Assembly (NCBI RefSeq): GCF_000430545.1
Contig: NZ_KE387163.1
Span: 712,439-776,438 of the forward strand
DNA: 64,000 nt
Reading direction: 5' to 3'
Source of the DNA: Tenacibaculum ovolyticum DSM 18103
Lineage (GTDB): Bacteria > Bacteroidota > Bacteroidia > Flavobacteriales > Flavobacteriaceae
Below the pieces are notes generated by a model. It was not told the DNA's origin. It did no database searches and saw nothing but the letters and a program-made list of their open reading frames with translations. Position numbers and translations under genes: made by a program. Shown piece after piece: positions 1 through 64,000 of this stretch. The stretch's first letter is position 1, and each line of letters opens with the position of its first letter.

Positions 1-303
1 ATAGGTGCACCATTAGGCTCTATCATAAGAAAAGGAGGTATGGGACTGCCAATGATTTTAGCTATTTGTATATATGTACTCTACTTTTTCACGAACACTT
101 TTGGTAAAAACCTAGCAGAACAAAGCTCTGTGACAGCTGTAACAGGCGCTTGGCTAAGTGTATTATTAATGCTACCTTTGGCTCTAACATTAACCTTTAG
201 AGCAAGTAAAGACAAAGGTTTATTTGATATTAAAGGTTTTATTGCTACACTTGGTAATTTATTTAAAAACATATTCTCTAAAAAGAGAAAACAACATAAC
301 TAA
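1..303 (+). CDS. LptF/LptG family permease, C-terminal part
   Basis: Partial gene cut by the left edge; the reading frame is open from base 1. The visible 100 residues start with a segment reading APLGSIIRKGG, the conserved cytoplasmic motif before the last helices in YjgP/YjgQ permeases. Two hydrophobic helices follow (about MILAICIYVLYFF and AWLSVLLMLPLALTL) and then a basic tail. LptF and LptG form the inner-membrane part of the ABC transporter that extracts lipopolysaccharide from the inner membrane. I cannot tell LptF from LptG with this fragment. Its stop codon overlaps the ribB start by one base (TAATG), so the two are probably translationally coupled. Confidence 0.88.
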   Translation: MGAPLGSIIRKGGMGLPMILAICIYVLYFFTNTFGKNLAEQSSVTAVTGAWLSVLLMLPLALTLTFRASKDKGLFDIKGFIATLGNLFKNIFSKKRKQHN

Positions 304-1445
304 TGACAACACAAACATCAGCTAAAACTCAATTAAACACTATTGAAGAAGCTATACAAGATATTAAGGACGGAAAAGTTATTATTGTAGTAGATGATGA
401 AGATCGTGAAAACGAAGGTGATTTTTTAGCTGCTGCAGAAATGGTTACTCCAGAAATGGTAAACTTTATGGCTACTCATGGTAGAGGTTTAATATGTACA
501 CCTCTTACTGAAAACCGTTGTAAAGAACTAGAGTTAAACATGATGGTTAACAATAACACCGACCCTATGGAAACTGCTTTTACGGTTTCTGTAGATTTAC
601 GAGGTAAAGGTGTAACCACAGGTATCTCTGCTTCAGATAGATCTAAAACGATTAAGGCCTTAATGGATCCAGAAACAAAACCTTTTGATCTTGCACGTCC
701 TGGACATATCTTTCCTTTAAGAGCAAAAAATGGTGGTGTTTTAAGAAGAACAGGGCATACCGAAGCTGCTATTGATTTTGCTCGTTTAGCTGGCTTACAA
801 CCAGCCGGAGTTATCGTAGAGATAATGAACGAAGATGGTACCATGGCTCGTTTACCTCAGTTATTAGAGGTGGCAAAGAAATTTGATTTAAAAATTGTTT
901 CTATTGAAGACTTAGTTGCTTACAGAATGGAACATGATTCTTTAATTGAAAAGAAAGAAGATTTTAATATTGAAACTCGTTTTGGTGACTTTCGATTAAG
1001 GGCTTATCAACAAACTACTAATAAACAAATTCATATCGCTTTAACTAAAGGAAGCTGGACAAAGAGTGATCCTATTTTAACTAGAATAAATTCAACCTTA
1101 GTTAATAATGATATTCTTGGTACTTTAACTAACAATGCTGATAAAAAACTTGATCAAATGTTTAGCGTTATTAATAAAGAAGGTAAAGGCGCTATTCTTT
1201 TTATTAACCAACAAAGTCAAGCTTTAAATTTATTAAACAGATTACGTGGTTTAAAAGAAAACCAAACAAATGGAGAAATGAAAGCTCCCAATGTTATCAT
1301 GGATAATAAAGATTTTGGTATTGGTGCCCAAATATTACACGACTTACATATACATAAACTTAAATTAGTTTCTAACACCAAACAAACCAAACGTGTTGGT
1401 ATGATTGGTTATGGTTTGGAAATAGTTGACTATGTAAATTACTAG
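303..1445 (+). CDS. ribB: 3,4-dihydroxy-2-butanone-4-phosphate synthase with a degenerate GTP cyclohydrolase II domain
   Basis: Makes the four-carbon precursor of riboflavin from ribulose 5-phosphate. Residues 1 to about 205 are the DHBP synthase domain, with the acidic metal-binding loop DDEDRENEGDF (31-41) and RTGHTEAAID near 150. The length of 380 suggests the bifunctional RibBA layout, but the second half is a GTP cyclohydrolase II fold without its chemistry. The three zinc cysteines expected around the SEC-GDVFGSLRCDC region are replaced (NST-NDILGTLTNNA), and the usual RQEGRG segment reads NQQSQA. The fold's tail (DFGIGAQILHDL, GMIGYGLEIVDYV) is still recognisable. I infer that only the RibB activity remains and that a separate RibA exists elsewhere. 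Overlaps the upstream permease by one base. Confidence 0.93.
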   Translation: MTTQTSAKTQLNTIEEAIQDIKDGKVIIVVDDEDRENEGDFLAAAEMVTPEMVNFMATHGRGLICTPLTENRCKELELNMMVNNNTDPMETAFTVSVDLRGKGVTTGISASDRSKTIKALMDPETKPFDLARPGHIFPLRAKNGGVLRRTGHTEAAIDFARLAGLQPAGVIVEIMNEDGTMARLPQLLEVAKKFDLKIVSIEDLVAYRMEHDSLIEKKEDFNIETRFGDFRLRAYQQTTNKQIHIALTKGSWTKSDPILTRINSTLVNNDILGTLTNNADKKLDQMFSVINKEGKGAILFINQQSQALNLLNRLRGLKENQTNGEMKAPNVIMDNKDFGIGAQILHDLHIHKLKLVSNTKQTKRVGMIGYGLEIVDYVNY

Positions 1446-1451
1446 AATCGT

Positions 1452-1506
1452 TAATACATCATAAAAAAAGCAAGCTTAGTAAGCTTGCTTTTTTTATGAT
1501 GTATTA
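1452..1506. terminator. Bidirectional terminator between convergent ribB and nitronate monooxygenase genes
   Basis: A perfect inverted repeat with 26-bp arms around a 3-base loop (AGT, 1478-1480). The core is GCAAGCTT/AAGCTTGC, flanked by A7 and T7 tracts, so it gives a U-tract terminator on both strands. The outer arms (about 1452-1462 and 1496-1506) add pairing beyond what a terminator needs. Confidence 0.9.
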
Positions 1507-1541
1507 TTATACCAATTCGGGCATAATATAATTGGTACTAC

Positions 1542-2483
1542 TTATAAAATACTCATTAATGATTTAACCTCATTAAATTCATTTACAATTTCCGCTACAA
1601 CGTCTTTGGCTGATTTTATTTCATGAATGATTCCTGCTACCTGTCCTATTTCGAGCTCACCTTCATCTAAATCTCCTTCAAACATTCCCTTTTTAGCTCT
1701 TGCACGACCTAATAATTCTTTTATATCTTCTATTGATGGATTTTTTTGATATAATTCCTGAACTTCTTTATAGAATTTATTTTTAACCAAACGAACTGGT
1801 GCCAATTCTTTTAAAGTTAAATGAGTATCACCATCTTTAACATTAACAATAGTCTGTTTAAAATTATCATGCGCCGAAGACTCTAATGTAGCAGCAAAAC
1901 GACTACCTATTTGTACTCCGTCGGCTCCTAAAACCATAGCCGCTAACATTCCTCTACCTGAACCAATACCTCCAGCTGAAATTACAGGAATTTTTACCTG
2001 CTCTTTTACCATTGGTATTAAAGTAAGCGTAGTAGACTCTTCACGCCCGTTATGACCTCCTGCTTCAAAACCTTCACAAACTACAGCATCTACCCCAGCT
2101 GCTTCTGATTTTAAGGCAAATTTCACAGAGCTTACTACATGTACTACTGTAATTCCTTTTTCCTTTAAAAAACTAGTCCAAGTTTTAGGGTTTCCTGCTG
2201 ATGTAAAAACAATCTTTACACCTTCTTCAATAATAATATCCATTATTTTTTCAATATCTGGATACAACATTGGTACATTAACTCCAAATGGCTTACTAGT
2301 TGCTTTTTTACATTTTTGAATATGGGTACGTAAAACATCAGGGTACATTGATCCTGCACCTATTAATCCTAGTCCACCAGCATTAGAAACAGCAGAAGCT
2401 AGTTTCCAACCACTCACCCAAATCATTCCTCCTTGAATAATTGGATATTGAATATTAAATAATTTTGTAATTTTATTTTGCAT
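1542..2483 (-). CDS. Nitronate monooxygenase / NPD-family flavoprotein
   Basis: A 313-residue FMN-dependent TIM barrel of the 2-nitropropane dioxygenase family, which oxidises alkyl nitronates. The N-terminus has the family pattern YPIIQGGM followed by AVSNAGGLGLIGAG. EGFEAGGHNG near residue 140 carries the conserved histidine, and ISAGGIGSGRGM plus GADGVQIGSRF form the phosphate-binding end of the barrel. Related proteins include FabK-type enoyl reductases and DHOD-like enzymes; AGGH favours the nitronate monooxygenase group, but the substrate is not proven. The start codon overlaps the stop of the upstream secreted MORN-repeat protein by one base, so they share a transcript although their roles look unrelated. 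Confidence 0.88.
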   Translation of the reverse strand: MQNKITKLFNIQYPIIQGGMIWVSGWKLASAVSNAGGLGLIGAGSMYPDVLRTHIQKCKKATSKPFGVNVPMLYPDIEKIMDIIIEEGVKIVFTSAGNPKTWTSFLKEKGITVVHVVSSVKFALKSEAAGVDAVVCEGFEAGGHNGREESTTLTLIPMVKEQVKIPVISAGGIGSGRGMLAAMVLGADGVQIGSRFAATLESSAHDNFKQTIVNVKDGDTHLTLKELAPVRLVKNKFYKEVQELYQKNPSIEDIKELLGRARAKKGMFEGDLDEGELEIGQVAGIIHEIKSAKDVVAEIVNEFNEVKSLMSIL

Positions 2484-3283
2484 TATCCTCTAAAATTTAG
2501 TGGTTGAGTAAAATTAAATGGTATTATTCTGTTTAAATGTGTGGCAGGAACCCAACCTTCGATATTTTCAAAAAAGGTAATTATTTGTTTCTTTAATTTC
2601 TTAGGAAGTTTCTCATCTATAGTAACATCCTTAATTTTCCCATCAACATCTATTACATAATAAACATTTATTTTTCCTTTAACTTTATAATTAATACTTT
2701 TTACCAACTTTTTTAATCTATCAACATATTTTTTATTATCTACTTTAAATTTTGGCTTTTTTATTTTAAAGTCATCATATTTGAACTCAATTTTATTTCC
2801 TAAAGAATTATAAAAAGAGGTTTTTAATAAAGAGTCCTTTTTAAAAACACCTTTACTTGCTAATTTACCATTATAGTGATATAACTTCCAAACACCTTCT
2901 CTCTTCCCTTCTAAATATATTCCCTCTATATTTTTATTCCCATTATCAAACCAAGTTTGTGCTCTACCATGTTTTCTCCCCTCTTTATTATAAAAATTTA
3001 GAACGTTCATTTTCCCATGTTTATTAAATGAAACCGATTCTCCTATTTTTATTTTCTTATTTGCAGACAAATAATGCGTATAATTAAAGAGTTTACCATT
3101 ACGCCTATACTTTCTAACTAACCACAAAGAATCTAATTTCTTTGTAACAATCTCAAAAGACCTTGCTTTTTCTTTATCCTTTGTGATCTTTCCTTTTTTA
3201 TCTAAGTAATTAACAATAGAATCTTTCTGAGAAAATCCTTGGAAACTAACGAATAGTATAAATAATAGCAATATTTTTTTCAT
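2483..3283 (-). CDS. Secreted MORN/YwqK-repeat protein with a TonB-like C-terminal domain
   Basis: 266 residues with an N-terminal signal peptide (hydrophobic LLLFILFVSFQGFSQ). The middle holds MORN_2/YwqK-type repeats of the form NG(K/N)..IEG(I/V)Y..GKREGVWK, for example around KLYHYNGKLASKGVF. The last ~80 residues (VKGKINVYYVIDVDGKIKDV ... GWVPA) resemble the TonB C-terminal fold that Bacteroidetes add to many secreted proteins. Databases sometimes label YwqK repeats as antitoxins, but nothing here supports that role. Function unknown; probably periplasmic or surface exposed. Lies 20 bp downstream of mnmA on the same strand, and a related repeat protein lies upstream of mnmA. Confidence 0.75.
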   Translation of the reverse strand: MKKILLLFILFVSFQGFSQKDSIVNYLDKKGKITKDKEKARSFEIVTKKLDSLWLVRKYRRNGKLFNYTHYLSANKKIKIGESVSFNKHGKMNVLNFYNKEGRKHGRAQTWFDNGNKNIEGIYLEGKREGVWKLYHYNGKLASKGVFKKDSLLKTSFYNSLGNKIEFKYDDFKIKKPKFKVDNKKYVDRLKKLVKSINYKVKGKINVYYVIDVDGKIKDVTIDEKLPKKLKKQIITFFENIEGWVPATHLNRIIPFNFTQPLNFRG

Positions 3284-3303
3284 AGATTTTTTAACTTACT
3301 TTT

Positions 3304-4491
3304 TTAAGAGATTACTCCAGAGCCTAACAGTTCTTCATCCTTATACCAGGCAACAAATTGCCCTTCCTGAATGGCTGATTGAGGATTTGTGAATTCTACA
3401 TACAAACCACTATCAACTTTATAAATCGTTGCTTTTTCTAATTGCTGACGGTAACGAATTCGTGCTTCAACTTGCATTTCTTCACCTGATTTTAACTTTA
3501 AATCTTCACGAACCCAGTGTAATTCTTCATTTGTAACAAACAGAACATTTCTATACAAACCTTGGTGAGTTTTTCCTTCACCTGTATAAATTACGTTTTC
3601 ATTAACGTCCGTTTCAATTACATATAACGCCTCTTTAGTACCACCTACATTTAACCCTTTACGTTGTCCTTTTGTAAAATAATGAGCTCCATCATGTTTA
3701 CCAACAACTTTACCATCTTCTTTTTTGTAAGAGAATTTTGTTGCATAGTAATTTAACTCGGCTTCTTTATTTTTAAATGTTGGAATTACGCTATTATACT
3801 GTTCAAAACTTGTAGGTATTTGAACTATAACTCCCTTTTTAGGTTGTAGCTTTTGTTGTAAAAAATCGGGTAAACGAACTTTACCTATAAAACATAATCC
3901 TTGAGAATCTTTTTTATCTGCAGTAATTAGATCAGCTTCTTTTGCAATTTCTCTTACTTCAGGTTTTGTTAACTCACCAATAGGAAACATTGCTTTAGCA
4001 AGTTGTTTTTGTGATAACTGGCACAAAAAGTACGACTGATCTTTATTCGTATCTTTTCCTGCTAAAAGTTTATAAACTGATTTTCCTTCGATTACTTCTT
4101 CATCTTTTCTACAATAATGACCAGTTGCTACATAATCAGCTCCTAAGCTTAGTGCGATGTCCATAAAAACATCAAACTTAATCTCTCTATTACATAAAAT
4201 ATCAGGATTTGGCGTACGCCCTTTCTCGTATTCATTAAACATATAATCTACAATACGTTCTTTGTATTGCTCACTTAAATCTACAGTCTGGAAAGGTATC
4301 CCTAATTTATCAGCAACAATCATTGCATCATTACTGTCTTCTAACCAAGGGCATTCATCTGATATAGTTACTGAATCATCATGCCAGTTTTTCATAAACA
4401 GACCAATTACTTCATAACCTTGCTCTTTTAATAAATATGCTGTTACACTACTATCTACACCTCCTGAAAGTCCTACTATTACTCTTTTCAT
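3304..4491 (-). CDS. mnmA: tRNA-specific 2-thiouridylase MnmA
   Basis: 395 residues. Inserts sulfur at U34 of the glutamate, lysine and glutamine tRNAs. The PP-loop ATP-binding motif GLSGGVDSS is at residues 7-15. The two catalytic cysteines are visible: C100 in [13 protein letters not shown] and C200 in SQGLCFIGK. The C-terminal RNA-binding barrel contains the usual RYRQ and PQSAIQEGQ(F)VAWY segments. Length is slightly above the E. coli enzyme (about 370). A TAAATTTG -7 element lies 19 bases upstream of the ATG on the minus strand. Flanked on both sides by secreted MORN-repeat genes on the same strand. Confidence 0.97.
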
Positions 4492-4509
4492 TCTTTATTA
4501 TTGAAGCTG

Positions 4510-4517
4510 CAAATTTA
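4510..4517 (-). promoter_or_regulatory. -7 element of the mnmA promoter
   Basis: On the minus strand the bases read TAAATTTG, matching the Bacteroidetes TAnnTTTG -7 consensus, close upstream of the mnmA ATG. I see no clear -33 TTG at the expected spacing, so this is only half a promoter by sequence. Confidence 0.5.
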
Positions 4518-4580
4518 CGAATAAGTTTCTATTTTTATAATGATTAAAACTAATAGCTTTATCAATTAAATTGATATCTA

Positions 4581-5279
4581 TTAATCATCATTCTTAAAAT
4601 CTGATAATTTCTCTTTTTTCTTTTTATCAACTATTTCACCGTCCATATAAAAATCCCACTTCCCTACTCTTTTTCCGTTTTTATACATTCCTTTTTCCTT
4701 TATACCTCCTTTTAAGTCGTAATACTTAGCTTCACCTTCTAACTTACCTTTAGCATAAATTACTTGTTCAATTAAAATAGCTGAATCAGTAAATGTTTTA
4801 GAAACTCCATTTTTTACTCCTCCTACATATACAGATTCTTGAGTTACATTTCCGTTAGGATAATAATTTTTAAGAACCCCATCTAACTTACCTTCTTTAT
4901 ATTCTTCTTCAGAAAAAATCTTACCATTTGTAAAATAATAAAACCATTTGCCTATACGGTTTTTACCAACCATTGCTCCTTCACTCTTCAACCTACCTGA
5001 TTCATTGTAAAACTTAACAGAAGCGGTATCGTTAGAAAAAACTTTTACAATTACTGGTTGTGAAGATGATTTTTTAGAATAAAACTTAAAACTTCCTATT
5101 TCTTTTCCGTTTTTAAACACTCCTGAATAACGAATTTTTCCATTATCATAAAATTTCTTCCACACACCCGTTCTTTTTCCATTAGCATCAAACTTATTAA
5201 ATTTCTGAGCATTTACAGAAACCATAAAATAAACTGATAATAAAAGTGCTATTGAAAATTTCCTTTTTATATTTAACAT
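4581..5279 (-). CDS. Secreted MORN/YwqK-repeat protein
   Basis: 232 residues, signal peptide at the N-terminus (ALLLSVYFMVSVNAQ). Almost the whole mature part is made of MORN_2-type units with the pattern GKRTGVWKKFYDNGKIRYSG, NRIGKWFYYFTNGKIFSEE, GKLDGVLKNYYPNGNVTQE and GKRVGKWDFYMDG. Such repeats form flat beta-hairpin stacks. No catalytic domain is visible, and the tail is short and highly charged. It is a relative of the MORN protein at 2483-3283 but lacks its TonB-like C-terminus. Function unknown. It sits 89 bp upstream of mnmA on the same strand and is divergent from the HEAT-like gene at 5344. Confidence 0.75.
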   Translation of the reverse strand: MLNIKRKFSIALLLSVYFMVSVNAQKFNKFDANGKRTGVWKKFYDNGKIRYSGVFKNGKEIGSFKFYSKKSSSQPVIVKVFSNDTASVKFYNESGRLKSEGAMVGKNRIGKWFYYFTNGKIFSEEEYKEGKLDGVLKNYYPNGNVTQESVYVGGVKNGVSKTFTDSAILIEQVIYAKGKLEGEAKYYDLKGGIKEKGMYKNGKRVGKWDFYMDGEIVDKKKKEKLSDFKNDD

Positions 5280-5343
5280 TGATAATTATTTTTTACTTAG
5301 TAAAATAACTTATTGAGTTCAAAAATACACAAACCGTACCAAT

Positions 5344-5919
5344 ATGAGTATTGATTTTTTAATTTCTGTTTTAAACGACATGAAAACCGCTGCAAAAGTA
5401 AACAGAGACAAAGCTTCAAATATTGTATTAGAACACCCAAAATTACTTAAACATTTAGTAACTTTAACCTTTGATGTTGATAACAAGCTTTCAATAAAAG
5501 CAGCTTGGATATTAGAATGGATTTGCACACATCATGGAATCAAACACATTCATCCTTATATTGATTATTTTGTTAAAAATATTTCAACACTTCATTTTGA
5601 TAGTGCTATTAGACCATGCGCCAAAATTTGTGAACACTTAGCAGTTGCTTATACAGCTAAAAAAGAAAATGAAACACAATCCGTATTAACTCAAGATCAT
5701 ATCGATTTAATTATTGAAACTGGTTTTGATTGGTTAATTACTGATCAAAAAATAGCAGTACGCGCTTACACCATGACAGCTTTATATTTATTTGGATTAC
5801 AAAAAGAGTGGGTTCACAATGAATTAAAACATTTAATTAGTACTAAAATTGTTCACGAGAGCAAAGGTTGTAAAGCTCGCGGAAAATATATTTTAGAAAT
5901 GATTGAAAAAACCAATTAA
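5344..5919 (+). CDS. Conserved HEAT-like alpha-helical protein, function unknown
   Basis: 191 residues, soluble, no signal peptide. The sequence is built of amphipathic helices in pairs (for example LLKHLVTLTFDVDNKLSIKA then WILEWICTHHGIKHIHPYI), as in HEAT/ARM solenoids. Homologues in Flavobacteriia have been annotated as adenylosuccinate lyase, as far as I recall, but I see neither the lyase signature nor its length (about 450), so I would not use that name. Divergent from the MORN gene at 4581-5279, and followed 106 bp later by a peptide precursor gene on the same strand. Confidence 0.65.
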   Translation: MSIDFLISVLNDMKTAAKVNRDKASNIVLEHPKLLKHLVTLTFDVDNKLSIKAAWILEWICTHHGIKHIHPYIDYFVKNISTLHFDSAIRPCAKICEHLAVAYTAKKENETQSVLTQDHIDLIIETGFDWLITDQKIAVRAYTMTALYLFGLQKEWVHNELKHLISTKIVHESKGCKARGKYILEMIEKTN

Positions 5920-6024
5920 ATATTTCATTCGGAAAGTTATTTACTTACTTCGAAAAATTTTACTCTTCACTTTCTAAAAAGCTTTATACATTGATCTCAA
6001 TATTAATAATTAAATTTATAGATT

Positions 6025-6228
6025 ATGTTAAAAAAAATTGGTGATTTAGGAAAAGCCTTAGACAAAACTGAACAAAAGGCTATTAATGGTGGAACTTTAA
6101 ATGATTTTGCTGCAAAATGTTGCCATACTGTCTTTGGATGTACATATGTTAGAACACACGCAACAGCAAGTTTGCTTCAAAATCAAGGATACTTCTGTAA
6201 AGTACTATCTGTTCGAGGAAGCATGTAA
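6025..6228 (+). CDS. Double-glycine-leader peptide precursor, Cys-containing
   Basis: 67 residues. The first 23 (ending EQKAINGG, with Gly-Gly at 22-23) form a short amphipathic leader of the type cut by C39 peptidase-containing ABC transporters during export of bacteriocins and pheromones. The predicted 44-residue core holds four cysteines: a CC pair, FGC and YFC. It has no strong hydrophobic helix, so it is not a typical class IIb bacteriocin. It stands alone: no transporter, modification enzyme or immunity gene is adjacent, and the neighbours are housekeeping or enzyme genes. A terminator follows. A second precursor of the same design lies at 40942. Product and role are not known. Confidence 0.7.
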   Translation: MLKKIGDLGKALDKTEQKAINGGTLNDFAAKCCHTVFGCTYVRTHATASLLQNQGYFCKVLSVRGSM

Positions 6229-6275
6229 GTTAAGTTTACTCATGTAAAAATCTAAAATTATTTTAAGAGATTAAA

Positions 6276-6309
6276 TAAAAAACGTGAATTAAAACTCACG
6301 TTTCTTATT
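6276..6309. terminator. Bidirectional terminator between the peptide gene and the sterol-desaturase-family gene
   Basis: Inverted repeat AACGTGA (6281-6287) / TCACGTT (6296-6302) with an 8-base loop, extended by an A-rich left flank and T-rich right flank. It serves both convergent genes. Confidence 0.75.
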
Positions 6310-7144
6310 TAATTTCTTTCAAATTCGTTGGCTTTCTATAACCAACGAAAGGTTGTTTTAGTAATTCTTTTAAACTTGAATTCTTTTCTTCGTCAGGAAA
6401 GGTATCTACTCCATACACAATTTTCTCTCTATCCAATTCCATATAAGTCCCTAATAAACGATCCCAAATAGAAAATATATTACCATAATTAGAATCGGTA
6501 TATGGTAACATATTATGATGATGAACTTTATGCATGTCTGGTGATACAATTACATAACTCAATAATTTATCAAGTTTTTTTGGAATTTTAATATTTGCAT
6601 GTGTTAATTGTGTAAATAGTAATGACATTGATTGATACAACATTATAATTGCTACTGGAGTACCTACTAAAAAAACACCTAATAATGTAAATATAAAACG
6701 TATCATACTTTCTAAAGGATGATGCCTGTTAGCTGTGGTAGTATCTACTTCATGATCGGTGTGATGTACTAAATGCACCATCCAAAGTACTTTTACTTTA
6801 TGTTCGGTAAGGTGTGCTAAATAAGCACCAAAGAAATCTAAGAATAATACACCTAAAACTACATACAACCATAAAGGTATTTCAGGTAACCAATTAATTA
6901 ATCCAAAATTATTTATTTGTACCCAATCTGCTGTTTCTATTAATAAAAAAGCCAATGTAAAGTTTATTATAATTGTTGTTACTGTAAAAAACAAATTTGG
7001 AAAAGCATGTTTCCATTTGTTATATTTAAACTTAAATAAAGGAACAGCACTTTCTAACAACCAAAAAAAGGTAATTCCGCCAATTAAAATAAAACTTCGA
7101 TGTTTAGACGGAATCGTCTCAAAATAATGAATAAGGACTTCCAA
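6305..7144 (-). CDS. Sterol desaturase / fatty acid hydroxylase superfamily membrane protein
   Basis: 279 residues with four or so membrane helices in the first 125 residues. The di-iron histidine boxes are all present: HLTEH, HLVHHTDHEVD, NRHHPLE and, later, HKVHHH. This is the FA_hydroxylase family, which hydroxylates or desaturates a lipid chain or sterol-like substrate in the membrane. In Flavobacteriaceae such proteins are common and their substrates mostly untested; candidates include carotenoids, ornithine lipids and fatty acids. No pathway gene is adjacent, so I do not name the substrate. A YkgJ-type protein is encoded 34 bp upstream on the same strand, probably in one transcript. Confidence 0.87.
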   Translation of the reverse strand: MEVLIHYFETIPSKHRSFILIGGITFFWLLESAVPLFKFKYNKWKHAFPNLFFTVTTIIINFTLAFLLIETADWVQINNFGLINWLPEIPLWLYVVLGVLFLDFFGAYLAHLTEHKVKVLWMVHLVHHTDHEVDTTTANRHHPLESMIRFIFTLLGVFLVGTPVAIIMLYQSMSLLFTQLTHANIKIPKKLDKLLSYVIVSPDMHKVHHHNMLPYTDSNYGNIFSIWDRLLGTYMELDREKIVYGVDTFPDEEKNSSLKELLKQPFVGYRKPTNLKEIK

Positions 7145-7178
7145 TTTAAAATATTTTCTTAAAAATAAGAAAAAAAAA

Positions 7179-7706
7179 TCAACCTAATCTTTTTACCTTC
7201 TCATTTGATCTAACTGGTAAACGTTTTTTTAGTTCTTCAACAATTCTATATGTTGCAGGACAGATAGCTGTATTTGCTATCGTTAAATCTGAAATCTGAA
7301 TAAATTTCTTACGGTTTGTATGAGGGTATTCTGAACATGCTTTTGGTCTCACATCATATATAAAGCACGAATTATCACTTTCATCTAAAAATGAACATGG
7401 AGCTGTTTTTAACACCATAAAATCGTCGTTATCACGCTCTAAATATTGGCTTTCAAAATCACGAACCTTCATTTTTAAATGTTTAGAAATTCGCTCAGTA
7501 TCTTTATCTGTAAAAATAGGACTCGTTGTTTTACAACAGTTACCGCAATCTAAACAATCTGTTTTTGCAAATTCCTTTTCATGTATATCTTGTACTACAA
7601 CATCAAAATTTTTAGGTACTCGCTTTTTTATGGTTGCAAAGTATTTTTTATTCTGCTTCTCTACGTCTGCAGCTAATTTTTCTAAATTCTCTAAATCTTT
7701 ATCCAT
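7179..7706 (-). CDS. YkgJ-family Cys-cluster protein (putative metal binding)
   Basis: 175 residues, cytoplasmic. A cysteine cluster CLDCGNCCKT lies near residue 54 and further cysteines follow in APCSFLDESDNSCFIYDVRPKACSEYP, the UPF0153/YkgJ pattern predicted to bind Zn or an Fe-S cluster. The N-terminal ~50 residues are a charged helix. Biochemical role unknown for the family. The ATG is only a few bases downstream of a TATTTTTG -7 element (7711-7718 on the minus strand), which fixes the start. Encoded just upstream of the sterol-desaturase-family gene. Confidence 0.85.
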   Translation of the reverse strand: MDKDLENLEKLAADVEKQNKKYFATIKKRVPKNFDVVVQDIHEKEFAKTDCLDCGNCCKTTSPIFTDKDTERISKHLKMKVRDFESQYLERDNDDFMVLKTAPCSFLDESDNSCFIYDVRPKACSEYPHTNRKKFIQISDLTIANTAICPATYRIVEELKKRLPVRSNEKVKRLG

Positions 7707-7710
7707 ACTG

Positions 7711-7718
7711 CAAAAATA
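7711..7718 (-). promoter_or_regulatory. -7 element upstream of the YkgJ gene
   Basis: Reads TATTTTTG on the minus strand, a full TAnnTTTG match, ending 4 bases before the ATG. The transcript would have almost no 5' leader. Confidence 0.5.
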
Positions 7719-8159
7719 GACATATAAACCGTTAGAATCAGTTTAAATATAACCTTCTAAGTTTTAAAATAATTTATCATAAACATCTCTACTTACCTCT
7801 GATTCTTAATTTAAAAAATACAATACGTTTTTAACAATAAATAAACTATTTCGAAAGTTAAGAACACTTTAAAAATGTTTTTTATAAAAAACTTACTAGT
7901 TGTTTTTTTTACAGAAAGCAAACATACGAGAACACCTAAAAGTATACTATATTAACAAAAACTTAGATTATATTACGAATAAATAGAGTAAAACTCATAA
8001 AATAATGAATACAAATTAATTTTAACGTACATTAATTGACTTTAACACAAATTAACATTTAATAATACTTTATTACCATGTTAACCTTATTTTTAAGTTA
8101 ATTTAATCTAAGAGATTCAAGGCAATAAATTATTGTAAAGACTAAAACAGATTACCTTT
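7719..8159. other. AT-rich intergenic region upstream of the large T9SS gene
   Basis: About 440 bp with no convincing gene. The longest + strand ORF (from ATG near 7875) would encode about 26 low-complexity residues and is not supported. I see no hairpin terminator and no full -33/-7 pair; the region probably contains divergent promoters and a long 5' leader for the gene at 8160. Confidence 0.5.
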
Positions 8160-11100
8160 ATGTTTTTTAAGAAATTTTCCTTTTTTCTATTTTTTTCCCT
8201 TATTTTAATTACTCCCCTTGCGGCTCAACAAAATGACCCTGCCACTTGTATCAGTTTAAAACGCCCTGAGGCTCCAACGTTACAAGAATTTAATCAACAA
8301 AGAAAATCTTTATCAAAAAATACTGTTGCATTAAGAGCAGCCGGTACAACTGCCATAGTACAAAGTGTCCATAATACGATTGCTAAATGGGAGTCGGGTT
8401 CTTATTATCGTTATGATATTGGTACAACCCCAGGTGATAACAATATAAATAGAGGTAGTTTATTAGGTGTTAATGCTAAAAATACACGAGGACATTCTTA
8501 TGAAGAACTAAGAAGATCTGCAATAATAGAAGGTACACCTAATTTTAATTTAGGAGACACTTTTTATATTAATCTATACAATTTTAGTGGTGATACCAAT
8601 CCTTGGGTTTCACAACCAATGTCTTTTAACGTAGAAACTTTAGGGGCTGCTGCCAATGAAGTTATCATTAATATTGAAATGGGATATGGTGTGAATGGTT
8701 TAGGCCCATTTGCTACTTGGCAAAGAGATAAAATGCAAGCTTTTTACAGTAGAGTTAATCCTATTATAAAAGAAGTATATGGTGCACCATCTCGAAATCA
8801 TATTGTTAACATTGTAAACGATGGACTTGCTGTTGGGACTAATACCTATTATAATGGTCCAAATCAAATAAGTACAACCTATAGTGAAAATAATGGCGAT
8901 TTATCGCAACCTCGTTTAATGATTCATGAATTGTTACATGGCTATAGAGATAATGTTGTTATAAGTAGCGATGATGAATGGCATTACACCCCTGTGCTTA
9001 GTGGATTTGAAGAAGGCATGGCTGAAGCTGTTGCTCTTATTGTTATGGATATTTTTATTGAAAGATACCCTAATTTTTTTAATGCTGATGAATTTAAAGT
9101 TCATTGGGGACACTCTCGAGGAATGCCTTTTGATTGGGATTACGATTTTCAAAATCACGAACAATTAACCACAACCGATTTCTTTTCAAGTGACATTGGT
9201 ACAGGTGCCCATTGGGAAAGGTATGGAGCAGCTCAAACTGCTATGCAAAAAATATATATTGAAGACAAAGACGTCTTTAAAAAATTTAATGCAGAATATT
9301 ACAGAAGATTAACTGCTGACTACACATTATTACCTACCAGAAATTTAGTAATAAATATTTTTGAAACTATTTTACCTGAAGTTGAAAGAACGCCAATAAC
9401 AGATTGGATAAATAAACAACGTGTTTTAGACTGTAAAGTAGTACCTGGTAAAAAAGTACACTTATTAACTTTTCAAAAGGCAGATCAAGGGAGGATTCAA
9501 ACAACTGATAATAGATTACACATATATGATACCCAAAATAATGTAAATGGTAGTGAATGGTCTTGGAACATTATTAAACCACGCATTGATGCCAACAATG
9601 ACCCGTCTGAAAGATGGTATGTTCAAAGTAATAATATTAATGGTCAGTTACAAATTTATAATTACGACGGCACACTACATCAGCCACCTATAGCTATAAA
9701 AAATGATAAAGCTGCTAGAAAACAAGGTGTTCCCGCTTATTTAGGGCCATATCAAGGGCCAAATGTTTATGAATACAATGGTACTTTTACAGCTAACGAT
9801 GGTAAAGGCATAGGGCCGCAACCTGGTGGAGGAAAACGACCTATAGGTATTGAAAATCATAATTTTACAGCAACAAACACCCCTAACAGAACTCATGGAG
9901 ATTTATTTAATGCTAACAATCAACCAGATCCTGCTACTCAACTTATAAGCGGCTTAGAAGATTTCGGTTTATATAGATATGATATTACTTTTGAAGGAGG
10001 TAATTATGCAGGCACTTACTATAGATTACACGGTACAGACCTTGTTGGAAAAGATGGACTTATTGGTGGTATAAAATCAGAAGATGACACCAATCAAATT
10101 AAAGGAAAACTAATTATTGAGCATGAAAATTTTGGTGAAGAACCTGAAATAATTATAGATAACGGAGCATTTATAAAAGATCGTTTATGGACTAGTATTC
10201 CTGCTACATCTCAAAGACAAGGAGGAAGAACAGATAGAAGGTATTCTGAAAAAGGTAAAGTACATGCCATATATATTAGTGAAGATTGTACACAACAAAA
10301 AATTGATTTCAGAAACATTACCTATGGTGATGGTTTAGCAGGAAGTCAGTTATTTTTATTTACCGTAGAAAATTTTCAAGATATAGAGTACAAAACACTT
10401 CCTGAAATAACGGTATGTAAAGACGATGATTTCACGTTAAATGTTACAAATAACTTTGAAGATATACTTGATGGTGATACCAGAATATCCTACCAGTGGG
10501 TAAACCCAATGGGTACAGAAATAGCTACTACAAAATCACATGTATTTACTAATGCTCAAAAAGCTGATGAAGGTATTTATACCCTAAAAATTGATTTCTT
10601 TGGATGTGAAATAATTAAAACCACAAACATAATTGTAACAGACGATACATTTACTGTTACAACGCCAACAACCCTAGAGCTATGTGAAAGTACTACTTTA
10701 AATATAGCCGCTAATGATATTCCTGGAGCTACTTACGCTTGGACAGGGCCAAATTCATTTACAGCAACAACTAAAGACATAGAAATATTAAATACTCCGT
10801 TAGCTGCGGCAGGAGATTATATTGTTTCAGCAACAATAGTAAACTGTTCTGGTATTAATGAAACTTTAACTAGCACAACAACTGTAACTGTAAATTCAAC
10901 TGTAACTCCAACATTTACTTTTACAACTACTTATTGTTTAGGAGCAACAGCAGATATACTACCTACAACATCTGATAATGGAATTACGGGTACTTGGAAT
11001 ACAACAACTATTGACACAAACATAACTGGAACTACAAATTATATATTTACACCCGATAACTCAAATCAATGTGGAGAAGCAGTAACTATTCCAGTAACTA

Positions 11101-13820
11101 TTAATACAAATAGTAATATCACCCCTACATTTACTTTTACGACTACTTATTGTGAAGGAGCAACTGCAAATGTATTACCTACAATATCTGATAATGGAAT
11201 TACGGGTACCTGGAACACAACAACTGTTGATACAAACATAACTGGAGCTACAAATTATATATTTACTCCAAATAACCCCAATCAATGCGGTGAGATAGTA
11301 ACCATTCCTATAACAATTAATACAACAGTAATACCTGTATTTAGTTTTTCAACTACCTATTGTGAAGGTGCGACTGCAAATACATTACCTACAACATCTG
11401 ATAATGGAATTACAGGTACCTGGAATACAACAACTATTGACACAAACATAATTGGTACTACAAATTATATATTTACCCCAAATACTCCCACTCAGTGTGG
11501 AGAAGCAGTAACTATATCTGTAACGATTAATGCAACGATAACACCAACATTTAGTTTTTTAACTACCTATTGTGAAGGTGCGACTGCAAATGCATTACCT
11601 ACAACATCTGATAATAGAATTACAGGTACTTGGAATATAGCAACTATTGATACAAGCATAATTGGAGCTACAAATTATGTATTTACTCCAAATGACGCCA
11701 ATCAGTGTGGAGAAGCAGTAACTATATCTGTAACGATTAATGCAACGACAACACCAACATTTACTTTTACAACTACCTATTGTGAAGGTGCAACTACAAC
11801 TGCATTACCAACGACATCTGATAATGGAATTACGGGTACTTGGAATACAACAACTATTGACACAAACATAATTGGAGCTACAAATTATATATTTACACCA
11901 AATGACGCCAATCAGTGTGGAGCACTTACAACCATTTCAGTAACTGTTAATGCAACAGAAACACCAACATTTAGTTTTTTAACTACCTATTGTGAAGGTG
12001 CCACTGCAAATGTATTACCTACAATATCTGACAATGGAATTACAGGTACATGGAATATAGCAACAATTGATACAAGTATAACTGGAGTTACAAATTATGT
12101 ATTTACTCCAAATAACTCCAATCAGTGTGGAGCACTTACAACCATTTCAGTAACAATTAATGCAACAGTAGTACCAACATTTAGTTTTTTAACTAGCTAT
12201 TGTGAAGGTGCTACTGCAAATGCATTACCTACAACATCTGATAATGGAATTACGGGTACTTGGAATACAACATCTATTGACACAAATATAACTGGAGCTA
12301 CAAATTATGTATTTACTCCAAATAACCCCAATCAATGTGGAGAAGCAGTAACTATATCTGTAACGATTAATGCAACGATAACACCAACATTTAGTTTTTT
12401 AACTACCTATTGTGAAGGTGCTACTGCAAATGCATTACCAACAATATCTGATAATGGAATTACAGGTACTTGGAATACAACATCTATTGACACAAATATA
12501 ACTGGAGCTACGAATTATGTATTTACTCCAAATGACGCCAATCAGTGTGGAGCACTTACAACCATTTCAGTAACTGTTAATGCAACAGAAACACCAACAT
12601 TTAGTTTTTTAACTACCTATTGTGAAGGTGCCACTGCAAATGTATTACCTACAATATCTGATAATGGAATTACAGGTACTTGGAATACAACAACTATTGA
12701 TACTAATATAATTGGAACTACAAATTATACTTTTACACCTAGTGTAGTAAATCAATGCGGGGAAGTGTTAATTATTTCTGTAAAAACAAATCAAAATTCT
12801 TTTACACTAGCCTCTGTGCCCCCTATAACTATTTGTGAAACACAAACACTAAACATAAGTGCCGAAAGTATTACCGGAGCAACTTATAGTTGGACAGGAC
12901 CAAACGGGTTTACAGCAATTACAAAAGATATTCAAATACCTAATATAACGACTAATGCAAGCGGTAATTATACTGTTTCTGTTACTAAAACAAATTGCTT
13001 AGGTATTATCGAAACTAAAAAAGTTATAGCAACTGTTACTGTAAACGAAAACACATTCACCATTAACCAAAACCCTACTCCTATTGAGATTTGCGAAACA
13101 GAATTGTTATTTATTAGCACCGATCTTATTACTGGAGCAGATTATAATTGGTCAGGTCCAAATGGTTTTACTGCAAATACTAGAGAAATTAACATACCTA
13201 ATATTTCTATAACTAATGCAGGTAACTATACCGTTTCTGTGAACGCTATTAACTGTACAGGTATCTTAGAAACCAAAACAAGTACAACAAACGTTATTGT
13301 AAACGAAAGTTTTAAAGTAGCAACACCTACTACATTAATTACGTGTTTTACCAAAGAAATAGCTATTGATATTAATGATATTATTGGGGCAACATATAGT
13401 TGGTCAGGACCAAATGGTTTTACTGCTAATACTAAAGATATGCTAATATCAAACGCTACTCTTGCAATGGAAGGTGATTACACTATTTCGGTAACTGCTC
13501 CTAACTGTATGGGAGCTATGATTACAAAAACGAGTACAACAAAAGTAACCGTTAATGTTTGTGCAAAAATACCATCATATTTCACACCAAACGAAGATGG
13601 AAAAAATGATACTTGGGAAATAGATAGCGCATTAATTCCTTTTTCTTTCATTAATATATATGACAGATATGGGAAATTAATTAACAAACTTACCCCTCAA
13701 AATAATAATTGGAATGGTTATTATAATGGTCAAAAAATGCCTTCTACTGATTATTGGTACCTAATAGAGTATGTTAACCAAAAACAAGATACGGGTAACT
13801 TTAGTTTGTTGAGAAAATAA
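8160..13820 (+). CDS. Giant T9SS cargo: zincin-like N-domain, nine 70-residue tandem repeats, type B sorting domain
   Basis: 1886 residues. A signal peptide (to about LAAQQ, 24) is followed by a module with HELLHGY at 256-262 and EEGMAEA at 284-290. This looks like a gluzincin HExxH site with the downstream Glu ligand, so a zinc peptidase activity is likely but unproven. A beta-rich carbohydrate-binding-like region continues to about 750. An Ig-like unit (ATYAWTGPNSFTATTKD) comes next, then nine near-identical 70-residue repeats (916-1547) with the core YCEGATAN..PT.SDNGITGTW and a second Cys in NQCGE, and three more Ig-like units. The last ~85 residues (SYFTPNEDGKNDTWEI ... IYDRYGKLI ... DYWYLIEY) are the CHU_C/type B T9SS sorting domain, which points to export and probable attachment at the cell surface. 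It is monocistronic, with its own terminator. The repeats invite length variation. Confidence 0.93.
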   Translation: MFFKKFSFFLFFSLILITPLAAQQNDPATCISLKRPEAPTLQEFNQQRKSLSKNTVALRAAGTTAIVQSVHNTIAKWESGSYYRYDIGTTPGDNNINRGSLLGVNAKNTRGHSYEELRRSAIIEGTPNFNLGDTFYINLYNFSGDTNPWVSQPMSFNVETLGAAANEVIINIEMGYGVNGLGPFATWQRDKMQAFYSRVNPIIKEVYGAPSRNHIVNIVNDGLAVGTNTYYNGPNQISTTYSENNGDLSQPRLMIHELLHGYRDNVVISSDDEWHYTPVLSGFEEGMAEAVALIVMDIFIERYPNFFNADEFKVHWGHSRGMPFDWDYDFQNHEQLTTTDFFSSDIGTGAHWERYGAAQTAMQKIYIEDKDVFKKFNAEYYRRLTADYTLLPTRNLVINIFETILPEVERTPITDWINKQRVLDCKVVPGKKVHLLTFQKADQGRIQTTDNRLHIYDTQNNVNGSEWSWNIIKPRIDANNDPSERWYVQSNNINGQLQIYNYDGTLHQPPIAIKNDKAARKQGVPAYLGPYQGPNVYEYNGTFTANDGKGIGPQPGGGKRPIGIENHNFTATNTPNRTHGDLFNANNQPDPATQLISGLEDFGLYRYDITFEGGNYAGTYYRLHGTDLVGKDGLIGGIKSEDDTNQIKGKLIIEHENFGEEPEIIIDNGAFIKDRLWTSIPATSQRQGGRTDRRYSEKGKVHAIYISEDCTQQKIDFRNITYGDGLAGSQLFLFTVENFQDIEYKTLPEITVCKDDDFTLNVTNNFEDILDGDTRISYQWVNPMGTEIATTKSHVFTNAQKADEGIYTLKIDFFGCEIIKTTNIIVTDDTFTVTTPTTLELCESTTLNIAANDIPGATYAWTGPNSFTATTKDIEILNTPLAAAGDYIVSATIVNCSGINETLTSTTTVTVNSTVTPTFTFTTTYCLGATADILPTTSDNGITGTWNTTTIDTNITGTTNYIFTPDNSNQCGEAVTIPVTINTNSNITPTFTFTTTYCEGATANVLPTISDNGITGTWNTTTVDTNITGATNYIFTPNNPNQCGEIVTIPITINTTVIPVFSFSTTYCEGATANTLPTTSDNGITGTWNTTTIDTNIIGTTNYIFTPNTPTQCGEAVTISVTINATITPTFSFLTTYCEGATANALPTTSDNRITGTWNIATIDTSIIGATNYVFTPNDANQCGEAVTISVTINATTTPTFTFTTTYCEGATTTALPTTSDNGITGTWNTTTIDTNIIGATNYIFTPNDANQCGALTTISVTVNATETPTFSFLTTYCEGATANVLPTISDNGITGTWNIATIDTSITGVTNYVFTPNNSNQCGALTTISVTINATVVPTFSFLTSYCEGATANALPTTSDNGITGTWNTTSIDTNITGATNYVFTPNNPNQCGEAVTISVTINATITPTFSFLTTYCEGATANALPTISDNGITGTWNTTSIDTNITGATNYVFTPNDANQCGALTTISVTVNATETPTFSFLTTYCEGATANVLPTISDNGITGTWNTTTIDTNIIGTTNYTFTPSVVNQCGEVLIISVKTNQNSFTLASVPPITICETQTLNISAESITGATYSWTGPNGFTAITKDIQIPNITTNASGNYTVSVTKTNCLGIIETKKVIATVTVNENTFTINQNPTPIEICETELLFISTDLITGADYNWSGPNGFTANTREINIPNISITNAGNYTVSVNAINCTGILETKTSTTNVIVNESFKVATPTTLITCFTKEIAIDINDIIGATYSWSGPNGFTANTKDMLISNATLAMEGDYTISVTAPNCMGAMITKTSTTKVTVNVCAKIPSYFTPNEDGKNDTWEIDSALIPFSFINIYDRYGKLINKLTPQNNNWNGYYNGQKMPSTDYWYLIEYVNQKQDTGNFSLLRK
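10905..12800 (+). repeat. Nine tandem 210-bp coding repeats inside the giant T9SS gene
   Basis: Units of about 210 bp (the first two slightly longer) begin at each 'cca aca ttt' of the PTFxF segment. Similarity is high at DNA level: 11898-12031 is identical to 12528-12661 (134 bases, offset exactly 630), and 11496-11581 is identical to 12336-12421 (offset 840). Each unit encodes two cysteines about 45 residues apart, likely a disulfide in an Ig/PKD-like beta domain. Confidence 0.95.
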
Positions 13821-13843
13821 AAAACATGCTGATTAACAAACTG

Positions 13844-13885
13844 CTACCCAATAATTTCATCTTAAATTATTGGGTAGTTTTTTTT
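13844..13885 (+). terminator. Intrinsic terminator of the giant T9SS gene
   Basis: 14-bp perfect stem CTACCCAATAATTT / AAATTATTGGGTAG with a 6-base loop followed by eight T. Lies 24 bp after the stop codon. Confidence 0.93.
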
Positions 13886-13965
13886 ATGCCTGATAAAAAA
13901 AACAAATAACTAAACCCTTTTATAAATTGTTAGTTTCACTTTTAATATCATCCAAATAAATTATG

Positions 13966-13973
13966 TAATTTTG
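13966..13973 (+). promoter_or_regulatory. -7 element of the argS promoter
   Basis: TAATTTTG, a full TAnnTTTG match, 21 bases upstream of the ATG at 13995. A TTG codon at 13971 that would give a longer ORF lies inside this element, which argues that the ATG is the true start. Confidence 0.6.
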
Positions 13974-13994
13974 TTGCTCAATTTTCAACAACTA

Positions 13995-15770
13995 ATGAGC
14001 GTACAAACCTTAATAGAAGCCAAAGTAAAAGAAGGATTTTTAACCTTATATAATATAGAAATTCCTATAGTAGAATTTCAAGCAACTCGTAAAGATTTTG
14101 AAGGAGATATCACCGTGGTGGTTTTTCCTCTTTTAAGGTATAAAAAAGGAAACCCTGTTCAAATTGGTGAAGATTTAGGGAAGTTTTTAGTTGAAAACGT
14201 AACAGAAATCACCAACTACAACGTGGTAAAAGGATTCTTAAACTTAGTAATTGACAATAGTTTTTACACTAACTTTTTTAATCAAATTACCAAAGATTCT
14301 TCTTACGGATTTATTACCCCTTCTGCAGATGATTCTTCTCGTATGGTTGAATACTCATCTCCTAACACAAACAAACCTTTACATTTAGGTCATGTACGTA
14401 ATGTATTATTAGGGTATTCTGTTGCTGAAATTTTAAAAGCTTCAGGTAAAAAAGTATACAAAACACAGATTATTAACGATCGTGGTATTCATATTTGTAA
14501 ATCGATGTTGGCTTGGCAACGTTTTGGTAATGGAGAAACTCCAGAATCAACAGGTTTAAAAGGTGATAAGTTGGTTGGTAACTATTATGTAAAATTCGAT
14601 CAAGAATATAAAAAAGAAATTGCTGAATTAGTCGCTTCAGGTATTTCTGAAGACGATGCTAAAAAGCAAGCGCCTTTATTTATTGAAGCACAACAAATGT
14701 TACGTAAATGGGAAGCTGGAAACGAACAAGTTGTTGCTCTTTGGGAAACAATGAACTCTTGGGTTTATAAAGGGTTTGATGTTACTTATAAAAGTATTGG
14801 AGTAGATTTTGATAAATTATACTACGAAAGTAATACTTATTTGTTAGGTAAAGATGTTATTGATGACGGACTAAAAAATGGTGTTTTCTATAAAAAAGAA
14901 GACGGTTCTGTTTGGTGCGATTTAACGGATGATGGTTTAGATGAAAAATTGGTATTACGTTCAGACGGAACAGCAGTTTACATGACACAAGATATTGGTA
15001 CTGCTATACAACGTTCTAAAGACATGCCTGATGTTGGCGGAATGGTATACACGGTTGGTAACGAACAAGATTATCACTTTAAAGTATTATTTTTAATCTT
15101 AAAAAAATTAGGATATTCTTGGGCAGAGCAACTGCATCATTTAAGTTACGGAATGGTAGATTTACCTTCTGGAAAAATGAAATCTCGTGAAGGAACAGTT
15201 GTTGATGCTGATGACTTAATGGATGAAATGACAAATACAGCTCGTACAATTTCACAAGAATTAGGGAAATTAGAAGGATATTCTAACGAAGAAAAAGAAG
15301 AGTTATATAGAATTATAGGTTTAGGAGCTTTAAAATATTTTATTTTAAAAGTAGACCCTAAAAAGAGAATTTTGTTCGACCCAAAAGCATCGGTAGATTT
15401 TCAAGGAAACACAGGGCCTTTTATTCAATATACCTATGCTAGAATTCAATCAATCTTAAGAAAAGCAAATTTCGATTATTCGAAAGAAGTTACTATTGAT
15501 TTACATGAAAAGGAAAAAGAGTTAATAAAACAATTAGAATTATATCCTGAAATAATTCAGCAAGCAGCTAAAAATTATTCACCGGCAGTAATTGCTAATT
15601 ACACCTATGAATTAGTAAAAGAGTTCAATTCTTTTTACCAAAACGTACACATTTTAGGAGAAGAAAATCAAGATAAAAAAGTATTTAGAGTTCAGTTATC
15701 TAAAAAGGTAGCCGATACTATAAAATCAGCATTTAATTTATTAGGAATTCAGGTTCCTGAGAGAATGTAG
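13995..15770 (+). CDS. argS: Arginyl-tRNA synthetase
   Basis: Charges tRNA-Arg. 591 residues from the ATG at 13995; a TTG start 24 bases upstream is rejected because it overlaps the promoter element. The N-terminal Add domain (about 1-110) precedes the class I catalytic core with the HIGH-type motif in SSPNTNKPLHLGHVRN and the KMSKS-equivalent LPSGKMKSREG. The C-terminal anticodon-binding DALR domain begins near FIQYTYARIQSI. The gene has its own promoter and is followed by a flavobacterial palindromic repeat rather than a simple terminator. Confidence 0.97.
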   Translation: MSVQTLIEAKVKEGFLTLYNIEIPIVEFQATRKDFEGDITVVVFPLLRYKKGNPVQIGEDLGKFLVENVTEITNYNVVKGFLNLVIDNSFYTNFFNQITKDSSYGFITPSADDSSRMVEYSSPNTNKPLHLGHVRNVLLGYSVAEILKASGKKVYKTQIINDRGIHICKSMLAWQRFGNGETPESTGLKGDKLVGNYYVKFDQEYKKEIAELVASGISEDDAKKQAPLFIEAQQMLRKWEAGNEQVVALWETMNSWVYKGFDVTYKSIGVDFDKLYYESNTYLLGKDVIDDGLKNGVFYKKEDGSVWCDLTDDGLDEKLVLRSDGTAVYMTQDIGTAIQRSKDMPDVGGMVYTVGNEQDYHFKVLFLILKKLGYSWAEQLHHLSYGMVDLPSGKMKSREGTVVDADDLMDEMTNTARTISQELGKLEGYSNEEKEELYRIIGLGALKYFILKVDPKKRILFDPKASVDFQGNTGPFIQYTYARIQSILRKANFDYSKEVTIDLHEKEKELIKQLELYPEIIQQAAKNYSPAVIANYTYELVKEFNSFYQNVHILGEENQDKKVFRVQLSKKVADTIKSAFNLLGIQVPERM

Positions 15771-15786
15771 ATAATTAACAAGTACA

Positions 15787-15916
15787 TGCGTTAGGGATTG
15801 AACGGTGTGTTTGAGCTCTTTTTAGTTGTCAGTTCGAGTAAATTTATGAAGAATGAATAAATTTGTATCGAGAACAAAACTAAAAAAGCGAGTAGTGAAA
15901 GCCCGCTCGAACGCCA
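15787..15916 (+). repeat. Composite flavobacterial palindromic intergenic repeat between argS and lpdA
   Basis: Starts TGCGTTAGGGATTGAA and ends AAGCCCGCTCGAACGCC, so the ends form GCGTT/AACGC. Inside, a GAGCTCTTTTTAGTTGT arm answers ACAAAACTAAAAAAGCGAG, and within that lies GTCAGTTCGAG ... TCGAGAAC, the same pair of half-sites found inside topB at 20569-20600. I recall sequences of this design as abundant intergenic elements in Flavobacteriaceae; that is memory, not a search. It probably folds as a long hairpin RNA after argS. Confidence 0.7.
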
Positions 15917-16001
15917 AAATTCTCGATATAATTTTGAGAAAACAATTAAAGTGAAGTGACATAAATAAAAATAATAAACAAACAACAATAAAGACATACA
16001 C

Positions 16002-17390
16002 ATGAAATACGACGTATTAATAATAGGAAGTGGTCCTGGAGGATATGTAACTGCAATTAGAGCATCTCAATTAGGATTTAAGGTTGGAGTAATTGAAAAA
16101 GAAAATTTAGGTGGAATTTGCTTAAACTGGGGATGTATTCCTACAAAAGCATTATTAAAATCTGCTCAAGTTTACGATTACTTAAAACATGTTGATCAAT
16201 ATGGTTTAAAGGCAGAAGCAATCGATAAAGATTTCGAAGCTGTTATTAAACGTAGTCGTGGTGTTGCTGAAGGAATGAGTAAAGGTGTTTCTTTTTTAAT
16301 GAAGAAAAACAAAATTGATATTATTAACGGTTTTGGTAAAATTAAAACAGGTAAAAAAGTTGATGTTACTGCTGAAGATGGATCTGTAACTGAATATAGC
16401 GCTGATAATATTATTATCGCTACTGGTGCTCGCTCTAGAATATTACCTAATTTACCACAAGATGGTAAAAAAGTAATTGGATATCGTGAAGCAATGAGCT
16501 TACCAAGCCAACCAAAATCTATGATAGTTGTAGGTTCTGGTGCTATTGGTGTTGAATTTGCGCATTTTTACAACTCAATGGGAACTGAGGTTACTGTTGT
16601 AGAGTTTATGCCGAATATTGTTCCTGTTGAAGATAAAGATGTTTCTAAGCAAATGGAGCGTTCTTTCAAAAAAGCTGGAATTAAAGTAATGACTAGTTCT
16701 TCTGTAGAGTCTGTTGATACTTCTGGTGATGGTGTAAAAGCTATTGTAAAAACCAAAAAAGGAGAAGTAACTTTAGAAGCAGATATTTTATTATCGGCTG
16801 TTGGAATTAAAACGAATATTGAAAACATCGGTTTAGAAGATGTTGGAATTATAACTGATAGAGATAAAATTTTAGTAAACGACTGGTATCAAACTAACAT
16901 TCCTGGTTATTATGCTATTGGAGATGTTACTCCTGGACCTGCATTAGCACACGTTGCTTCTGCCGAAGGAATTACTTTGGTTGAAAAATTAGCTGGTGTA
17001 CATACTGAAGCTATCGATTACGGAAACATTCCTGGTTGTACATACGCTACTCCAGAAATTGCTTCTGTTGGTTTAACTGAAGAAAAAGCAAAAGAAGCTG
17101 GTTACGAATTAAAAGTTGGTAAATTTCCTTTCTCTGCTTCTGGTAAAGCTACTGCATCTGGAACTCCTGATGGTTTTGTAAAAGTAATTTTTGATGCTAA
17201 ATACGGTGAATGGTTAGGTTGCCATATGATTGGTGCTGGTGTTACCGATATGATTGCTGAAGCTGTTTTAGGTCGTAAATTAGAAACTACAGGTCATGAA
17301 GTATTAAAAACTATCCACCCTCACCCAACAATGAGTGAAGCAGTTATGGAAGCTGTTGCTGATGCTTATGATGAGGTAATTCATTTATAG
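16002..17390 (+). CDS. lpdA: Dihydrolipoyl dehydrogenase (E3)
   Basis: 462 residues. FAD/NAD disulfide oxidoreductase that reoxidises dihydrolipoamide in the pyruvate and 2-oxoglutarate dehydrogenase and glycine cleavage complexes. Visible features: the FAD-binding GSGPGGYVTAIRA at 9-21, the redox disulfide GGICLNWGCIPTK near 39-51, the second nucleotide fold VVGSGAIGVEFA near 175, the FAD-site AIGDVTPGP near 307, and the catalytic base region HPHPTMSEA close to the C-terminus. It is not next to E1/E2 genes, as is common in this family. A clear terminator follows. Confidence 0.97.
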   Translation: MKYDVLIIGSGPGGYVTAIRASQLGFKVGVIEKENLGGICLNWGCIPTKALLKSAQVYDYLKHVDQYGLKAEAIDKDFEAVIKRSRGVAEGMSKGVSFLMKKNKIDIINGFGKIKTGKKVDVTAEDGSVTEYSADNIIIATGARSRILPNLPQDGKKVIGYREAMSLPSQPKSMIVVGSGAIGVEFAHFYNSMGTEVTVVEFMPNIVPVEDKDVSKQMERSFKKAGIKVMTSSSVESVDTSGDGVKAIVKTKKGEVTLEADILLSAVGIKTNIENIGLEDVGIITDRDKILVNDWYQTNIPGYYAIGDVTPGPALAHVASAEGITLVEKLAGVHTEAIDYGNIPGCTYATPEIASVGLTEEKAKEAGYELKVGKFPFSASGKATASGTPDGFVKVIFDAKYGEWLGCHMIGAGVTDMIAEAVLGRKLETTGHEVLKTIHPHPTMSEAVMEAVADAYDEVIHL

Positions 17391-17410
17391 TATTTATATA
17401 AATAAAAACA

Positions 17411-17442
17411 AAAAACCTTACCTTAATTGGTAAGGTTTTTTG
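17411..17442 (+). terminator. Terminator of lpdA
   Basis: Inverted repeat AACCTTACC / GGTAAGGTT with loop TTAATT, A-tract before and T-tract after; 20 bp past the stop. Confidence 0.9.
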
Positions 17443-17578
17443 TTTTATAAAATTATCTAAAACCTAACAATCATATTTTACTAACGAATAGTAAAAGAAA
17501 ATTAAAAACTCCTGATTATGGCATTAAATTTGTGACGCTCTTTCACTTAAAATTTAAATTAATTTAAACTAAATTACT

Positions 17579-18175
17579 ATGAAAAATTTCACTTTAAGTG
17601 TATTATTTTTATTTGCTATGTTAAACATGTCATTTGCTCAAGAAAAAAGACAAGAGGTTGGTATTAATTTCACATCCTTAAACAACTTCGGAGTTACCTA
17701 TAAAGTAGGTACTTCTAAAAACCTATGGCGTTTTAATATTTTAGCTATAAATTTTAACAACAGCAAAGACGAAGAAACAAACATACAACAACAAGTTCAC
17801 GAAAATTATAATCGAGGAGCAGGAATCAGTATTGGTAAAGAATTTAGGAAAGTTATTACTAAAAACTTAGAATTTCGTTATGGTTTTGATGTTGCTTTTA
17901 ATTATAACTGGTATAAAAATATTAATAAAAATAATAATGACTACTATGAGAGTGAAAGAACAATATACACTCCTTCTTTAATTGGTGTTATTGGTGCTAA
18001 CTATGTTTTTAGCGAAAACTTAGCTTTTGGAGTAGAGTTACTACCTCGCTTTAGTTATAGAACTGGAAAAAATAGAATAGTAAATGGTGGTATAGAAACT
18101 AAAGGGGATGTTTCTGGGTTTGGCTTTAACCTAAACAATGATGTTGCACGATTATCTTTATCATACAGGTTTTAA
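17579..18175 (+). CDS. Outer-membrane beta-barrel-like protein, function unknown
   Basis: 198 residues with a signal peptide ending MSFAQ. The mature part shows alternating hydrophobic strands and turn-rich segments (GINFTSLNNFGVTYKVGTSKN, EFRYGFDVAFNYNWYKN, YTPSLIGVIGANYVFSENLAFG) and ends on an aromatic residue (ARLSLSYRF), the usual signal for beta-barrel assembly. About eight strands would fit. No catalytic motif. Monocistronic between lpdA and topB, followed by a hairpin terminator. I cannot assign a substrate or role. Confidence 0.7.
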   Translation: MKNFTLSVLFLFAMLNMSFAQEKRQEVGINFTSLNNFGVTYKVGTSKNLWRFNILAINFNNSKDEETNIQQQVHENYNRGAGISIGKEFRKVITKNLEFRYGFDVAFNYNWYKNINKNNNDYYESERTIYTPSLIGVIGANYVFSENLAFGVELLPRFSYRTGKNRIVNGGIETKGDVSGFGFNLNNDVARLSLSYRF

Positions 18176-18250
18176 ATTAACTGTCATGACAAATACTTAA
18201 TAATAAAAAACACAAAGGATTTATTTATAAAAAAATATAATCTTAAGTTA

Positions 18251-18280
18251 AAGCCTCACATTTTATGAGGCTTTTCTTTT
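18251..18280 (+). terminator. Terminator of the beta-barrel gene
   Basis: Stem AAGCCTCA (18251-18258) / TGAGGCTT (18266-18273), 7-base loop, followed by a T-rich stretch. The rest of the 18176-18476 gap is AT-rich with a TAATTTCG -7-like element at 18451-18458 before topB and no gene that I can see. Confidence 0.85.
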
Positions 18281-18476
18281 ACCCTTATTTTAAATGTAGA
18301 CAATTGCTTCTACCTTCTTTTTATTATATTGTTTTGTATACTTAATCAGTAAATAAGTTTACAACATAAGCTAAATTATAAACGTTTATTTAAAACTAAG
18401 CATACCAAAAACAAATTAAAATGATTTTTCAACATTCATAAATATTTTAGTAATTTCGAACTTCTAAATAGAGATA

Positions 18477-20786
18477 ATGAAAGTCTGTATCGCAGAGAAA
18501 CCAAGTGTAGCACGAGAAATTGCTAATATATTAGGAGCCAATACCAAACGAGATGGATATTTCGAAGGTAATGGTTATGCAGTTACCTATACTTTTGGTC
18601 ATTTATGTACTCTTTTAGAGCCTAAAGATTATAAAGCGCACTGGAAAAGTTGGGATTTAAATAATTTACCAATGCTTCCTGAACGTTTTAATACCAAAGT
18701 AACAAACGATGGAGGTATTCAAAAACAATTTAACATCGTTAAATCTTTATTTGAAAGAGCTGATGTTGTTATTAATTGTGGGGATGCAGGAACAGAAGGA
18801 GAATTAATACAACGTTGGGTAATAAACCAAGCTAATTATAAAGGAGAAGTACAACGCTTATGGATTTCTTCCTTAACCGAAGAAGCTATTAGAGATGGTT
18901 TTAACAACCTAAAACCTGCTGAACAATATGATAATCTTTATTATGCTGGTTTTTCACGTGCTATTGGTGATTGGTTACTAGGTTTAAACGCTACTCGATT
19001 ATATACCGTTAAATTTGGCGGTTACAAACAAGTATTATCTGTAGGTAGAGTACAAACTCCTACCCTAGCCATGTTGGTTAATCGATTTAAAGAAATTGAA
19101 AATTTTAAACCACAACCTTATTGGGAATTGCAAACTTTATATCGTGAAACCTTATTTAGTTATGAAGAAGGTCGTTTTCTAAAAAAAGAAGAAGGTCAGG
19201 TTTTTGCAGATAAAGTAAAAGAAAGTGATTTTGAGATTACTTCAGTTACCAAAAAGAAAGGAAAAGAATACGCACCTAAATTATTCGATTTAACGGGTTT
19301 ACAAGTATATTGTAATAATAAGTTTGGGTTTTCTGCTGACGAAACATTAAAAATGGTTCAAAAGCTTTATGAAATGAAAGTAGTAACCTACCCAAGGGTT
19401 GATACTACCTTTTTACCAAATGATGTGTATCCGAAAATAGCAGGTATTTTAAGTAAACTAACGAATTATAGTCAATTAACAAAACCACTATTAGGTCAGA
19501 AAATAAAGAAATCAAAAAAGGTTTTTGATGATAAAAAAGTAACCGATCACCACGCTATTATTCCTACTGGAATTCAAAATAATTTACAATACAATCAGCA
19601 ACAAGTGTATGATATTATTACACGTCGTTTTATTGCTGTTTTTTATCCAGAAAGTGAAGTTGCCAATACCGCTGTAATTGGTGAAGTTGATAAAATTTCA
19701 TTTAAAACAAGTGGTAAAGAAATTTTATCAAAAGGATGGCGCATTGTTTTTGAAAACGGAAATGACACTAAAAAAACAGAAGCAAATACACTTCCTACTT
19801 TTGTAAAAGGAGAAAAAGGACCTCATGAGCCTAGCTTTTTAGAAAAAGAAACCAAACCGCCTCGTAATTATACAGAGGCAAGTTTACTACGTGCTATGGA
19901 AACGGCAGGTAAACAGGTTGATGATGATGAAATGCGTGAATTAATGAAAGAAAACGGTATTGGTCGTCCTTCTACTCGTGCAAGTATTATTGAAACATTG
20001 TTTAGAAGAAGATATATTGAGCGTCAAAAAAAATTAGTAATTCCTACACAAACAGGTATCGATTTAATTGATTTAATTGATAACGAATTATTAAAGTCAG
20101 CTGAATTAACTGGTCGCTGGGAAAAACGTTTAAAAGAAATTGAGCGAGGAGATTTTAATGCTGGTACTTTTATTAATAACATGAAAAAAATGGTGGACGA
20201 ATTAGTATATGAAGTCCGCTCTAGCACAAAAACAAAACGCCTTTCTTCAGAAAGTGAAACTAAAAAAGTAAAACCTAAAAAAACACCACCTAAGAAAAAG
20301 GCTGTTGTTGGTAAAGAGTGCCCAAAATGTAAAAAAGGGCAATTACTAAAAGGAAGTTCTGCATACGGTTGTTCAGCTTATAAAACTGGTTGTAATTTTA
20401 AATTACCTTTTGATTTTATGGCTAAGAAAATTTCTGAAAACCAATTAATTCGTTTAATTGATAAAGGCTGTACTACTAACTTAAAAGGCTTTAAACAAGG
20501 AGAAACAAAAATTGAAGGTTTGGTTCGTTTTGATGACGCTTTCAATTTAAAATTAGAACCTAAACAAGTGTCAGTTCGAGCGGAGTCGAGAACAACTGAA
20601 ACTCCAGATACCATTACATGTCCAAAATGTAAAAAAGGAACTGTTTTAAAAGGTAAATCGGCTTATGGATGTTCTAATTATAAAAATGGATGTAAGTTTG
20701 TTTTTACTTTTGATAACATCAAAAAAATAGCCAACGGACAACCATTAACAAAAGAATTGGTGTTAAAAATTATAAGTTCTAATTAA
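18477..20786 (+). CDS. topB: DNA topoisomerase III
   Basis: 769 residues. Type IA enzyme that relaxes and decatenates DNA by single-strand passage. The N-terminal Toprim domain opens with CIAEKPSVAREIA and has the acidic NCGDAGTEGELIQR; the catalytic tyrosine lies in VVTYPRVDT near residue 307. NGIGRPSTRASIIETL marks the core end. Two C-terminal zinc-ribbon units follow (CPKCKKGQLLKGSSAYGC and CPKCKKGTVLKGKSAYGC). The linker between them contains SVRAESRTTET, which is translated from a palindromic repeat also present between argS and lpdA. The reading frame is intact across it. TopB rather than TopA is judged from the N-terminus and domain order. Confidence 0.94.
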   Translation: MKVCIAEKPSVAREIANILGANTKRDGYFEGNGYAVTYTFGHLCTLLEPKDYKAHWKSWDLNNLPMLPERFNTKVTNDGGIQKQFNIVKSLFERADVVINCGDAGTEGELIQRWVINQANYKGEVQRLWISSLTEEAIRDGFNNLKPAEQYDNLYYAGFSRAIGDWLLGLNATRLYTVKFGGYKQVLSVGRVQTPTLAMLVNRFKEIENFKPQPYWELQTLYRETLFSYEEGRFLKKEEGQVFADKVKESDFEITSVTKKKGKEYAPKLFDLTGLQVYCNNKFGFSADETLKMVQKLYEMKVVTYPRVDTTFLPNDVYPKIAGILSKLTNYSQLTKPLLGQKIKKSKKVFDDKKVTDHHAIIPTGIQNNLQYNQQQVYDIITRRFIAVFYPESEVANTAVIGEVDKISFKTSGKEILSKGWRIVFENGNDTKKTEANTLPTFVKGEKGPHEPSFLEKETKPPRNYTEASLLRAMETAGKQVDDDEMRELMKENGIGRPSTRASIIETLFRRRYIERQKKLVIPTQTGIDLIDLIDNELLKSAELTGRWEKRLKEIERGDFNAGTFINNMKKMVDELVYEVRSSTKTKRLSSESETKKVKPKKTPPKKKAVVGKECPKCKKGQLLKGSSAYGCSAYKTGCNFKLPFDFMAKKISENQLIRLIDKGCTTNLKGFKQGETKIEGLVRFDDAFNLKLEPKQVSVRAESRTTETPDTITCPKCKKGTVLKGKSAYGCSNYKNGCKFVFTFDNIKKIANGQPLTKELVLKIISSN
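20569..20600 (+). repeat. Palindromic repeat translated in frame inside topB
   Basis: TGTCAGTTCGAG followed by TCGAGAACAACTGA, the half-sites of the element seen at about 15828-15880. It encodes SVRAESRTTET in the linker between the two zinc ribbons. Confidence 0.65.
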
Positions 20787-20791
20787 ATTAT

Positions 20792-20867
20792 CGTCATCAC
20801 GAGTGAAGAATGAACGAAATAATCCTTCTATTTAGAATAGAATTGCTTCATTTCATTCGCAATGACG
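20792..20867. repeat. REP-like palindrome between convergent topB and trmH
   Basis: Begins CGTCATCACGAGTGAAGAAT and ends ATTCGCAATGACG, so the two ends are inverted copies with a few mismatches. The centre is a tight hairpin TTCTATT/AATAGAA. The pattern of CGTCAT...GCGAnTGAA...GCAATGACG is one I remember as a dispersed repeat in many Flavobacteria. Placed between two convergent genes it may also act as a terminator. Confidence 0.7.
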
Positions 20868-20896
20868 TTCCTAATATTCTGTTTACATCTAAATAT

Positions 20897-21571
20897 TTAC
20901 TTATTAAGCTCATTATGGTAATGTTCAATTAATTTATCAGGGTTTTTAATTGTATTTTTTATCCATTCAAAATATAACACTCTTTTTTCTTCTGCTGATA
21001 ATTCCCAGTTCACTGCTGTTTTTCTTAAACGAGAAGTTACATCGTTTAAAGTTATCGCAGCTGCAACCGATATATTTAAACTCTCAGTAAAACCAACCAT
21101 TGGTATTTTTAAAAAACCATCAGCTTCCTGTTTTATATAATCAGAAATTCCGTCTTTTTCAGCACCAAATACAAAAGCAGATTTCTTTGTTACATCAAAA
21201 TCAGCTAACACACAAGAATCAGTATGTGGTGTTGTACCAATAATTTGATATCCTTTTGCTCGTAAATCTTCTAAACAAGCTTTGGTATTATCACCGTCTT
21301 CTTTGTATCTATTAATGTTTAACCATTTCTGACTTCCTTTTGCAACATGCCTAGATACTTTATTTGTAAACCTATTCTCAATCGCATAAACATCTTGAAC
21401 CCCAAAAATATCACAGCTCCTTACAACAGCGCTTGCATTATGTGGTTGAAAAATATCTTCTAACACAACCGAAAAATGGCGTGTTCTCTTACTTAACACT
21501 CTGTTAAATGTATCTTTTCGTTTATCTGTAATAAAACCTTCTAAATACGCTAATAATCCTTCATCAATCAT
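20897..21571 (-). CDS. trmH: TrmH-type tRNA/rRNA 2'-O-methyltransferase (SpoU family)
   Basis: 224 residues. SAM-dependent SPOUT enzyme; the best guess is tRNA Gm18 methyltransferase. Motif 1 is visible as FQPHNASAVVRSCDIFGV, motif 2 as SAFVFGAEKDGIS and motif 3 as IPMVGFTESLNISVAAAITL, with the knot-forming order correct. The N-terminal helix KRKDTFNRVLSKRTRHFSVVLEDI resembles TrmH rather than RlmB, which carries a longer extra N-domain. Convergent with topB. Confidence 0.88.
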   Translation of the reverse strand: MIDEGLLAYLEGFITDKRKDTFNRVLSKRTRHFSVVLEDIFQPHNASAVVRSCDIFGVQDVYAIENRFTNKVSRHVAKGSQKWLNINRYKEDGDNTKACLEDLRAKGYQIIGTTPHTDSCVLADFDVTKKSAFVFGAEKDGISDYIKQEADGFLKIPMVGFTESLNISVAAAITLNDVTSRLRKTAVNWELSAEEKRVLYFEWIKNTIKNPDKLIEHYHNELNK

Positions 21572-21759
21572 ACAACAAACATACTAAAATTTCATTCTTT
21601 AATTTCATAAAAACTTATAATGGATAGTTTAAAAAACTGATCGTTTTTATAAAACTTATACGCTACTCCATTAGTTAAATAACTTTCTTAATCTTTCTGA
21701 TTAAAATTTATTTCAAGTTAATATATACATACTTTAAATTAGTGTAATTTTGAATTTAT

Positions 21760-22809
21760 ATGAATACTCTTTTAAATAACAATAATTGGCAATCTCAAAA
21801 AGTTAATCAAGCAATTATAATAATGATTGCTATATTAGATTCAATACTATTTAACTTACATAAAGCATTATCAGTATTTAATAATTTTTCATCAGAAACT
21901 AACAACACTTTGAATATACCTTTATTAGATATTATATTTAGATTGATATTTCTGTTTTCAGTTTCGTGGTTCATACTTCAACTAAATACTAATTGGTATA
22001 AACATTTAAAGAATAAAAATTTCTATATAGAAATAGGCATCTATATAATTGTTCATGTAGTCTTATTTTTTATTGTCATTAAATTTTTTCTTCTTATTTC
22101 ACCATTTATTACAAAACAAGAAGCTTCAAAATCTGAAATTGAGCTGCTATATTTTGGTTATACTATAATTTTTTTAACCTTAATTTTTATAGCTAAATTG
22201 TTACGTTATCAAGTTATTCACAAAAATGATTTAATTGAAAAAGAAGCACTTAAAATACATAGTTTACAAAATGAATTAATGGCTTTGAAGAATCAGGTAA
22301 ATCCTCATTTTTTATTCAATTCTTTAAACTCCTTGAGTGCTTTAGTTAGAGATAATGAAGAAGCAACAACATTTATTAGTAAATTATCTTATCTATACCG
22401 ATACATATTACAAAGTGGAGAAAAAGATGTAGTTACTTTAGAAGAAGAATTAGATTTTTTAAAAAACTATGTTCATTTAATAAAAGCAAGATATAAGGAT
22501 AGAGTTTCAGTAAATGTGAATATTCAAGAACATTTATTAAACTATAAAATTCCTGTTTTATCTTTACAATTACTTGTTGAAAACGCAGTAAAGCATAACG
22601 AAACGTCAAAAGAAAACCCTTTAATTGTTAAAGTATTTAATCAAGAAAATACATTAATAGTTCAAAACGAAATAAAGCCAAGAATTACATTCGGTCCGAC
22701 TACAGGAAAAGGATTAAAAAATATACAAAAACGTTTTTCATTATTAATGAAAGACACTATAACTATTGACAAGGCAAATAATAATTTTAAAGTTAAACTA
22801 CCATTATAA
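21760..22809 (+). CDS. LytS/YehU-type sensor histidine kinase
   Basis: 349 residues. About four membrane helices occupy the first 150 residues (for example IIIMIAILDSILFNL, LIFLFSVSWFILQL, YIIVHVVLFFIVIKFFLLI, TIIFLTLIFIAKLL). A short coiled coil leads to the His_kinase motif NQVNPHFLFNSLNSL, with the probable phosphorylated histidine at 183. The ATP-binding domain starts at LQLLVENAVKHN and ends with GKGLKNIQKRF. No periplasmic sensor domain of note, so the stimulus is probably within the membrane. The stop overlaps the start of the LytTR regulator by one base; the two form a two-component pair. Confidence 0.92.
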   Translation: MNTLLNNNNWQSQKVNQAIIIMIAILDSILFNLHKALSVFNNFSSETNNTLNIPLLDIIFRLIFLFSVSWFILQLNTNWYKHLKNKNFYIEIGIYIIVHVVLFFIVIKFFLLISPFITKQEASKSEIELLYFGYTIIFLTLIFIAKLLRYQVIHKNDLIEKEALKIHSLQNELMALKNQVNPHFLFNSLNSLSALVRDNEEATTFISKLSYLYRYILQSGEKDVVTLEEELDFLKNYVHLIKARYKDRVSVNVNIQEHLLNYKIPVLSLQLLVENAVKHNETSKENPLIVKVFNQENTLIVQNEIKPRITFGPTTGKGLKNIQKRFSLLMKDTITIDKANNNFKVKLPL

Positions 22810-23576
22810 TGAAAGTTGTAATTATAGAAGATGAAATAACAGCAAGTGAACAGTTAGAGTTTTTATTAAATAAAATAGATCAGAATATAGAGGTTTTAAA
22901 AGTTTTAGATTCTGTAAAATCTAGTATTTCTTATTTGTCTGAACCCAATGATGCAGATTTACTTTTTATGGATATTCACTTATCTGATGGTATTTCATTT
23001 GAAATATTTAAGAAAGTAAACATAACTACTCCTATAATTTTTACTACAGCTTATGATCAATATGCTATTAAAGCTTTTAAAGTAAATAGTGTAGATTATT
23101 TATTAAAACCCATTAATAAAGAAGAATTAGAAAAAGCTATTGGTAAGTTTAAACAATTAAACAATACACCTGAAGTAGCAAAACCTCAAACACAAATTCA
23201 AGGACTTTTAGAGCTCCTTAAAAAAGAAACCTCAACATATAAAACAACGTATCTCGTTCAAAAACAAGATACGCTACTACCTCTAAAAATAAATGACATT
23301 GCTTTTTTTACTATTGATACTGGTATAATTAAGGCTGTTACTTTTAATAATAAATCATTTATAATTAATGAAAAATTAGAAGATATTGAAGAAGAAATTA
23401 ATCCAATGCAATTTTACAGAGTAAATAGACAGTTTATAATTAACAGAGATTCTATAGTAAACATAAAACCCTATTTTACAGGTAAGTTAATATTAAATAT
23501 AAATCCTATTAACAAAGAAAAAATTGTAATTAGCAGAGCAAAATCTAAAGATTTTAAAGACTGGATTAATTCTTAA
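22809..23576 (+). CDS. LytTR-family response regulator
   Basis: 255 residues. The receiver domain (1-120) has the acidic pocket ED at 7-8, the phospho-acceptor D55 in LLFMDIHLSDG, and the conserved TTAYDQYAIKAF and K in LKP. The C-terminal LytTR DNA-binding domain (about 150-255) contains FFTIDTGIIKAVTF and FYRVNRQFIINRDSI. Translationally coupled to the kinase. Targets are not evident: the next gene is convergent, ending 30 bp away on the opposite strand. Confidence 0.94.
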   Translation: MKVVIIEDEITASEQLEFLLNKIDQNIEVLKVLDSVKSSISYLSEPNDADLLFMDIHLSDGISFEIFKKVNITTPIIFTTAYDQYAIKAFKVNSVDYLLKPINKEELEKAIGKFKQLNNTPEVAKPQTQIQGLLELLKKETSTYKTTYLVQKQDTLLPLKINDIAFFTIDTGIIKAVTFNNKSFIINEKLEDIEEEINPMQFYRVNRQFIINRDSIVNIKPYFTGKLILNINPINKEKIVISRAKSKDFKDWINS

Positions 23577-23605
23577 TATTAATTTTTGTCTTTTAATTTC
23601 CTTTG

Positions 23606-24280
23606 TCAATCTTTTTTGTTTGCAACTGCAGATTGGTTAATGTACTTACCAACAACAATAGCTGTAATAACAACTAAATACATTTGTCCCATTAAACCAA
23701 TTAATATAGTTGCTTTTTGAGCTAAAGTAGTAACTGGTAATATATCACCATAACCAATAGTTAACAAGGTTATATAGCTAAAATACATCAATTGTTCTGT
23801 TAAAGCATCAGTATTTGAAGCTATCACTTTTAAGCCTTCGAAAGAACCAGGATTTGAAATTTCTATTGCTAGGCAAATAAAAAAACCAATTAAACCTAAT
23901 GAGATATAACCACTAATTAAACCAAAAATAACATTTCTATCTACAATTTTAGCTTGCCAAACTTGTTTAATTAATTGCGTGGCTACAAAACCATAAAACA
24001 AAAAATAGCCTGCCATTTTTATGTATCTAAATAGCAATTGTTTTTCTTCTAGCTTAAAAATAAAGTTTGATAATAGTATGCATAAAAGCCCTATAAAGAA
24101 CCATAAAAAACCCTTGCTTTTTGATACTAAAACAATACCTGCAACAATATTTATTAGAAAAAATATAGATAGTACTAAACTTTCAAAAACACCTGAAGGA
24201 ATTAGTAATGAGCCAAATAATATTACTATTTGACTAATAAAAAAAATACTAAATCGATGTGAGTATAATCTTTCTAACAT
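23606..24280 (-). CDS. Potassium channel family protein (pore-loop channel)
   Basis: 224 residues and strongly hydrophobic, with five or six predicted helices. The pore loop carries the selectivity filter TIGYGDILPVT near residue 180, followed by the last helix LMGQMYLVVITAIVVGKYI. No RCK/TrkA or cyclic-nucleotide domain is attached, so gating is not evident. Its start lies 1 base beyond the stop of the RND pump gene, so it is the last gene of the efflux operon and probably coupled to it. Whether this has a functional meaning (membrane potential during efflux) is speculation. Confidence 0.85.
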   Translation of the reverse strand: MLERLYSHRFSIFFISQIVILFGSLLIPSGVFESLVLSIFFLINIVAGIVLVSKSKGFLWFFIGLLCILLSNFIFKLEEKQLLFRYIKMAGYFLFYGFVATQLIKQVWQAKIVDRNVIFGLISGYISLGLIGFFICLAIEISNPGSFEGLKVIASNTDALTEQLMYFSYITLLTIGYGDILPVTTLAQKATILIGLMGQMYLVVITAIVVGKYINQSAVANKKD

Positions 24281-24281
24281 T

Positions 24282-27200
24282 TTAATTTAGCAAATCTTCA
24301 TTAAACTCATAATCTTTATAATCTACTTTATACATTACGCTATAAAATGCTGGTATAAATAACAACGTAATTACAGTACCAAATAATAAACCAACCATAA
24401 TAGTTACCGCCATTGGCTCCCACATTTCACCTCCACCAAGATATAATGGTATTAAACCTAACACCGTAGTAAACGTTGCTAATAATATTGGTCTAAATCG
24501 TTGTAAACAAGCTGCTATAATAGCATCTTGTGGTTTTCTTTTTAATTCGTTTTCTTCTATTTCAATTCTATCAACTAGTACGATAGCATTATTAATAACA
24601 ATTCCGGCTAATGAAATTACACCTAGAAATGCCATAAATCCAAATGGTACACCAAATAATAACAAACCTAAAACCATACCTATAACACCTAAAGGAATTG
24701 TACAAACTATCATTATCATTTTTCTAAAAGAATTAAATTGAATGATTAATAACATAACAATTATAAATGCTGATAAAGGTAAATAGTTAGCAACAGCTCC
24801 CATGTTCTCTGCTGAACTTTTAGCATCACCACCTAACTCGTAATTATAACCTTTACCCCAAATTTCTTTTTGTTCTTCTAGCCAAGGTGTAATATTTTGT
24901 GCTACTTCTGAAGCATTACCCGTAATTGTTAATTCACTCGATACTTTAATTGTTCTAGTTAAATTAACTCGTTTAATTTTTGAGTATTGCCACTCAGGAA
25001 CTATAGAAGCTACTTGTAATAAAGGAACACTCTTTCCTGAATTTTGTGCGTAAATATTTAAAGTTTCTAATGACGATAATGATTGCTGTTTCTTTTGATC
25101 ACTCTTCATTACAATAGGAATAGATTTATCTCCTTCTCTATACTCACCTGCTTGAAAACCGTCTAAAACAGTTTGCAAAGATGTTGCAATATCTTTATTT
25201 GTAACTCCAGCAGTTTGTGCCTTATTAGCATCAATATCAATAACGAATTTTTTACCTTTTGGTCCCCAATCGTCTTTAATATTTTTAGTTCCTGAAATCG
25301 TAAATAATTTTGCCTTTATCACTTCAGAAATACTTGCTAGTTTATCTGGATTATCACCAGACACTTCAATTTCTACAGGCGTTCCACCTCCTCCAGAACC
25401 AAGTAGCCCTACTTTAATGTCAGCATTCGGAAAGTTTTCAAATCCAAAAGCATCTAGTTTTTCAACCATTAGGTTATTAACTAAAAAAGATGATGTATTT
25501 ATTAAAATATGAGCATAATTAGAATTCGCTTCATCTGCATTATAACCTAAATCATAAGCAGCCGGTCCTTCTCCGATATAAGCTGACCAATCTACAATTC
25601 CATCAATTTTACTGTCTGTTATTTTTAAATCAGATAGCATATAACTTTCAAGTGCGTTAACAACTGCAGTCGTACTTTCTATTTTTGTACCTTCTGGTAA
25701 ATTAATGTCAACAGTAATCATATTACGATCACTATCTGGAAAAAAAACAAAGCTTAAAAATCCAAATCCGAAAATAGATAAAAAAAACATGAATACAATT
25801 AATACTAAGACCGATTTTTTCCAAGATAAGGCTAACAAAATTAAATCTTTGTATTTACTTTTAAGTCCATTTATAAGCCTATCCAAAAAGCTAACTTTAC
25901 CATCTTCTTTCGGTTTTACTTTTAAAAAGAACACACAAAATAACGTTACAATACTTAATGCAATTACCCAAGAAGACAGCAATGCTATAGTAATAACAAC
26001 AAAAATAGGCCCCATAATATCACCCATTACAGATTCTGCCATAAAAAAAGCTAAGAATGCTGCAGAGGTTGTTAATGTTGAAATTAATAAAGGGGTAAAC
26101 AATTCTGAACAAGATTCTATTGCTGCTCTTTTAACAGAAATACCTTCTTCCATTTTTACCATAACCGATTCTGCAACCACAATAGCATTATCAACCATCA
26201 TACCCAATGCCATAATTAATGCAGCTAGTGAAATTTGATTTAACCCTATATCAATTAACCCCATTATCATTAAAGTTGTAATAGTTACGATAGGTATTAA
26301 ACTCGCAATAACCAACCCTGTTCTTATACCTAAAAAGAAAAGCATTACAGCTAGTACAATAGCTATAGCTTGTAAAAGATTACCTATAAAATCACTAATT
26401 TTTAAATCAATATAAGTATCTATTGATGCTAAACGAGACACTTCTAAACCAACTGGTAATTTATCCTTCCATTCTGCCAATACAACATCTAATTCCTTAC
26501 CTAATTTTATAATATTAGCTCCTTTTTTAAGTGATACATGAAGTGAAATAGCATCTTTACCATTAATACGTACTTTTTGCTTTGGTGGGTTTATATATCC
26601 TTTTTTTACAATAGTAATATCTTTTAAAGCTAATACTTGACCATTTTGACCAACTGGAATTAGCATATTACGAATAGATGCGATATCATTAAAATTTCCT
26701 GTAGGTTCTAAAATAATACGTTCTGATTCTACGTTAATCGTTCCTCCAGAACTTAAAATATTAGTCCCAGCAATAATATTCTGCAATTTATTAGCTGTTA
26801 ATCCATATGTTTTTAAGCGTGTATTTTCAAACTCAACAAATACACGTTCATCTTGTACACCTTTTAATTCTACTTTTGCAGCATCATCTAATTTAATTAA
26901 GTCATCTCTAAGATCATCTGCATAATCTTTCATTTCTGCATATGCAAAACCATCGGAAATTAACCCAACCGCAATACCAAAAACCTCACCAATACCATCA
27001 TCTTTTAACTGTGGGTGTACATTGTTTGGTAAACCTTTAACGGTACTTAACTTACGTCGTAATCTATCCCAAACAGGTTGTAATTCTTCAGGTTTAACCT
27101 CCATCTTTAACTCTACATTAACAACTGAAAGCCCAGTACGAGATGTACTTTTAACAGATTTTAATTCTGGTAATTCCTGTGCTATTTTTTCAATTTTATC

Positions 27201-27392
27201 ACTAACCAATTCCTCTACTCGCTCAGGGCTTGCTCCTGGAAAAGAGGATACAATTGAGGCTACACGAATAGTATATGGCGGCATACTATCTCTTGATAAT
27301 GTTGTGTAAAAAAGCACTCCCATAACCATTACAACTGCCAATATACTTAAAACAACACGGTTACGATTTATTGAAAACTCGGTAAGATTCAT
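24282..27392 (-). CDS. RND-type efflux permease (AcrB/HAE1 family)
   Basis: 1036 residues, the usual length. Inner-membrane proton/drug antiporter of a tripartite pump. N-terminal helix VVLSILAVVMVMGVLFYTT, then two large periplasmic loops, each followed by six helices. The family pattern GLIDIGLNQISLAALIMALG and MVDNAIVVAESVM marks TM4, and GVISLAGIVINNAIVLVDRI its counterpart TM10. Between the adaptor gene (21 bp upstream) and the K+ channel gene (1 bp downstream). Substrate not predictable; could be a multidrug pump or an exporter of an endogenous compound. Confidence 0.94.
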   Translation of the reverse strand: MNLTEFSINRNRVVLSILAVVMVMGVLFYTTLSRDSMPPYTIRVASIVSSFPGASPERVEELVSDKIEKIAQELPELKSVKSTSRTGLSVVNVELKMEVKPEELQPVWDRLRRKLSTVKGLPNNVHPQLKDDGIGEVFGIAVGLISDGFAYAEMKDYADDLRDDLIKLDDAAKVELKGVQDERVFVEFENTRLKTYGLTANKLQNIIAGTNILSSGGTINVESERIILEPTGNFNDIASIRNMLIPVGQNGQVLALKDITIVKKGYINPPKQKVRINGKDAISLHVSLKKGANIIKLGKELDVVLAEWKDKLPVGLEVSRLASIDTYIDLKISDFIGNLLQAIAIVLAVMLFFLGIRTGLVIASLIPIVTITTLMIMGLIDIGLNQISLAALIMALGMMVDNAIVVAESVMVKMEEGISVKRAAIESCSELFTPLLISTLTTSAAFLAFFMAESVMGDIMGPIFVVITIALLSSWVIALSIVTLFCVFFLKVKPKEDGKVSFLDRLINGLKSKYKDLILLALSWKKSVLVLIVFMFFLSIFGFGFLSFVFFPDSDRNMITVDINLPEGTKIESTTAVVNALESYMLSDLKITDSKIDGIVDWSAYIGEGPAAYDLGYNADEANSNYAHILINTSSFLVNNLMVEKLDAFGFENFPNADIKVGLLGSGGGGTPVEIEVSGDNPDKLASISEVIKAKLFTISGTKNIKDDWGPKGKKFVIDIDANKAQTAGVTNKDIATSLQTVLDGFQAGEYREGDKSIPIVMKSDQKKQQSLSSLETLNIYAQNSGKSVPLLQVASIVPEWQYSKIKRVNLTRTIKVSSELTITGNASEVAQNITPWLEEQKEIWGKGYNYELGGDAKSSAENMGAVANYLPLSAFIIVMLLIIQFNSFRKMIMIVCTIPLGVIGMVLGLLLFGVPFGFMAFLGVISLAGIVINNAIVLVDRIEIEENELKRKPQDAIIAACLQRFRPILLATFTTVLGLIPLYLGGGEMWEPMAVTIMVGLLFGTVITLLFIPAFYSVMYKVDYKDYEFNEDLLN

Positions 27393-27413
27393 AGTTTATT
27401 TTTAAGTTGATTA

Positions 27414-28505
27414 TTATTTTAGTCTTACTTGCTGACCATTAAGTAAAGTTTGTAAGCCTGCTGTAGCAATTCTATCACCATTTTTTAAACCGCTTTTTAC
27501 CTTAAAGCCATCCGTTGTCAATTCCCCTAATTCTATATGATGTTTATTAACTTTACCCTTTTTACCATCTTTTGATGATATAACAAATACAAAACGACCT
27601 TTACCATCTTCTCCAACAGCTTTTACTGGGATAATTAATGATTTATTAGCTATTTCATTAACTTCTGAAAAATCAAAAGTTACGCTTGATGCCATTCCTG
27701 GTTTTATTTCCTCTAAAGGCGTGTCTATACCAATTGATGCTTTATAAGTTGCTGCGTCGGTATCTATAATTGGAGATACTTCTATAACAGTTCCTGACAA
27801 CCCTTTACCTTCTAATGCTGAAAATTCTAATTTAGTTACCATACCAATAGTTACTTTATTCACCACTGTTTCAGGTAAACCAACTTCAATCTTCATTTCT
27901 TTACCAGCATTTAAAATTGCAAATTGATGTCCAGCTCCAACACGCTCACCTACTCTACCTTTAGTATCTGCTATCAATCCGTCTTTAGGTGCTTTTATAA
28001 CGCCATAACTTAATTGTGTTGCTTGAATACTTTTGTTTCGTTTTGCACTTTCAAATTGATCTAAAGCTGTTTGATATGAGTTTTTAGCTTGCTCGTAATC
28101 ACTCAACGAATTACTTCCCTTTTCATATAAAGATTTTACACGATTAAGGTTAGATTTTGAGGTATTCATTGAAGATTTAGCACTTTTTAAAGCCGACACA
28201 CTTTGCTCGTAAGCTAAACTTGCTTCTACATTATCAAGCTTTGCAATTACATCTCCTTTTTTTACTTTTTGACCTTTACTTACATTCACTTTAGTAATAA
28301 TTCCACTACCTCTAAAACTTAACTCTATTTCGTCACCTGCTTTAGCAACTCCACTAAAGGTTCTTATCTTTTGTGTATTAACATCTCCAACAACTGTGTA
28401 CTTTACAGGCCTTAAAACAGTTTCCTTAGTCTTTTTTTCTTCTTTACAGGATACAAAAGCAATTAAAGTTGATAAGATTATTGTTATATATAGTTTAATT
28501 TTCAT
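27414..28505 (-). CDS. RND efflux periplasmic adaptor (membrane fusion lipoprotein)
   Basis: 363 residues. Lipoprotein signal peptide with lipobox AFVSC (Cys at about 20). The biotinyl-lipoyl half-motifs are GSGIITKVNVSKGQKVKKGD and APKDGLIADTKGRVGERVGAG, separated by a helical hairpin of about 80 residues (SALKSAKSSMNTSKSNLNRV...). A beta-barrel and membrane-proximal domain follow (LEFSALEGKGLSGTVIEVSP; KSGLKNGDRIATAGLQTLLNG). It bridges the RND permease and the TolC-like channel. Second gene of the tolC-adaptor-pump-channel operon, 11 bp after the TolC gene. Confidence 0.94.
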   Translation of the reverse strand: MKIKLYITIILSTLIAFVSCKEEKKTKETVLRPVKYTVVGDVNTQKIRTFSGVAKAGDEIELSFRGSGIITKVNVSKGQKVKKGDVIAKLDNVEASLAYEQSVSALKSAKSSMNTSKSNLNRVKSLYEKGSNSLSDYEQAKNSYQTALDQFESAKRNKSIQATQLSYGVIKAPKDGLIADTKGRVGERVGAGHQFAILNAGKEMKIEVGLPETVVNKVTIGMVTKLEFSALEGKGLSGTVIEVSPIIDTDAATYKASIGIDTPLEEIKPGMASSVTFDFSEVNEIANKSLIIPVKAVGEDGKGRFVFVISSKDGKKGKVNKHHIELGELTTDGFKVKSGLKNGDRIATAGLQTLLNGQQVRLK

Positions 28506-28516
28506 GATGGTAGCTG

Positions 28517-30862
28517 TTAGTTTTTACTTAAAAAATAAGTGTTAACACTTTGAATGAATTCTTGATTTTCTACTTCAGTATGGGCTAAAAAGAAATACCC
28601 AATAGTACGTTCTAATTTCATTGACGTTAGTAAATAGTTATAATTTGCTGTAGCACTTCCTAATTGCGATTGTAAATAATTGTTTTGTGCATCAATTAAT
28701 TGAATCACTGGTACCGCTCCTTGTTTATATGCATTTTGTGTTAAATCTAAACTTTCTTTAGCTGTATTTTCTGCTACCTTAGAAATTTCAATATTGGCTA
28801 TCTGACTAATTAAATCTAGAATAATATCATTAACATTCTTTTCGATACTTAATTCAATATTCTGTTTTTCAAAACCTAATTGTTCTTCTTGTATTTTAGC
28901 TGTTTGACGTTTAATATTACGTTGATTTTGATTAAAAATAGGAAGTGACACATTCAATCCAAAATTATACGTTCCATCTGGAGCACTTGGAAAACCTGCT
29001 GGAATAGTAGTTCCTTGTCCAGATCTTGAGATAGCTAAATTATACTGTCCTTGTAATGCTACTGTTGGTATAAAACGCCCTGTATCATTTAATTTATATG
29101 TACGTTTTGTGACGTTTAAATTATAATCTAAACTCTTTAATTCTGGTGCATTTTTCTTAGCTTCTTCAACTAAAAAATCAATTAATGCTGGTTGCAATTT
29201 TGGATTATCTAAAATCGTATAAAAATCTTCGTACTTATAATTTTTAAAAACACCTTCTGATAATACTGCGTCAGCAATATCTATGTCTTTATTTATAGTT
29301 GTATTTCTTAATTGATTAATCGTAAAAAATGCTTGTTTAAGTTGGTTTCCAGCATCAATAAGGTGTTGTGTATTTTGTGCTAATTGACTTTTAAAACGTA
29401 ATACATCTGATTTTCCTGAAGCTCCACCTTCAAAATTTTGCGTTGCTAATTCTAAATTTCGTTTTGTTAACTGCAAATTTTGGTTCTGAATAGTAGTATT
29501 TGTTTTTAATATTAAAGCATTAAAATAAGCAACAGATGCATTCAATAAAGCATCTAACTCACTAGCGTTGTATTTTGCCTTTTCAGCCTTTTGTAATTCT
29601 TTTTGAATATCAACATTTGCTGATGCACTTTCAGAATAAATAAGTTGTTCGGCAACAATAGCTCCTGAAGTTGAAAACTCAGGGTTTGTTCCATTAGATA
29701 TTTTAGCAACCTTTGGATCTAAATAAACACCATTAACACTTGCTGTAATATTAGGTAAATAACCACTCTTAGCCAATTTTACATCTTGTTGAACTAACTC
29801 TATACTTTTTTTAGCTGAAGACAAACCTAAATTTCTATCAACAACACTATTCATTATATCTAAAAGAGATAAAGCACCTTTCTTATTAGATTCTTCATTG
29901 CCTGCAATAAAATCTGCAGAACCTAACATCGCATACCGTAATGGAAAATCTATTTGTTTAGCTGTATTAAAATTTATAGTTAACTTGTTTTTATATTCTA
30001 ATAGTATTGGTAATTCAGATGCATTTGTTCCATTTGTTATGGCTTCAACGTTTAAAGCAATACGTCTAAAAAATTGATCTAAATTTGTTTGTGGTTGATT
30101 GGTTGCCAAAATACCACGTTCAACATCTGCAATTCTATTAGCAGAGAATGAGGGTAATTTCTTAACATTTACAGTATTTATTAAACTTTTGAATTCAATA
30201 TTATTTAATTGAAAACCTCCTGCTAGATAAACAGCGTCTAAACCATCTAGTGACTCAGATATTAAACCTTTTTCAGAAATTTTAATAATTTTATATTGCT
30301 TTCTTTCTTTTCTAAAATAAGGGTCAAGTACAGACTTAAGTGGTAATATATCAGCCACATAATCATCAACTATAATTCCAATGCTTTTATAATCGAATAA
30401 TGTTTTAAAAGCCTCTAGATCTTTTTTATAAGATAAAGGCGTAATGATATATGTGATGTTATTAATTTGACTTGTTTTCTGCTCTGGTGAAAGGTTTATA
30501 AAATCAGAATTTATAGAACCAAAAACAATTGTTGGCTTTGCATAAGTTTTATACTGGTAAATAGCAATATTATCTAACACACCTAAAGATAAAATAATAT
30601 CTACACCATTATTATCAACTAACGAACTATAGTTTGTTTTTGCTTTTTCTAAACTATAATTATTTTCCAATGGTTTATTGAAACTAATTGTTTGGTCTTG
30701 CCCAAGAACAGCGCTAATCTCTGTTTTTAATTGCGCTAATAAAGGTTGAATTTCTGAAGTATTTTTATCTGTAAGAAGCCCTATAGTAATAGTTTGTGCA
30801 TAGCTTAGTTTAAAAATTAATACAAAAAATAAAAATGGTAGTGTTTTTTTCATTTGTGACAT
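28517..30862 (-). CDS. TolC-family outer membrane protein with N-terminal substrate-binding-protein-like domain
   Basis: About 781 residues from the ATG of MSQMKKTLPF; an ATG seven codons upstream gives a longer but less signal-like start, and MKKTLP is a further option. After the signal peptide (LSYAQ), residues ~20-320 look like a type I periplasmic binding protein (TITIGLLTDKNTSEIQP, DIILSLGVLDNIAIYQ, SIGIIVDDYVADILPL, LDAVYLAGGFQLNN), the fold of the ABC_sub_bind family. The C-terminal ~450 residues are a normal TolC/OEP: long heptad helices, duplicated, with NFGLNVSLPIFNQNQRN near the equator. Ordinary TolC proteins are about 450-490 residues, so the first domain is an addition. It heads the tolC-adaptor-RND-channel operon. 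Confidence 0.88.
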   Translation of the reverse strand: MSQMKKTLPFLFFVLIFKLSYAQTITIGLLTDKNTSEIQPLLAQLKTEISAVLGQDQTISFNKPLENNYSLEKAKTNYSSLVDNNGVDIILSLGVLDNIAIYQYKTYAKPTIVFGSINSDFINLSPEQKTSQINNITYIITPLSYKKDLEAFKTLFDYKSIGIIVDDYVADILPLKSVLDPYFRKERKQYKIIKISEKGLISESLDGLDAVYLAGGFQLNNIEFKSLINTVNVKKLPSFSANRIADVERGILATNQPQTNLDQFFRRIALNVEAITNGTNASELPILLEYKNKLTINFNTAKQIDFPLRYAMLGSADFIAGNEESNKKGALSLLDIMNSVVDRNLGLSSAKKSIELVQQDVKLAKSGYLPNITASVNGVYLDPKVAKISNGTNPEFSTSGAIVAEQLIYSESASANVDIQKELQKAEKAKYNASELDALLNASVAYFNALILKTNTTIQNQNLQLTKRNLELATQNFEGGASGKSDVLRFKSQLAQNTQHLIDAGNQLKQAFFTINQLRNTTINKDIDIADAVLSEGVFKNYKYEDFYTILDNPKLQPALIDFLVEEAKKNAPELKSLDYNLNVTKRTYKLNDTGRFIPTVALQGQYNLAISRSGQGTTIPAGFPSAPDGTYNFGLNVSLPIFNQNQRNIKRQTAKIQEEQLGFEKQNIELSIEKNVNDIILDLISQIANIEISKVAENTAKESLDLTQNAYKQGAVPVIQLIDAQNNYLQSQLGSATANYNYLLTSMKLERTIGYFFLAHTEVENQEFIQSVNTYFLSKN

Positions 30863-30973
30863 AATAATACGTAAAATAAACATTTTAAATATATAACAAT
30901 TAATTTACTTTTATCTTTTAAAGTTATATTCTCTTACGAAAAAACACTTTTTGTTAAGGTCTGATAAAGATAA

Positions 30974-31420
30974 TTACTTAGGTTTCCGTATTCCTCTTTT
31001 TATTAAAAAGTAACCGACAGAAAGTGCTATAATCAAAGAACTAATTGCCATAATAACAAAAGGTTTCATATGAGCTATATCCAAATCAATAACATGCCTT
31101 GATATTCCTATTAAAGCTACAAGCAATACAATTTCTACATGTATTAAACCTTCTTTTAAATACATTTTTATAGTGTGCAATAATTCAACACCTATTAAGA
31201 CAGATAAAAAACCGCCAAATATCTTATGTAAATGTATTAGTATATCATTTTCTATAGAAAATGAATCTTGTACCCCTAAAATTACTTCACTAAAAAGCAG
31301 TCCTATAAACATTATTACTGAGTAAATAACAACTGATAAAAGTGCTAGTAATAAAATTACTAGAATCCCCTTTTCTATTATTTCTATACTTTTTATAACT
31401 TTTGTTTCAATTTTTTTCAT
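30974..31420 (-). CDS. PsiE-family membrane protein
   Basis: 148 residues, four predicted membrane helices (GILVILLLALLSVVIYSVIMF, IFGGFLSVLIGVELLHTI, HVEIVLLVALIGISRHVI, FVIMAISSLIIALSVGYFLI). The conserved region around ELLHTIKMYL...IHVEIVLLVALIGISRHVI is the PsiE (phosphate-starvation-inducible E) pattern. Function of the family is not established. It lies between a lipoprotein gene and the TolC gene on the same strand with short gaps, possibly one transcript. Confidence 0.85.
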   Translation of the reverse strand: MKKIETKVIKSIEIIEKGILVILLLALLSVVIYSVIMFIGLLFSEVILGVQDSFSIENDILIHLHKIFGGFLSVLIGVELLHTIKMYLKEGLIHVEIVLLVALIGISRHVIDLDIAHMKPFVIMAISSLIIALSVGYFLIKRGIRKPK

Positions 31421-31466
31421 TTGTTATAAATAATTTAGTTAGTTTTTTTTTACGAAATATGATAAT

Positions 31467-32123
31467 CTAATCAATTAATAATTTCACTATTTCTTTTGAA
31501 AAATCTTTAGAGATAGTTCTTAAATTCTTAGGGTTATCTATCTCTGAAATAATTACAGAAATTAACTGTTTGTCTTCCTTTTCTGTCAAATCAAAAACAA
31601 CTGTTTCTAAAATGTATTTTTTTACTTCAAAATTTTCAATACGTGCTGGTTTAGTTTGATAATAGTTATTTACATAGTCTATATAAAAATTACCACTATA
31701 CCTATTATAAAAATAAACAGGATAACTTCTTACTGAATATTCAGCACTAGATTCTACTGATTTCGTATATTCTTGTACCTCTTTCAACATTGTTAAAACT
31801 ACAATGTCTACCCCCTTGCTTTTAATCTTTTTTGCTAATTTGTTTTCTTCAATTACTGAAAGTTTTTTATTTTCATCAATTACAGGAAAACTCTTATAAC
31901 TTTCTATAGAATGTACTCCATTATCATTTAAACGATTTACGAGACTTTCTTCAAATTGCCTTCTAACTAAATTATCTTCTGTTTTACTAAAAACAATAAT
32001 ATTTTTGTTCTTTAAATCTAAAGACTTGTCCTTTTTCCATGAACTAAGTGTTTCAACTGATGAACAACTAAATTGTAATACAATTAATGCTAATATTCCG
32101 AATGTTTTAAAAAATATTTTCAC
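31467..32123 (-). CDS. Lipoprotein of unknown function (DUF4136-like)
   Basis: 218 residues; lipoprotein signal peptide with lipobox LQFSC, Cys at 20, so anchored to a membrane facing the periplasm. The mature part starts CSSVETLSSWKKDKSLDLKNK, close to a pattern common in flavobacterial lipoproteins, followed by an alternating beta/alpha region (NIIVFSKTEDNLVRRQFEE, KGVDIVVLTMLKEVQE). No catalytic motif. It precedes psiE (46 bp) and the efflux operon and follows a 48-residue ORF (33 bp), all on the minus strand. Confidence 0.75.
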   Translation of the reverse strand: MKIFFKTFGILALIVLQFSCSSVETLSSWKKDKSLDLKNKNIIVFSKTEDNLVRRQFEESLVNRLNDNGVHSIESYKSFPVIDENKKLSVIEENKLAKKIKSKGVDIVVLTMLKEVQEYTKSVESSAEYSVRSYPVYFYNRYSGNFYIDYVNNYYQTKPARIENFEVKKYILETVVFDLTEKEDKQLISVIISEIDNPKNLRTISKDFSKEIVKLLID

Positions 32124-32156
32124 GATTCCTATGTTTTAGAGTGTTTAAAAATTGGT

Positions 32157-32303
32157 TTAATGCCTCAATGCATATCCTGCTCCGCTACCTAACTCTTTTA
32201 AAGTTTTACTTATTTTTTTTAAAACCTCCATTCTCTTTATATTTAATATTTCAACTGTTTTATTAATTATATTAATCTTAATTGTTAAATTTTGAGCTGT
32301 CAT
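32157..32303 (-). CDS. Small peptide ORF, 48 residues, heading the lipoprotein-PsiE-efflux cluster
   Basis: Not a known gene. Starts MTAQNLTIKI and ends in an amphipathic helix followed by a glycine-rich tail (LKKISKTLKELGSGAGYALRH); an internal ATG would give a 24-residue form starting MEVLKKIS. A TATATTTG -7 element (32328-32335, minus strand) lies 24 bases before the ATG, which supports expression. No double-glycine leader, no cysteines and no signal peptide. It ends 33 bp before the lipoprotein gene. Possible roles: exported or membrane-active peptide, or a leader peptide for the operon. It may also be chance. Confidence 0.4.
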   Translation of the reverse strand: MTAQNLTIKINIINKTVEILNIKRMEVLKKISKTLKELGSGAGYALRH

Positions 32304-32327
32304 AATTATTTATTTTTAAATTCTATA

Positions 32328-32335
32328 CAAATATA
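32328..32335 (-). promoter_or_regulatory. -7 element upstream of the 48-residue ORF
   Basis: Minus strand TATATTTG, a full match to TAnnTTTG. No -33 TTG at 19-20 bases; a TTG is present only 10 bases upstream. Confidence 0.45.
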
Positions 32336-32600
32336 TCCTGAACCTCAAGGGCATACTATGAAGATCTAAGTGAGACGACAAAAATGAAAGGTGAAATGTA
32401 TTTTTTAGCAAATGAATATAAATGAGCTACCTCAGAATTGAATGAGATAATAAAAGAGCAATGAATTTAATACCTACTAATAATCTTTTATTAACTACAC
32501 AACAGATAAACTAAAAATTCATACTTTAGTCTCAAAAAACTGATAATTGGTATCTTTTTTAATAACTAAATATTAGTTGTTGCTATAACACAATAAACAA

Positions 32601-33287
32601 ATGAAAAAAAGATTGGTAATATTAACAGGTGCTGGTATTAGTGCTGAAAGTGGAATTGAAACTTTTAGAGGTACTGATGGTTTATGGGAAGGTCATGATA
32701 TTTACGAAGTTGCTTCACCGGAAGGGTTTCGTGCAAATCCTAAATTAGTTCTCAATTTTTACAATCAGCGCAGAAAACAACTACTTACTGTTTCACCCAA
32801 TAAAGCACATGAAAACTTAGTTAAGCTAGAAAACGATTACCATGTTACTATTGTTACCCAAAACGTAGATGATTTACACGAACGTGCTGGTAGTACTAAC
32901 GTTTTACATTTACATGGTGAATTATTAAAATCGAGAAGTACTTTTGACAAAAATTTAGTTTATAACTGTACAAAAGACATTAACCTTGGCAATCGTTGTG
33001 AAAAAGATTCTCAATTACGACCACATATTGTATGGTTTGGTGAAGATGTACCAATGTTAGATAAAGCTATTGAAATCACCTCAAAAGCTGATATTTTAAT
33101 AATAATTGGTACTTCAATGCAAGTATACCCTGCGGCGAGTTTAATTGATTATATACCTGCAAACACCCCTATTTATTTTATTGATCCAAAACCTGCTGTA
33201 AATAAAAACGCCTTTGATAATTTAACAATTATTAAAGACGTTGCTAGTTTAGGAACCGAACAATTACTTAAGATGTTAATCGATTAA
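32601..33287 (+). CDS. NAD-dependent protein deacylase (sirtuin, SIRT5/CobB-like class)
   Basis: 228 residues. Rossmann motif TGAGISAESGIETFRG at 9-24, NAD-binding TQNVDDLHERAG at 86-97 and catalytic histidine in HLHGEL (H105). Y54 and R57 in FYNQRR form the Tyr-x-x-Arg pair that in SIRT5 and CobB reads succinyl/malonyl groups, so desuccinylation is likely in addition to deacetylation. The zinc module is degenerate: only C123 and C133 remain of the usual four cysteines, with a shortened region before LRPHIVWFGE. The last 20 bases overlap the 3' end of the convergent DUF6495 gene. Confidence 0.93.
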   Translation: MKKRLVILTGAGISAESGIETFRGTDGLWEGHDIYEVASPEGFRANPKLVLNFYNQRRKQLLTVSPNKAHENLVKLENDYHVTIVTQNVDDLHERAGSTNVLHLHGELLKSRSTFDKNLVYNCTKDINLGNRCEKDSQLRPHIVWFGEDVPMLDKAIEITSKADILIIIGTSMQVYPAASLIDYIPANTPIYFIDPKPAVNKNAFDNLTIIKDVASLGTEQLLKMLID

Positions 33288-33735
33288 AATATTCATATAT
33301 TTCTCCTTTAGAAATTGAGCTTCCTTTTTCTATTAAGTCAAAAACTTCAACATTTCGTTCTTTATCATATTTTTTAGTTCCTGTAAAAAACTCAATTTTT
33401 TCATCATTAGGATTTTTCATTAACCACTCAAAACCTTCTTGTTCTAACAAGTTTATATCTTCATCTACAGTAACAACAATACGATGAATCTCATTTTCAT
33501 CACATTTAAATAAATTAACCATTTTTGGTGAAAAATGTTCTAAATATGCTGTTTTAGTAAGTACATCATCCCAAACAACGTCACTAAAAACATTCATTTC
33601 GTCTTCAGCCACTTGTGGTTTTTCTTCTTTTAATTCTTTCCATTCTTTTGCATCTATACTCTGAGATGCTAAAAAACGGGCAAATTCTTCATGCAATCCT
33701 TCAAATTGTTCTTTGGTAAGTTGTCTGTACTTCAT
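33268..33735 (-). CDS. DUF6495-like conserved protein
   Basis: 155 residues, acidic, cytoplasmic. I recognise it as a conserved Flavobacteriia family (begins MKYRQLTKEQFEGLHEEFARFLASQ); the DUF number is from memory. Features: helical N-terminus, a VFSDVVWDDVL stretch and an alpha/beta tail. Function unknown. Its 3' end overlaps the 3' end of the sirtuin gene by 20 bases on opposite strands, so the two transcripts are antisense there. Confidence 0.75.
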   Translation of the reverse strand: MKYRQLTKEQFEGLHEEFARFLASQSIDAKEWKELKEEKPQVAEDEMNVFSDVVWDDVLTKTAYLEHFSPKMVNLFKCDENEIHRIVVTVDEDINLLEQEGFEWLMKNPNDEKIEFFTGTKKYDKERNVEVFDLIEKGSSISKGEIYEYFNRLTS

Positions 33736-33920
33736 TCGGCAATTTTAATAATAAATTAGGGTTTTGGCAATTTTCTTTGTAAAAATTAATATTAAATAAA
33801 AAAAGAGTTTTATATGATTTATGCTAATTCAAAAACCTCCTAACTAAACTATTAATTGTTATTCAAAAATAACAATCCTTATATTTATATTAAATTATCA
33901 GAAAGCATCTTTTTTCATAA

Positions 33921-33947
33921 AAAAATCGCCTACAAGAGGCGATTTTT
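33921..33947. terminator. Terminator downstream of the RskA-like lipoprotein gene
   Basis: Perfect 11-bp stem AAAAATCGCCT / AGGCGATTTTT with loop ACAAG. Symmetrical A/T tracts; mainly serves the minus-strand gene at 33977. The rest of the 33736-33976 gap shows no gene. Confidence 0.85.
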
Positions 33948-33976
33948 AATATATAAACAAATTGTAAAATTTATAT

Positions 33977-34909
33977 TTATCTAGTTACAGTACCTGATAT
34001 TACTTTACCTGAATATTTATTATCTACTGAAAAAGACGTTGCTAATGTTTGACTACTTAAAGCCTGTACAAAAGGTTTTAATCCGAAAGGAGTTTCTGCA
34101 TCATTTGTTGTTGGTTCAATAGAAATTACTACTGTAGCACTTGTTAAATCAATTGGAAAAGTTACATTAGGGTATCTATTATTAGGATCAATGATAAAAT
34201 CTTCTCCTGGAAATGGAGGAACTCCATTTGGCCCTTTAAATTCGTTGTTATTAGCAGCTCCGAAAAGACTTACATCCGCAGCATCAGAATCTGAAAATCT
34301 ACCAGTTGAAATTGGTGTTGGGTTTCCTGAATTATCATTTACAACAACCCATCCTTCATAAATCCAACCATCTGCAAGTGTTGGTAAATTAGTAAAGCCT
34401 CCTCCTGTTGGTGGTAATGCATTGATAAACCAAATACCGTTAGCATCTGTTCCTACAGTTCCAACTGAAGGTGCTTTTAAAAACCCTTGACCTGTTGCTG
34501 TTTCTAAATTACTTGAACCACTATACAATGTATTATCTGTTGATGGAGATGCAGTACTGTTTATAAAAGTTCCTTTTGAAAAGATCCATCCACTTGGACT
34601 TGATAAATCTGTGCCTGTTTCTGTTGCTGATTCAATTGTTAACACATAATCTGTTGCTGCATTCACTTTAATTATATCTAGAGACGTACTTGTATTACTA
34701 GCTCCCTCAATATGAGAAAATCTTCCTGTCGATACTTTTTCTGTTCCAACAATAAGCCAACCTTCATACACATAGTTATCACCTAAATCTGGTAAATTTT
34801 GAAATGATTGTGTTACTGTTTTTGTCGTTGCAATATCATCATTATCATCACTACAAGAAGTGAAAGAAATTGCTGTAATAGCCAATAGACTTAAAAATGC
34901 TTTCTTCAT
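33977..34909 (-). CDS. Lipoprotein with duplicated RskA-like (anti-sigma factor extracellular) domain
   Basis: 310 residues; lipobox ISFTSCSDD (Cys about 19) with an acidic CSDDNDD stretch typical of Bacteroidetes surface lipoproteins. The mature part has two copies of one module: FQNLPDLGDNYVYEGWLIV...STGRFSHIE and FTNLPTLADGWIYEGWVVV...STGRFSDSD, each ending in a beta-rich segment such as ATVVISIEPTTNDAETPFG. The YEGWLI...STGRF and ISIEP..ETPFG patterns match what I remember of the extracytoplasmic domain of RskA-type anti-sigma factors, but here there is no sigma-binding helix or membrane helix. Function inferred only as an exported binding domain. Monocistronic. Confidence 0.72.
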   Translation of the reverse strand: MKKAFLSLLAITAISFTSCSDDNDDIATTKTVTQSFQNLPDLGDNYVYEGWLIVGTEKVSTGRFSHIEGASNTSTSLDIIKVNAATDYVLTIESATETGTDLSSPSGWIFSKGTFINSTASPSTDNTLYSGSSNLETATGQGFLKAPSVGTVGTDANGIWFINALPPTGGGFTNLPTLADGWIYEGWVVVNDNSGNPTPISTGRFSDSDAADVSLFGAANNNEFKGPNGVPPFPGEDFIIDPNNRYPNVTFPIDLTSATVVISIEPTTNDAETPFGLKPFVQALSSQTLATSFSVDNKYSGKVISGTVTR

Positions 34910-35091
34910 AATTGTTTAAGTTTTTATTATACAACTGTTAAGTCGAGTATAAAATTGAAACTTACACATAGCTTAAAAAATTATATCATATATATAAATT
35001 TACAACCTATTTAATGAAGAATATAATTATTAAAACCATCTACTATTATTACATATAACAATAACTATACTATTTCTTATTAATACTGTAT

Positions 35092-35130
35092 AATTAAAAA
35101 GCCCGAGTTATACACTCGAGCTTTTTAATT
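35092..35130 (-). terminator. Terminator of acnB
   Basis: Inverted repeat with arms AATTAAAAAGC-CGAGT and ACTCG-GCTTTTTAATT (one internal mismatch), 5-base loop. Lies 20 bp past the acnB stop on the minus strand. Confidence 0.8.
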
Positions 35131-35149
35131 ATATAAAACAGCATAATAA

Positions 35150-37927
35150 CTACACCACTAATTTCTTTGTAGATGGCTTAAATTTAGTTAAAACAATACC
35201 TTCAACAGCTTTCTCATATTCTTCCATCGTTGGAGTTCTTCCTAAGATAGTTGATAATACTACTACTGGCGTAGAAGAAAGTAAAGATTCTCCTTTTTTA
35301 CCATCAGTATCTCTTACAACTCTTCCTTGGAATAAACGAGTAGAAGTAGCCATTACAGTATCTCCTGGCTCAGCTTTTTCTTGATTACCCATACACAAAC
35401 TACAACCTGGACGTTCTAAATATAATTTATTTTCATACTTAGTTCTTGCTTCCGCTTTTGGAGCATTGTCATCAAATACGAAACCTGCATATTTTTCTAA
35501 AACTTCCCAGTCGCCTTCAGCTTTTAGTTCATCTACAATATTGTATGTAGGTGGAGCAACAACTAAAGGTGCTTTAAATTCTACTTTCCCTTTTTGTGCT
35601 TCTACATTTTTAAGCATTTGTGCCAAAATTTGCATATCACCTTTATGCACCATACATGAACCGATAAAACCTAAATCAACTTTTTTAGTTCCTCCATAAA
35701 AAGATAATGGTTGAATATTATCGTGTGTATAACGCTTAGATACGTCTTCATTATTTACATCCGGATCAGCAATCATTGGTTCAACAATCTTATCTAAATC
35801 AATAACAACTTCTGCATAGTATTTAGCGTCTGCATCTGGTTTTAATGCTGATTTAGTTCCTGACTTAATCTCCTCGATACGGTTGTTTGCTTTATCAACT
35901 AATCCTTTAAAATCTTGTTTCTTGTTATCCATACCCTTATCAATCATGATTTGAATACGGTCTCTTGATATTTCTAAAGATTCAATTAATGTTTCATTTT
36001 CTGAAATACAGATAGAAGCTTTCGCTTTCATCTCAGCTGTCCAATCTGTAAATGTAAATGCTTGATCAGATGTTAATGTTCCAATATGAACTTCAATGAT
36101 TCTTCCTTGAAATACATTATCACCTCCAAACTGATTTAACATTTGTTCTTGTGTTGCGTGTACCACATCACGGAAATCCATAAAAGATTTCATTTCTCCT
36201 TTAAAAGTAACTTTTACTGATTCTGGAATTGGCATTGTAGCTTCTCCAGTTGCCAAAGCTAAAGCAACGGTACCTGAATCTGCTCCAAAAGCAACACCTT
36301 TTGCCATACGTGTATGCGAATCTCCTCCTATAATTACATCCCAATCATCAACAGCAATATCATTTAATACTTTATGAATAACATCAGTCATTGCATGGTA
36401 TTTCCCTTCAGGGTGACGTGCAGTTACTAATCCGAAGTCATTCATAAACTTCATTAATCTTGGAATATTAGCTTTTGACTTATCATCCCAAACAGAAGCC
36501 GTATGACATCCTGATTGATAACCTGCATCAACAATTGGAGAAATTACAGTAGCTGCCATCATCTCTAACTCTTGAGAGGTCATTAACCCTGTAGTATCTT
36601 GAGATCCAACAATATTTACTTCAACTCTAACGTTAGAACCTGCATGTAATGTTTTACCAGGAGTAGTTCCAACTGCATTTTTGTTGAATATTTTTTCAAC
36701 AGCAGTTAAACCTTGTCCTTCAACTGAAACTTCTTTTGAAGTAGCATATACCTGAGGAACATCTATACCTAATACTTTACAAGCAAAGGTTTGTAATTTT
36801 TTACCGAAAACAACAGCATAAGAACCTCCAGCTTTTATAAACTCCATTTTTGGTGGTGTTAAAGCTGTAGAAATATCTTTTAACTCTTTATCTCCGTTAT
36901 ATAACTTCTTAGTTTTTGTGTTTATAGTTAAAACTGTACCTGTAGCTACAGAATACTCTTCTTTTAAGATAGCTTCTCCTTCTTCATCTACAATCGTATT
37001 TCCATCAGCATCTTTTTGCTTTACCCAATTTTTTAAATCGATACCAATACCTCCAGTTACCCCTACAGTTGTTAAGAAAATCGGAGCAATACCATTAGTA
37101 CCAGCAATTACTGGAGCAATATTAATAAACGGTACATATGGACTAGACGATATACCTGTCCATAATGCTACGTTATTTACACCTGACATTCTTGATGAAC
37201 CAACTCCCATTGTTCCTTTATCAGCAAGTAACATAACACGCTTATTAGGGTGTTGTTTTTTTAAAGCTAACAATTCATTTTGCATATCTTTATTATGCTC
37301 AAACATACATTGTCCGTGCAACTCTCTATCTGACCTAGAGTGTGCATCTGCTCCTGGTGATAGTAAATCTGTAGAAATGTCACCAATTCCTGCAACAAAT
37401 GTTACAATTTCAATTTCTTCATCTACCTCTGGTAATTTGGTAAAAAACTCTGCTTTAGAATAACTTTCTATAATTTCTTTTGCAATATCATTATCCTCTT
37501 TTAAAGCATTCTCTAAACGCTCTGTATCTGCTTCGTAAAGAAAAACCTGCGTTTTTAAAACATCCGCTGCTTCTCTTGCTAAAGAAGCATCAGAACCTAA
37601 GGCTAAATCTAATAATACATCAACTGAAGGTCCACCTTTCATGTGAGATAATTGCTCAAAAGCAAAAGAAGGAGTAATTTCTTTTAATACAGATTCTCCT
37701 AAGATAATTTCTTTTAAAAATTTTGCTTTTACAGTTGCAGCACTTGTAGTTCCTGGTAAAACATTATAAATAAAGAAGTTAAGAGAATCTTCTCTATACT
37801 CATTAGATGAGTCTTTAATTTGTTCTATAATTTTACTTAATAATTCAGCACCATCAACTGGTTTTGGGTGAAGCCCCTGAGCTTTACGCTCTTCGATCTC
37901 CTTGATGTAATCTTGATAAATATTCAT
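35150..37927 (-). CDS. acnB: Bifunctional aconitate hydratase 2 / 2-methylisocitrate dehydratase
   Basis: 925 residues. TCA-cycle enzyme, citrate to isocitrate, with a [4Fe-4S] cluster. N-terminal HEAT-like domain (1-160), swivel domain, then the three aconitase domains. Cluster cysteines are visible in GSCMVHKGD and in the pair PGCSLCMGNQ near the C-terminus. IIGGDSHTRMAKGVAFG and GYQSGCHTASVWDD are typical of AcnB. Slightly longer than the E. coli protein (865). Monocistronic, followed by a terminator. Confidence 0.96.
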   Translation of the reverse strand: MNIYQDYIKEIEERKAQGLHPKPVDGAELLSKIIEQIKDSSNEYREDSLNFFIYNVLPGTTSAATVKAKFLKEIILGESVLKEITPSFAFEQLSHMKGGPSVDVLLDLALGSDASLAREAADVLKTQVFLYEADTERLENALKEDNDIAKEIIESYSKAEFFTKLPEVDEEIEIVTFVAGIGDISTDLLSPGADAHSRSDRELHGQCMFEHNKDMQNELLALKKQHPNKRVMLLADKGTMGVGSSRMSGVNNVALWTGISSSPYVPFINIAPVIAGTNGIAPIFLTTVGVTGGIGIDLKNWVKQKDADGNTIVDEEGEAILKEEYSVATGTVLTINTKTKKLYNGDKELKDISTALTPPKMEFIKAGGSYAVVFGKKLQTFACKVLGIDVPQVYATSKEVSVEGQGLTAVEKIFNKNAVGTTPGKTLHAGSNVRVEVNIVGSQDTTGLMTSQELEMMAATVISPIVDAGYQSGCHTASVWDDKSKANIPRLMKFMNDFGLVTARHPEGKYHAMTDVIHKVLNDIAVDDWDVIIGGDSHTRMAKGVAFGADSGTVALALATGEATMPIPESVKVTFKGEMKSFMDFRDVVHATQEQMLNQFGGDNVFQGRIIEVHIGTLTSDQAFTFTDWTAEMKAKASICISENETLIESLEISRDRIQIMIDKGMDNKKQDFKGLVDKANNRIEEIKSGTKSALKPDADAKYYAEVVIDLDKIVEPMIADPDVNNEDVSKRYTHDNIQPLSFYGGTKKVDLGFIGSCMVHKGDMQILAQMLKNVEAQKGKVEFKAPLVVAPPTYNIVDELKAEGDWEVLEKYAGFVFDDNAPKAEARTKYENKLYLERPGCSLCMGNQEKAEPGDTVMATSTRLFQGRVVRDTDGKKGESLLSSTPVVVLSTILGRTPTMEEYEKAVEGIVLTKFKPSTKKLVV

Positions 37928-38299
37928 AAAAGGTTTCTTTTAATGTTGATGGCTTATTTGCAAATTCTATCGCTTATATTAAACGCACTTTAAATTTACA
38001 TTTAATATTTTTAATCATATTAATATGAAAAGCCAAACAATGTAATTTTTATTAGTTTTTGTATTGCAAAAGTACTACTTATAAATAAAATTTAAAAAAT
38101 AAACACTTAACTAGCTTAATTAGTAAACAAACTTTGATTTAACACGCTAAAAAAAACACAGTTCGCAAAAAAACACCTTTTAATTGTTAATTTTTAATCA
38201 AATTCACAATTCATAAACTAGTAATTTAAGGTTTAAATTAATGATTCTTAATAAAAAACAGAAATCTGTAGGTAAAATCTTATATAAAATTTTAATCCT
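37928..38299. other. AT-rich intergenic region between acnB and the rnpB locus
   Basis: About 370 bp upstream of acnB. No ORF of note on either strand and no clear hairpin. It should contain the acnB promoter, but I see no complete -33/-7 pair. Confidence 0.5.
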
Positions 38300-38368
38300 T
38301 TACCACCATTGAACCTTTTTACGATAAATAGCGCTTAATACCGCCCAAACGAACAAGTAATAATACAT
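38300..38368 (-). CDS. Tiny hydrophobic ORF downstream of rnpB, possibly a gene remnant
   Basis: 22 codons from an ATG, ending in VWAVLSAIYRKKVQWW. Upstream of the ATG the frame stays open for about 12 codons (ending LYLIEM). The pattern of a membrane helix followed by a basic-aromatic tail resembles the end of a membrane protein such as a membrane glycosyltransferase. It might be a decayed 3' end or a genuine microprotein co-transcribed with rnpB. Low confidence. Confidence 0.25.
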   Translation of the reverse strand: MYYYLFVWAVLSAIYRKKVQWW

Positions 38369-38436
38369 TTCTATTAAATAGAGGTCATTATAAGTTTTAA
38401 GTAATTACTTATTTCTCATATATGTAAAAATAAAAA

Positions 38437-38741
38437 AGTAGACCAGTAAGCTGGATTCTGTTTCTTATAAATAAGACTCTTATCATTTATCTAGTTTTAC
38501 AATTACTTGTAAAATCAATCTGCCTACCCCTTAGAATCGCGCGAGTAGCGCTCGAGCTCTAATGTACATGACATTGCACCGTATAGAGTTTACCTGGTTT
38601 CACTACAGCATTACCTGTACATACTTTCTGCTGCACTTGTCCTCGGTTTGCACCGGACGGTTGTTATCCGCTATACTACTCTTTGGTGTCCAGACTTTCC
38701 TACTTATACTAAATATAAGTCGATAAGATAGGTCTACTTAT
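38437..38741 (-). ncRNA. rnpB: RNase P RNA (class A)
   Basis: Catalytic RNA that trims tRNA 5' leaders. On the minus strand the 5' end reads TAAGTAGACC and pairs with GGTCTACTT at the 3' end (helix P1). Internal landmarks: AGGAAAGTCTGGACACC early, GGTGCAAACCGAGGACAAG and GCAGCAGAAAGTA in the centre, and the CAGAATCCAGCTTACTGG block at the 3' end, followed by a T6 tract. Length about 305 nt, normal for class A. A terminator-type hairpin at 38770-38799 isolates it from upstream transcription. Confidence 0.95.
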
Positions 38742-38769
38742 TTATTTTTAAATGAGTTCATAATTTTTC

Positions 38770-38799
38770 AAAAAAAACCCACTCAATAAATTGAGTGGG
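38770..38799 (-). terminator. Hairpin terminator upstream of rnpB (minus strand)
   Basis: Stem CCCACTCAA (38778-38786) / TTGAGTGGG (38791-38799), 4-base loop; on the minus strand it is followed by eight T. It would end transcription arriving from the dnaJ side before rnpB. Confidence 0.85.
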
Positions 38800-38821
38800 A
38801 AAATTGCTATGAAAAAGAAAA

Positions 38822-38847
38822 AGTGTCTATAACGTCTTATAGACACT
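38822..38847. other. Isolated perfect hairpin between two terminators
   Basis: 11-bp perfect inverted repeat AGTGTCTATAA / TTATAGACACT with loop CGTC and no T-tract on either side. Lies in a short non-coding segment between the dnaJ terminator and the rnpB-side terminator. Confidence 0.6.
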
Positions 38848-38928
38848 GCAAATATAGAAATGTTTTTTACATTACACAATATTTTTGCAAAAAAAGTAAA
38901 ATTAATTTTACTCTTTTTTACAAAAAGT

Positions 38929-38957
38929 AAAACCCGCTCAGTATTTGAGCGGGTTTT
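38929..38957 (-). terminator. Terminator of dnaJ
   Basis: Perfect 12-bp stem AAAACCCGCTCA / TGAGCGGGTTTT with a 5-base loop, 29 bp past the dnaJ stop on the minus strand. Confidence 0.92.
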
Positions 38958-38985
38958 AGATAAAAAATATTTAAAATGATTCCTT

Positions 38986-40113
38986 TTAAGAAAACATATC
39001 TTTTACTTTCTCAAAAAATGATTTATCAGACCTTTGAGGGTTTGGACTAAAATTTTCATCCCCTTGCATAGATTCAAAAAACTTGCGCTGATCTTTTGTT
39101 AACTCTTGCGGTGTCCAAACATTAATATGAATTAAAAAGTCTCCATTACCATAACGTTCTATACTAGGTAATCCTTTTCCTTTTAATCTTAAAATTTTAC
39201 CAGATTGAGTTCCTGCTTCAATTTTTATTTTTACATTTCCTGTTACTGTTTCTATTTCTTTAGAAACTCCTAAAACTGCCTCAGAAAAATTAATATATAA
39301 ATCGTAGTGAATATTACTCCCTTCTCTTTTTAGTGTTTCATGCTGAACTTCTTCTATTAACACTAATAAATCTCCTGGTATAGAGTTTTTACCTGGAGCT
39401 TCATTTCCTTTCCCTCCTACTTTTAATTGTACTCCTTCAGTAACTCCTTCAGGAATATTAATTGAAACGGTTTCTTCTTTTATAATTAACCCTTGCGCAT
39501 CTGACCCGTTAGGTTTATTACTAATTATTTCTCCAGCTCCCTGACAAGTACCACAAGTAGTTGCCGTTTGCATTCTACCTAAAATTGTATTGGTAACTCG
39601 CATTTGTTGTCCACTACCATTACACGTTGTACATGTTTTATAAGTAACTCCATCTGCCTGAACTTTTCTACGAACTTTAACCTTCTTTTCTACACCATTC
39701 GCTATTTCTTCTAAGGTTAGCTTTACACGAATACGCATATTAGATCCTTTAACTCTAGCTTGTCGTTGACCTCCGCCACCGCCGAAACCACCAAAACCAC
39801 CGCCGCCGAAAATATCTCCAAACTGACTAAATATATCATCCATATTCATTCCGCCGCCGCCAAAACCGCCGCCGCCACCTTGTGGTCCATCAAAAGCTGC
39901 ATGACCATACTGATCGTAGCGAGCTTTTTTGTTATCATCACTAAGCACCTCATATGCTTCAGCACATAATTTGAATTTCTCTTCAGCGCTTTTATCATCT
40001 GGGTTTTTATCTGGATGAAATTTAATCGCCATTTTACGATATCCTTTCTTAATTTCAGCTTGTGATGCCGATTTTGATATACCTAATACTTCGTAATAAT
40101 CTTGTTTTGCCAT
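38986..40113 (-). CDS. dnaJ: Chaperone protein DnaJ, two-motif zinc finger variant
   Basis: 375 residues. J domain 1-70 with the DnaK-stimulating HPD in [11 protein letters not shown], then a Gly/Phe-rich linker (about 75-120). The Cys-rich domain contains only two CxxCxGxG-type motifs (CTTCNGSG and CGTCQGAG) instead of four, so a single zinc centre is expected. The two C-terminal beta domains (from about [19 protein letters not shown]) and a dimerisation tail follow. Co-chaperone of DnaK, delivering unfolded clients. Transcribed with grpE about 93 bp upstream. I think this two-motif form is general in Flavobacteriia, but that is recollection. Confidence 0.95.
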
Positions 40114-40206
40114 TTTTATTCTATTCTGTCAGTAGCCAATTAAAGTGATATTATATAACTTTGTAAAAGGTTTTTTAAAATGAAAACCTTTTTAATGACC
40201 TATTAT

Positions 40207-40776
40207 TTATGCTTGTCCTACCACCACTTTTGGATGACGAATAATTTTATCTCCTAACTTATATCCTTTTTCTACACAATCAACAACCTTTCCTTTTAAA
40301 TCATCAGAAGGTGCAGGTATTTGTGTAATTGCTTGGTGTACTTCTGCATCAAAAACATCACCTGACTTTACCTCTATAGCTGTTAATCCCTTTTGCTCTA
40401 AAGTAGATACCATTTTTTGATAAATTAATAATACTCCTTTACGTAACTCTTCAGCCTCCTTATCATCTTCAATATGTGATAAAGCTCTTTCGAAATCATC
40501 TAAAACTGGCAGTAAAACTGTCATTACTTCCTGTCCTGCTGTTTTAAAAAGCTCCATACGCTCTTTAGACGTACGTTTTTTATAGTTTTCAAACTCAGCA
40601 AATAAACGTAAATACTTATCTTTTTCTGCTTGAAGTAACTCTTCAGTTGTAGGTACTACTTTCTCTTCAACCCCCTCAACCTCTTGTGCTTTCTCTGCTT
40701 CTTGAGTTTCTTCTACTTGCGCATTATCAATTGCGTCTTTTAACTCGTCTTCTTTTGTATATTGATCTTTACTCAT
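40207..40776 (-). CDS. grpE: Nucleotide exchange factor GrpE
   Basis: 189 residues from MSKDQYTKED; an upstream in-frame ATG adds ten residues (MLKNLKRLFT) that are basic, unlike the normal acidic N-terminus, so I prefer the internal start. A very acidic region with QEAEKAQEVEGVEEKV is followed by the long dimer helix (AEFENYKKRTSKERMEL), the four-helix bundle and the beta domain with GDVFDAEVHQAI and DKIIRHPKVVVGQ. Releases ADP from DnaK. Forms an operon with dnaJ. A TTGACA-N17-TATTAT arrangement lies just upstream. Confidence 0.95.
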   Translation of the reverse strand: MSKDQYTKEDELKDAIDNAQVEETQEAEKAQEVEGVEEKVVPTTEELLQAEKDKYLRLFAEFENYKKRTSKERMELFKTAGQEVMTVLLPVLDDFERALSHIEDDKEAEELRKGVLLIYQKMVSTLEQKGLTAIEVKSGDVFDAEVHQAITQIPAPSDDLKGKVVDCVEKGYKLGDKIIRHPKVVVGQA

Positions 40777-40888
40777 TGTAAATAGTCTCTTTAAATTCTT
40801 CAGCATACTTTTATCAATAATATTGCCAATAAAAAAATTGTGTCAACTTGACATTAATTAATTCATCTCTTTTTTTAATCGTGTATAA

Positions 40889-40906
40889 TTCCTATATTTA
40901 TAGGAA
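40889..40906. other. Short perfect palindrome upstream of the second peptide gene
   Basis: TTCCTATA-TT-TATAGGAA, 8-bp arms, 36 bp before the start of the double-glycine peptide gene. Could be an operator or a hairpin in the leader; no T-tract of terminator type on the + side. Confidence 0.4.
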
Positions 40907-40941
40907 ATAAATTTAATTAACATTTAAGTCCCTCATTAATT

Positions 40942-41139
40942 ATGAAAAATAACTTATTAAGTATTACTGGCGCAACAATTTTAACTAGACAAGAACAAAA
41001 AAATCTAACTGGAGGTATCTCTTTAGTAGAAGATGCTAGCAAATGTGGTTGTGATTGCGCAGGACGTGTTACAGGTCCTTTCTATTGTCATAAGATTATT
41101 GCTTGTCCACAAGTATATACTTGTGACCAAGAAATGTAA
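40942..41139 (+). CDS. Double-glycine-leader peptide precursor, six-cysteine core
   Basis: 65 residues. Leader of 25 residues ending RQEQKNLTGG, with the same EQK-x-x-x-GG ending as the peptide at 6025. The 40-residue core has six cysteines (KCGCDCAG, FYCHK, IACPQ, YTCDQ), giving up to three disulfides or modification sites. It sits alone between grpE and murA with its own hairpin terminator; no C39-type transporter, radical SAM, lanthipeptide or immunity gene is within the window. Possible roles: secreted bacteriocin-like peptide, signalling peptide or adhesin-like microprotein. The two precursors share only the leader design, not the core. Confidence 0.7.
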   Translation: MKNNLLSITGATILTRQEQKNLTGGISLVEDASKCGCDCAGRVTGPFYCHKIIACPQVYTCDQEM

Positions 41140-41154
41140 TACTATATCTTAAAA

Positions 41155-41191
41155 GAAAAACCAGTAACTTATAAAAGTTGCTGGTTTTTTT
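41155..41191 (+). terminator. Terminator of the second peptide gene
   Basis: Stem CCAGTAACTT / AAGTTGCTGG (one G-U pair) with a 4-base loop, A5 before and T7 after. May also serve convergent murA. Confidence 0.88.
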
Positions 41192-41211
41192 ATTTAAATT
41201 AACTTCTTAAA

Positions 41212-42525
41212 TTAATCTTCTATTCTTTCGATCTTTGCTCCAATAGATTTTAATCTAGCTTCAATATCTTCGTAACCTCTATCTATTTGCTCAATATTAT
41301 TAATAATACTAGTACCTTTTGCCGATAGGGCTGCTATTAATAATGAAATTCCAGCACGAATATCTGGCGAAGTCATTTTTGTAGCTTTTAACATCGATTG
41401 AAAATCATGCCCTATTACAGTTGCTCTATGCGGATCACATAAAATTACTTTAGCACCCATATCTATTAATTTATCAACAAAAAACAAACGGCTTTCAAAC
41501 ATTTTTTGATGAATTAAGACTGTTCCTTTTGCTTGTGTTGCTATTACCAATACAATACTTAATAAATCGGGAGTAAAACCAGGCCAAGGCGCATCGGCTA
41601 CTGTTAAAATAGATCCATCGATGTAGTTTTGAATTTCATAACTATCTTGTTCAGGAATAAAAATATCATCACCTATTTTTTCTAATTGGATTCCTAGTTT
41701 ACGAAATACATTTGGTATTTGTCCTAAATTTTTCCAACTAACATCTTTAATTGTTAATTCAGATCGTGTCATTGCTGCCATACCAATCCAACTACCAATT
41801 TCTATCATATCAGGTAATACTCTGTGTTCACATCCACCTAAAGAAGTTACTCCTTCAATAGTTAGTAGATTTGAACCTACTCCTGATATTTTTGCCCCCA
41901 TAGAATTCAACATTTTTGATAATTGTTGAATGTAAGGCTCACAAGCTGCATTATATATAGTTGTTGTTCCTTTTGCTAAAACTGCTGCCATTAAAATGTT
42001 AGCCGTACCTGTTACTGAAGCTTCGTCTAGTAACATATCTGTACCAACTAAACCTGTTTCAGTTTCAACTCCGTAAAAATACTCTTCTTTATTGTAGCGA
42101 AATTTTGCACCTAAATTAATAAATCCTTCAAAATGGGTATCTAAGCGACGACGTCCTATTTTATCACCTCCTGGTCTTGGAATATATCCTTTACCAAAAC
42201 GTGCTAATAAAGGACCAACTATCATTATTGAACCTCTTAATGAACTTCCATCTCTTTTAAAATCTGCCGATTCTAAATATTTTAAGTTAATAGCATCTGC
42301 TTGAAAACTATAAGAGTTTTTTCCTAATTTTTCAATTTTAACACCTAGTTCTCCTAAAATAAAAATAAGCTTATTTACGTCAATAATATCAGGAATATTA
42401 TTTATCGTTACTTTTTCTGCTGTTAACAATACAGCACATATAATTTGTAACGCTTCATTTTTTGCTCCTTGAGGTGTAATTACTCCGTTAAGCTTGTGAC
42501 CTCCTTCAATTTTAAATGATGCCAT
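41212..42525 (-). CDS. murA: UDP-N-acetylglucosamine 1-carboxyvinyltransferase, Asp-type
   Basis: 437 residues. First committed step of peptidoglycan synthesis: transfers enolpyruvate from PEP to UDP-GlcNAc. Inside-out alpha/beta barrel with KNEALQIICA at 22-31 and RGSIMIVGPLLARFGKG near 97-113. The residue that is Cys115 in E. coli is Asp here (D121, in PRPGGDKIGRRRLDTH). Asp at this position removes the target of fosfomycin in characterised enzymes. Its start is directly followed upstream by the DUF4290 gene, whose stop abuts it, so they form one unit. Confidence 0.96.
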   Translation of the reverse strand: MASFKIEGGHKLNGVITPQGAKNEALQIICAVLLTAEKVTINNIPDIIDVNKLIFILGELGVKIEKLGKNSYSFQADAINLKYLESADFKRDGSSLRGSIMIVGPLLARFGKGYIPRPGGDKIGRRRLDTHFEGFINLGAKFRYNKEEYFYGVETETGLVGTDMLLDEASVTGTANILMAAVLAKGTTTIYNAACEPYIQQLSKMLNSMGAKISGVGSNLLTIEGVTSLGGCEHRVLPDMIEIGSWIGMAAMTRSELTIKDVSWKNLGQIPNVFRKLGIQLEKIGDDIFIPEQDSYEIQNYIDGSILTVADAPWPGFTPDLLSIVLVIATQAKGTVLIHQKMFESRLFFVDKLIDMGAKVILCDPHRATVIGHDFQSMLKATKMTSPDIRAGISLLIAALSAKGTSIINNIEQIDRGYEDIEARLKSIGAKIERIED

Positions 42526-43182
42526 TTATTTTTTTCTGTATTTATTATTACTACTATAATTAGATTTTCCTTTCTGATTATTTTTATGATTTCCTTGTCC
42601 TTGGTTACTACGTTTTCTTAGTAAATTCTTACTTTCTGACAACTTTTCTTTAGATTCTCTTAAATCTATCTCTTTACCTGACAAATCGTATAAATGCTTA
42701 AAAATAACAGCATCATCAACAGTATCTTTATTCCAATTCAAATAGCATTTCTTCATGTGATTTGCTATCGTAAAGACCAATGCTTCTCTTTTTTCTCCTT
42801 CCTCCCATGTTAACGCTATATTTATCATTGTTTGGATATTGTTTCCATAATAACGATATCTTGAAGCTGATTTTGGATAATCCATTTTTTCTGGCTTCTC
42901 TTTCAGTTCTTCTTTTGAAGGTATTTCATATGGAGACTCGGCATCTAACTGAAAATCGGCTATAATGTGCAACTGATCCCAAAGTTTATGTTTAAAATCT
43001 GGCACATCTCGTAAGTGAGGTTGTAAATTCCCCATTACATCGACAATTGCTTTTGCCATTATATTTCTTTCTTCTTTAGTTTCTAAAGCAATACAATGGT
43101 TTACTAATTTTTGTATATGTCTTCCGTATTCCGGAATTATTAAGTGATCTCTCTCTGAATTGTACTCTAAATCAAACGTCAT
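42526..43182 (-). CDS. DUF4290 domain protein
   Basis: 218 residues. The N-terminal ~175 residues are the helical DUF4290 domain (YNSERDHLIIPEYGRHIQKLV is its start), a family I know only from Bacteroidetes. The last ~35 residues are a low-complexity basic tail rich in N, K, Q and G (KSNYSSNNKYRKK), which suggests nucleic acid or ribosome contact. Function unknown. Its gene directly abuts murA and lies 49 bp from the uvrD/pcrA-type helicase gene, all on the minus strand; in my memory the DUF4290-murA pairing is conserved in the phylum. Confidence 0.85.
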   Translation of the reverse strand: MTFDLEYNSERDHLIIPEYGRHIQKLVNHCIALETKEERNIMAKAIVDVMGNLQPHLRDVPDFKHKLWDQLHIIADFQLDAESPYEIPSKEELKEKPEKMDYPKSASRYRYYGNNIQTMINIALTWEEGEKREALVFTIANHMKKCYLNWNKDTVDDAVIFKHLYDLSGKEIDLRESKEKLSESKNLLRKRSNQGQGNHKNNQKGKSNYSSNNKYRKK

Positions 43183-43231
43183 TTCTCTGTATTTATAGCT
43201 GCAAAATAGGTAATTATTACGGATTTATTAT

Positions 43232-45559
43232 CTATCCGATTACCTTTAATTTTGCGAATTGTAATAATAATTTCTTTTTTCCTACGGTACCAAACTTAAT
43301 TTCGGCTTTTTTATTGGGTCCTTTACCTTCTAAAGCAATTACCTCTCCTGTTCCAAAACGATTATGTTCAACAAAATTACCAACAACAATTTCTCCTTCA
43401 AATAAATTCATTTTCGGGTTTACGTCTGATACCTTTTTCATTTTACTTTTAGGAGACACCATACTTGGTTTTTCTTTTTTTGCTAAAAACTCTTTTCTTT
43501 TCTTTTGAATAGGTTTTTGAAAACGAATATTTTTGGGTGAATCATCATCAAATACACTTGCATCAATAAATCTGTTCGCCAAACCTTGAGGAACTTTAGG
43601 TGCTAAATGCTCTACAAACTTATCTTCTATTTCTTCTAAAAATCGACTAGGTTCACCATCTGTTAATTTACCCCAGCGGTAACGCGTTTGTGCATAGGTT
43701 AAATAGGCTACTTTTTCAGCTCTTGTTAAGGCTACATAAAATAAACGTCTTTCTTCTTCTAATTCACTACGTGTATTCATACTCATAGCTGAAGGGAATA
43801 AACTTTCTTCTAATCCTACAATATATACGTATGGATACTCTAATCCTTTTGATAAGTGAATTGTCATTAACGAAACCATTGGTGTATCATCACTCTCGCT
43901 ATCAAAATCAGTAGCTAAAGCTACATCTTCTAAGAAAATAGGCAATGATGCATCGTCTCCTGCTTCTATTTTATCAGTAATAAAATCTTTTATTCCATTT
44001 AATAATTCTTGAATATTTTCAACTTTATTTACGCCCTCTGGTGTACCATCTTTTTGTAAATCTTTAACTAATTGTGTTTGTTTTACAACTAAATCAGCAA
44101 TTTCAAAGGCATTCATTTTTTGTGCGTCTATTTGTAAACGCTGAATCATTCTCGTAAAATTAGCTAGCTTATTTTTTGTTCCTGTATTTATTTTTAAATC
44201 AACTTTATCTAAATTTAATAAGATATCAAAAATTGATTTTTTATAATGATTTGCAGCGATTGCTAATTTATCAATAGTCGTTGCACCTATACCTCGTGCA
44301 GGATAATTAATAATTCGTTTTAAAGCTTCTTCGTCATTTGGGTTTATTAGTATACGTAAATACGATAATAAATCTTTTATTTCTTTACGTTGATAAAAAG
44401 ACATACCCCCGTAAATTTTATATTTAATATCTTTTTTACGTAAAGCGTCTTCCATTGCTCTAGATTGCGCATTGGTACGGTATAAAATAGCAAAAGAATC
44501 ATTTGTTAATTGATTATTCATTTTGTTATCCCAAATAGATTGTGCTACAAAACGTCCTTCTTCTCCATCAGAAATTGTTCGCATTATTTTAATGCTTTCT
44601 CCTGGATCATTCGCTGTCCAAACTTCTTTATCTAGTTTTGTTTTATTTTTGTCTATTACGCTATTTGCTGCTTCTACAATATTACTTGTTGATCGATAGT
44701 TTTGCTCTAATTTAAATGTTTTAACATCAGGGTAATCTTTTTGAAAATTTAAGATGTTATTAATATTTGCTCCACGAAAACTATAAATACTTTGCGAATC
44801 ATCTCCTACTACACAAATGTTTTGAAAACGATCTGCTAAAGCTCTTACTATTAAATATTGTGAGTGGTTTGTATCTTGATACTCATCAACCATTATATAT
44901 TTAAAACGACTTTGGTATTTTGCTAGTACTTCAGGAAAACGGGTTAATAACTCGTTGGTTCTTAATAATAAATCATCAAAATCCATAGCTCCTGCCTTAA
45001 AACACCTTTCTACATAAGCTTTGTAAATATCTCCTACTCTAGGTCTACTTGCTTCTAAATCGGCTTCTTGTAAATCAGAATTTTTAAAATAGGCTCTAAC
45101 AGTTATTAAACTGTTTTTAAAAGATGAGATTCTACTTAAAATTTGCTTTGGTTTGTAACGATCTTTATCTAGCTTCATTTCTCTAATGATCGTAGATATT
45201 AATCGCACAGAATCTTGCGAATCATAGATTGTAAAATTAGATGGATATCCTAAACGGTCTGACTCTGATCGTAAAATTCTAGAAAAAACCGAGTGAAAGG
45301 TTCCCATCCATAAATTTTTAGCTTCGCTAAAACCTACAACTCCGCCAATACGTTCTTTCATTTCACGTGCTGCCTTGTTAGTAAAGGTTAGCGATAAAAT
45401 GTTAAAGGAATCGACTCCTTGCTTCATTAAATGAGCTATACGATACGTTAAAACTCTCGTTTTACCCGATCCGGCTCCTGCTATAATAATCATTGGGCCA
45501 TCTTTTTGTAAAACGGCTGCTCTTTGTGGTTCGTTAAGTTGCTCTAAATAAGTGCTCAA
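43232..45559 (-). CDS. UvrD/PcrA-type ATP-dependent DNA helicase
   Basis: 775 residues, SF1A 3'-5' helicase for repair and replication restart. Motif Q region LNEPQRAAV, Walker A AGAGSGKTR near 28-36, motif Ia LTFTNKAAREM, Walker B DEYQDTNHSQ, motif III VVGDDSQSIYSFRGA, motif IV FKLEQNYRST, motif V LMTIHLSKGLEYP and motif VI EERRLFYVALTRA are all present. The C-terminal Tudor-like segment (FVEHNRFGTGEVIALEGKG) is as in PcrA/UvrD. I do not choose between uvrD and pcrA. Confidence 0.95.
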   Translation of the reverse strand: MSTYLEQLNEPQRAAVLQKDGPMIIIAGAGSGKTRVLTYRIAHLMKQGVDSFNILSLTFTNKAAREMKERIGGVVGFSEAKNLWMGTFHSVFSRILRSESDRLGYPSNFTIYDSQDSVRLISTIIREMKLDKDRYKPKQILSRISSFKNSLITVRAYFKNSDLQEADLEASRPRVGDIYKAYVERCFKAGAMDFDDLLLRTNELLTRFPEVLAKYQSRFKYIMVDEYQDTNHSQYLIVRALADRFQNICVVGDDSQSIYSFRGANINNILNFQKDYPDVKTFKLEQNYRSTSNIVEAANSVIDKNKTKLDKEVWTANDPGESIKIMRTISDGEEGRFVAQSIWDNKMNNQLTNDSFAILYRTNAQSRAMEDALRKKDIKYKIYGGMSFYQRKEIKDLLSYLRILINPNDEEALKRIINYPARGIGATTIDKLAIAANHYKKSIFDILLNLDKVDLKINTGTKNKLANFTRMIQRLQIDAQKMNAFEIADLVVKQTQLVKDLQKDGTPEGVNKVENIQELLNGIKDFITDKIEAGDDASLPIFLEDVALATDFDSESDDTPMVSLMTIHLSKGLEYPYVYIVGLEESLFPSAMSMNTRSELEEERRLFYVALTRAEKVAYLTYAQTRYRWGKLTDGEPSRFLEEIEDKFVEHLAPKVPQGLANRFIDASVFDDDSPKNIRFQKPIQKKRKEFLAKKEKPSMVSPKSKMKKVSDVNPKMNLFEGEIVVGNFVEHNRFGTGEVIALEGKGPNKKAEIKFGTVGKKKLLLQFAKLKVIG

Positions 45560-45876
45560 TAGAAAAAGATTGAAAGAATTTTTAAAACGGAAATTTAACC
45601 ATTCTTTTAAGTATTATAAAGAATGTGCGATGTTTTTTATTCACATTTTTTACAGACTTAAAAACAGCTAAAATTACATCACCTTTTATTACATCAAATA
45701 ATTTTATTTATTTAAGCACTAGCAATAAAAAAACATGCTCTTTTTAAAATATTTTTAATTTTATAATTCCAATTTCAAGCAACTATGTTCTCCTTTTTTT
45801 TTAAAAATCACCTCTCTAGTATTAAATTTATAAATTAACTAAATATATTTTTTTTAAATTTTTTTAAATTTTCAGA
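45560..45876. other. AT-rich intergenic region, divergent promoters
   Basis: About 320 bp, very AT-rich with long T and A runs (for example 45847-45870). No gene. Holds the promoter of the helicase gene and, at its right end, the well-formed promoter of the gene at 45911. Confidence 0.55.
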
Positions 45877-45906
45877 TTGGCAATTTTAATAGGACTTGTA
45901 TATTCG
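45877..45906 (+). promoter_or_regulatory. Complete Bacteroidetes-type promoter (-33 TTG, -7 TATATTCG)
   Basis: TTG at 45877-45879, a 19-bp spacer, then TATATTCG at 45899-45906. The next ATG is at 45911, so the transcript starts almost at the start codon. This rules out an ATG at 45896, which lies upstream of the -7 element. Confidence 0.65.
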
Positions 45907-45910
45907 CATT

Positions 45911-46423
45911 ATGGAAAGTAAAATTATTGAAAGTTTAGCATATATATTACCTGCTTTAGTTACAGGTGGTGTTGCATATTTTATATTAGGTGCTTTTATT
46001 AAGCAAGATAATAACGAAAAAAAGTTTGAAGCTTTAGTTAATAAAAAACGTGAGAGTTTACCAGTAAAATTGCAAGCTTACGAACGTTTACTTTTATTTT
46101 GCGAACGTATTAATCCCACAAAATTATTACTTAGAGTAAATCCTATTGGTGATGATACTAGCAATTATTTACAACTATTAATTGCCAATATCGAGCAAGA
46201 ATATGAGCATAACATGGTACAGCAATTATATGTATCTGAAGATAGTTGGAAAGCAATTATAGCTGCTAAATTAACAATTATTTCTAAACTTAGAAAAACA
46301 GCTGAAACTGCTGAAACTGCAAAAGATTTACGCGAAATGGTGTTAATTGATTATTCTCAAAGCGAAAACCCAACACAAACATCTATTGCTTATTTAAAAC
46401 AAGCCGTTAAAAAATTAATATAA
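45911..46423 (+). CDS. Membrane-anchored conserved protein, function unknown
   Basis: 170 residues from MESKIIESL; the alternative ATG five codons upstream lies inside the promoter. One N-terminal helix (LAYILPALVTGGVAYFILGAFI) followed by a cytoplasmic, mostly helical domain with QAYERLLLFCERINPTKLLLR and an amphipathic tail. It is a family I believe is conserved in Flavobacteriia without a known role. Monocistronic, with strong terminator shared with the convergent sulfurtransferase gene. Confidence 0.75.
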   Translation: MESKIIESLAYILPALVTGGVAYFILGAFIKQDNNEKKFEALVNKKRESLPVKLQAYERLLLFCERINPTKLLLRVNPIGDDTSNYLQLLIANIEQEYEHNMVQQLYVSEDSWKAIIAAKLTIISKLRKTAETAETAKDLREMVLIDYSQSENPTQTSIAYLKQAVKKLI

Positions 46424-46454
46424 TAATGTAGATTTTAATAAAAAACAACATTCT

Positions 46455-46492
46455 AAATAACCTTCTTCTTTTGCAAAGAAGAAGGTTATTTT
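46455..46492. terminator. Bidirectional terminator
   Basis: Perfect 38-base palindrome: AAATAACCTTCTTCTTTT, GC at the centre, then the complement. Serves both convergent genes. Confidence 0.92.
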
Positions 46493-46513
46493 TTATTTAC
46501 CAATCTAAACTCA

Positions 46514-47353
46514 TTATTTTTCAATTGGTAATTCTAAATTACTAGCCCACTCGGTCCAAGAACCATCAAACACTGTATAATTTTCATTTCCTGCAACTTC
46601 ATTACCTAAAGCTAAAATACAAGCTGTAATGCCTGACCCGCAAGAAAAAACAACTTTTTCTCCTTTAGGGTTTAATGATAAAAAAATAGCCGTAAGCTCT
46701 TTAACAACTTTCATTTCTCCATTTACTTGCAACTCTGTGTATGGCAAACTTTTTGAATTCGGAATATGCCCACCTCTTAAATCTTTTCTTGGCTCTGCTA
46801 CTGTTGCATTAAATCGTGCTTTCGAACGTGCATCTAAAATACATTTCTTATCATTTGAAGCTTTCAACACTTCTCTAACATCACTTACTTTTCCTAAATC
46901 TAAATTCGCATTAAAGTCACCTTTCTTTATTTTTATTTTTTTGATTTCTTCTGTTAAAAAACCTAACTCTTGCCATTTAGGCAACCCTCCATTTAAAACC
47001 GCGACATTTTTAAAACCAAAAACTTTAAATAACCACCAAGCTCTTGCTGATGAATACACACCTATATCGTCATAAACAACAATACAGCTATCATTATTTA
47101 TTCCTAAATCTCTTACTTTTTCTTCAAAATGACTTTCATTCGGAATTGTATTTGGAAACACTCCTTTTGAATCTAAAAAAACATTTTTTAAATCAAAGAA
47201 TACTGCATTTAGTATCTGTCTCTTTTCTTTTTTATCATTTTCAGAACTTCCTACTTTAGCAATAGTTGCGTCTAAAACGATTAAATTTTCGGCACTAAAA
47301 TTTTCATACACCCAATTAACAGTAACTAATGGACCTGGAACTTTAAGTTTCAT
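46514..47353 (-). CDS. Thiosulfate/3-mercaptopyruvate sulfurtransferase
   Basis: 279 residues with two rhodanese domains. The N-terminal one is structural (CIVVYDDIGVYSSARAWWLF); the C-terminal one carries the active site CGSGITACIL, Cys about 240. CGSG(V/I)TA is the loop of mercaptopyruvate sulfurtransferases (SseA) while thiosulfate enzymes tend to have CRKGVTA, so mercaptopyruvate is the more likely donor. The linker RKDLRGGHIPNSKSLPY is typical of the family. Cytoplasmic sulfur transfer and cyanide detoxification are the usual roles. Confidence 0.92.
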   Translation of the reverse strand: MKLKVPGPLVTVNWVYENFSAENLIVLDATIAKVGSSENDKKEKRQILNAVFFDLKNVFLDSKGVFPNTIPNESHFEEKVRDLGINNDSCIVVYDDIGVYSSARAWWLFKVFGFKNVAVLNGGLPKWQELGFLTEEIKKIKIKKGDFNANLDLGKVSDVREVLKASNDKKCILDARSKARFNATVAEPRKDLRGGHIPNSKSLPYTELQVNGEMKVVKELTAIFLSLNPKGEKVVFSCGSGITACILALGNEVAGNENYTVFDGSWTEWASNLELPIEK

Positions 47354-47384
47354 TTACTTTCTTTTAATAATTCATTTTTATCTA

Positions 47385-47424
47385 AAAAAAGCATCAATGA
47401 TTATTTATACATTGATGCTTTTTA
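47385..47424. terminator. Terminator downstream of the symporter gene
   Basis: Stem AAAAAGCATCAATG / CATTGATGCTTTTT, 10-base loop. On the minus strand it follows the symporter stop by about 20 bp. Confidence 0.88.
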
Positions 47425-47446
47425 ATTTTATATATTAAGATGTTTT

Positions 47447-48772
47447 TTATTTTACTTCATCGTAATTATCATCCCAATTTTTAGGTTTAGGATCATGTAA
47501 TTTACCTACTGATTTTGCAACAATCATAGATACTGTTGCATCTCCTGTTACATTAATTGTTGTACGTAACATATCTAAAGGCCTATCTACTGCAAAAATT
47601 AACGCCAATGCTACCGGATATAAATCTTTTGGAAAACCTATAGATTCTAATACGATTACCAACATAACCATACCTGCTCCAGGAACAGCTGCACTACCAA
47701 TAGAAGCCAACAAAGCTGTTAAAACAATTGATAATTGATTTGCAAATCCTAACCCTTCCGGCCATAAAACTTGCATTACAAATACTGCCGCTACTGCTTG
47801 GTACAAACTTGTTCCATCCATATTTATAGTTGCACCTACTGGTAATACGAAACTCGACACTTCTTTATCTACACCAATATGTTCCTCTACTCTCTCCATA
47901 GTAACAGGTAATGTTGCCGCACTCGAACTTGTAGAAAAAGCTAATAACTGTGCAGGACTTAATTGTTTTAAAACCCATAATGGATTTTTCTTCGTATAAA
48001 CACTTATTAAAATTGAATAAAAAACAATCATAACTAGCAAACCTAAAACAACTACTCCTGCGTATTTTAATAAAGCTAATAAAATATCAGGGTCTCCTGA
48101 TGTTACGACAACATTTGCTAACAAAGCAAATACTGCATACGGAGAGATTAACATTATAAGGTCTACCATTTTTAAAATAGCCTCATTTAATGAATCAAAA
48201 AATTTCTTTAGTGGTTTCGCTTTTTTCTCTCCAATTAGCAACATTGAAATTCCTAAAAAAATAGTAAAGAAAATCACCTGTAACATTGCTTTATTATTAC
48301 TCATCGCACTTACAGCGTTATCTGGCACCATATCTACCACAAATTGTAAAGGCCCGACACTTTGTTGCCTTGTTGCTTCAGTAATTTTAGCTGTTATGCT
48401 AGAACTTTTAGCATAGGTATTTGTTAATTTCTCAACTGTTTCTTGCGAAATTCCGTCTCCTGGTTGAATTACATTTACCAACACTAAACCAATCGTAATA
48501 GCAATTACTGTTGTTCCTATATAGATTAACATGGTTCTTACACCTATATTTTTAAATTTAGAAATATCTTTTAAATCAGAAATCCCTTTAATTAAAGAAG
48601 CTACAATTAATGGTACTGCTATTAATTTTAATAATTTCACAAAAATAGTTCCTAATGGCTTTATCCAATCTTCAATAAAATTATCCCAGCCAAATTGCAA
48701 TGCTAAAAATCCAAATAAGATTCCTAAAACCATTCCAATTAAAATACGCCAGTGCAATGCTAATTTCTTCAT
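47447..48772 (-). CDS. Dicarboxylate/amino acid:cation symporter (DAACS/GltP family)
   Basis: 441 residues with eight predicted membrane helices plus two re-entrant loops. HP1 contains the serine-rich FSTSSSAATLPVTM, TM7 has NMDGTSLYQAVAAVFVMQ (the NMDGT signature) and HP2 AVPGAGMVMLVIVL. TM8 has DRPLDMLRTTINVTGD with the substrate-binding Asp/Arg/Asn pattern; Arg here suggests acidic substrates (glutamate, aspartate, C4-dicarboxylates). Uses Na+ or H+. Monocistronic. Confidence 0.94.
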   Translation of the reverse strand: MKKLALHWRILIGMVLGILFGFLALQFGWDNFIEDWIKPLGTIFVKLLKLIAVPLIVASLIKGISDLKDISKFKNIGVRTMLIYIGTTVIAITIGLVLVNVIQPGDGISQETVEKLTNTYAKSSSITAKITEATRQQSVGPLQFVVDMVPDNAVSAMSNNKAMLQVIFFTIFLGISMLLIGEKKAKPLKKFFDSLNEAILKMVDLIMLISPYAVFALLANVVVTSGDPDILLALLKYAGVVVLGLLVMIVFYSILISVYTKKNPLWVLKQLSPAQLLAFSTSSSAATLPVTMERVEEHIGVDKEVSSFVLPVGATINMDGTSLYQAVAAVFVMQVLWPEGLGFANQLSIVLTALLASIGSAAVPGAGMVMLVIVLESIGFPKDLYPVALALIFAVDRPLDMLRTTINVTGDATVSMIVAKSVGKLHDPKPKNWDDNYDEVK

Positions 48773-48893
48773 GTAATCTATATTATTTTTTAAAAGGTGT
48801 AAGATAAAATAAATATTTAAAATGTGACCATTAATACGTAACTTGTGTCATAATTACTATAGAACTAATTACTAATCTTATTAAAACGAAAAA

Positions 48894-49541
48894 ATGGCAG
48901 GAATTTTAGACTTATTAAACAGCGACTTAGGTAAATCGATCATATCTGGAGTAGCAGGATCAACAGGACAAGATAGCAACAAAACAAGTAGTGTTTTAAC
49001 AATGGCTTTACCTGTTTTAATGAAAGCGATGCAACGTAACTCAGCAACACCTGAAGGTGCTGAAGGTTTAATGGGTGCTTTAAACAAACATGATGGTGGA
49101 ATTTTAGATAATTTAGGAGACTTGTTTAAAGGAGGTGTAAATGATAACGTTTTACAAGACGGTGGTAATATTTTAAAGCATGTTTTAGGAAACAAACAAC
49201 AAGGTGTTGAGCAAGTAATTGGTCAAAAATCTGGTATGGATTCTGGTGCTGTAGCTAGTATTTTAAAAACTGCTGCTCCTATTTTAATGGGAGTTTTAGG
49301 AAAACAATCTCGTCAAAACAATGTAGGTAATTCTAGTGATTTAGGTGGTTTATTAGGCGGTTTATTAGGCGGGAATTCTGCACAAAAAGAACAAAGCTTT
49401 TTAGAACAAATTTTAGATGCTGATGGTGACGGAAGTATTGTTGATGATGTTGCTGGTATGGTTTTAGGAGGTAGTGGTCAACAGAAATCTGGTGGCGGAC
49501 TATTAGGCGGATTATTAGGTGGTATTTTCGGAAAAAAATAA
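48894..49541 (+). CDS. DUF937 domain protein with glycine-rich tail
   Basis: 215 residues. The N-terminal ~130 residues are the helical DUF937 (YidB-like) domain: DLLNSDLGKSIISGVAGSTG, LTMALPVLMKAMQRN and a second half VEQVIGQKSGMDSGAV. The tail has LGGLLGGLLGG blocks twice, flanking an EF-hand/dockerin-like loop DADGDGSIVDDV that could bind calcium. No signal peptide. Function of the family is unknown; its terminator overlaps the promoter of the next gene. Confidence 0.88.
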   Translation: MAGILDLLNSDLGKSIISGVAGSTGQDSNKTSSVLTMALPVLMKAMQRNSATPEGAEGLMGALNKHDGGILDNLGDLFKGGVNDNVLQDGGNILKHVLGNKQQGVEQVIGQKSGMDSGAVASILKTAAPILMGVLGKQSRQNNVGNSSDLGGLLGGLLGGNSAQKEQSFLEQILDADGDGSIVDDVAGMVLGGSGQQKSGGGLLGGLLGGIFGKK

Positions 49542-49561
49542 ATTTCACATTTTATTATATC

Positions 49562-49591
49562 AAAAAGGGTAAACATTTGTTTGCCCTTTTT
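49562..49591 (+). terminator. Terminator of the DUF937 gene, overlapping the next promoter
   Basis: Stem AAAAAGGGTAAACA / TGTTTGCCCTTTTT with one G-U pair and a two-base centre. The -33 TTG (49577-49579) of the following gene lies inside the loop. Confidence 0.8.
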
Positions 49592-49607
49592 CTTTTGACT
49601 ATTTTTG
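49577..49607 (+). promoter_or_regulatory. Promoter of the DUF6787 gene
   Basis: TTG at 49577-49579, 20-bp spacer, TATTTTTG at 49600-49607, ATG at 49613. The short distance fixes the ATG at 49613 rather than the upstream codon at 49577. Confidence 0.6.
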
Positions 49608-49612
49608 CCGCC

Positions 49613-49921
49613 ATGGAAAAATTAAAACAACGTTGGGGTTTAAATACTACTTGGGATGTAATTGCGGTATTAATCGTATTTTCTATTAACGGTTCATTTG
49701 CTTCTTGGGTTGCAAAACCTATTACTGCTTTTGTTGGACTTTCTCCAGAAACCACTTCTCCTTGGATATACTGGCCTTTGCGTATTTTACTTATTTTTCC
49801 TATTTACCAAACTACACTACCTTTAGTTGGTTGGTTATTTGGCCAATTTAAATTCTTTTGGGCTTTTGAAAAGAAATTTTTAGGTCGTATGGGATTAGGG
49901 TTTCTTTTTAAAGGTAAATAA
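49613..49921 (+). CDS. DUF6787-like small membrane protein
   Basis: 102 residues from MEKLKQRWGL. Two predicted helices (WDVIAVLIVFSINGSFASWV and WPLRILLIFPIYQTTLPLVGWLFG) and a basic C-terminus FWAFEKKFLGRMGLGFLFKGK. I recognise it as a small family from Flavobacteriia; the DUF number is from memory. Function unknown. Confidence 0.78.
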   Translation: MEKLKQRWGLNTTWDVIAVLIVFSINGSFASWVAKPITAFVGLSPETTSPWIYWPLRILLIFPIYQTTLPLVGWLFGQFKFFWAFEKKFLGRMGLGFLFKGK

Positions 49922-50155
49922 ATACCATTTTTTCTAAAGTGAAATAATTTTTATTTATTCTCTCTCTCATTACTTTCTTTATAAAGAATAGTTTTTTTGG
50001 CGAAAAACCACATTTTAAATTGTGGACATTCCATACATAACCTCCTATCTTATTTTTAAATTTACTCCCCCATAAACAACAGCAATACTTCTTTTTTATC
50101 TCTTTTATTTTAATTAACAAAAGAAATAAAGTAATTTACACAACAAAAAGAGCTT
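49922..50155. other. Intergenic region before the accessory run
   Basis: About 230 bp, AT-rich. Contains an imperfect hairpin CCACATTTTAAATTGTGG (around 50009-50026) without a T-tract. No gene seen. Confidence 0.45.
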
Positions 50156-50767
50156 GTGAAAATTAGAATGAATCTACCTACCTCATTAATTTTATTTCGA
50201 TTATTATTAGCACCAATAATTTTAATGCTAGCATATTTTATCGGAGAAAATGCCAAAATAATTATTGTAATCCTAATGTATTTAGGGTTGATTTCGGACA
50301 TCTTAGATGGAGTAATTGCTAGAAAACAGAATATTTCCTCTCCTAAACTAAGACGAATGGACAGTCAAACAGATATGGTATTTTGGCTATCTATTGGGCT
50401 TGCTACCTGGATATTATACCCTAAATTGATCGCTGATAATTCAATTGTTATTTGGACAATTCTCGGAATGGAATTAGCTTGCTACGTAATAAGCTTTATA
50501 AAATTTAAAAAAGAAACTTGCACTCATGCTTTTCTTTCCAAACTCTGGGGAATTACGCTACTAATCTCTTTCACCTCTTTAATTGGATTCAACCATGCTG
50601 GAATACCATTTTATAGCGCAGTAATAACGGGCTTAATTTCGCATATCGATGTAATTCTAATAATACTAATTTTACCTAAGTGGACTCATGATATACCAAG
50701 TGCCTATCACGCATATTTAATAAGAAAAAATATTAATTTTAGAAAGAATAAATATTTAAACGGATAA
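50156..50767 (+). CDS. CDP-alcohol phosphatidyltransferase-like membrane protein
   Basis: 203 residues using a GTG start; an ATG four codons later (MNLPTSLIL) is equally plausible. Multiple helices. The CDP-alcohol phosphotransferase motif is present as SDILDGVIARKQNISS then RRMDSQTD. The expected Gly four residues before the third Asp is replaced (Leu), but the four acidic residues and the DGxxAR block are kept. The family joins CDP-activated lipid to an alcohol, as in phosphatidylglycerol or phosphatidylserine synthesis. Substrate unknown. First of a run of plus-strand accessory genes. Confidence 0.85.
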   Translation: MKIRMNLPTSLILFRLLLAPIILMLAYFIGENAKIIIVILMYLGLISDILDGVIARKQNISSPKLRRMDSQTDMVFWLSIGLATWILYPKLIADNSIVIWTILGMELACYVISFIKFKKETCTHAFLSKLWGITLLISFTSLIGFNHAGIPFYSAVITGLISHIDVILIILILPKWTHDIPSAYHAYLIRKNINFRKNKYLNG

Positions 50768-50791
50768 ATTAAGCTATTCAAAAACAAAAGA

Positions 50792-51019
50792 ATGAGTCGC
50801 TCAAGAAAGAAGAATAAAATACACGGAAATACAACTGCAAAATCAGAAAAAGAAAACAAGCAAGGTGCAAACCGAAAATTACGTAGAACCACTAAACAAA
50901 AAGTAAATTCTGTTAAAACTATTTTACCTAAACTCCGAGAGATTTCAAATATTTGGAGTTTTAACAAAGACGGAAAAACATACAATTCAAAAATGTCTGA
51001 AAAAGAGCTACGAAAATAA
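50792..51019 (+). CDS. Small basic conserved protein
   Basis: 75 residues, very basic. It begins MSRSRKKNKIHGNTTAKSE and has NRKLRR then REISNIWSFNKDGKTY near the end. This design (MxRSRKK..I.G.T..KSEK ... NRKLRR) is shared by a widely distributed short family without a known role, as far as I recall; nucleic acid binding is plausible from the charge. It lies 24 bp after the CDP-alcohol transferase gene and 46 bp before VanW. Confidence 0.7.
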   Translation: MSRSRKKNKIHGNTTAKSEKENKQGANRKLRRTTKQKVNSVKTILPKLREISNIWSFNKDGKTYNSKMSEKELRK

Positions 51020-51065
51020 AAAAAAATCTTTTTTTCTTGTACTAACCTATTAACATAATAACAAC

Positions 51066-51872
51066 GTGAACGAAATTGAAAAACCAATTAAAAGAGGAAC
51101 CTTAAGGCTTTTTTTAGGAAAAGAATATTTTGTATTAAGACGAAAACTGAATTGGTTTTTCTCATCTAAGAAATACTCAAAACATATTAATAATAGCAAT
51201 CTTAAACACACAGTATTTAAACATAAATCACTTATTTTAAGACCTCTTAAAGATGTAGATATGTATCTTCAAGAAAACAAAAGAACAAATCTTGAAATTG
51301 CAATAAAACATTTAAATGGGATTGAAATTAAACCAAATGAGTATTTTTCACTCTGGAAATTAGTCGGGCGTCCTACTAAAAGAAAAGGTTACCTAGAGGG
51401 ATTAATTTTAAAAAGCGGGAAAATTGACAAAGATATTGGTGGTGGACTTTGCCAACTGGGTAATTTACTTTTTTGGATTTTTGCACACAGCCCTTTAACC
51501 ATTAAAGAAAGATACAGACATGGATTTGATGTTTTTCCTGACGTAAACAGAAAAGTCCCATTTGGTGCTGGAGCAACTTTATCATATAACTACATTGATC
51601 TTCAAATAAAAAATGAAACAAAGAATCATTTTGTTATTAATTTATGGATGGATAAAACACATTTGTATGGAGAACTATTATCAAAAGAAAAGTTAAATGA
51701 ATCTTATAAAATTGAGGAAAGAAACCATCAAATAAAGCAGCAATCTTGGGGTGGATACTCAAGACACAATCAAATTATTAAAGTAATTTCAACAGAAAAT
51801 TCTGAAACAGAAAAAATTATTGTCGAAAACCACGCTATTATGATGTATAATCCATTTCTTAAAAATAAATAA
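51066..51872 (+). CDS. VanW family protein
   Basis: 268 residues with a GTG start (the neighbour at 50156 also uses GTG in its long form). Family features: NGIEIKPNEYFSLWKLVGRPTKRKGYLEG, GGGLCQLGNLLFW and GAGATLSYNYIDLQIKN. VanW was first seen in a vancomycin resistance cluster but is common in other bacteria and its activity is not known, so the gene does not imply resistance. No signal peptide is apparent. It is followed by a Crp/Fnr-type regulator gene. Confidence 0.87.
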   Translation: MNEIEKPIKRGTLRLFLGKEYFVLRRKLNWFFSSKKYSKHINNSNLKHTVFKHKSLILRPLKDVDMYLQENKRTNLEIAIKHLNGIEIKPNEYFSLWKLVGRPTKRKGYLEGLILKSGKIDKDIGGGLCQLGNLLFWIFAHSPLTIKERYRHGFDVFPDVNRKVPFGAGATLSYNYIDLQIKNETKNHFVINLWMDKTHLYGELLSKEKLNESYKIEERNHQIKQQSWGGYSRHNQIIKVISTENSETEKIIVENHAIMMYNPFLKNK

Positions 51873-51924
51873 AGTAATCATTACGTAAACCTATAACTAA
51901 AAAAGACTATCTAGAAACTAAAAA

Positions 51925-52500
51925 ATGACAAATTTTTCCAAACTCTCTAATTTTTTTAAAACTGAATATTCATTAAATCAAGATGGAATAGAAGAACTAT
52001 TTTCACTAATTAAGGTTATAAAACACAAAAAAGGAAGTTTATTAATTCAAGCTCAAAGCAAAGAAAAGCAACTTCGATTTCTAAATAAAGGAATAGTAAG
52101 AGAATACTACTCTAATCAAGAAAAAGAAGTAAATATTAATTTTTACATAAAACCACAATTTATTTCCGACTTGCTAACGTTTAGCCAGAATTCTAACACT
52201 AACAAAAATCAGGAATGTCTTTCTTCTGTTGAAGTTTTATGCATTGATAGAAATCCTTTTTTTGATTTATTAGAAAAATACCAATGCGGTAAATCTTTTA
52301 TTGATGCATCATTTCAAAAACTACTAAAACAAAAAGAAATGCTAGAGTTTAATCGGGTTACTAAAACACCAGAAGAGTTATACAACGAGTTATTCATCTA
52401 TAAACCAGAATGGCTTCAATCAATTCCACAATACCACATCGCCTCATACTTAAACATAACCCCTGAAACATTAAGCCGTATTAGAAAACGTACTTCTTGA
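51925..52500 (+). CDS. Crp/Fnr-family transcriptional regulator
   Basis: 191 residues. N-terminal cyclic-nucleotide-binding-like barrel (KKGSLLIQAQSKEKQLRFLNKGIVREYY) with an acidic or neutral ligand pocket lacking the RxS motif of true cAMP binding, and a C-terminal helix-turn-helix YHIASYLNITPETLSRIRK. Proteins of this short type are common in Bacteroidetes next to the enzyme they control. The next gene, 64 bp downstream, is an MBL hydrolase, which may be its target. Confidence 0.88.
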   Translation: MTNFSKLSNFFKTEYSLNQDGIEELFSLIKVIKHKKGSLLIQAQSKEKQLRFLNKGIVREYYSNQEKEVNINFYIKPQFISDLLTFSQNSNTNKNQECLSSVEVLCIDRNPFFDLLEKYQCGKSFIDASFQKLLKQKEMLEFNRVTKTPEELYNELFIYKPEWLQSIPQYHIASYLNITPETLSRIRKRTS

Positions 52501-52563
52501 TTTGAATCAATGGAAATAACCATGCTATACTAGACTTTTGTATAAATTTAAAACACATACAAA

Positions 52564-53334
52564 ATGTTAAAAATTCATCACATTAGAAATGCAACTATGA
52601 TTCTTGAAACAGAAAAAGATGTAATTTTAATCGATCCAATGCTAGGAGACATAGGTATAATGCCTTCTTTTACATTATTTAGACATAAAGCAAGAAAAAA
52701 CCCGATTGTTTCTTTACCTAAAAACATAACCCCTATATTAAATAGAGTTACACACTGCATAATTACACACCAACACCCAGATCATATTGATAAAGCAGGG
52801 GTTAAATTTTTAATAAAAAATAACATTCCTATTACTTGCAGTATTAAAGATGAAAAGGCTTTTATAAAAAGAGGCTTACACGTTACTCAGTCTCTAAAGT
52901 ACTGGGAAAAACAAAAATTCCTAGGAGGAACCATTGAAGGTATTCCAGCAAAACATGGTTATGGCTTTGTTGCCAAAACAATGGGAAATGTAATTGGCTT
53001 CTACATAAAACTACCCAATCAAAAATCTATTTACCTTAGTTCTGATACGATTTACACAGAATCAGTTGACAAAGTTCTAAAAAAATATAAACCCGACATT
53101 AATGTCTTAGCTTGCGGAACTGCACAATTCGATTTATTTAAACAACTTATTATGAATATTGATGATATCCTAAAGTTTACAAAAAACACACAAGGAAAAG
53201 TTATAGCTAATCATATGGAATCTATAAACCATTGTCCATTAACTCGAAAAGAGTTAAAAAAAATACTAACACAACATCAACTAATAAATAAAGTTTCAAT
53301 TCCTGAAGATGGTGAGATACTCGAAATAAGCTAA
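52564..53334 (+). CDS. MBL-fold metal-dependent hydrolase
   Basis: 256 residues. The metallo-beta-lactamase motif THQHPDHID (near 62-70) and later ligands SSDTIY (about 160) and NHMESINHC (about 218) form the di-metal site of the UlaG/L-ascorbate-6-phosphate-lactonase-like group. The N-terminus MLKIHHIRNATMILETEKDVILIDPML is typical of that group. Substrate unknown. Behind a Crp/Fnr gene and followed by a terminator. Confidence 0.88.
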   Translation: MLKIHHIRNATMILETEKDVILIDPMLGDIGIMPSFTLFRHKARKNPIVSLPKNITPILNRVTHCIITHQHPDHIDKAGVKFLIKNNIPITCSIKDEKAFIKRGLHVTQSLKYWEKQKFLGGTIEGIPAKHGYGFVAKTMGNVIGFYIKLPNQKSIYLSSDTIYTESVDKVLKKYKPDINVLACGTAQFDLFKQLIMNIDDILKFTKNTQGKVIANHMESINHCPLTRKELKKILTQHQLINKVSIPEDGEILEIS

Positions 53335-53386
53335 AAAATACAGTTAAAATAAAAACTACTTAATTTCGCAAAATAACACACTATAG

Positions 53387-53426
53387 GCTCAAAATAATAC
53401 ATTACAGTATTTTGAGCTTATTCTTT
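53387..53426 (+). terminator. Terminator of the MBL gene
   Basis: Perfect 10-bp stem GCTCAAAATA / TATTTTGAGC with an 11-base loop and a T-rich follow-up. The rest of 53335-53670 has no gene; a 7-base unit CATAAAA occurs three times in tandem at about 53579-53600. Confidence 0.78.
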
Positions 53427-53670
53427 TAAACAACCATTTTTCTACAAAGTAACTCTAACCAATACTTTTAGTATTAATTTTACCTCTCCTCTAAAGTTAT
53501 TTTAAAAAAAATATAGCAATCAATACTCAAGGGCACATTTACTTCGCTTTTATTCTTTCAATTTTACTTCGTAAAAACATAAAACATAAAACATAAAACA
53601 ATACTTATTTACACTTAACTAAAAGGTCTACGTATATTTGTACTATTGCTAAGGGCAAGAGTTAATCGCT

Positions 53671-54843
53671 ATGAAAGAAAAAAGAAGTACACTTAAAAAA
53701 TTAATAAACCAAAACACCTATTTATTTCTCCATACTCTTTTCACTAATCATTACTCGAAAGAAAGTAAAAAGTTAAGAATATTATTGTTTTTTATTATTA
53801 GCATTACAACCATTAATACATTTAGTCAAACCAATTTTATAATAAGTAGTTTTTCTGACAAGTATAAGGGAATGATAACGCTTGAAAAAAGCCTTAAAGA
53901 TGAAATTATAAAAAAGGGGAAAACTACAATTATTGATCTAAAAACCAACAAGAAGGTTATAGAAATTAAATCAAACGCTCTGCATGTTAACATAGATAAA
54001 CGTAATGCTATAACAACAAATGCTTTAAAGCTGCCTTATCCTGATCAAAATATTATAATATACCAAGATTTTAATTTTGATGGAATAAATGATTTAGCCA
54101 TACTCGATGGAACATATAGTTGTTACGGTAGCCCAACATATCAAATTTACTTAGAAACAAAACAAGGCTTAAAACATAGTCCTGAATTTACTCGATTAGC
54201 ACAAGAATATTGTGGAATGTTTAAACCTAATTACAAAAATAAAACTATTCACACTATGATGAAAAGTGGATGTTGTAGATTCACAGACACTTATTTTAAA
54301 ATAATTAATAACAGCCCTAAGCCCTTTTTAATAGTTAAAGAAGACCCCATTTTCAACAATATAGAAGAAGGTTCAATTTCTATATCTCCTTTTAGAAAAA
54401 GAACCAAAACAACATGGGATGGGAATAAAAAAAGTGTAGAAATTACAAAATACATTAATCTAGAAGAAGAAGAAATTACTAAAATAACATCATTTAAACT
54501 TATAAAGAATCAAAAACAAGTTCTATTGTTTAGTGTAAATAATCGAATGCTATATTACGCATTAATTAAACCTAATAAAACAATTGAATTTTCATACCCG
54601 ATAGAATTGAGTTTAAAAAAATCAGATTTTAAAATTAATAAAACTGAAGATAAGCTAACCTTCAATAACAATGGAGCTACTTATAAAATATACAACACTC
54701 TCCTTCAAAACAAAATAATTAAGGTAGGAATAATCGTAGAAATAAACGGAAGAACCTATGACTTAAAAGGTGATACAAACTCTTTAACAGGTAACTTAAA
54801 AAATGTAAAGAAAATAAAGCTCTATAATGTAGTAAATGAATAA
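53671..54843 (+). CDS. Secreted XAC2610-like protein, function unknown
   Basis: 390 residues. The signal segment (LLFFIISITTINTFSQ) starts only at residue ~35 after a basic extension, so the true start may be later or the leader is unusually long. The central part YQDFNFDGINDLAILDGTYSCYGSPTYQIYLE with later GCCRFT resembles the calcium-binding, FG-GAP-like core seen in XAC2610-type proteins. Four cysteines could make disulfides. Flanked by long intergenic regions (336 and 542 bp), which suggests an acquired single gene. Confidence 0.65.
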   Translation: MKEKRSTLKKLINQNTYLFLHTLFTNHYSKESKKLRILLFFIISITTINTFSQTNFIISSFSDKYKGMITLEKSLKDEIIKKGKTTIIDLKTNKKVIEIKSNALHVNIDKRNAITTNALKLPYPDQNIIIYQDFNFDGINDLAILDGTYSCYGSPTYQIYLETKQGLKHSPEFTRLAQEYCGMFKPNYKNKTIHTMMKSGCCRFTDTYFKIINNSPKPFLIVKEDPIFNNIEEGSISISPFRKRTKTTWDGNKKSVEITKYINLEEEEITKITSFKLIKNQKQVLLFSVNNRMLYYALIKPNKTIEFSYPIELSLKKSDFKINKTEDKLTFNNNGATYKIYNTLLQNKIIKVGIIVEINGRTYDLKGDTNSLTGNLKNVKKIKLYNVVNE

Positions 54844-55385
54844 ACTTCATAAGAGTAAAAAAATATAGACTTAAGATAAACTTATTCGATTAACAGTTAC
54901 GCTAATCATCAATATTCTTCACTCCGAAGAAGCATTTATTTTCAACAAATTTCTCCCCTTTTCACCAAAACAACCTATTTAGTTAAAGTGATACTGTTTC
55001 GACCCACAAACTAAAACTACCATTACTTATAATTACACGAATTCTTATCTAACTAAAAAACAAAACCATACAAGCAAGTTTCAAGTAATTTTCTCTCTCA
55101 ACACACATCAATAAACAACTCACTTTAATACTACACAAAAGAACATAGAAAATATTTTTCATTACCTATCTACCTCAACAACAAAAAAACCAAAACAAAT
55201 TTTACCATATAATCACATTTTATCATAATTTTTTAAAATAAAATTAAAAAATAAACAGATACATATACAATATTACCAACAACAACACCAAAACAATCAA
55301 AATAAAACAATTAAAGGTATGTTTACGGGAAATTAACACAGTTTTAACGGGGAATTGTCTATTAATTAATTTAAAAAACACTTTA
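54844..55385. other. Long G-depleted intergenic leader upstream of the M43 protease
   Basis: 540 bp with no supported gene. The stretch of about 165 bases from 55150 to 55314 contains only one G on the + strand and is rich in A, C and T (CAACAACAACAC-type). On the RNA it would be almost unstructured. A small ORF on the minus strand here is low complexity and is not accepted. Confidence 0.6.
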
Positions 55386-58300
55386 ATGAGAAATAATTTT
55401 ACTATTGTTCTACTTGTTTTGGTTTCTGTTTTACAGTCCAAAACCTACTCACAATCAAAACACGCTTGTAAAGCTAGTATTCAGAATGAAATTTATTTTA
55501 AAAATCATCCTGAAGCGAGAAAAGAATATGTTGAGTTCAACAACTATTCAAGAAAAATATCTAAAAAACAAAAAAGTAAACTAGCTAGTACTTACACCAT
55601 ACCTGTCGTTTTTCATGTATACGGTGAAACACACAACGGCTATAGTATTACCACAGATAAAATTAAGGTAGCTTTACAAAAATTAAATGAAGATTTTCAA
55701 GGTTTAAATGCTGATTTTGCAGATGTCGACCCTTTATTTAATCCTATAAAAAGTACTTTAAATATCGAATTTAAATTAGCACAACTAGACCCAAACGGAA
55801 ACTGTACTAGTGGTGTTATTTATTATGATGAGAAATCTGGTTATGGTGGTACTGGGTCTAATAGTGCTGTTGCAGCTGATGCATGGAACAACTATAAATA
55901 CATGAATGTATATATTCAAAATGACCTATATGCAGATGGAAGCACCACTAACTCGGGAGTTGCATGGTATCCAAATACTTCTATGTCTGACAATGGCATT
56001 GCTAGAGTTGTATACAATGGTGCTTACTTACATGGAAATACTGGTAATGAATTTGCTTCTGTATTAACACATGAATTTGGTCACTTTTTAAACCTAATCC
56101 ATACTTTTGATGGCGGATGTACATATCCTAACGACGAAGTTGACGATACTCCAGCAGAAGATCAAAGCGTTGTTGGTAGCGTATGCGAACCTATTCAGAA
56201 CTGTGAAGGAAATTTCATTAACTACGAAAATTACATGGGGTACAATGGCGCTGCAAATGGTTGTTATAGAATGTTTACAAAAGGACAAACAGACCGTATG
56301 TTAGCAGCTTTACAACACGATGCTCGTAAAACATTATGGACACCTCAAAATTTAATAGATACTGGGGTTAACAATACAGGAGGTTCTTTAGCTGTTAACA
56401 ACAATACTATTAAAGAATTAATTAATAATAATGGTAGTTTTAATCAAGCAATAGCTATTACTCTTGATAATGTTAATTTTTCAGCGGATTCAGGTTCACT
56501 TACTGAAAACACAGATTATACTTTAACTTTACCTCAAGGGTTAACTTCAACACTGCAAATAAACTCTTTAACTACCGCTACATTAACTATAACAGGTACA
56601 GCAACTAGTCATTTAAGTGCTAATAACGAAACCAAAAACATAATTTTTAACGCAACTGCTTTTGCTGGAGGAGCTAACTTGGCTTGTTCATCAATAGGTT
56701 TAGACTTTAAGTTTTATGATCCTTTTGAAATTATTTATGAAAACATTACCGATATTTCAGCTACAACAGGAGCTGCATGGGATAACCTCAACTTAACTCT
56801 TATTAATGGAGATAATACTTATGGTACTTGGGTATATGTAACCAAACATTTAAAAATTGAAACTTATGGTAAAAAATTAGTTACAAATACTGGCACAAGA
56901 GATATTACCCTTTTAGAACAAGGAGATCTTATATCTACAGCTAGTAACTTTACCGCCCCAGAAGACTATCCTGGCCAATTAGATATTAGACATGACGGGT
57001 ATACCGTCTGGGAAGGAAAAACTGGTTACATCGGTTTTACTACAAATCACAATGGTGAAATTATTAACGGATGGATGAAAGCTAGTGTTTCTGCTGACGG
57101 AGAAACTATAACTGTTTATGAATATGCTTTTTCTACGAAGCCAAACGGTGACATTACAGCTGGTCAAACATTAATTGACCCTAATGCAGCTCAACTACTT
57201 TTAACATCTAATACCGCCTCTGAAAGTGCAAGTAATAATGGTAACATTAACTTTACTACAGAAATTAATATTTCTGGTTCAGCTCAATTCAACAATAAAA
57301 CATTTATTAATGGTGTAGATTTTACCACTACAACACCTAATAATTACAGTATTAAAGTTACTTATGTAAACAGTACACAAGTTAAATTAGTAATTGTTGG
57401 TACAGCTACAAATCATACTGAAGCAAACAACACTTCTTATAACGTAACTTTTAATACACCTGCTTTTAACAATGGTTTTGCTAATATTATTAACCATACT
57501 AATAGCGTTGACATTAATTTTATTGATCCTTACACCATAATTACAGGAACACTTAATGAATCTGTAGATAGTGCTTCTACATGGGACTGGTTTAGTATCC
57601 CCGAGCTAGATGGCGCATATTATGACTATGGTGCATGGTATTTTGGTGCTAATCATTTAAAAGTAGAAACATACGGTAAAAAATTAGTTACAAATGCCAC
57701 TACTAGAAACATTACACTATTAGAAAATGGAGAATTAATTTCATCAGCTAGTAACTTTACTGCCCCTGAAGCATACCCTGATCAATTAGATTTATACACT
57801 TCAACTCATACTGACTGGAGCAATAGAACTGGCTATATAGGTTTTGAATCTCAATACAAAGGTAAAACTGTATATGGATGGTTAAAAGTTACTGTAGCCG
57901 CTAACGGAACAGGATATACAGTGAATGAATATGCTTTCTACAACAAACCTGAAAGCCCTATTGTTGCAGGTAGCACAACACTACCTAACGCTATCACATG
58001 GACAGGGGCTAATGATACTAGTTGGAATAACCCTGCTAACTGGAGTACAAATACCGTACCTACAAGTACTAGTGAAGTTATAATACCAGCAAATGCTAGC
58101 ATGTTTCCAACAATCAATTCACCAACTACAGTTAGTACTGTTATTATTGAATCTGGAGCTTCATTAATTACAAATAGCGAATTAACCGCTACTGTTACTT
58201 ACAATAGAAATTTAGCTACTAATAATTGGTACCTGGTAAGTTCACCCTTAAAAAATGAGACTATAACCAACTTATTAGATAACAACGTTTTTGCTTTAGG

Positions 58301-59456
58301 AACGGGTAATAATATTGGCTTAGCTCCTTACAAAAATGATGGAACAGCTTGGAACTACCAAAACGCAAACACTTTGGGAACCATTACTTCAGGGAAAGGG
58401 TATTCTGTTAAACTTAATTTAGCAGCTGACCTAAAATTTACAGGAACTACTAATTCAACTACTGTAACCTATCCTGTTACAATAAATACAAACAACTACA
58501 ACCTTGTAGGAAACCCTTATACTTCTTACATTAACTTAGGTGATTTTTTTAACGCTAACCCTTTAAACACGGTTGTATCTGAAGCTACAGCTTGGATATG
58601 GAATCAAGCTACTAATAGTTATGATTTAAAATTAGCTGGTATTGATGATGCCTTCCAAATAGCCCCAGGACAAGGCTTCTTTATTAGTGCAAGTGCAAAC
58701 TCTAATGTGACTTTTGATAAAGCTAATCAATCTCATGTTTCAGGTAACTTTCAAAGACAAGCCAATTCTAAAACTCAAATTAACATAATAGCTACATCTA
58801 GTGACGGTGCAACCAAAACAACTAAACTATACTATATAGAAGGAGCTACCACTGGCTTTGATAATGGTTATGATGGTAGTGCCTTTAAAGGAATTAAAAG
58901 CAACTTTAATTTTTATTCTCAATTAGTTAACAAAGAGAACAATAAAGAATATGCTATTCAATCTTTACCTAAAGAAAACCTAGAAACAACTGTTGTTCCT
59001 GTTGGTTTAGAAGTAAACACAAATCAAACAATTGTCTTTTCTGCTGAATCGTTTAATTTACCTAGTGATACGCAAGTTTATATAGAAGATAAATTAAATA
59101 ACAAATTCATTAACTTATCTAAAGAAAAATATAGTGTATCCCTAAAGAAAAAAACGAATACCCCTGGTCAATTCTTTATACACACAACTTCTAATAAAGT
59201 TAACAATAACACACATATATTAAGTAACGTATCTGTGTACCAGTCTGCAAAAAACCAATTAACTATTAAAGGGTTACAAGCTAAAAATAACTTAATTAAA
59301 ATCTACTCTGCAATTGGTAAAACGGTTATGGTTAAAGCCTTTAAATCTAACGGAGTTACAACAATAAACTTACCTGAAATTTCTTCTGGAATTTATATTG
59401 TAAATGTAACAAGTGAAGGAAAAAAGATTAACAAAAAAGTTATTTTAAGTAATTAA
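55386..59456 (+). CDS. M43-type (pappalysin/cytophagalysin) T9SS metalloprotease
   Basis: 1356 residues. Signal peptide to about TYSQ (23). The metzincin active site is HEFGHFLNLIH at 229-239 with Met-turn NYMGYN about 65 residues later. The canonical HExxHxxGxxH glycine is Asn here (N236). Cysteines around the site (TFDGGC, SVCEPIQNC) match M43. After about residue 340 come two copies of a ~250-residue module, recognisable by KHLKIETYGKKLVTNTGTR and NHLKVETYGKKLVTNATTR, then a WTGANDTSWNNPANW region. The last ~80 residues (from LSNVSVYQSAKNQLTIKG, ending GIYIVNVTSEGKKINKKVIL) are a type A T9SS sorting domain. Followed 15 bp later by a 56-residue gene. Confidence 0.93.
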   Translation: MRNNFTIVLLVLVSVLQSKTYSQSKHACKASIQNEIYFKNHPEARKEYVEFNNYSRKISKKQKSKLASTYTIPVVFHVYGETHNGYSITTDKIKVALQKLNEDFQGLNADFADVDPLFNPIKSTLNIEFKLAQLDPNGNCTSGVIYYDEKSGYGGTGSNSAVAADAWNNYKYMNVYIQNDLYADGSTTNSGVAWYPNTSMSDNGIARVVYNGAYLHGNTGNEFASVLTHEFGHFLNLIHTFDGGCTYPNDEVDDTPAEDQSVVGSVCEPIQNCEGNFINYENYMGYNGAANGCYRMFTKGQTDRMLAALQHDARKTLWTPQNLIDTGVNNTGGSLAVNNNTIKELINNNGSFNQAIAITLDNVNFSADSGSLTENTDYTLTLPQGLTSTLQINSLTTATLTITGTATSHLSANNETKNIIFNATAFAGGANLACSSIGLDFKFYDPFEIIYENITDISATTGAAWDNLNLTLINGDNTYGTWVYVTKHLKIETYGKKLVTNTGTRDITLLEQGDLISTASNFTAPEDYPGQLDIRHDGYTVWEGKTGYIGFTTNHNGEIINGWMKASVSADGETITVYEYAFSTKPNGDITAGQTLIDPNAAQLLLTSNTASESASNNGNINFTTEINISGSAQFNNKTFINGVDFTTTTPNNYSIKVTYVNSTQVKLVIVGTATNHTEANNTSYNVTFNTPAFNNGFANIINHTNSVDINFIDPYTIITGTLNESVDSASTWDWFSIPELDGAYYDYGAWYFGANHLKVETYGKKLVTNATTRNITLLENGELISSASNFTAPEAYPDQLDLYTSTHTDWSNRTGYIGFESQYKGKTVYGWLKVTVAANGTGYTVNEYAFYNKPESPIVAGSTTLPNAITWTGANDTSWNNPANWSTNTVPTSTSEVIIPANASMFPTINSPTTVSTVIIESGASLITNSELTATVTYNRNLATNNWYLVSSPLKNETITNLLDNNVFALGTGNNIGLAPYKNDGTAWNYQNANTLGTITSGKGYSVKLNLAADLKFTGTTNSTTVTYPVTINTNNYNLVGNPYTSYINLGDFFNANPLNTVVSEATAWIWNQATNSYDLKLAGIDDAFQIAPGQGFFISASANSNVTFDKANQSHVSGNFQRQANSKTQINIIATSSDGATKTTKLYYIEGATTGFDNGYDGSAFKGIKSNFNFYSQLVNKENNKEYAIQSLPKENLETTVVPVGLEVNTNQTIVFSAESFNLPSDTQVYIEDKLNNKFINLSKEKYSVSLKKKTNTPGQFFIHTTSNKVNNNTHILSNVSVYQSAKNQLTIKGLQAKNNLIKIYSAIGKTVMVKAFKSNGVTTINLPEISSGIYIVNVTSEGKKINKKVILSN

Positions 59457-59471
59457 GAAAAGAATTTTAAG

Positions 59472-59642
59472 ATGAAAAAACAAAATATATCTAAAGACAC
59501 AAATATAACTCGTGGTGAAGCTTTAAAAAAAATGAGTAAATATGGAAAATACGCTGCTTTAACAGCTATTGGTACTTACCTTGTGTTAAACCCACAAAAA
59601 GCACAAGCATCTAGCCCCGAAGCACCAGGTAATGGCTTTTAA
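59472..59642 (+). CDS. Small protein, partner of the T9SS protease
   Basis: 56 residues. MKKQNISKDTNITRGEALKKMSKYGKYAALTAIGTYLVLNPQKAQASSPEAPGNGF: a basic region with the RGEALKKM segment, one hydrophobic helix and then the AQASSP tail. It looks like a short Tat-like or Sec signal followed by almost no mature part. I recognise the pattern as a recurrent flavobacterial small protein encoded beside T9SS cargo genes, without a known role. Gap of 15 bp to the protease, no promoter between, terminator right after: a two-gene operon. (Sequence given here only in parts: start MKKQNISKD, end PEAPGNGF.). Confidence 0.75.
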   Translation: MKKQNISKDTNITRGEALKKMSKYGKYAALTAIGTYLVLNPQKAQASSPEAPGNGF

Positions 59643-59674
59643 TTAAAATACATTTACCATAAACTTTAATTTAG

Positions 59675-59706
59675 CTCCAAGAACTTAAGTTCTTGGAGTT
59701 TTTTTG
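59675..59706 (+). terminator. Terminator of the protease operon
   Basis: Perfect 24-base palindrome CTCCAAGAACTT + complement (59675-59698), followed by T7. Confidence 0.93.
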
Positions 59707-59874
59707 TTGTATTAAAACTAAAACAAGAAGAAAAATTTCACATATTAAATGAAAAGTTTCTTTTAAAGACTCCTGAAAACAGTACAAAAAGCACTAATAA
59801 TCAAAAAGAATTACAAAATTAAGATTTCGGCACGATTATTGGATTTAACAAAGCTTTAACATAAACTACAAACT

Positions 59875-59922
59875 ATGATGAACTATTTACAAAACAGTTT
59901 AAATTGGTGGGAGAATTGTTAA
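59875..59922 (+). CDS. Very short ORF before the ettA terminator
   Basis: 15 codons: MMNYLQNSLNWWENC. It stands between two hairpin terminators (59675-59706 and 59937-59966) on the + strand, the distribution expected of a separate small transcript. No clear -7 element. Could be a microprotein, or chance. The rest of 59707-59993 shows no gene. Confidence 0.2.
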   Translation: MMNYLQNSLNWWENC

Positions 59923-59936
59923 GTGAAAAAGAAAGA

Positions 59937-59966
59937 AAAACTCGAAGTATGCTAGCTTCGAGTTTT
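59937..59966. terminator. Terminator of ettA (bidirectional)
   Basis: Stem AAAACTCGAAG / CTTCGAGTTTT with an 8-base loop, 28 bp past the ettA stop. Confidence 0.88.
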
Positions 59967-59993
59967 GTTTTATAATAATAAGTAATAACTAAT

Positions 59994-61685
59994 TTATCTA
60001 ATTAGCTTTCTGTACTTAATTCGTTTTGGCATTAAATCTCCACCTAAACGTTTCTTCTTATTCTCTTCATATTCAGAAAAACCTCCTTCAAAGAAATAAA
60101 CTTCACTATTTCCTTCAAAAGCTAAAATGTGTGTACAAATTCGATCTAAAAACCATCTATCGTGACTAATAACAACCGCACAACCTGCAAAGTTTTCTAA
60201 ACCTTCTTCTAATGCTCTTAATGTATTTACATCTAAATCATTCGTTGGTTCATCTAATAATAAAACATTTCCTTCTTCTTTTAAGGTCATTGCTAAATGC
60301 AATCGGTTACGTTCACCTCCAGAAAGTGTAGAAACTTTTTTATTTTGTTCACTTCCTCCAAAATTAAAACGACTTAAGTAAGCACGAGAATTTACTTGTT
60401 TTCCTCCCATCATTACTAAATCTTGTCCTTCAGAAAAATTTTCCCAAATAGATTTATCTTGATCAATATTAGAGTGTGCCTGATCAACATAAGCTATCTT
60501 AGCTGTTTCTCCTACTTTAAAACTACCATTATCAGGAGTTTCTTCACCCATAATCATTTTAAAAATAGTTGTCTTACCAGCTCCATTGGGACCGATAATT
60601 CCAACAATTCCAGCTTGTGGTAAGTTGAATTCTAAATTATCATATAATAATTTATCTCCAAATGCTTTCGAAACTCCAGTAGCCTCAATTACATTAGTTC
60701 CTAAACGTGGTCCATTAGGAATATAAATTTCTAATTTCTCATCAGTTTGTTTTTGATCTTGACTCATCAATTTTTCATAGTTCTTCAAACGTGCCTTCTG
60801 CTTTGTTTGACGGCCTTTTGCTCCTTGACGAACCCATTCTAATTCTCGTTCTAACGTTTTTTGACGCTTAGATGCTGTTTTACTTTCTTGTGCTAATCTG
60901 TTTGACTTTTGATCTAACCAAGAAGAATAGTTTCCTTTCCAAGGAATTCCTTCTCCTCTATCTAACTCTAAAATCCAACCAGCAACATTATCTAAGAAAT
61001 ATCTATCGTGCGTTACTGCAATTACGGTTCCTTTATATTGAGCTAAATGATGCTCTAACCAGTGTACAGATTCTGCATCCAAGTGATTGGTAGGTTCATC
61101 TAATAATAATATTTCTGGTTCTTGTAACAACAATCTACATAAAGCAACTCTTCTTCTTTCCCCTCCTGATAAGTTTTTAATTTGCGTATCACCATCTGGA
61201 GTACGCAATGCATCCATGGCTATTTCAAGCTTAGTATCAAGTTCCCAAGCATTAGAAGCATCAATTTTATCTTGAAGCTCTGCTTGTTGTGCCATTAACT
61301 TATCCATCTTATCAGCATCAGAATACACTTCTTCTAAACCAAACATATCGTTGATTTTATTGTATTCCTCTAAGATAGCTACAGTTTCAGCAACTCCTTC
61401 TTTTACAATTTCTATAACCGTTTTAGTATCATCTAATTTTGGTTCTTGCTCTAGGTATCCAACTTTATAACCTGGAGAAAATGTAACATCTCCCTGAAAG
61501 TTCTTTTCTACTCCTGCAATAATTTTTAATAAAGTAGATTTACCTGATCCATTAAGACCAAGGATACCAATTTTAGCTCCATAAAAGAAACTTAAATAAA
61601 TATCTTTTAAAACTTGCTTATTTGTACTTTGAAAGGTCTTAGAGACCTTATTCATTGAAAAAATGACTTTCTTATCGTCTGACAT
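59994..61685 (-). CDS. ettA: ABC-F protein EttA (energy-dependent translational throttle)
   Basis: 563 residues, no membrane segments. Two ATP-binding cassettes: Walker A GLNGSGKST (about 40) and GPNGAGKTT (about 355), signatures LSGGERRR and LSGGERNR, Walker B EILLLDEPTNHLD and VLLLDEPTNDLD. The ~95-residue arm insertion and the charged linker AKGRQTKQKARLKNYEKLM match EttA. It binds the ribosomal E site and gates the first elongation steps according to the ATP/ADP ratio. A small membrane-protein gene lies 20 bp upstream on the same strand. Confidence 0.94.
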   Translation of the reverse strand: MSDDKKVIFSMNKVSKTFQSTNKQVLKDIYLSFFYGAKIGILGLNGSGKSTLLKIIAGVEKNFQGDVTFSPGYKVGYLEQEPKLDDTKTVIEIVKEGVAETVAILEEYNKINDMFGLEEVYSDADKMDKLMAQQAELQDKIDASNAWELDTKLEIAMDALRTPDGDTQIKNLSGGERRRVALCRLLLQEPEILLLDEPTNHLDAESVHWLEHHLAQYKGTVIAVTHDRYFLDNVAGWILELDRGEGIPWKGNYSSWLDQKSNRLAQESKTASKRQKTLERELEWVRQGAKGRQTKQKARLKNYEKLMSQDQKQTDEKLEIYIPNGPRLGTNVIEATGVSKAFGDKLLYDNLEFNLPQAGIVGIIGPNGAGKTTIFKMIMGEETPDNGSFKVGETAKIAYVDQAHSNIDQDKSIWENFSEGQDLVMMGGKQVNSRAYLSRFNFGGSEQNKKVSTLSGGERNRLHLAMTLKEEGNVLLLDEPTNDLDVNTLRALEEGLENFAGCAVVISHDRWFLDRICTHILAFEGNSEVYFFEGGFSEYEENKKKRLGGDLMPKRIKYRKLIR

Positions 61686-61705
61686 TTTATTTTATATTTT
61701 ATTAA

Positions 61706-61888
61706 TTAAACTCGTCCTTTTAAGGCATTAAACACCCAGGCATTCGCAAAAAAACCTAGTCCAACTGCTGCAAACCCATAACCTGCTACCTCATTATATC
61801 TAAAAGCTCCTAAACATATTAATAAAAGACCTATTAAAATCATTATAAATGTAGCCCAACCTAGAACCGTGTTTTTATTCATTGCCAT
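61706..61888 (-). CDS. CAL67264-type small membrane protein
   Basis: 60 residues, two helices (TFIMILIGLLLICLGAF and GYGFAAVGLGFFANAWVF). I recognise the design (MNKNTVLGWATFIMILIG ... YNEVAGYGFAAVGLGFF) as a small Flavobacteriia family; function unknown. An internal Met at residue 3 is the more usual start. Encoded just upstream of ettA, probably one transcript. Confidence 0.8.
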   Translation of the reverse strand: MAMNKNTVLGWATFIMILIGLLLICLGAFRYNEVAGYGFAAVGLGFFANAWVFNALKGRV

Positions 61889-61966
61889 GATTTACTTTTT
61901 TATAAAAAATGTGAACTACAAATATCGTATTTATTTTATAATTTCTATTTAAAAAAATTGCATAAA

Positions 61967-61991
61967 AAAATCTCACTTTTAGTGAGATTTT
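61967..61991. terminator. Terminator of lpxD
   Basis: Stem AAAATCTCACT / AGTGAGATTTT, loop TTT; A-tract to the left gives the U-tract for the minus strand. Confidence 0.88.
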
Positions 61992-62009
61992 AAATATATC
62001 ATTTACTTT

Positions 62010-62996
62010 TTATTTTCTAGCTAACTTACGCAAGGTAACCCATTGTTTCATCATTTCACGAGCATCTGTTGCTGGGTAGCCTACTACTGTCTTTCCTGCT
62101 GGCACGTCTGCAATAACACCCGATCCTGCTCCTACTTTTGCTCCAGAATGAATCGTTGTATGATCTTTAATAGAAGCACTTCCTCCAATAATAACACCAT
62201 CACCTAAAGTAACTGAACCTGCTAACCCACTATTTCCGGCCATAATACAAAACCTACCTAGTACAGAATTATGTCCTATCTGTACCAAATTATCAATTTT
62301 ACATCCATCTCCTAAAATAGTAGCGCTAAATTTTCCTCTATCTACACATGAACTTGCTCCGATTTCAACTTGATTACCTATTATAACATTTCCTATATGC
62401 GGAATTTTTGTTAATCCTTGTTCACTTGGCCTATATCCAAATCCATCTGCACCAATACTCACATTTGCATGAAAAATACAGTTTTTTCCTATTTCACTTC
62501 GCTCCCTTATTACAGTTCCAGACCAAATAACAGTATTATCTCCAATTATAGAATCATCAAAAATTGAAACATTTGGGTATATAACTACTCCGTTTCCTAT
62601 AACTACGTTTTTTCCGATATAGCTATTTGCACCTATTGTACATTTTTCACCTAATTTAACAGAACTATCAATTACTGCTGTTGGGTGAATAGCGATTTCA
62701 ATATATGGTGCTTCAGGCTGAAAGGCTTCTAATAAAGTAGCCATCGCTAAATCTGCATTCGCAACTTTTATAAACGCTTTATTTTCTCCTGGTTGAATAT
62801 CTAATTTATTATCTATGATGGCAGCACTTGCATTAGACTTTTCCCATAAACGTGTAAATTTCTTATTGCCAATAAAAGTAATTTCACCTTTTTTTGCCTT
62901 TTCAATCTGTTCTGGAGCAGTAATTTTCTCAGAACAATCTCCTATCAATTCTCCATTAACTAGTGAATTAATTTCTTTTATTGTAAATGATTTCAT
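62010..62996 (-). CDS. lpxD: UDP-3-O-acylglucosamine N-acyltransferase LpxD
   Basis: 328 residues. Adds the N-linked acyl chain in lipid A synthesis. The N-terminal uridine-binding domain (to ~100) precedes the left-handed beta-helix of hexapeptide repeats (IGANSYIGKNVVIGNGVVI..., ILGDGCKIDNLVQIGHNSV). The catalytic histidine region is in NLVQIGHNSVLG, and the second in HANVSIGADGFGY. The helical tail VGYPATDAREMMKQWVTLRKL is as in LpxD. It is solitary here, not next to lpxC/fabZ; Bacteroidetes often carry more than one lpxD-like gene, so this could be the second paralogue. Confidence 0.92.
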   Translation of the reverse strand: MKSFTIKEINSLVNGELIGDCSEKITAPEQIEKAKKGEITFIGNKKFTRLWEKSNASAAIIDNKLDIQPGENKAFIKVANADLAMATLLEAFQPEAPYIEIAIHPTAVIDSSVKLGEKCTIGANSYIGKNVVIGNGVVIYPNVSIFDDSIIGDNTVIWSGTVIRERSEIGKNCIFHANVSIGADGFGYRPSEQGLTKIPHIGNVIIGNQVEIGASSCVDRGKFSATILGDGCKIDNLVQIGHNSVLGRFCIMAGNSGLAGSVTLGDGVIIGGSASIKDHTTIHSGAKVGAGSGVIADVPAGKTVVGYPATDAREMMKQWVTLRKLARK

Positions 62997-63045
62997 GTTG
63001 ATTTCTAGTGGTTAGTTTGCTAAAAATAGTGTTTAATTATTTAAC

Positions 63046-63078
63046 AAAAAAAATCCTGTAACATACAGGATTTTTTTT
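63046..63078. terminator. Terminator of the flavoprotein gene
   Basis: Perfect 15-bp stem AAAAAAAATCCTGTA / TACAGGATTTTTTTT with loop ACA, 21 bp past the stop on the minus strand. Confidence 0.92.
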
Positions 63079-63098
63079 ATTAAATAATTAATTCAAAT

Positions 63099-64000
63099 TT
63101 ACAAGCTAGCCGCCAACCTACTACCTTGGTTAATAGCTCTTTTAGCATCTAACTCTGCAGCTACATCTGCACCACCAATTACATGTGTTTTTATTCCTTT
63201 AGCTTCTAAAGGTTCTAATAATTCTTTAAAAGGAACTTGCCCCGCACATAAAACTATATTATCTACAGCTAATATTTTATGCTCTTCATTTTGAACGTAA
63301 TGTAAACCTTCATCATCTATTTTAGTGTACTGTACTTCACTTATAAAATTTACTTTTTTCTTTTTTAAAACAGAACGATGAATCCAACCTGTAGTTTTAC
63401 CTAACTTACTACCAAATTTACCTTTACTTCGTTTAAACATAAAAATTTCTCTTGGTGATGGATGAATATCTGCTTTCATATTCTCAATACCTGCTCGGGC
63501 TTTCATTGTTTTATCAATTCCCCATTCTTGTAACCAAGCATCTATATTTTGAGAAGTACTTTCACCTTCATGCGCTAAATACTCTGAAATATCAAAGCCT
63601 ATTGCTCCTCCACCAATAACAGCTACACGCTTTCCTACTGGTTTTTTATGCTTAACAACATCTATGTAACTTAATACTTTACTGTGATCTACACCTTCTA
63701 TTCTCGGGGTTCTTGGTATTATACCTGTTGCTAATACAACCTCATCAAATTTCTCGTTAACTAAATCGTCTGCAGAAACTCTTGTATTTAATTTTAAGTT
63801 TACATTATGAAGCGCTATCTGCTTATTATAATACCTAATTGTTTCGTAGAACTCTTCTTTACCTGGTATTTGTTTTGCAATATTAAACTGACCTCCTATT
63901 TCGCTTTCAGCATCAAACAAAGTAACTTCATGACCTCTTTGCGCTGCTATCGTTGCAGCAACCAAACCTGCTGGTCCAGCACCAACAACTGCTATCTTTT
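63099..64000 (-). CDS. NADPH-dependent 2,4-dienoyl-CoA reductase-type flavoprotein, C-terminal part
   Basis: Partial: 5' end beyond the right edge. The visible ~300 residues are the FAD/NAD-binding half: KIAVVGAGPAGLVAATIAAQRG at the window edge, then LFDAESEIGGQFNIAKQIPGKEEF, the NAD(P) fold KRVAVIGGGAIGFDISEYLA, and a C-terminal FAD segment GGADVAAELDAKRAINQGSRLAA. EIGGQFNIAKQIPGKEEF.ETIRYY is typical of FadH/2,4-dienoyl-CoA reductase and related trimethylamine-dehydrogenase-like enzymes. The N-terminal TIM barrel and the Fe-S cysteines that would confirm this are outside. Used in beta-oxidation of unsaturated fatty acids. Confidence 0.88.
   Translation of the reverse strand, partial: KIAVVGAGPAGLVAATIAAQRGHEVTLFDAESEIGGQFNIAKQIPGKEEFYETIRYYNKQIALHNVNLKLNTRVSADDLVNEKFDEVVLATGIIPRTPRIEGVDHSKVLSYIDVVKHKKPVGKRVAVIGGGAIGFDISEYLAHEGESTSQNIDAWLQEWGIDKTMKARAGIENMKADIHPSPREIFMFKRSKGKFGSKLGKTTGWIHRSVLKKKKVNFISEVQYTKIDDEGLHYVQNEEHKILAVDNIVLCAGQVPFKELLEPLEAKGIKTHVIGGADVAAELDAKRAINQGSRLAASL

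Follow-up and report, generated by a model that had tools for sequence, protein, structure and literature searches.

Tenacibaculum ovolyticum DSM 18103 carries, in the stretch of 64,000 nucleotides that we analyzed (the window), a solitary gene for a double-glycine (GG) peptide with a six-cysteine core. This gene has a steady place within each genus that has it, and in another family of this order the same core follows a different leader. We think that the product is probably exported in trans, by machinery encoded elsewhere in the genome, and disulfide bonded, and that it has a conserved extracellular role, most likely as a signal. Peptides with GG leaders that are exported by PCATs are a known kind of system; what sets this one apart is that it is solitary, probably served in trans, and conserved in its core.

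The coordinates of the features are given in the table. The precursor has 65 residues, starts with ATG, and reads MKNNLLSITGATILTRQEQKNLTGG (leader) followed by ISLVEDASKCGCDCAGRVTGPFYCHKIIACPQVYTCDQEM (core). A preliminary description of the window had reported it as the second GG peptide there, at 40942–41139, with a leader ending in EQKNLTGG, six cysteines in a core of 40 residues, a dedicated terminator, and a distance of 35 kb from the first such peptide. The ORF, the leader (25 residues), the cysteine count, the core size, and the coordinates are all as it had them, and the start of the gene is 34.9 kb from the peptide gene at 6025–6228. The terminator at 41154–41191 is strong and is the sole one in 40780–41260, where the mean from shuffles was 0.0. 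No sigma-70-type promoter was found on the + strand of this interval. Leaders of PCAT-exported GG peptides end in GG and have conserved hydrophobic residues at –4 and –12. In our alignment the focal leader has leucine at both of these positions, which agrees with the exporter-linked leaders described below, and we infer that it is cut after the GG.

Features of the window that are discussed in the text
Feature	Position	Strand	Basis or comment
First orphan double-glycine peptide, same leader family	6025..6228	+	Core with a single strong relative among the 146 genus genomes
grpE, divergent neighbor, synteny anchor, outside the peptide system	40207..40806	-	PF01025; synteny
Palindrome TTCCTATA-TT-TATAGGAA	40889..40906	.	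Chance level
AAGTCCCTC box, gene-specific candidate 5′ element	40926..40934	+	7 nt before the start codon
Precursor peptide gene, 65 aa	40942..41139	+	ORF, relatives, dN/dS
Double-glycine leader MKNNLLSITGATILTRQEQKNLTGG, 25 aa	40942..41016	+	Fit to the leader profile of 18 intact ORFs of the same genome
Core, 40 aa, conserved block CGCDCAGRVTGPFYCHKIIACPQVYTC, six retained Cys	41017..41136	+	Cys in 39/39 aligned sequences and seven more
Intrinsic terminator of the peptide gene	41154..41191	+	Terminator search
murA-type enolpyruvyl transferase, convergent neighbor, synteny anchor	41212..42525	-	PF00275; synteny

Comparison of the focal peptide with NCBIfam and Pfam gave only sub-threshold matches, PHROGs gave none at E ≤ 1, and the core is covered by no Pfam, NCBIfam, or PHROG model above its cut-off. 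A sequence profile of the peptide matched one PDB chain at E 0.11, which we take as chance and do not regard as a solved relative. The AlphaFold model of the peptide is poor (mean pLDDT 60.3, pTM 0.35). A literature search with the core motifs CGCDCAG, VTGPFYC, and IACPQVYTC found no paper that contains them, and none was found that joins at least four of the terms VKOR, peptidase C39, bacteriocin, Bacteroidetes, and disulfide. As judged by title and start of abstract among the matches listed, the focal peptide is the subject of no paper found.

Relatives of the focal peptide were present at E < 1e-15 in 27 of the 146 genomes of our genus sample, which is the Tenacibaculum group. At E ≤ 1 there were matches in 38 of these genomes, 11 of which had weak matches only. 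A scan of named genomes returned six loci, which are in Tenacibaculum aiptasiae, an uncultured Tenacibaculum, a Tenacibaculum MAG, Flavobacterium sp. 9AF, Kordia zhangzhouensis, and a Kordia MAG. Outside of the genus, a search with the profile of the peptide family gave strong matches in 3 of 397 genomes searched in the family sample and in 9 of 395 searched in the phylum sample. Six of these nine come from another family of the same order (here called f2; genus g238), and judging from the leader this genus is probably Chryseobacterium. Because in f2 the same core is preceded by a leader of a different type (e.g. MKNFLKNATKLKKADLKNITGG), the core is constant independently of the leader.

All six cysteines are present in each of the 39 sequences that we aligned, and in 691 of 741 pairs from this alignment the core is more identical than the leader. 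Because 30 of the 39 rows had been chosen with a pattern that requires the first three cysteines and GP, we also read seven relatives outside of the alignment (the second copies of G028 and G802, G790, G551, one G323 copy, and both from G496), two of which had been missed by the pattern; all seven have six cysteines. From 78 pairs within the genus with moderate synonymous change, dN/dS was 0.147 (core) and 0.367 (leader), and purifying selection is stronger on the core than on the leader. The relatives in 27 of 146 genomes, the cysteines kept in 39 of 39 sequences, and these dN/dS values together indicate that the ORF is a genuine gene and not a chance ORF. The main point, which the preliminary description had missed, is that the focal core is not among the fast-changing ones.

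The position of the gene was also compared between genomes. The divergent grpE is 0.7–2.3 kb from the peptide in 26 of the 27 carriers in the genus; in the remaining one (G067) the peptide is beside murA and grpE is on another contig. On the other side is a PF00275 gene, which we take to be murA. It lies within 1.9 kb in 20 of 26 carriers, sometimes with one gene or a second copy of the peptide in between. Other genes occupy this position in G131, G111, G140, and G002, and the stretch is too short to judge this side in G129 and G144. The surroundings in other genera are different ones: the peptide is downstream of RNase Y and an MFS gene in f2, upstream of a dihydrolipoamide-dehydrogenase-like gene in Flavobacterium, and present as a pair after a MATE gene in Kordia. 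No receptor or regulator gene linked to the peptide was found in the genera examined. In G017, which is near G125 on the tree, the gene and its 5′ region are missing between the palindrome on the grpE side and murA. Elsewhere in the window, RNase P RNA of class A (38431–38740, minus strand) is the only RNA family found at gathering scores, and 8160–13820 encodes a protein of 1886 residues with tandem, near-identical repeats around TTYCEGATAN.LPTTSDNGITGTWN.

The sequence AGTCCC occurs within 30 nt of the ATG in 18 of 27 distinct loci of the genus. The expectation from mononucleotide shuffles is 0.025, but these loci share descent and are not independent of one another. AAGTCCC occurs in none of the 85 grpE upstream regions of non-carriers (up to 1.5 kb each). 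An extended 22-mer of the AAGTCCCTC box has one site in its own genome with up to 3 mismatches allowed. None of the other 17 intact leader peptides encoded in the genome has the box at 60 nt or less from its start, and it is absent before the five Kordia and Flavobacterium genes examined. When the 5′ region was folded as RNA together with the first codons of the leader, AAGTCCCTC showed no constant pairing across nine loci. A palindrome noted in the preliminary description is exactly where it was placed, at 40889–40906, but it is not special, since shuffling the sequence upstream of the gene gave a palindrome as good in 85 of 1000 cases, and on these grounds we rule it out as an operator. The best palindromes in the upstream regions of other loci are different ones. 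Another palindrome, TGTCAACTTGACA, is upstream of grpE at 40841–40853 in the window. In 88 of 112 genomes a TGTCA-TGACA element lies upstream of grpE, at a distance of up to 500 nt. Because these include 67 of the 85 non-carriers, this element probably serves as an operator for grpE-dnaJ rather than for the peptide.

The idea of a dispersed precursor family proved largely right. A leader profile matched 18 intact ORFs on seven contigs of the genome (E ≤ 8e-5). This profile was built from 14 leaders, with both window peptides among its rows; because seven of the 18 leaders had themselves been used to build it, the independent finds number 11. We dropped two more matches, one with an internal stop (E 7.7e-4) and one at E 4.2. 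Eight of the 18 ORFs are inside two export loci and 10 are dispersed. By eye, the cores of all 18 are mutually unrelated, which bears out what had been said about the two window peptides, namely that their cores are unrelated even though their leaders agree. The two were also said to have the same leader design. This is so to the extent that both fit one profile, of which both are rows, but the leader of the first peptide has 23 residues versus 25 for the focal peptide, and the two are 30% identical in the alignment. The core of the first peptide has one strong relative among the 146 genus genomes (in G132), and 37 more genomes match this peptide mostly over its leader. In G111, 10 GG-leader peptides with differing Cys-containing cores are found around an HlyD-like gene (L235:187–4991).

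Where the preliminary description expected one export machine, we found two export loci that resemble each other, on contigs 8 and 14, both apart from the focal gene. Each has a gene for a fusion of C39-like, VKOR, and thioredoxin parts (L042:1559–3145 and L043:6973–8592), followed by GG peptides and a C39-ABC exporter. The contig 8 locus also encodes an HlyD-like protein; the exporter gene on contig 14 is truncated by the contig end. Contig 8 starts with a near-copy of the C-terminus of HlyD, as if repeats broke the assembly at these loci (L042, L043). The intact copy of the exporter has ABC membrane and ATPase domains, and there are two strong C39 matches in this genome (G000). Because the two exporters and the two fusions account for all four C39 matches of the genome, there is none in the window. 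The C39-like part of both fusions is without the first 17–20 positions of the model, which suggests that it is inactive, and the fusion may be a disulfide synthase able to recognize GG leaders. The focal leader has 25 residues versus 23 for the exporter-linked leaders, with like residues at –4, –7, and –12. We infer that the focal peptide is exported through these machines.

We asked how the peptide is distributed relative to C39 and VKOR. Across the genus sample, C39 matches occur in 67 and VKOR matches in 43 of 146 genomes. A DnaJ-GrpE tree contained 112 genomes, of which 27 were carriers and 85 were non-carriers (84 at 90% completeness or more, and G061 at 70%); the other 34 are off the tree because they are of low quality or are missing grpE. 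Among tree genomes, in counts that ignore descent, C39 is present in 27/27 carriers versus 32/85 non-carriers and VKOR in 26/27 versus 13/85. All carriers are within one group of 47 genomes (support 99). Inside this group, again ignoring descent, VKOR is present in 26/27 carriers versus 7/20 others (Fisher p 6e-6) and C39 in 27/27 versus 10/20. Seven non-carriers of the carrier clade keep VKOR. In 26 of 26 carriers the VKOR match is within 6 kb of a C39 match, and outside of the genus VKOR was above the cut-off in 12 of 12 genomes, a count made on carriers only. The sole carrier of the genus without VKOR, G111, has an HlyD-like gene that is closely similar by eye, and 10 GG peptides; because this locus is 2.2 kb from a contig end, VKOR may sit in an assembly gap. 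G017, where the focal gene is missing, has no match to C39, VKOR, or the leader peptides. A tree-aware test with six pairs gave on average 3.1 pairs in which VKOR differs the same way as the peptide, 0.0 in which it differs the opposite way, and 2.9 with no difference; the opposite direction appeared once in a few of 200 pairings. The co-occurrence in this test is thus in the same direction and is not significant (median sign-test p 0.25). Together, these data are consistent with a link between the peptide and VKOR but do not prove it.

A sequence of events that would fit these observations is as follows. A peptidase-ABC exporter encoded elsewhere in the genome would recognize the leader through its C39 domain, the precursor would be cut after Gly25, and the core of 40 residues would leave through the exporter and the HlyD-like adaptor. 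The VKOR-thioredoxin protein, encoded beside the exporter, would form up to three disulfide bonds, and its N-terminal C39-like domain may hold the leader. The secreted six-Cys peptide would then act on a conserved partner outside of the cell. Because the core is nearly constant across genera, such a partner is most likely a constant one.

There are precedents for parts of this scheme. Bacteroidetocins are peptide toxins of Bacteroidota with GG leaders, a PCAT and, with Cys-containing peptides, a thiol oxidoreductase, and their authors state that Bacteroides is without general disulfide machinery (PMC6671954). The focal peptide is like them in having a double-glycine leader and a Cys-containing mature part (approximately 42 residues there), and in the C39-ABC transporter and thiol oxidoreductase of the export region. 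It is unlike them in that the leader has 25 residues versus 15–16, the core has six cysteines versus four in bacteroidetocins A and B, and the gene is solitary between grpE and murA, whereas a bacteroidetocin gene is beside an exporter, a TM protein, and mostly an oxidoreductase, as described in that report (PMC6671954). In pneumococcus a leader is sufficient to send a peptide to a PCAT, and ‘orphan’ GG peptides without a linked PCAT are mentioned; unlike for the focal peptide, the host is Gram-positive and, in the passages considered, no VKOR partner is named (PMC7018657). PCATs can also discriminate by leader and refuse foreign ones (PMC7018657), and this calls for caution above all else here, given the 25 residues of the focal leader versus 23 in the exporter-linked ones. 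Another family that comes close is NCBIfam NF047798 (leader_Chryseo, ‘bacteriocin-like protein’), which likewise has a short leader ending in GG. It is a leader model of 18 positions that is silent on the core; one f2 member scored 21.6 of the 23.5 bits needed and the focal peptide scored 10.8 bits.

Many of these features would also suit a bacteriocin that is disulfide bonded, leaves by the same exporter, and is active against related Bacteroidota; immunity would then come from a gene at another site or from variation of the target. This is the main rival reading, which we consider possible but less likely. The 135 and 72 bases between the focal gene and its neighbors leave no room in the window for the cognate immunity gene that class II bacteriocins have next to the peptide. 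When ORFs of 80–90 residues or more were compared, no neighbor was shared between genera, a size limit that a small immunity gene could escape. The core is nearly invariant across families, whereas its sister cores in the same genome look unrelated, and a search of 72,556 plasmid and 50,697 phage records gave no match (E ≤ 0.01) that would point to a mobile element. In favor of a bacteriocin are the patchy presence with loss in G017 and the two copies of the peptide in some genomes, and the GG leader, Cys-rich core, PCAT, and thiol oxidoreductase all resemble bacteroidetocins (PMC6671954). Because the core is nearly invariant, the locus is steady and solitary, and the window is without room for immunity, we prefer a signal; as the peptide has no linked receptor or regulator gene in the genera examined, the basis for this preference is its conservation, together with the missing immunity gene nearby. 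Sequence cannot decide between the two, and within the trans-export explanation we only lean, somewhat tentatively, toward an intercellular signal rather than an arms-race bacteriocin.

Other fates for the cysteines seem far less probable. The CxCxC motif and six retained cysteines could belong to a secreted metal-binding peptide (a metallophore or copper buffer), which we regard as quite improbable because the conservation outside of the cysteines (VTGP, PQVYT) exceeds what metal binding needs, no gene for metal uptake or resistance was seen by eye among the listed neighbors, and the peptide co-occurs with a thiol oxidase. A RiPP in which a radical SAM enzyme modifies the cysteines to thioethers in place of disulfides is, if anything, a still poorer fit. 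NCBIfam TIGR04149 was matched at E ≤ 1 by 10 of 21 family members (best 2.4e-5), and the f2 matches span the leader and extend into the first part of the core; however, two f2 members scored 17.8 and 18.5 bits, below the cut-off of 25, the focal peptide did not match, and by eye no radical SAM gene was seen beside the focal gene or in the two export loci, with the VKOR protein co-occurring instead. SCIFF peptides, which are clostridial and have a radical SAM partner, contain six cysteines in forty-five residues. The focal peptide is like them in having six in about 40, and the SCIFF model is not among the seven NCBIfam families that the 21 members matched.

Returning to a trans-exported, disulfide-bonded peptide that most likely serves as a signal, a bolder version is that it is shared among Flavobacteriales, with a nearly invariant core, a steady and solitary locus in each genus, a leader fitted to the exporter of each lineage, and folding by a VKOR disulfide synthase that binds the leader and is encoded at another site. 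We offer this as speculation that is rather unlikely to hold in full. If it is true, distant genera could perceive the same molecule. So far, GG-leader peptides of this group have been labeled bacteriocin-like at best. The focal peptide stands out among them because two families share its mature part almost unchanged, whereas the sister peptides encoded beside it in one genome differ, and because its gene lies apart from the machine that would have to serve it. Its core is a defined molecule that can be synthesized, and it would allow one to ask whether exported disulfide peptides serve as signals in these bacteria and whether the fusion of a C39-like domain with VKOR links recognition of the leader to the formation of disulfides.
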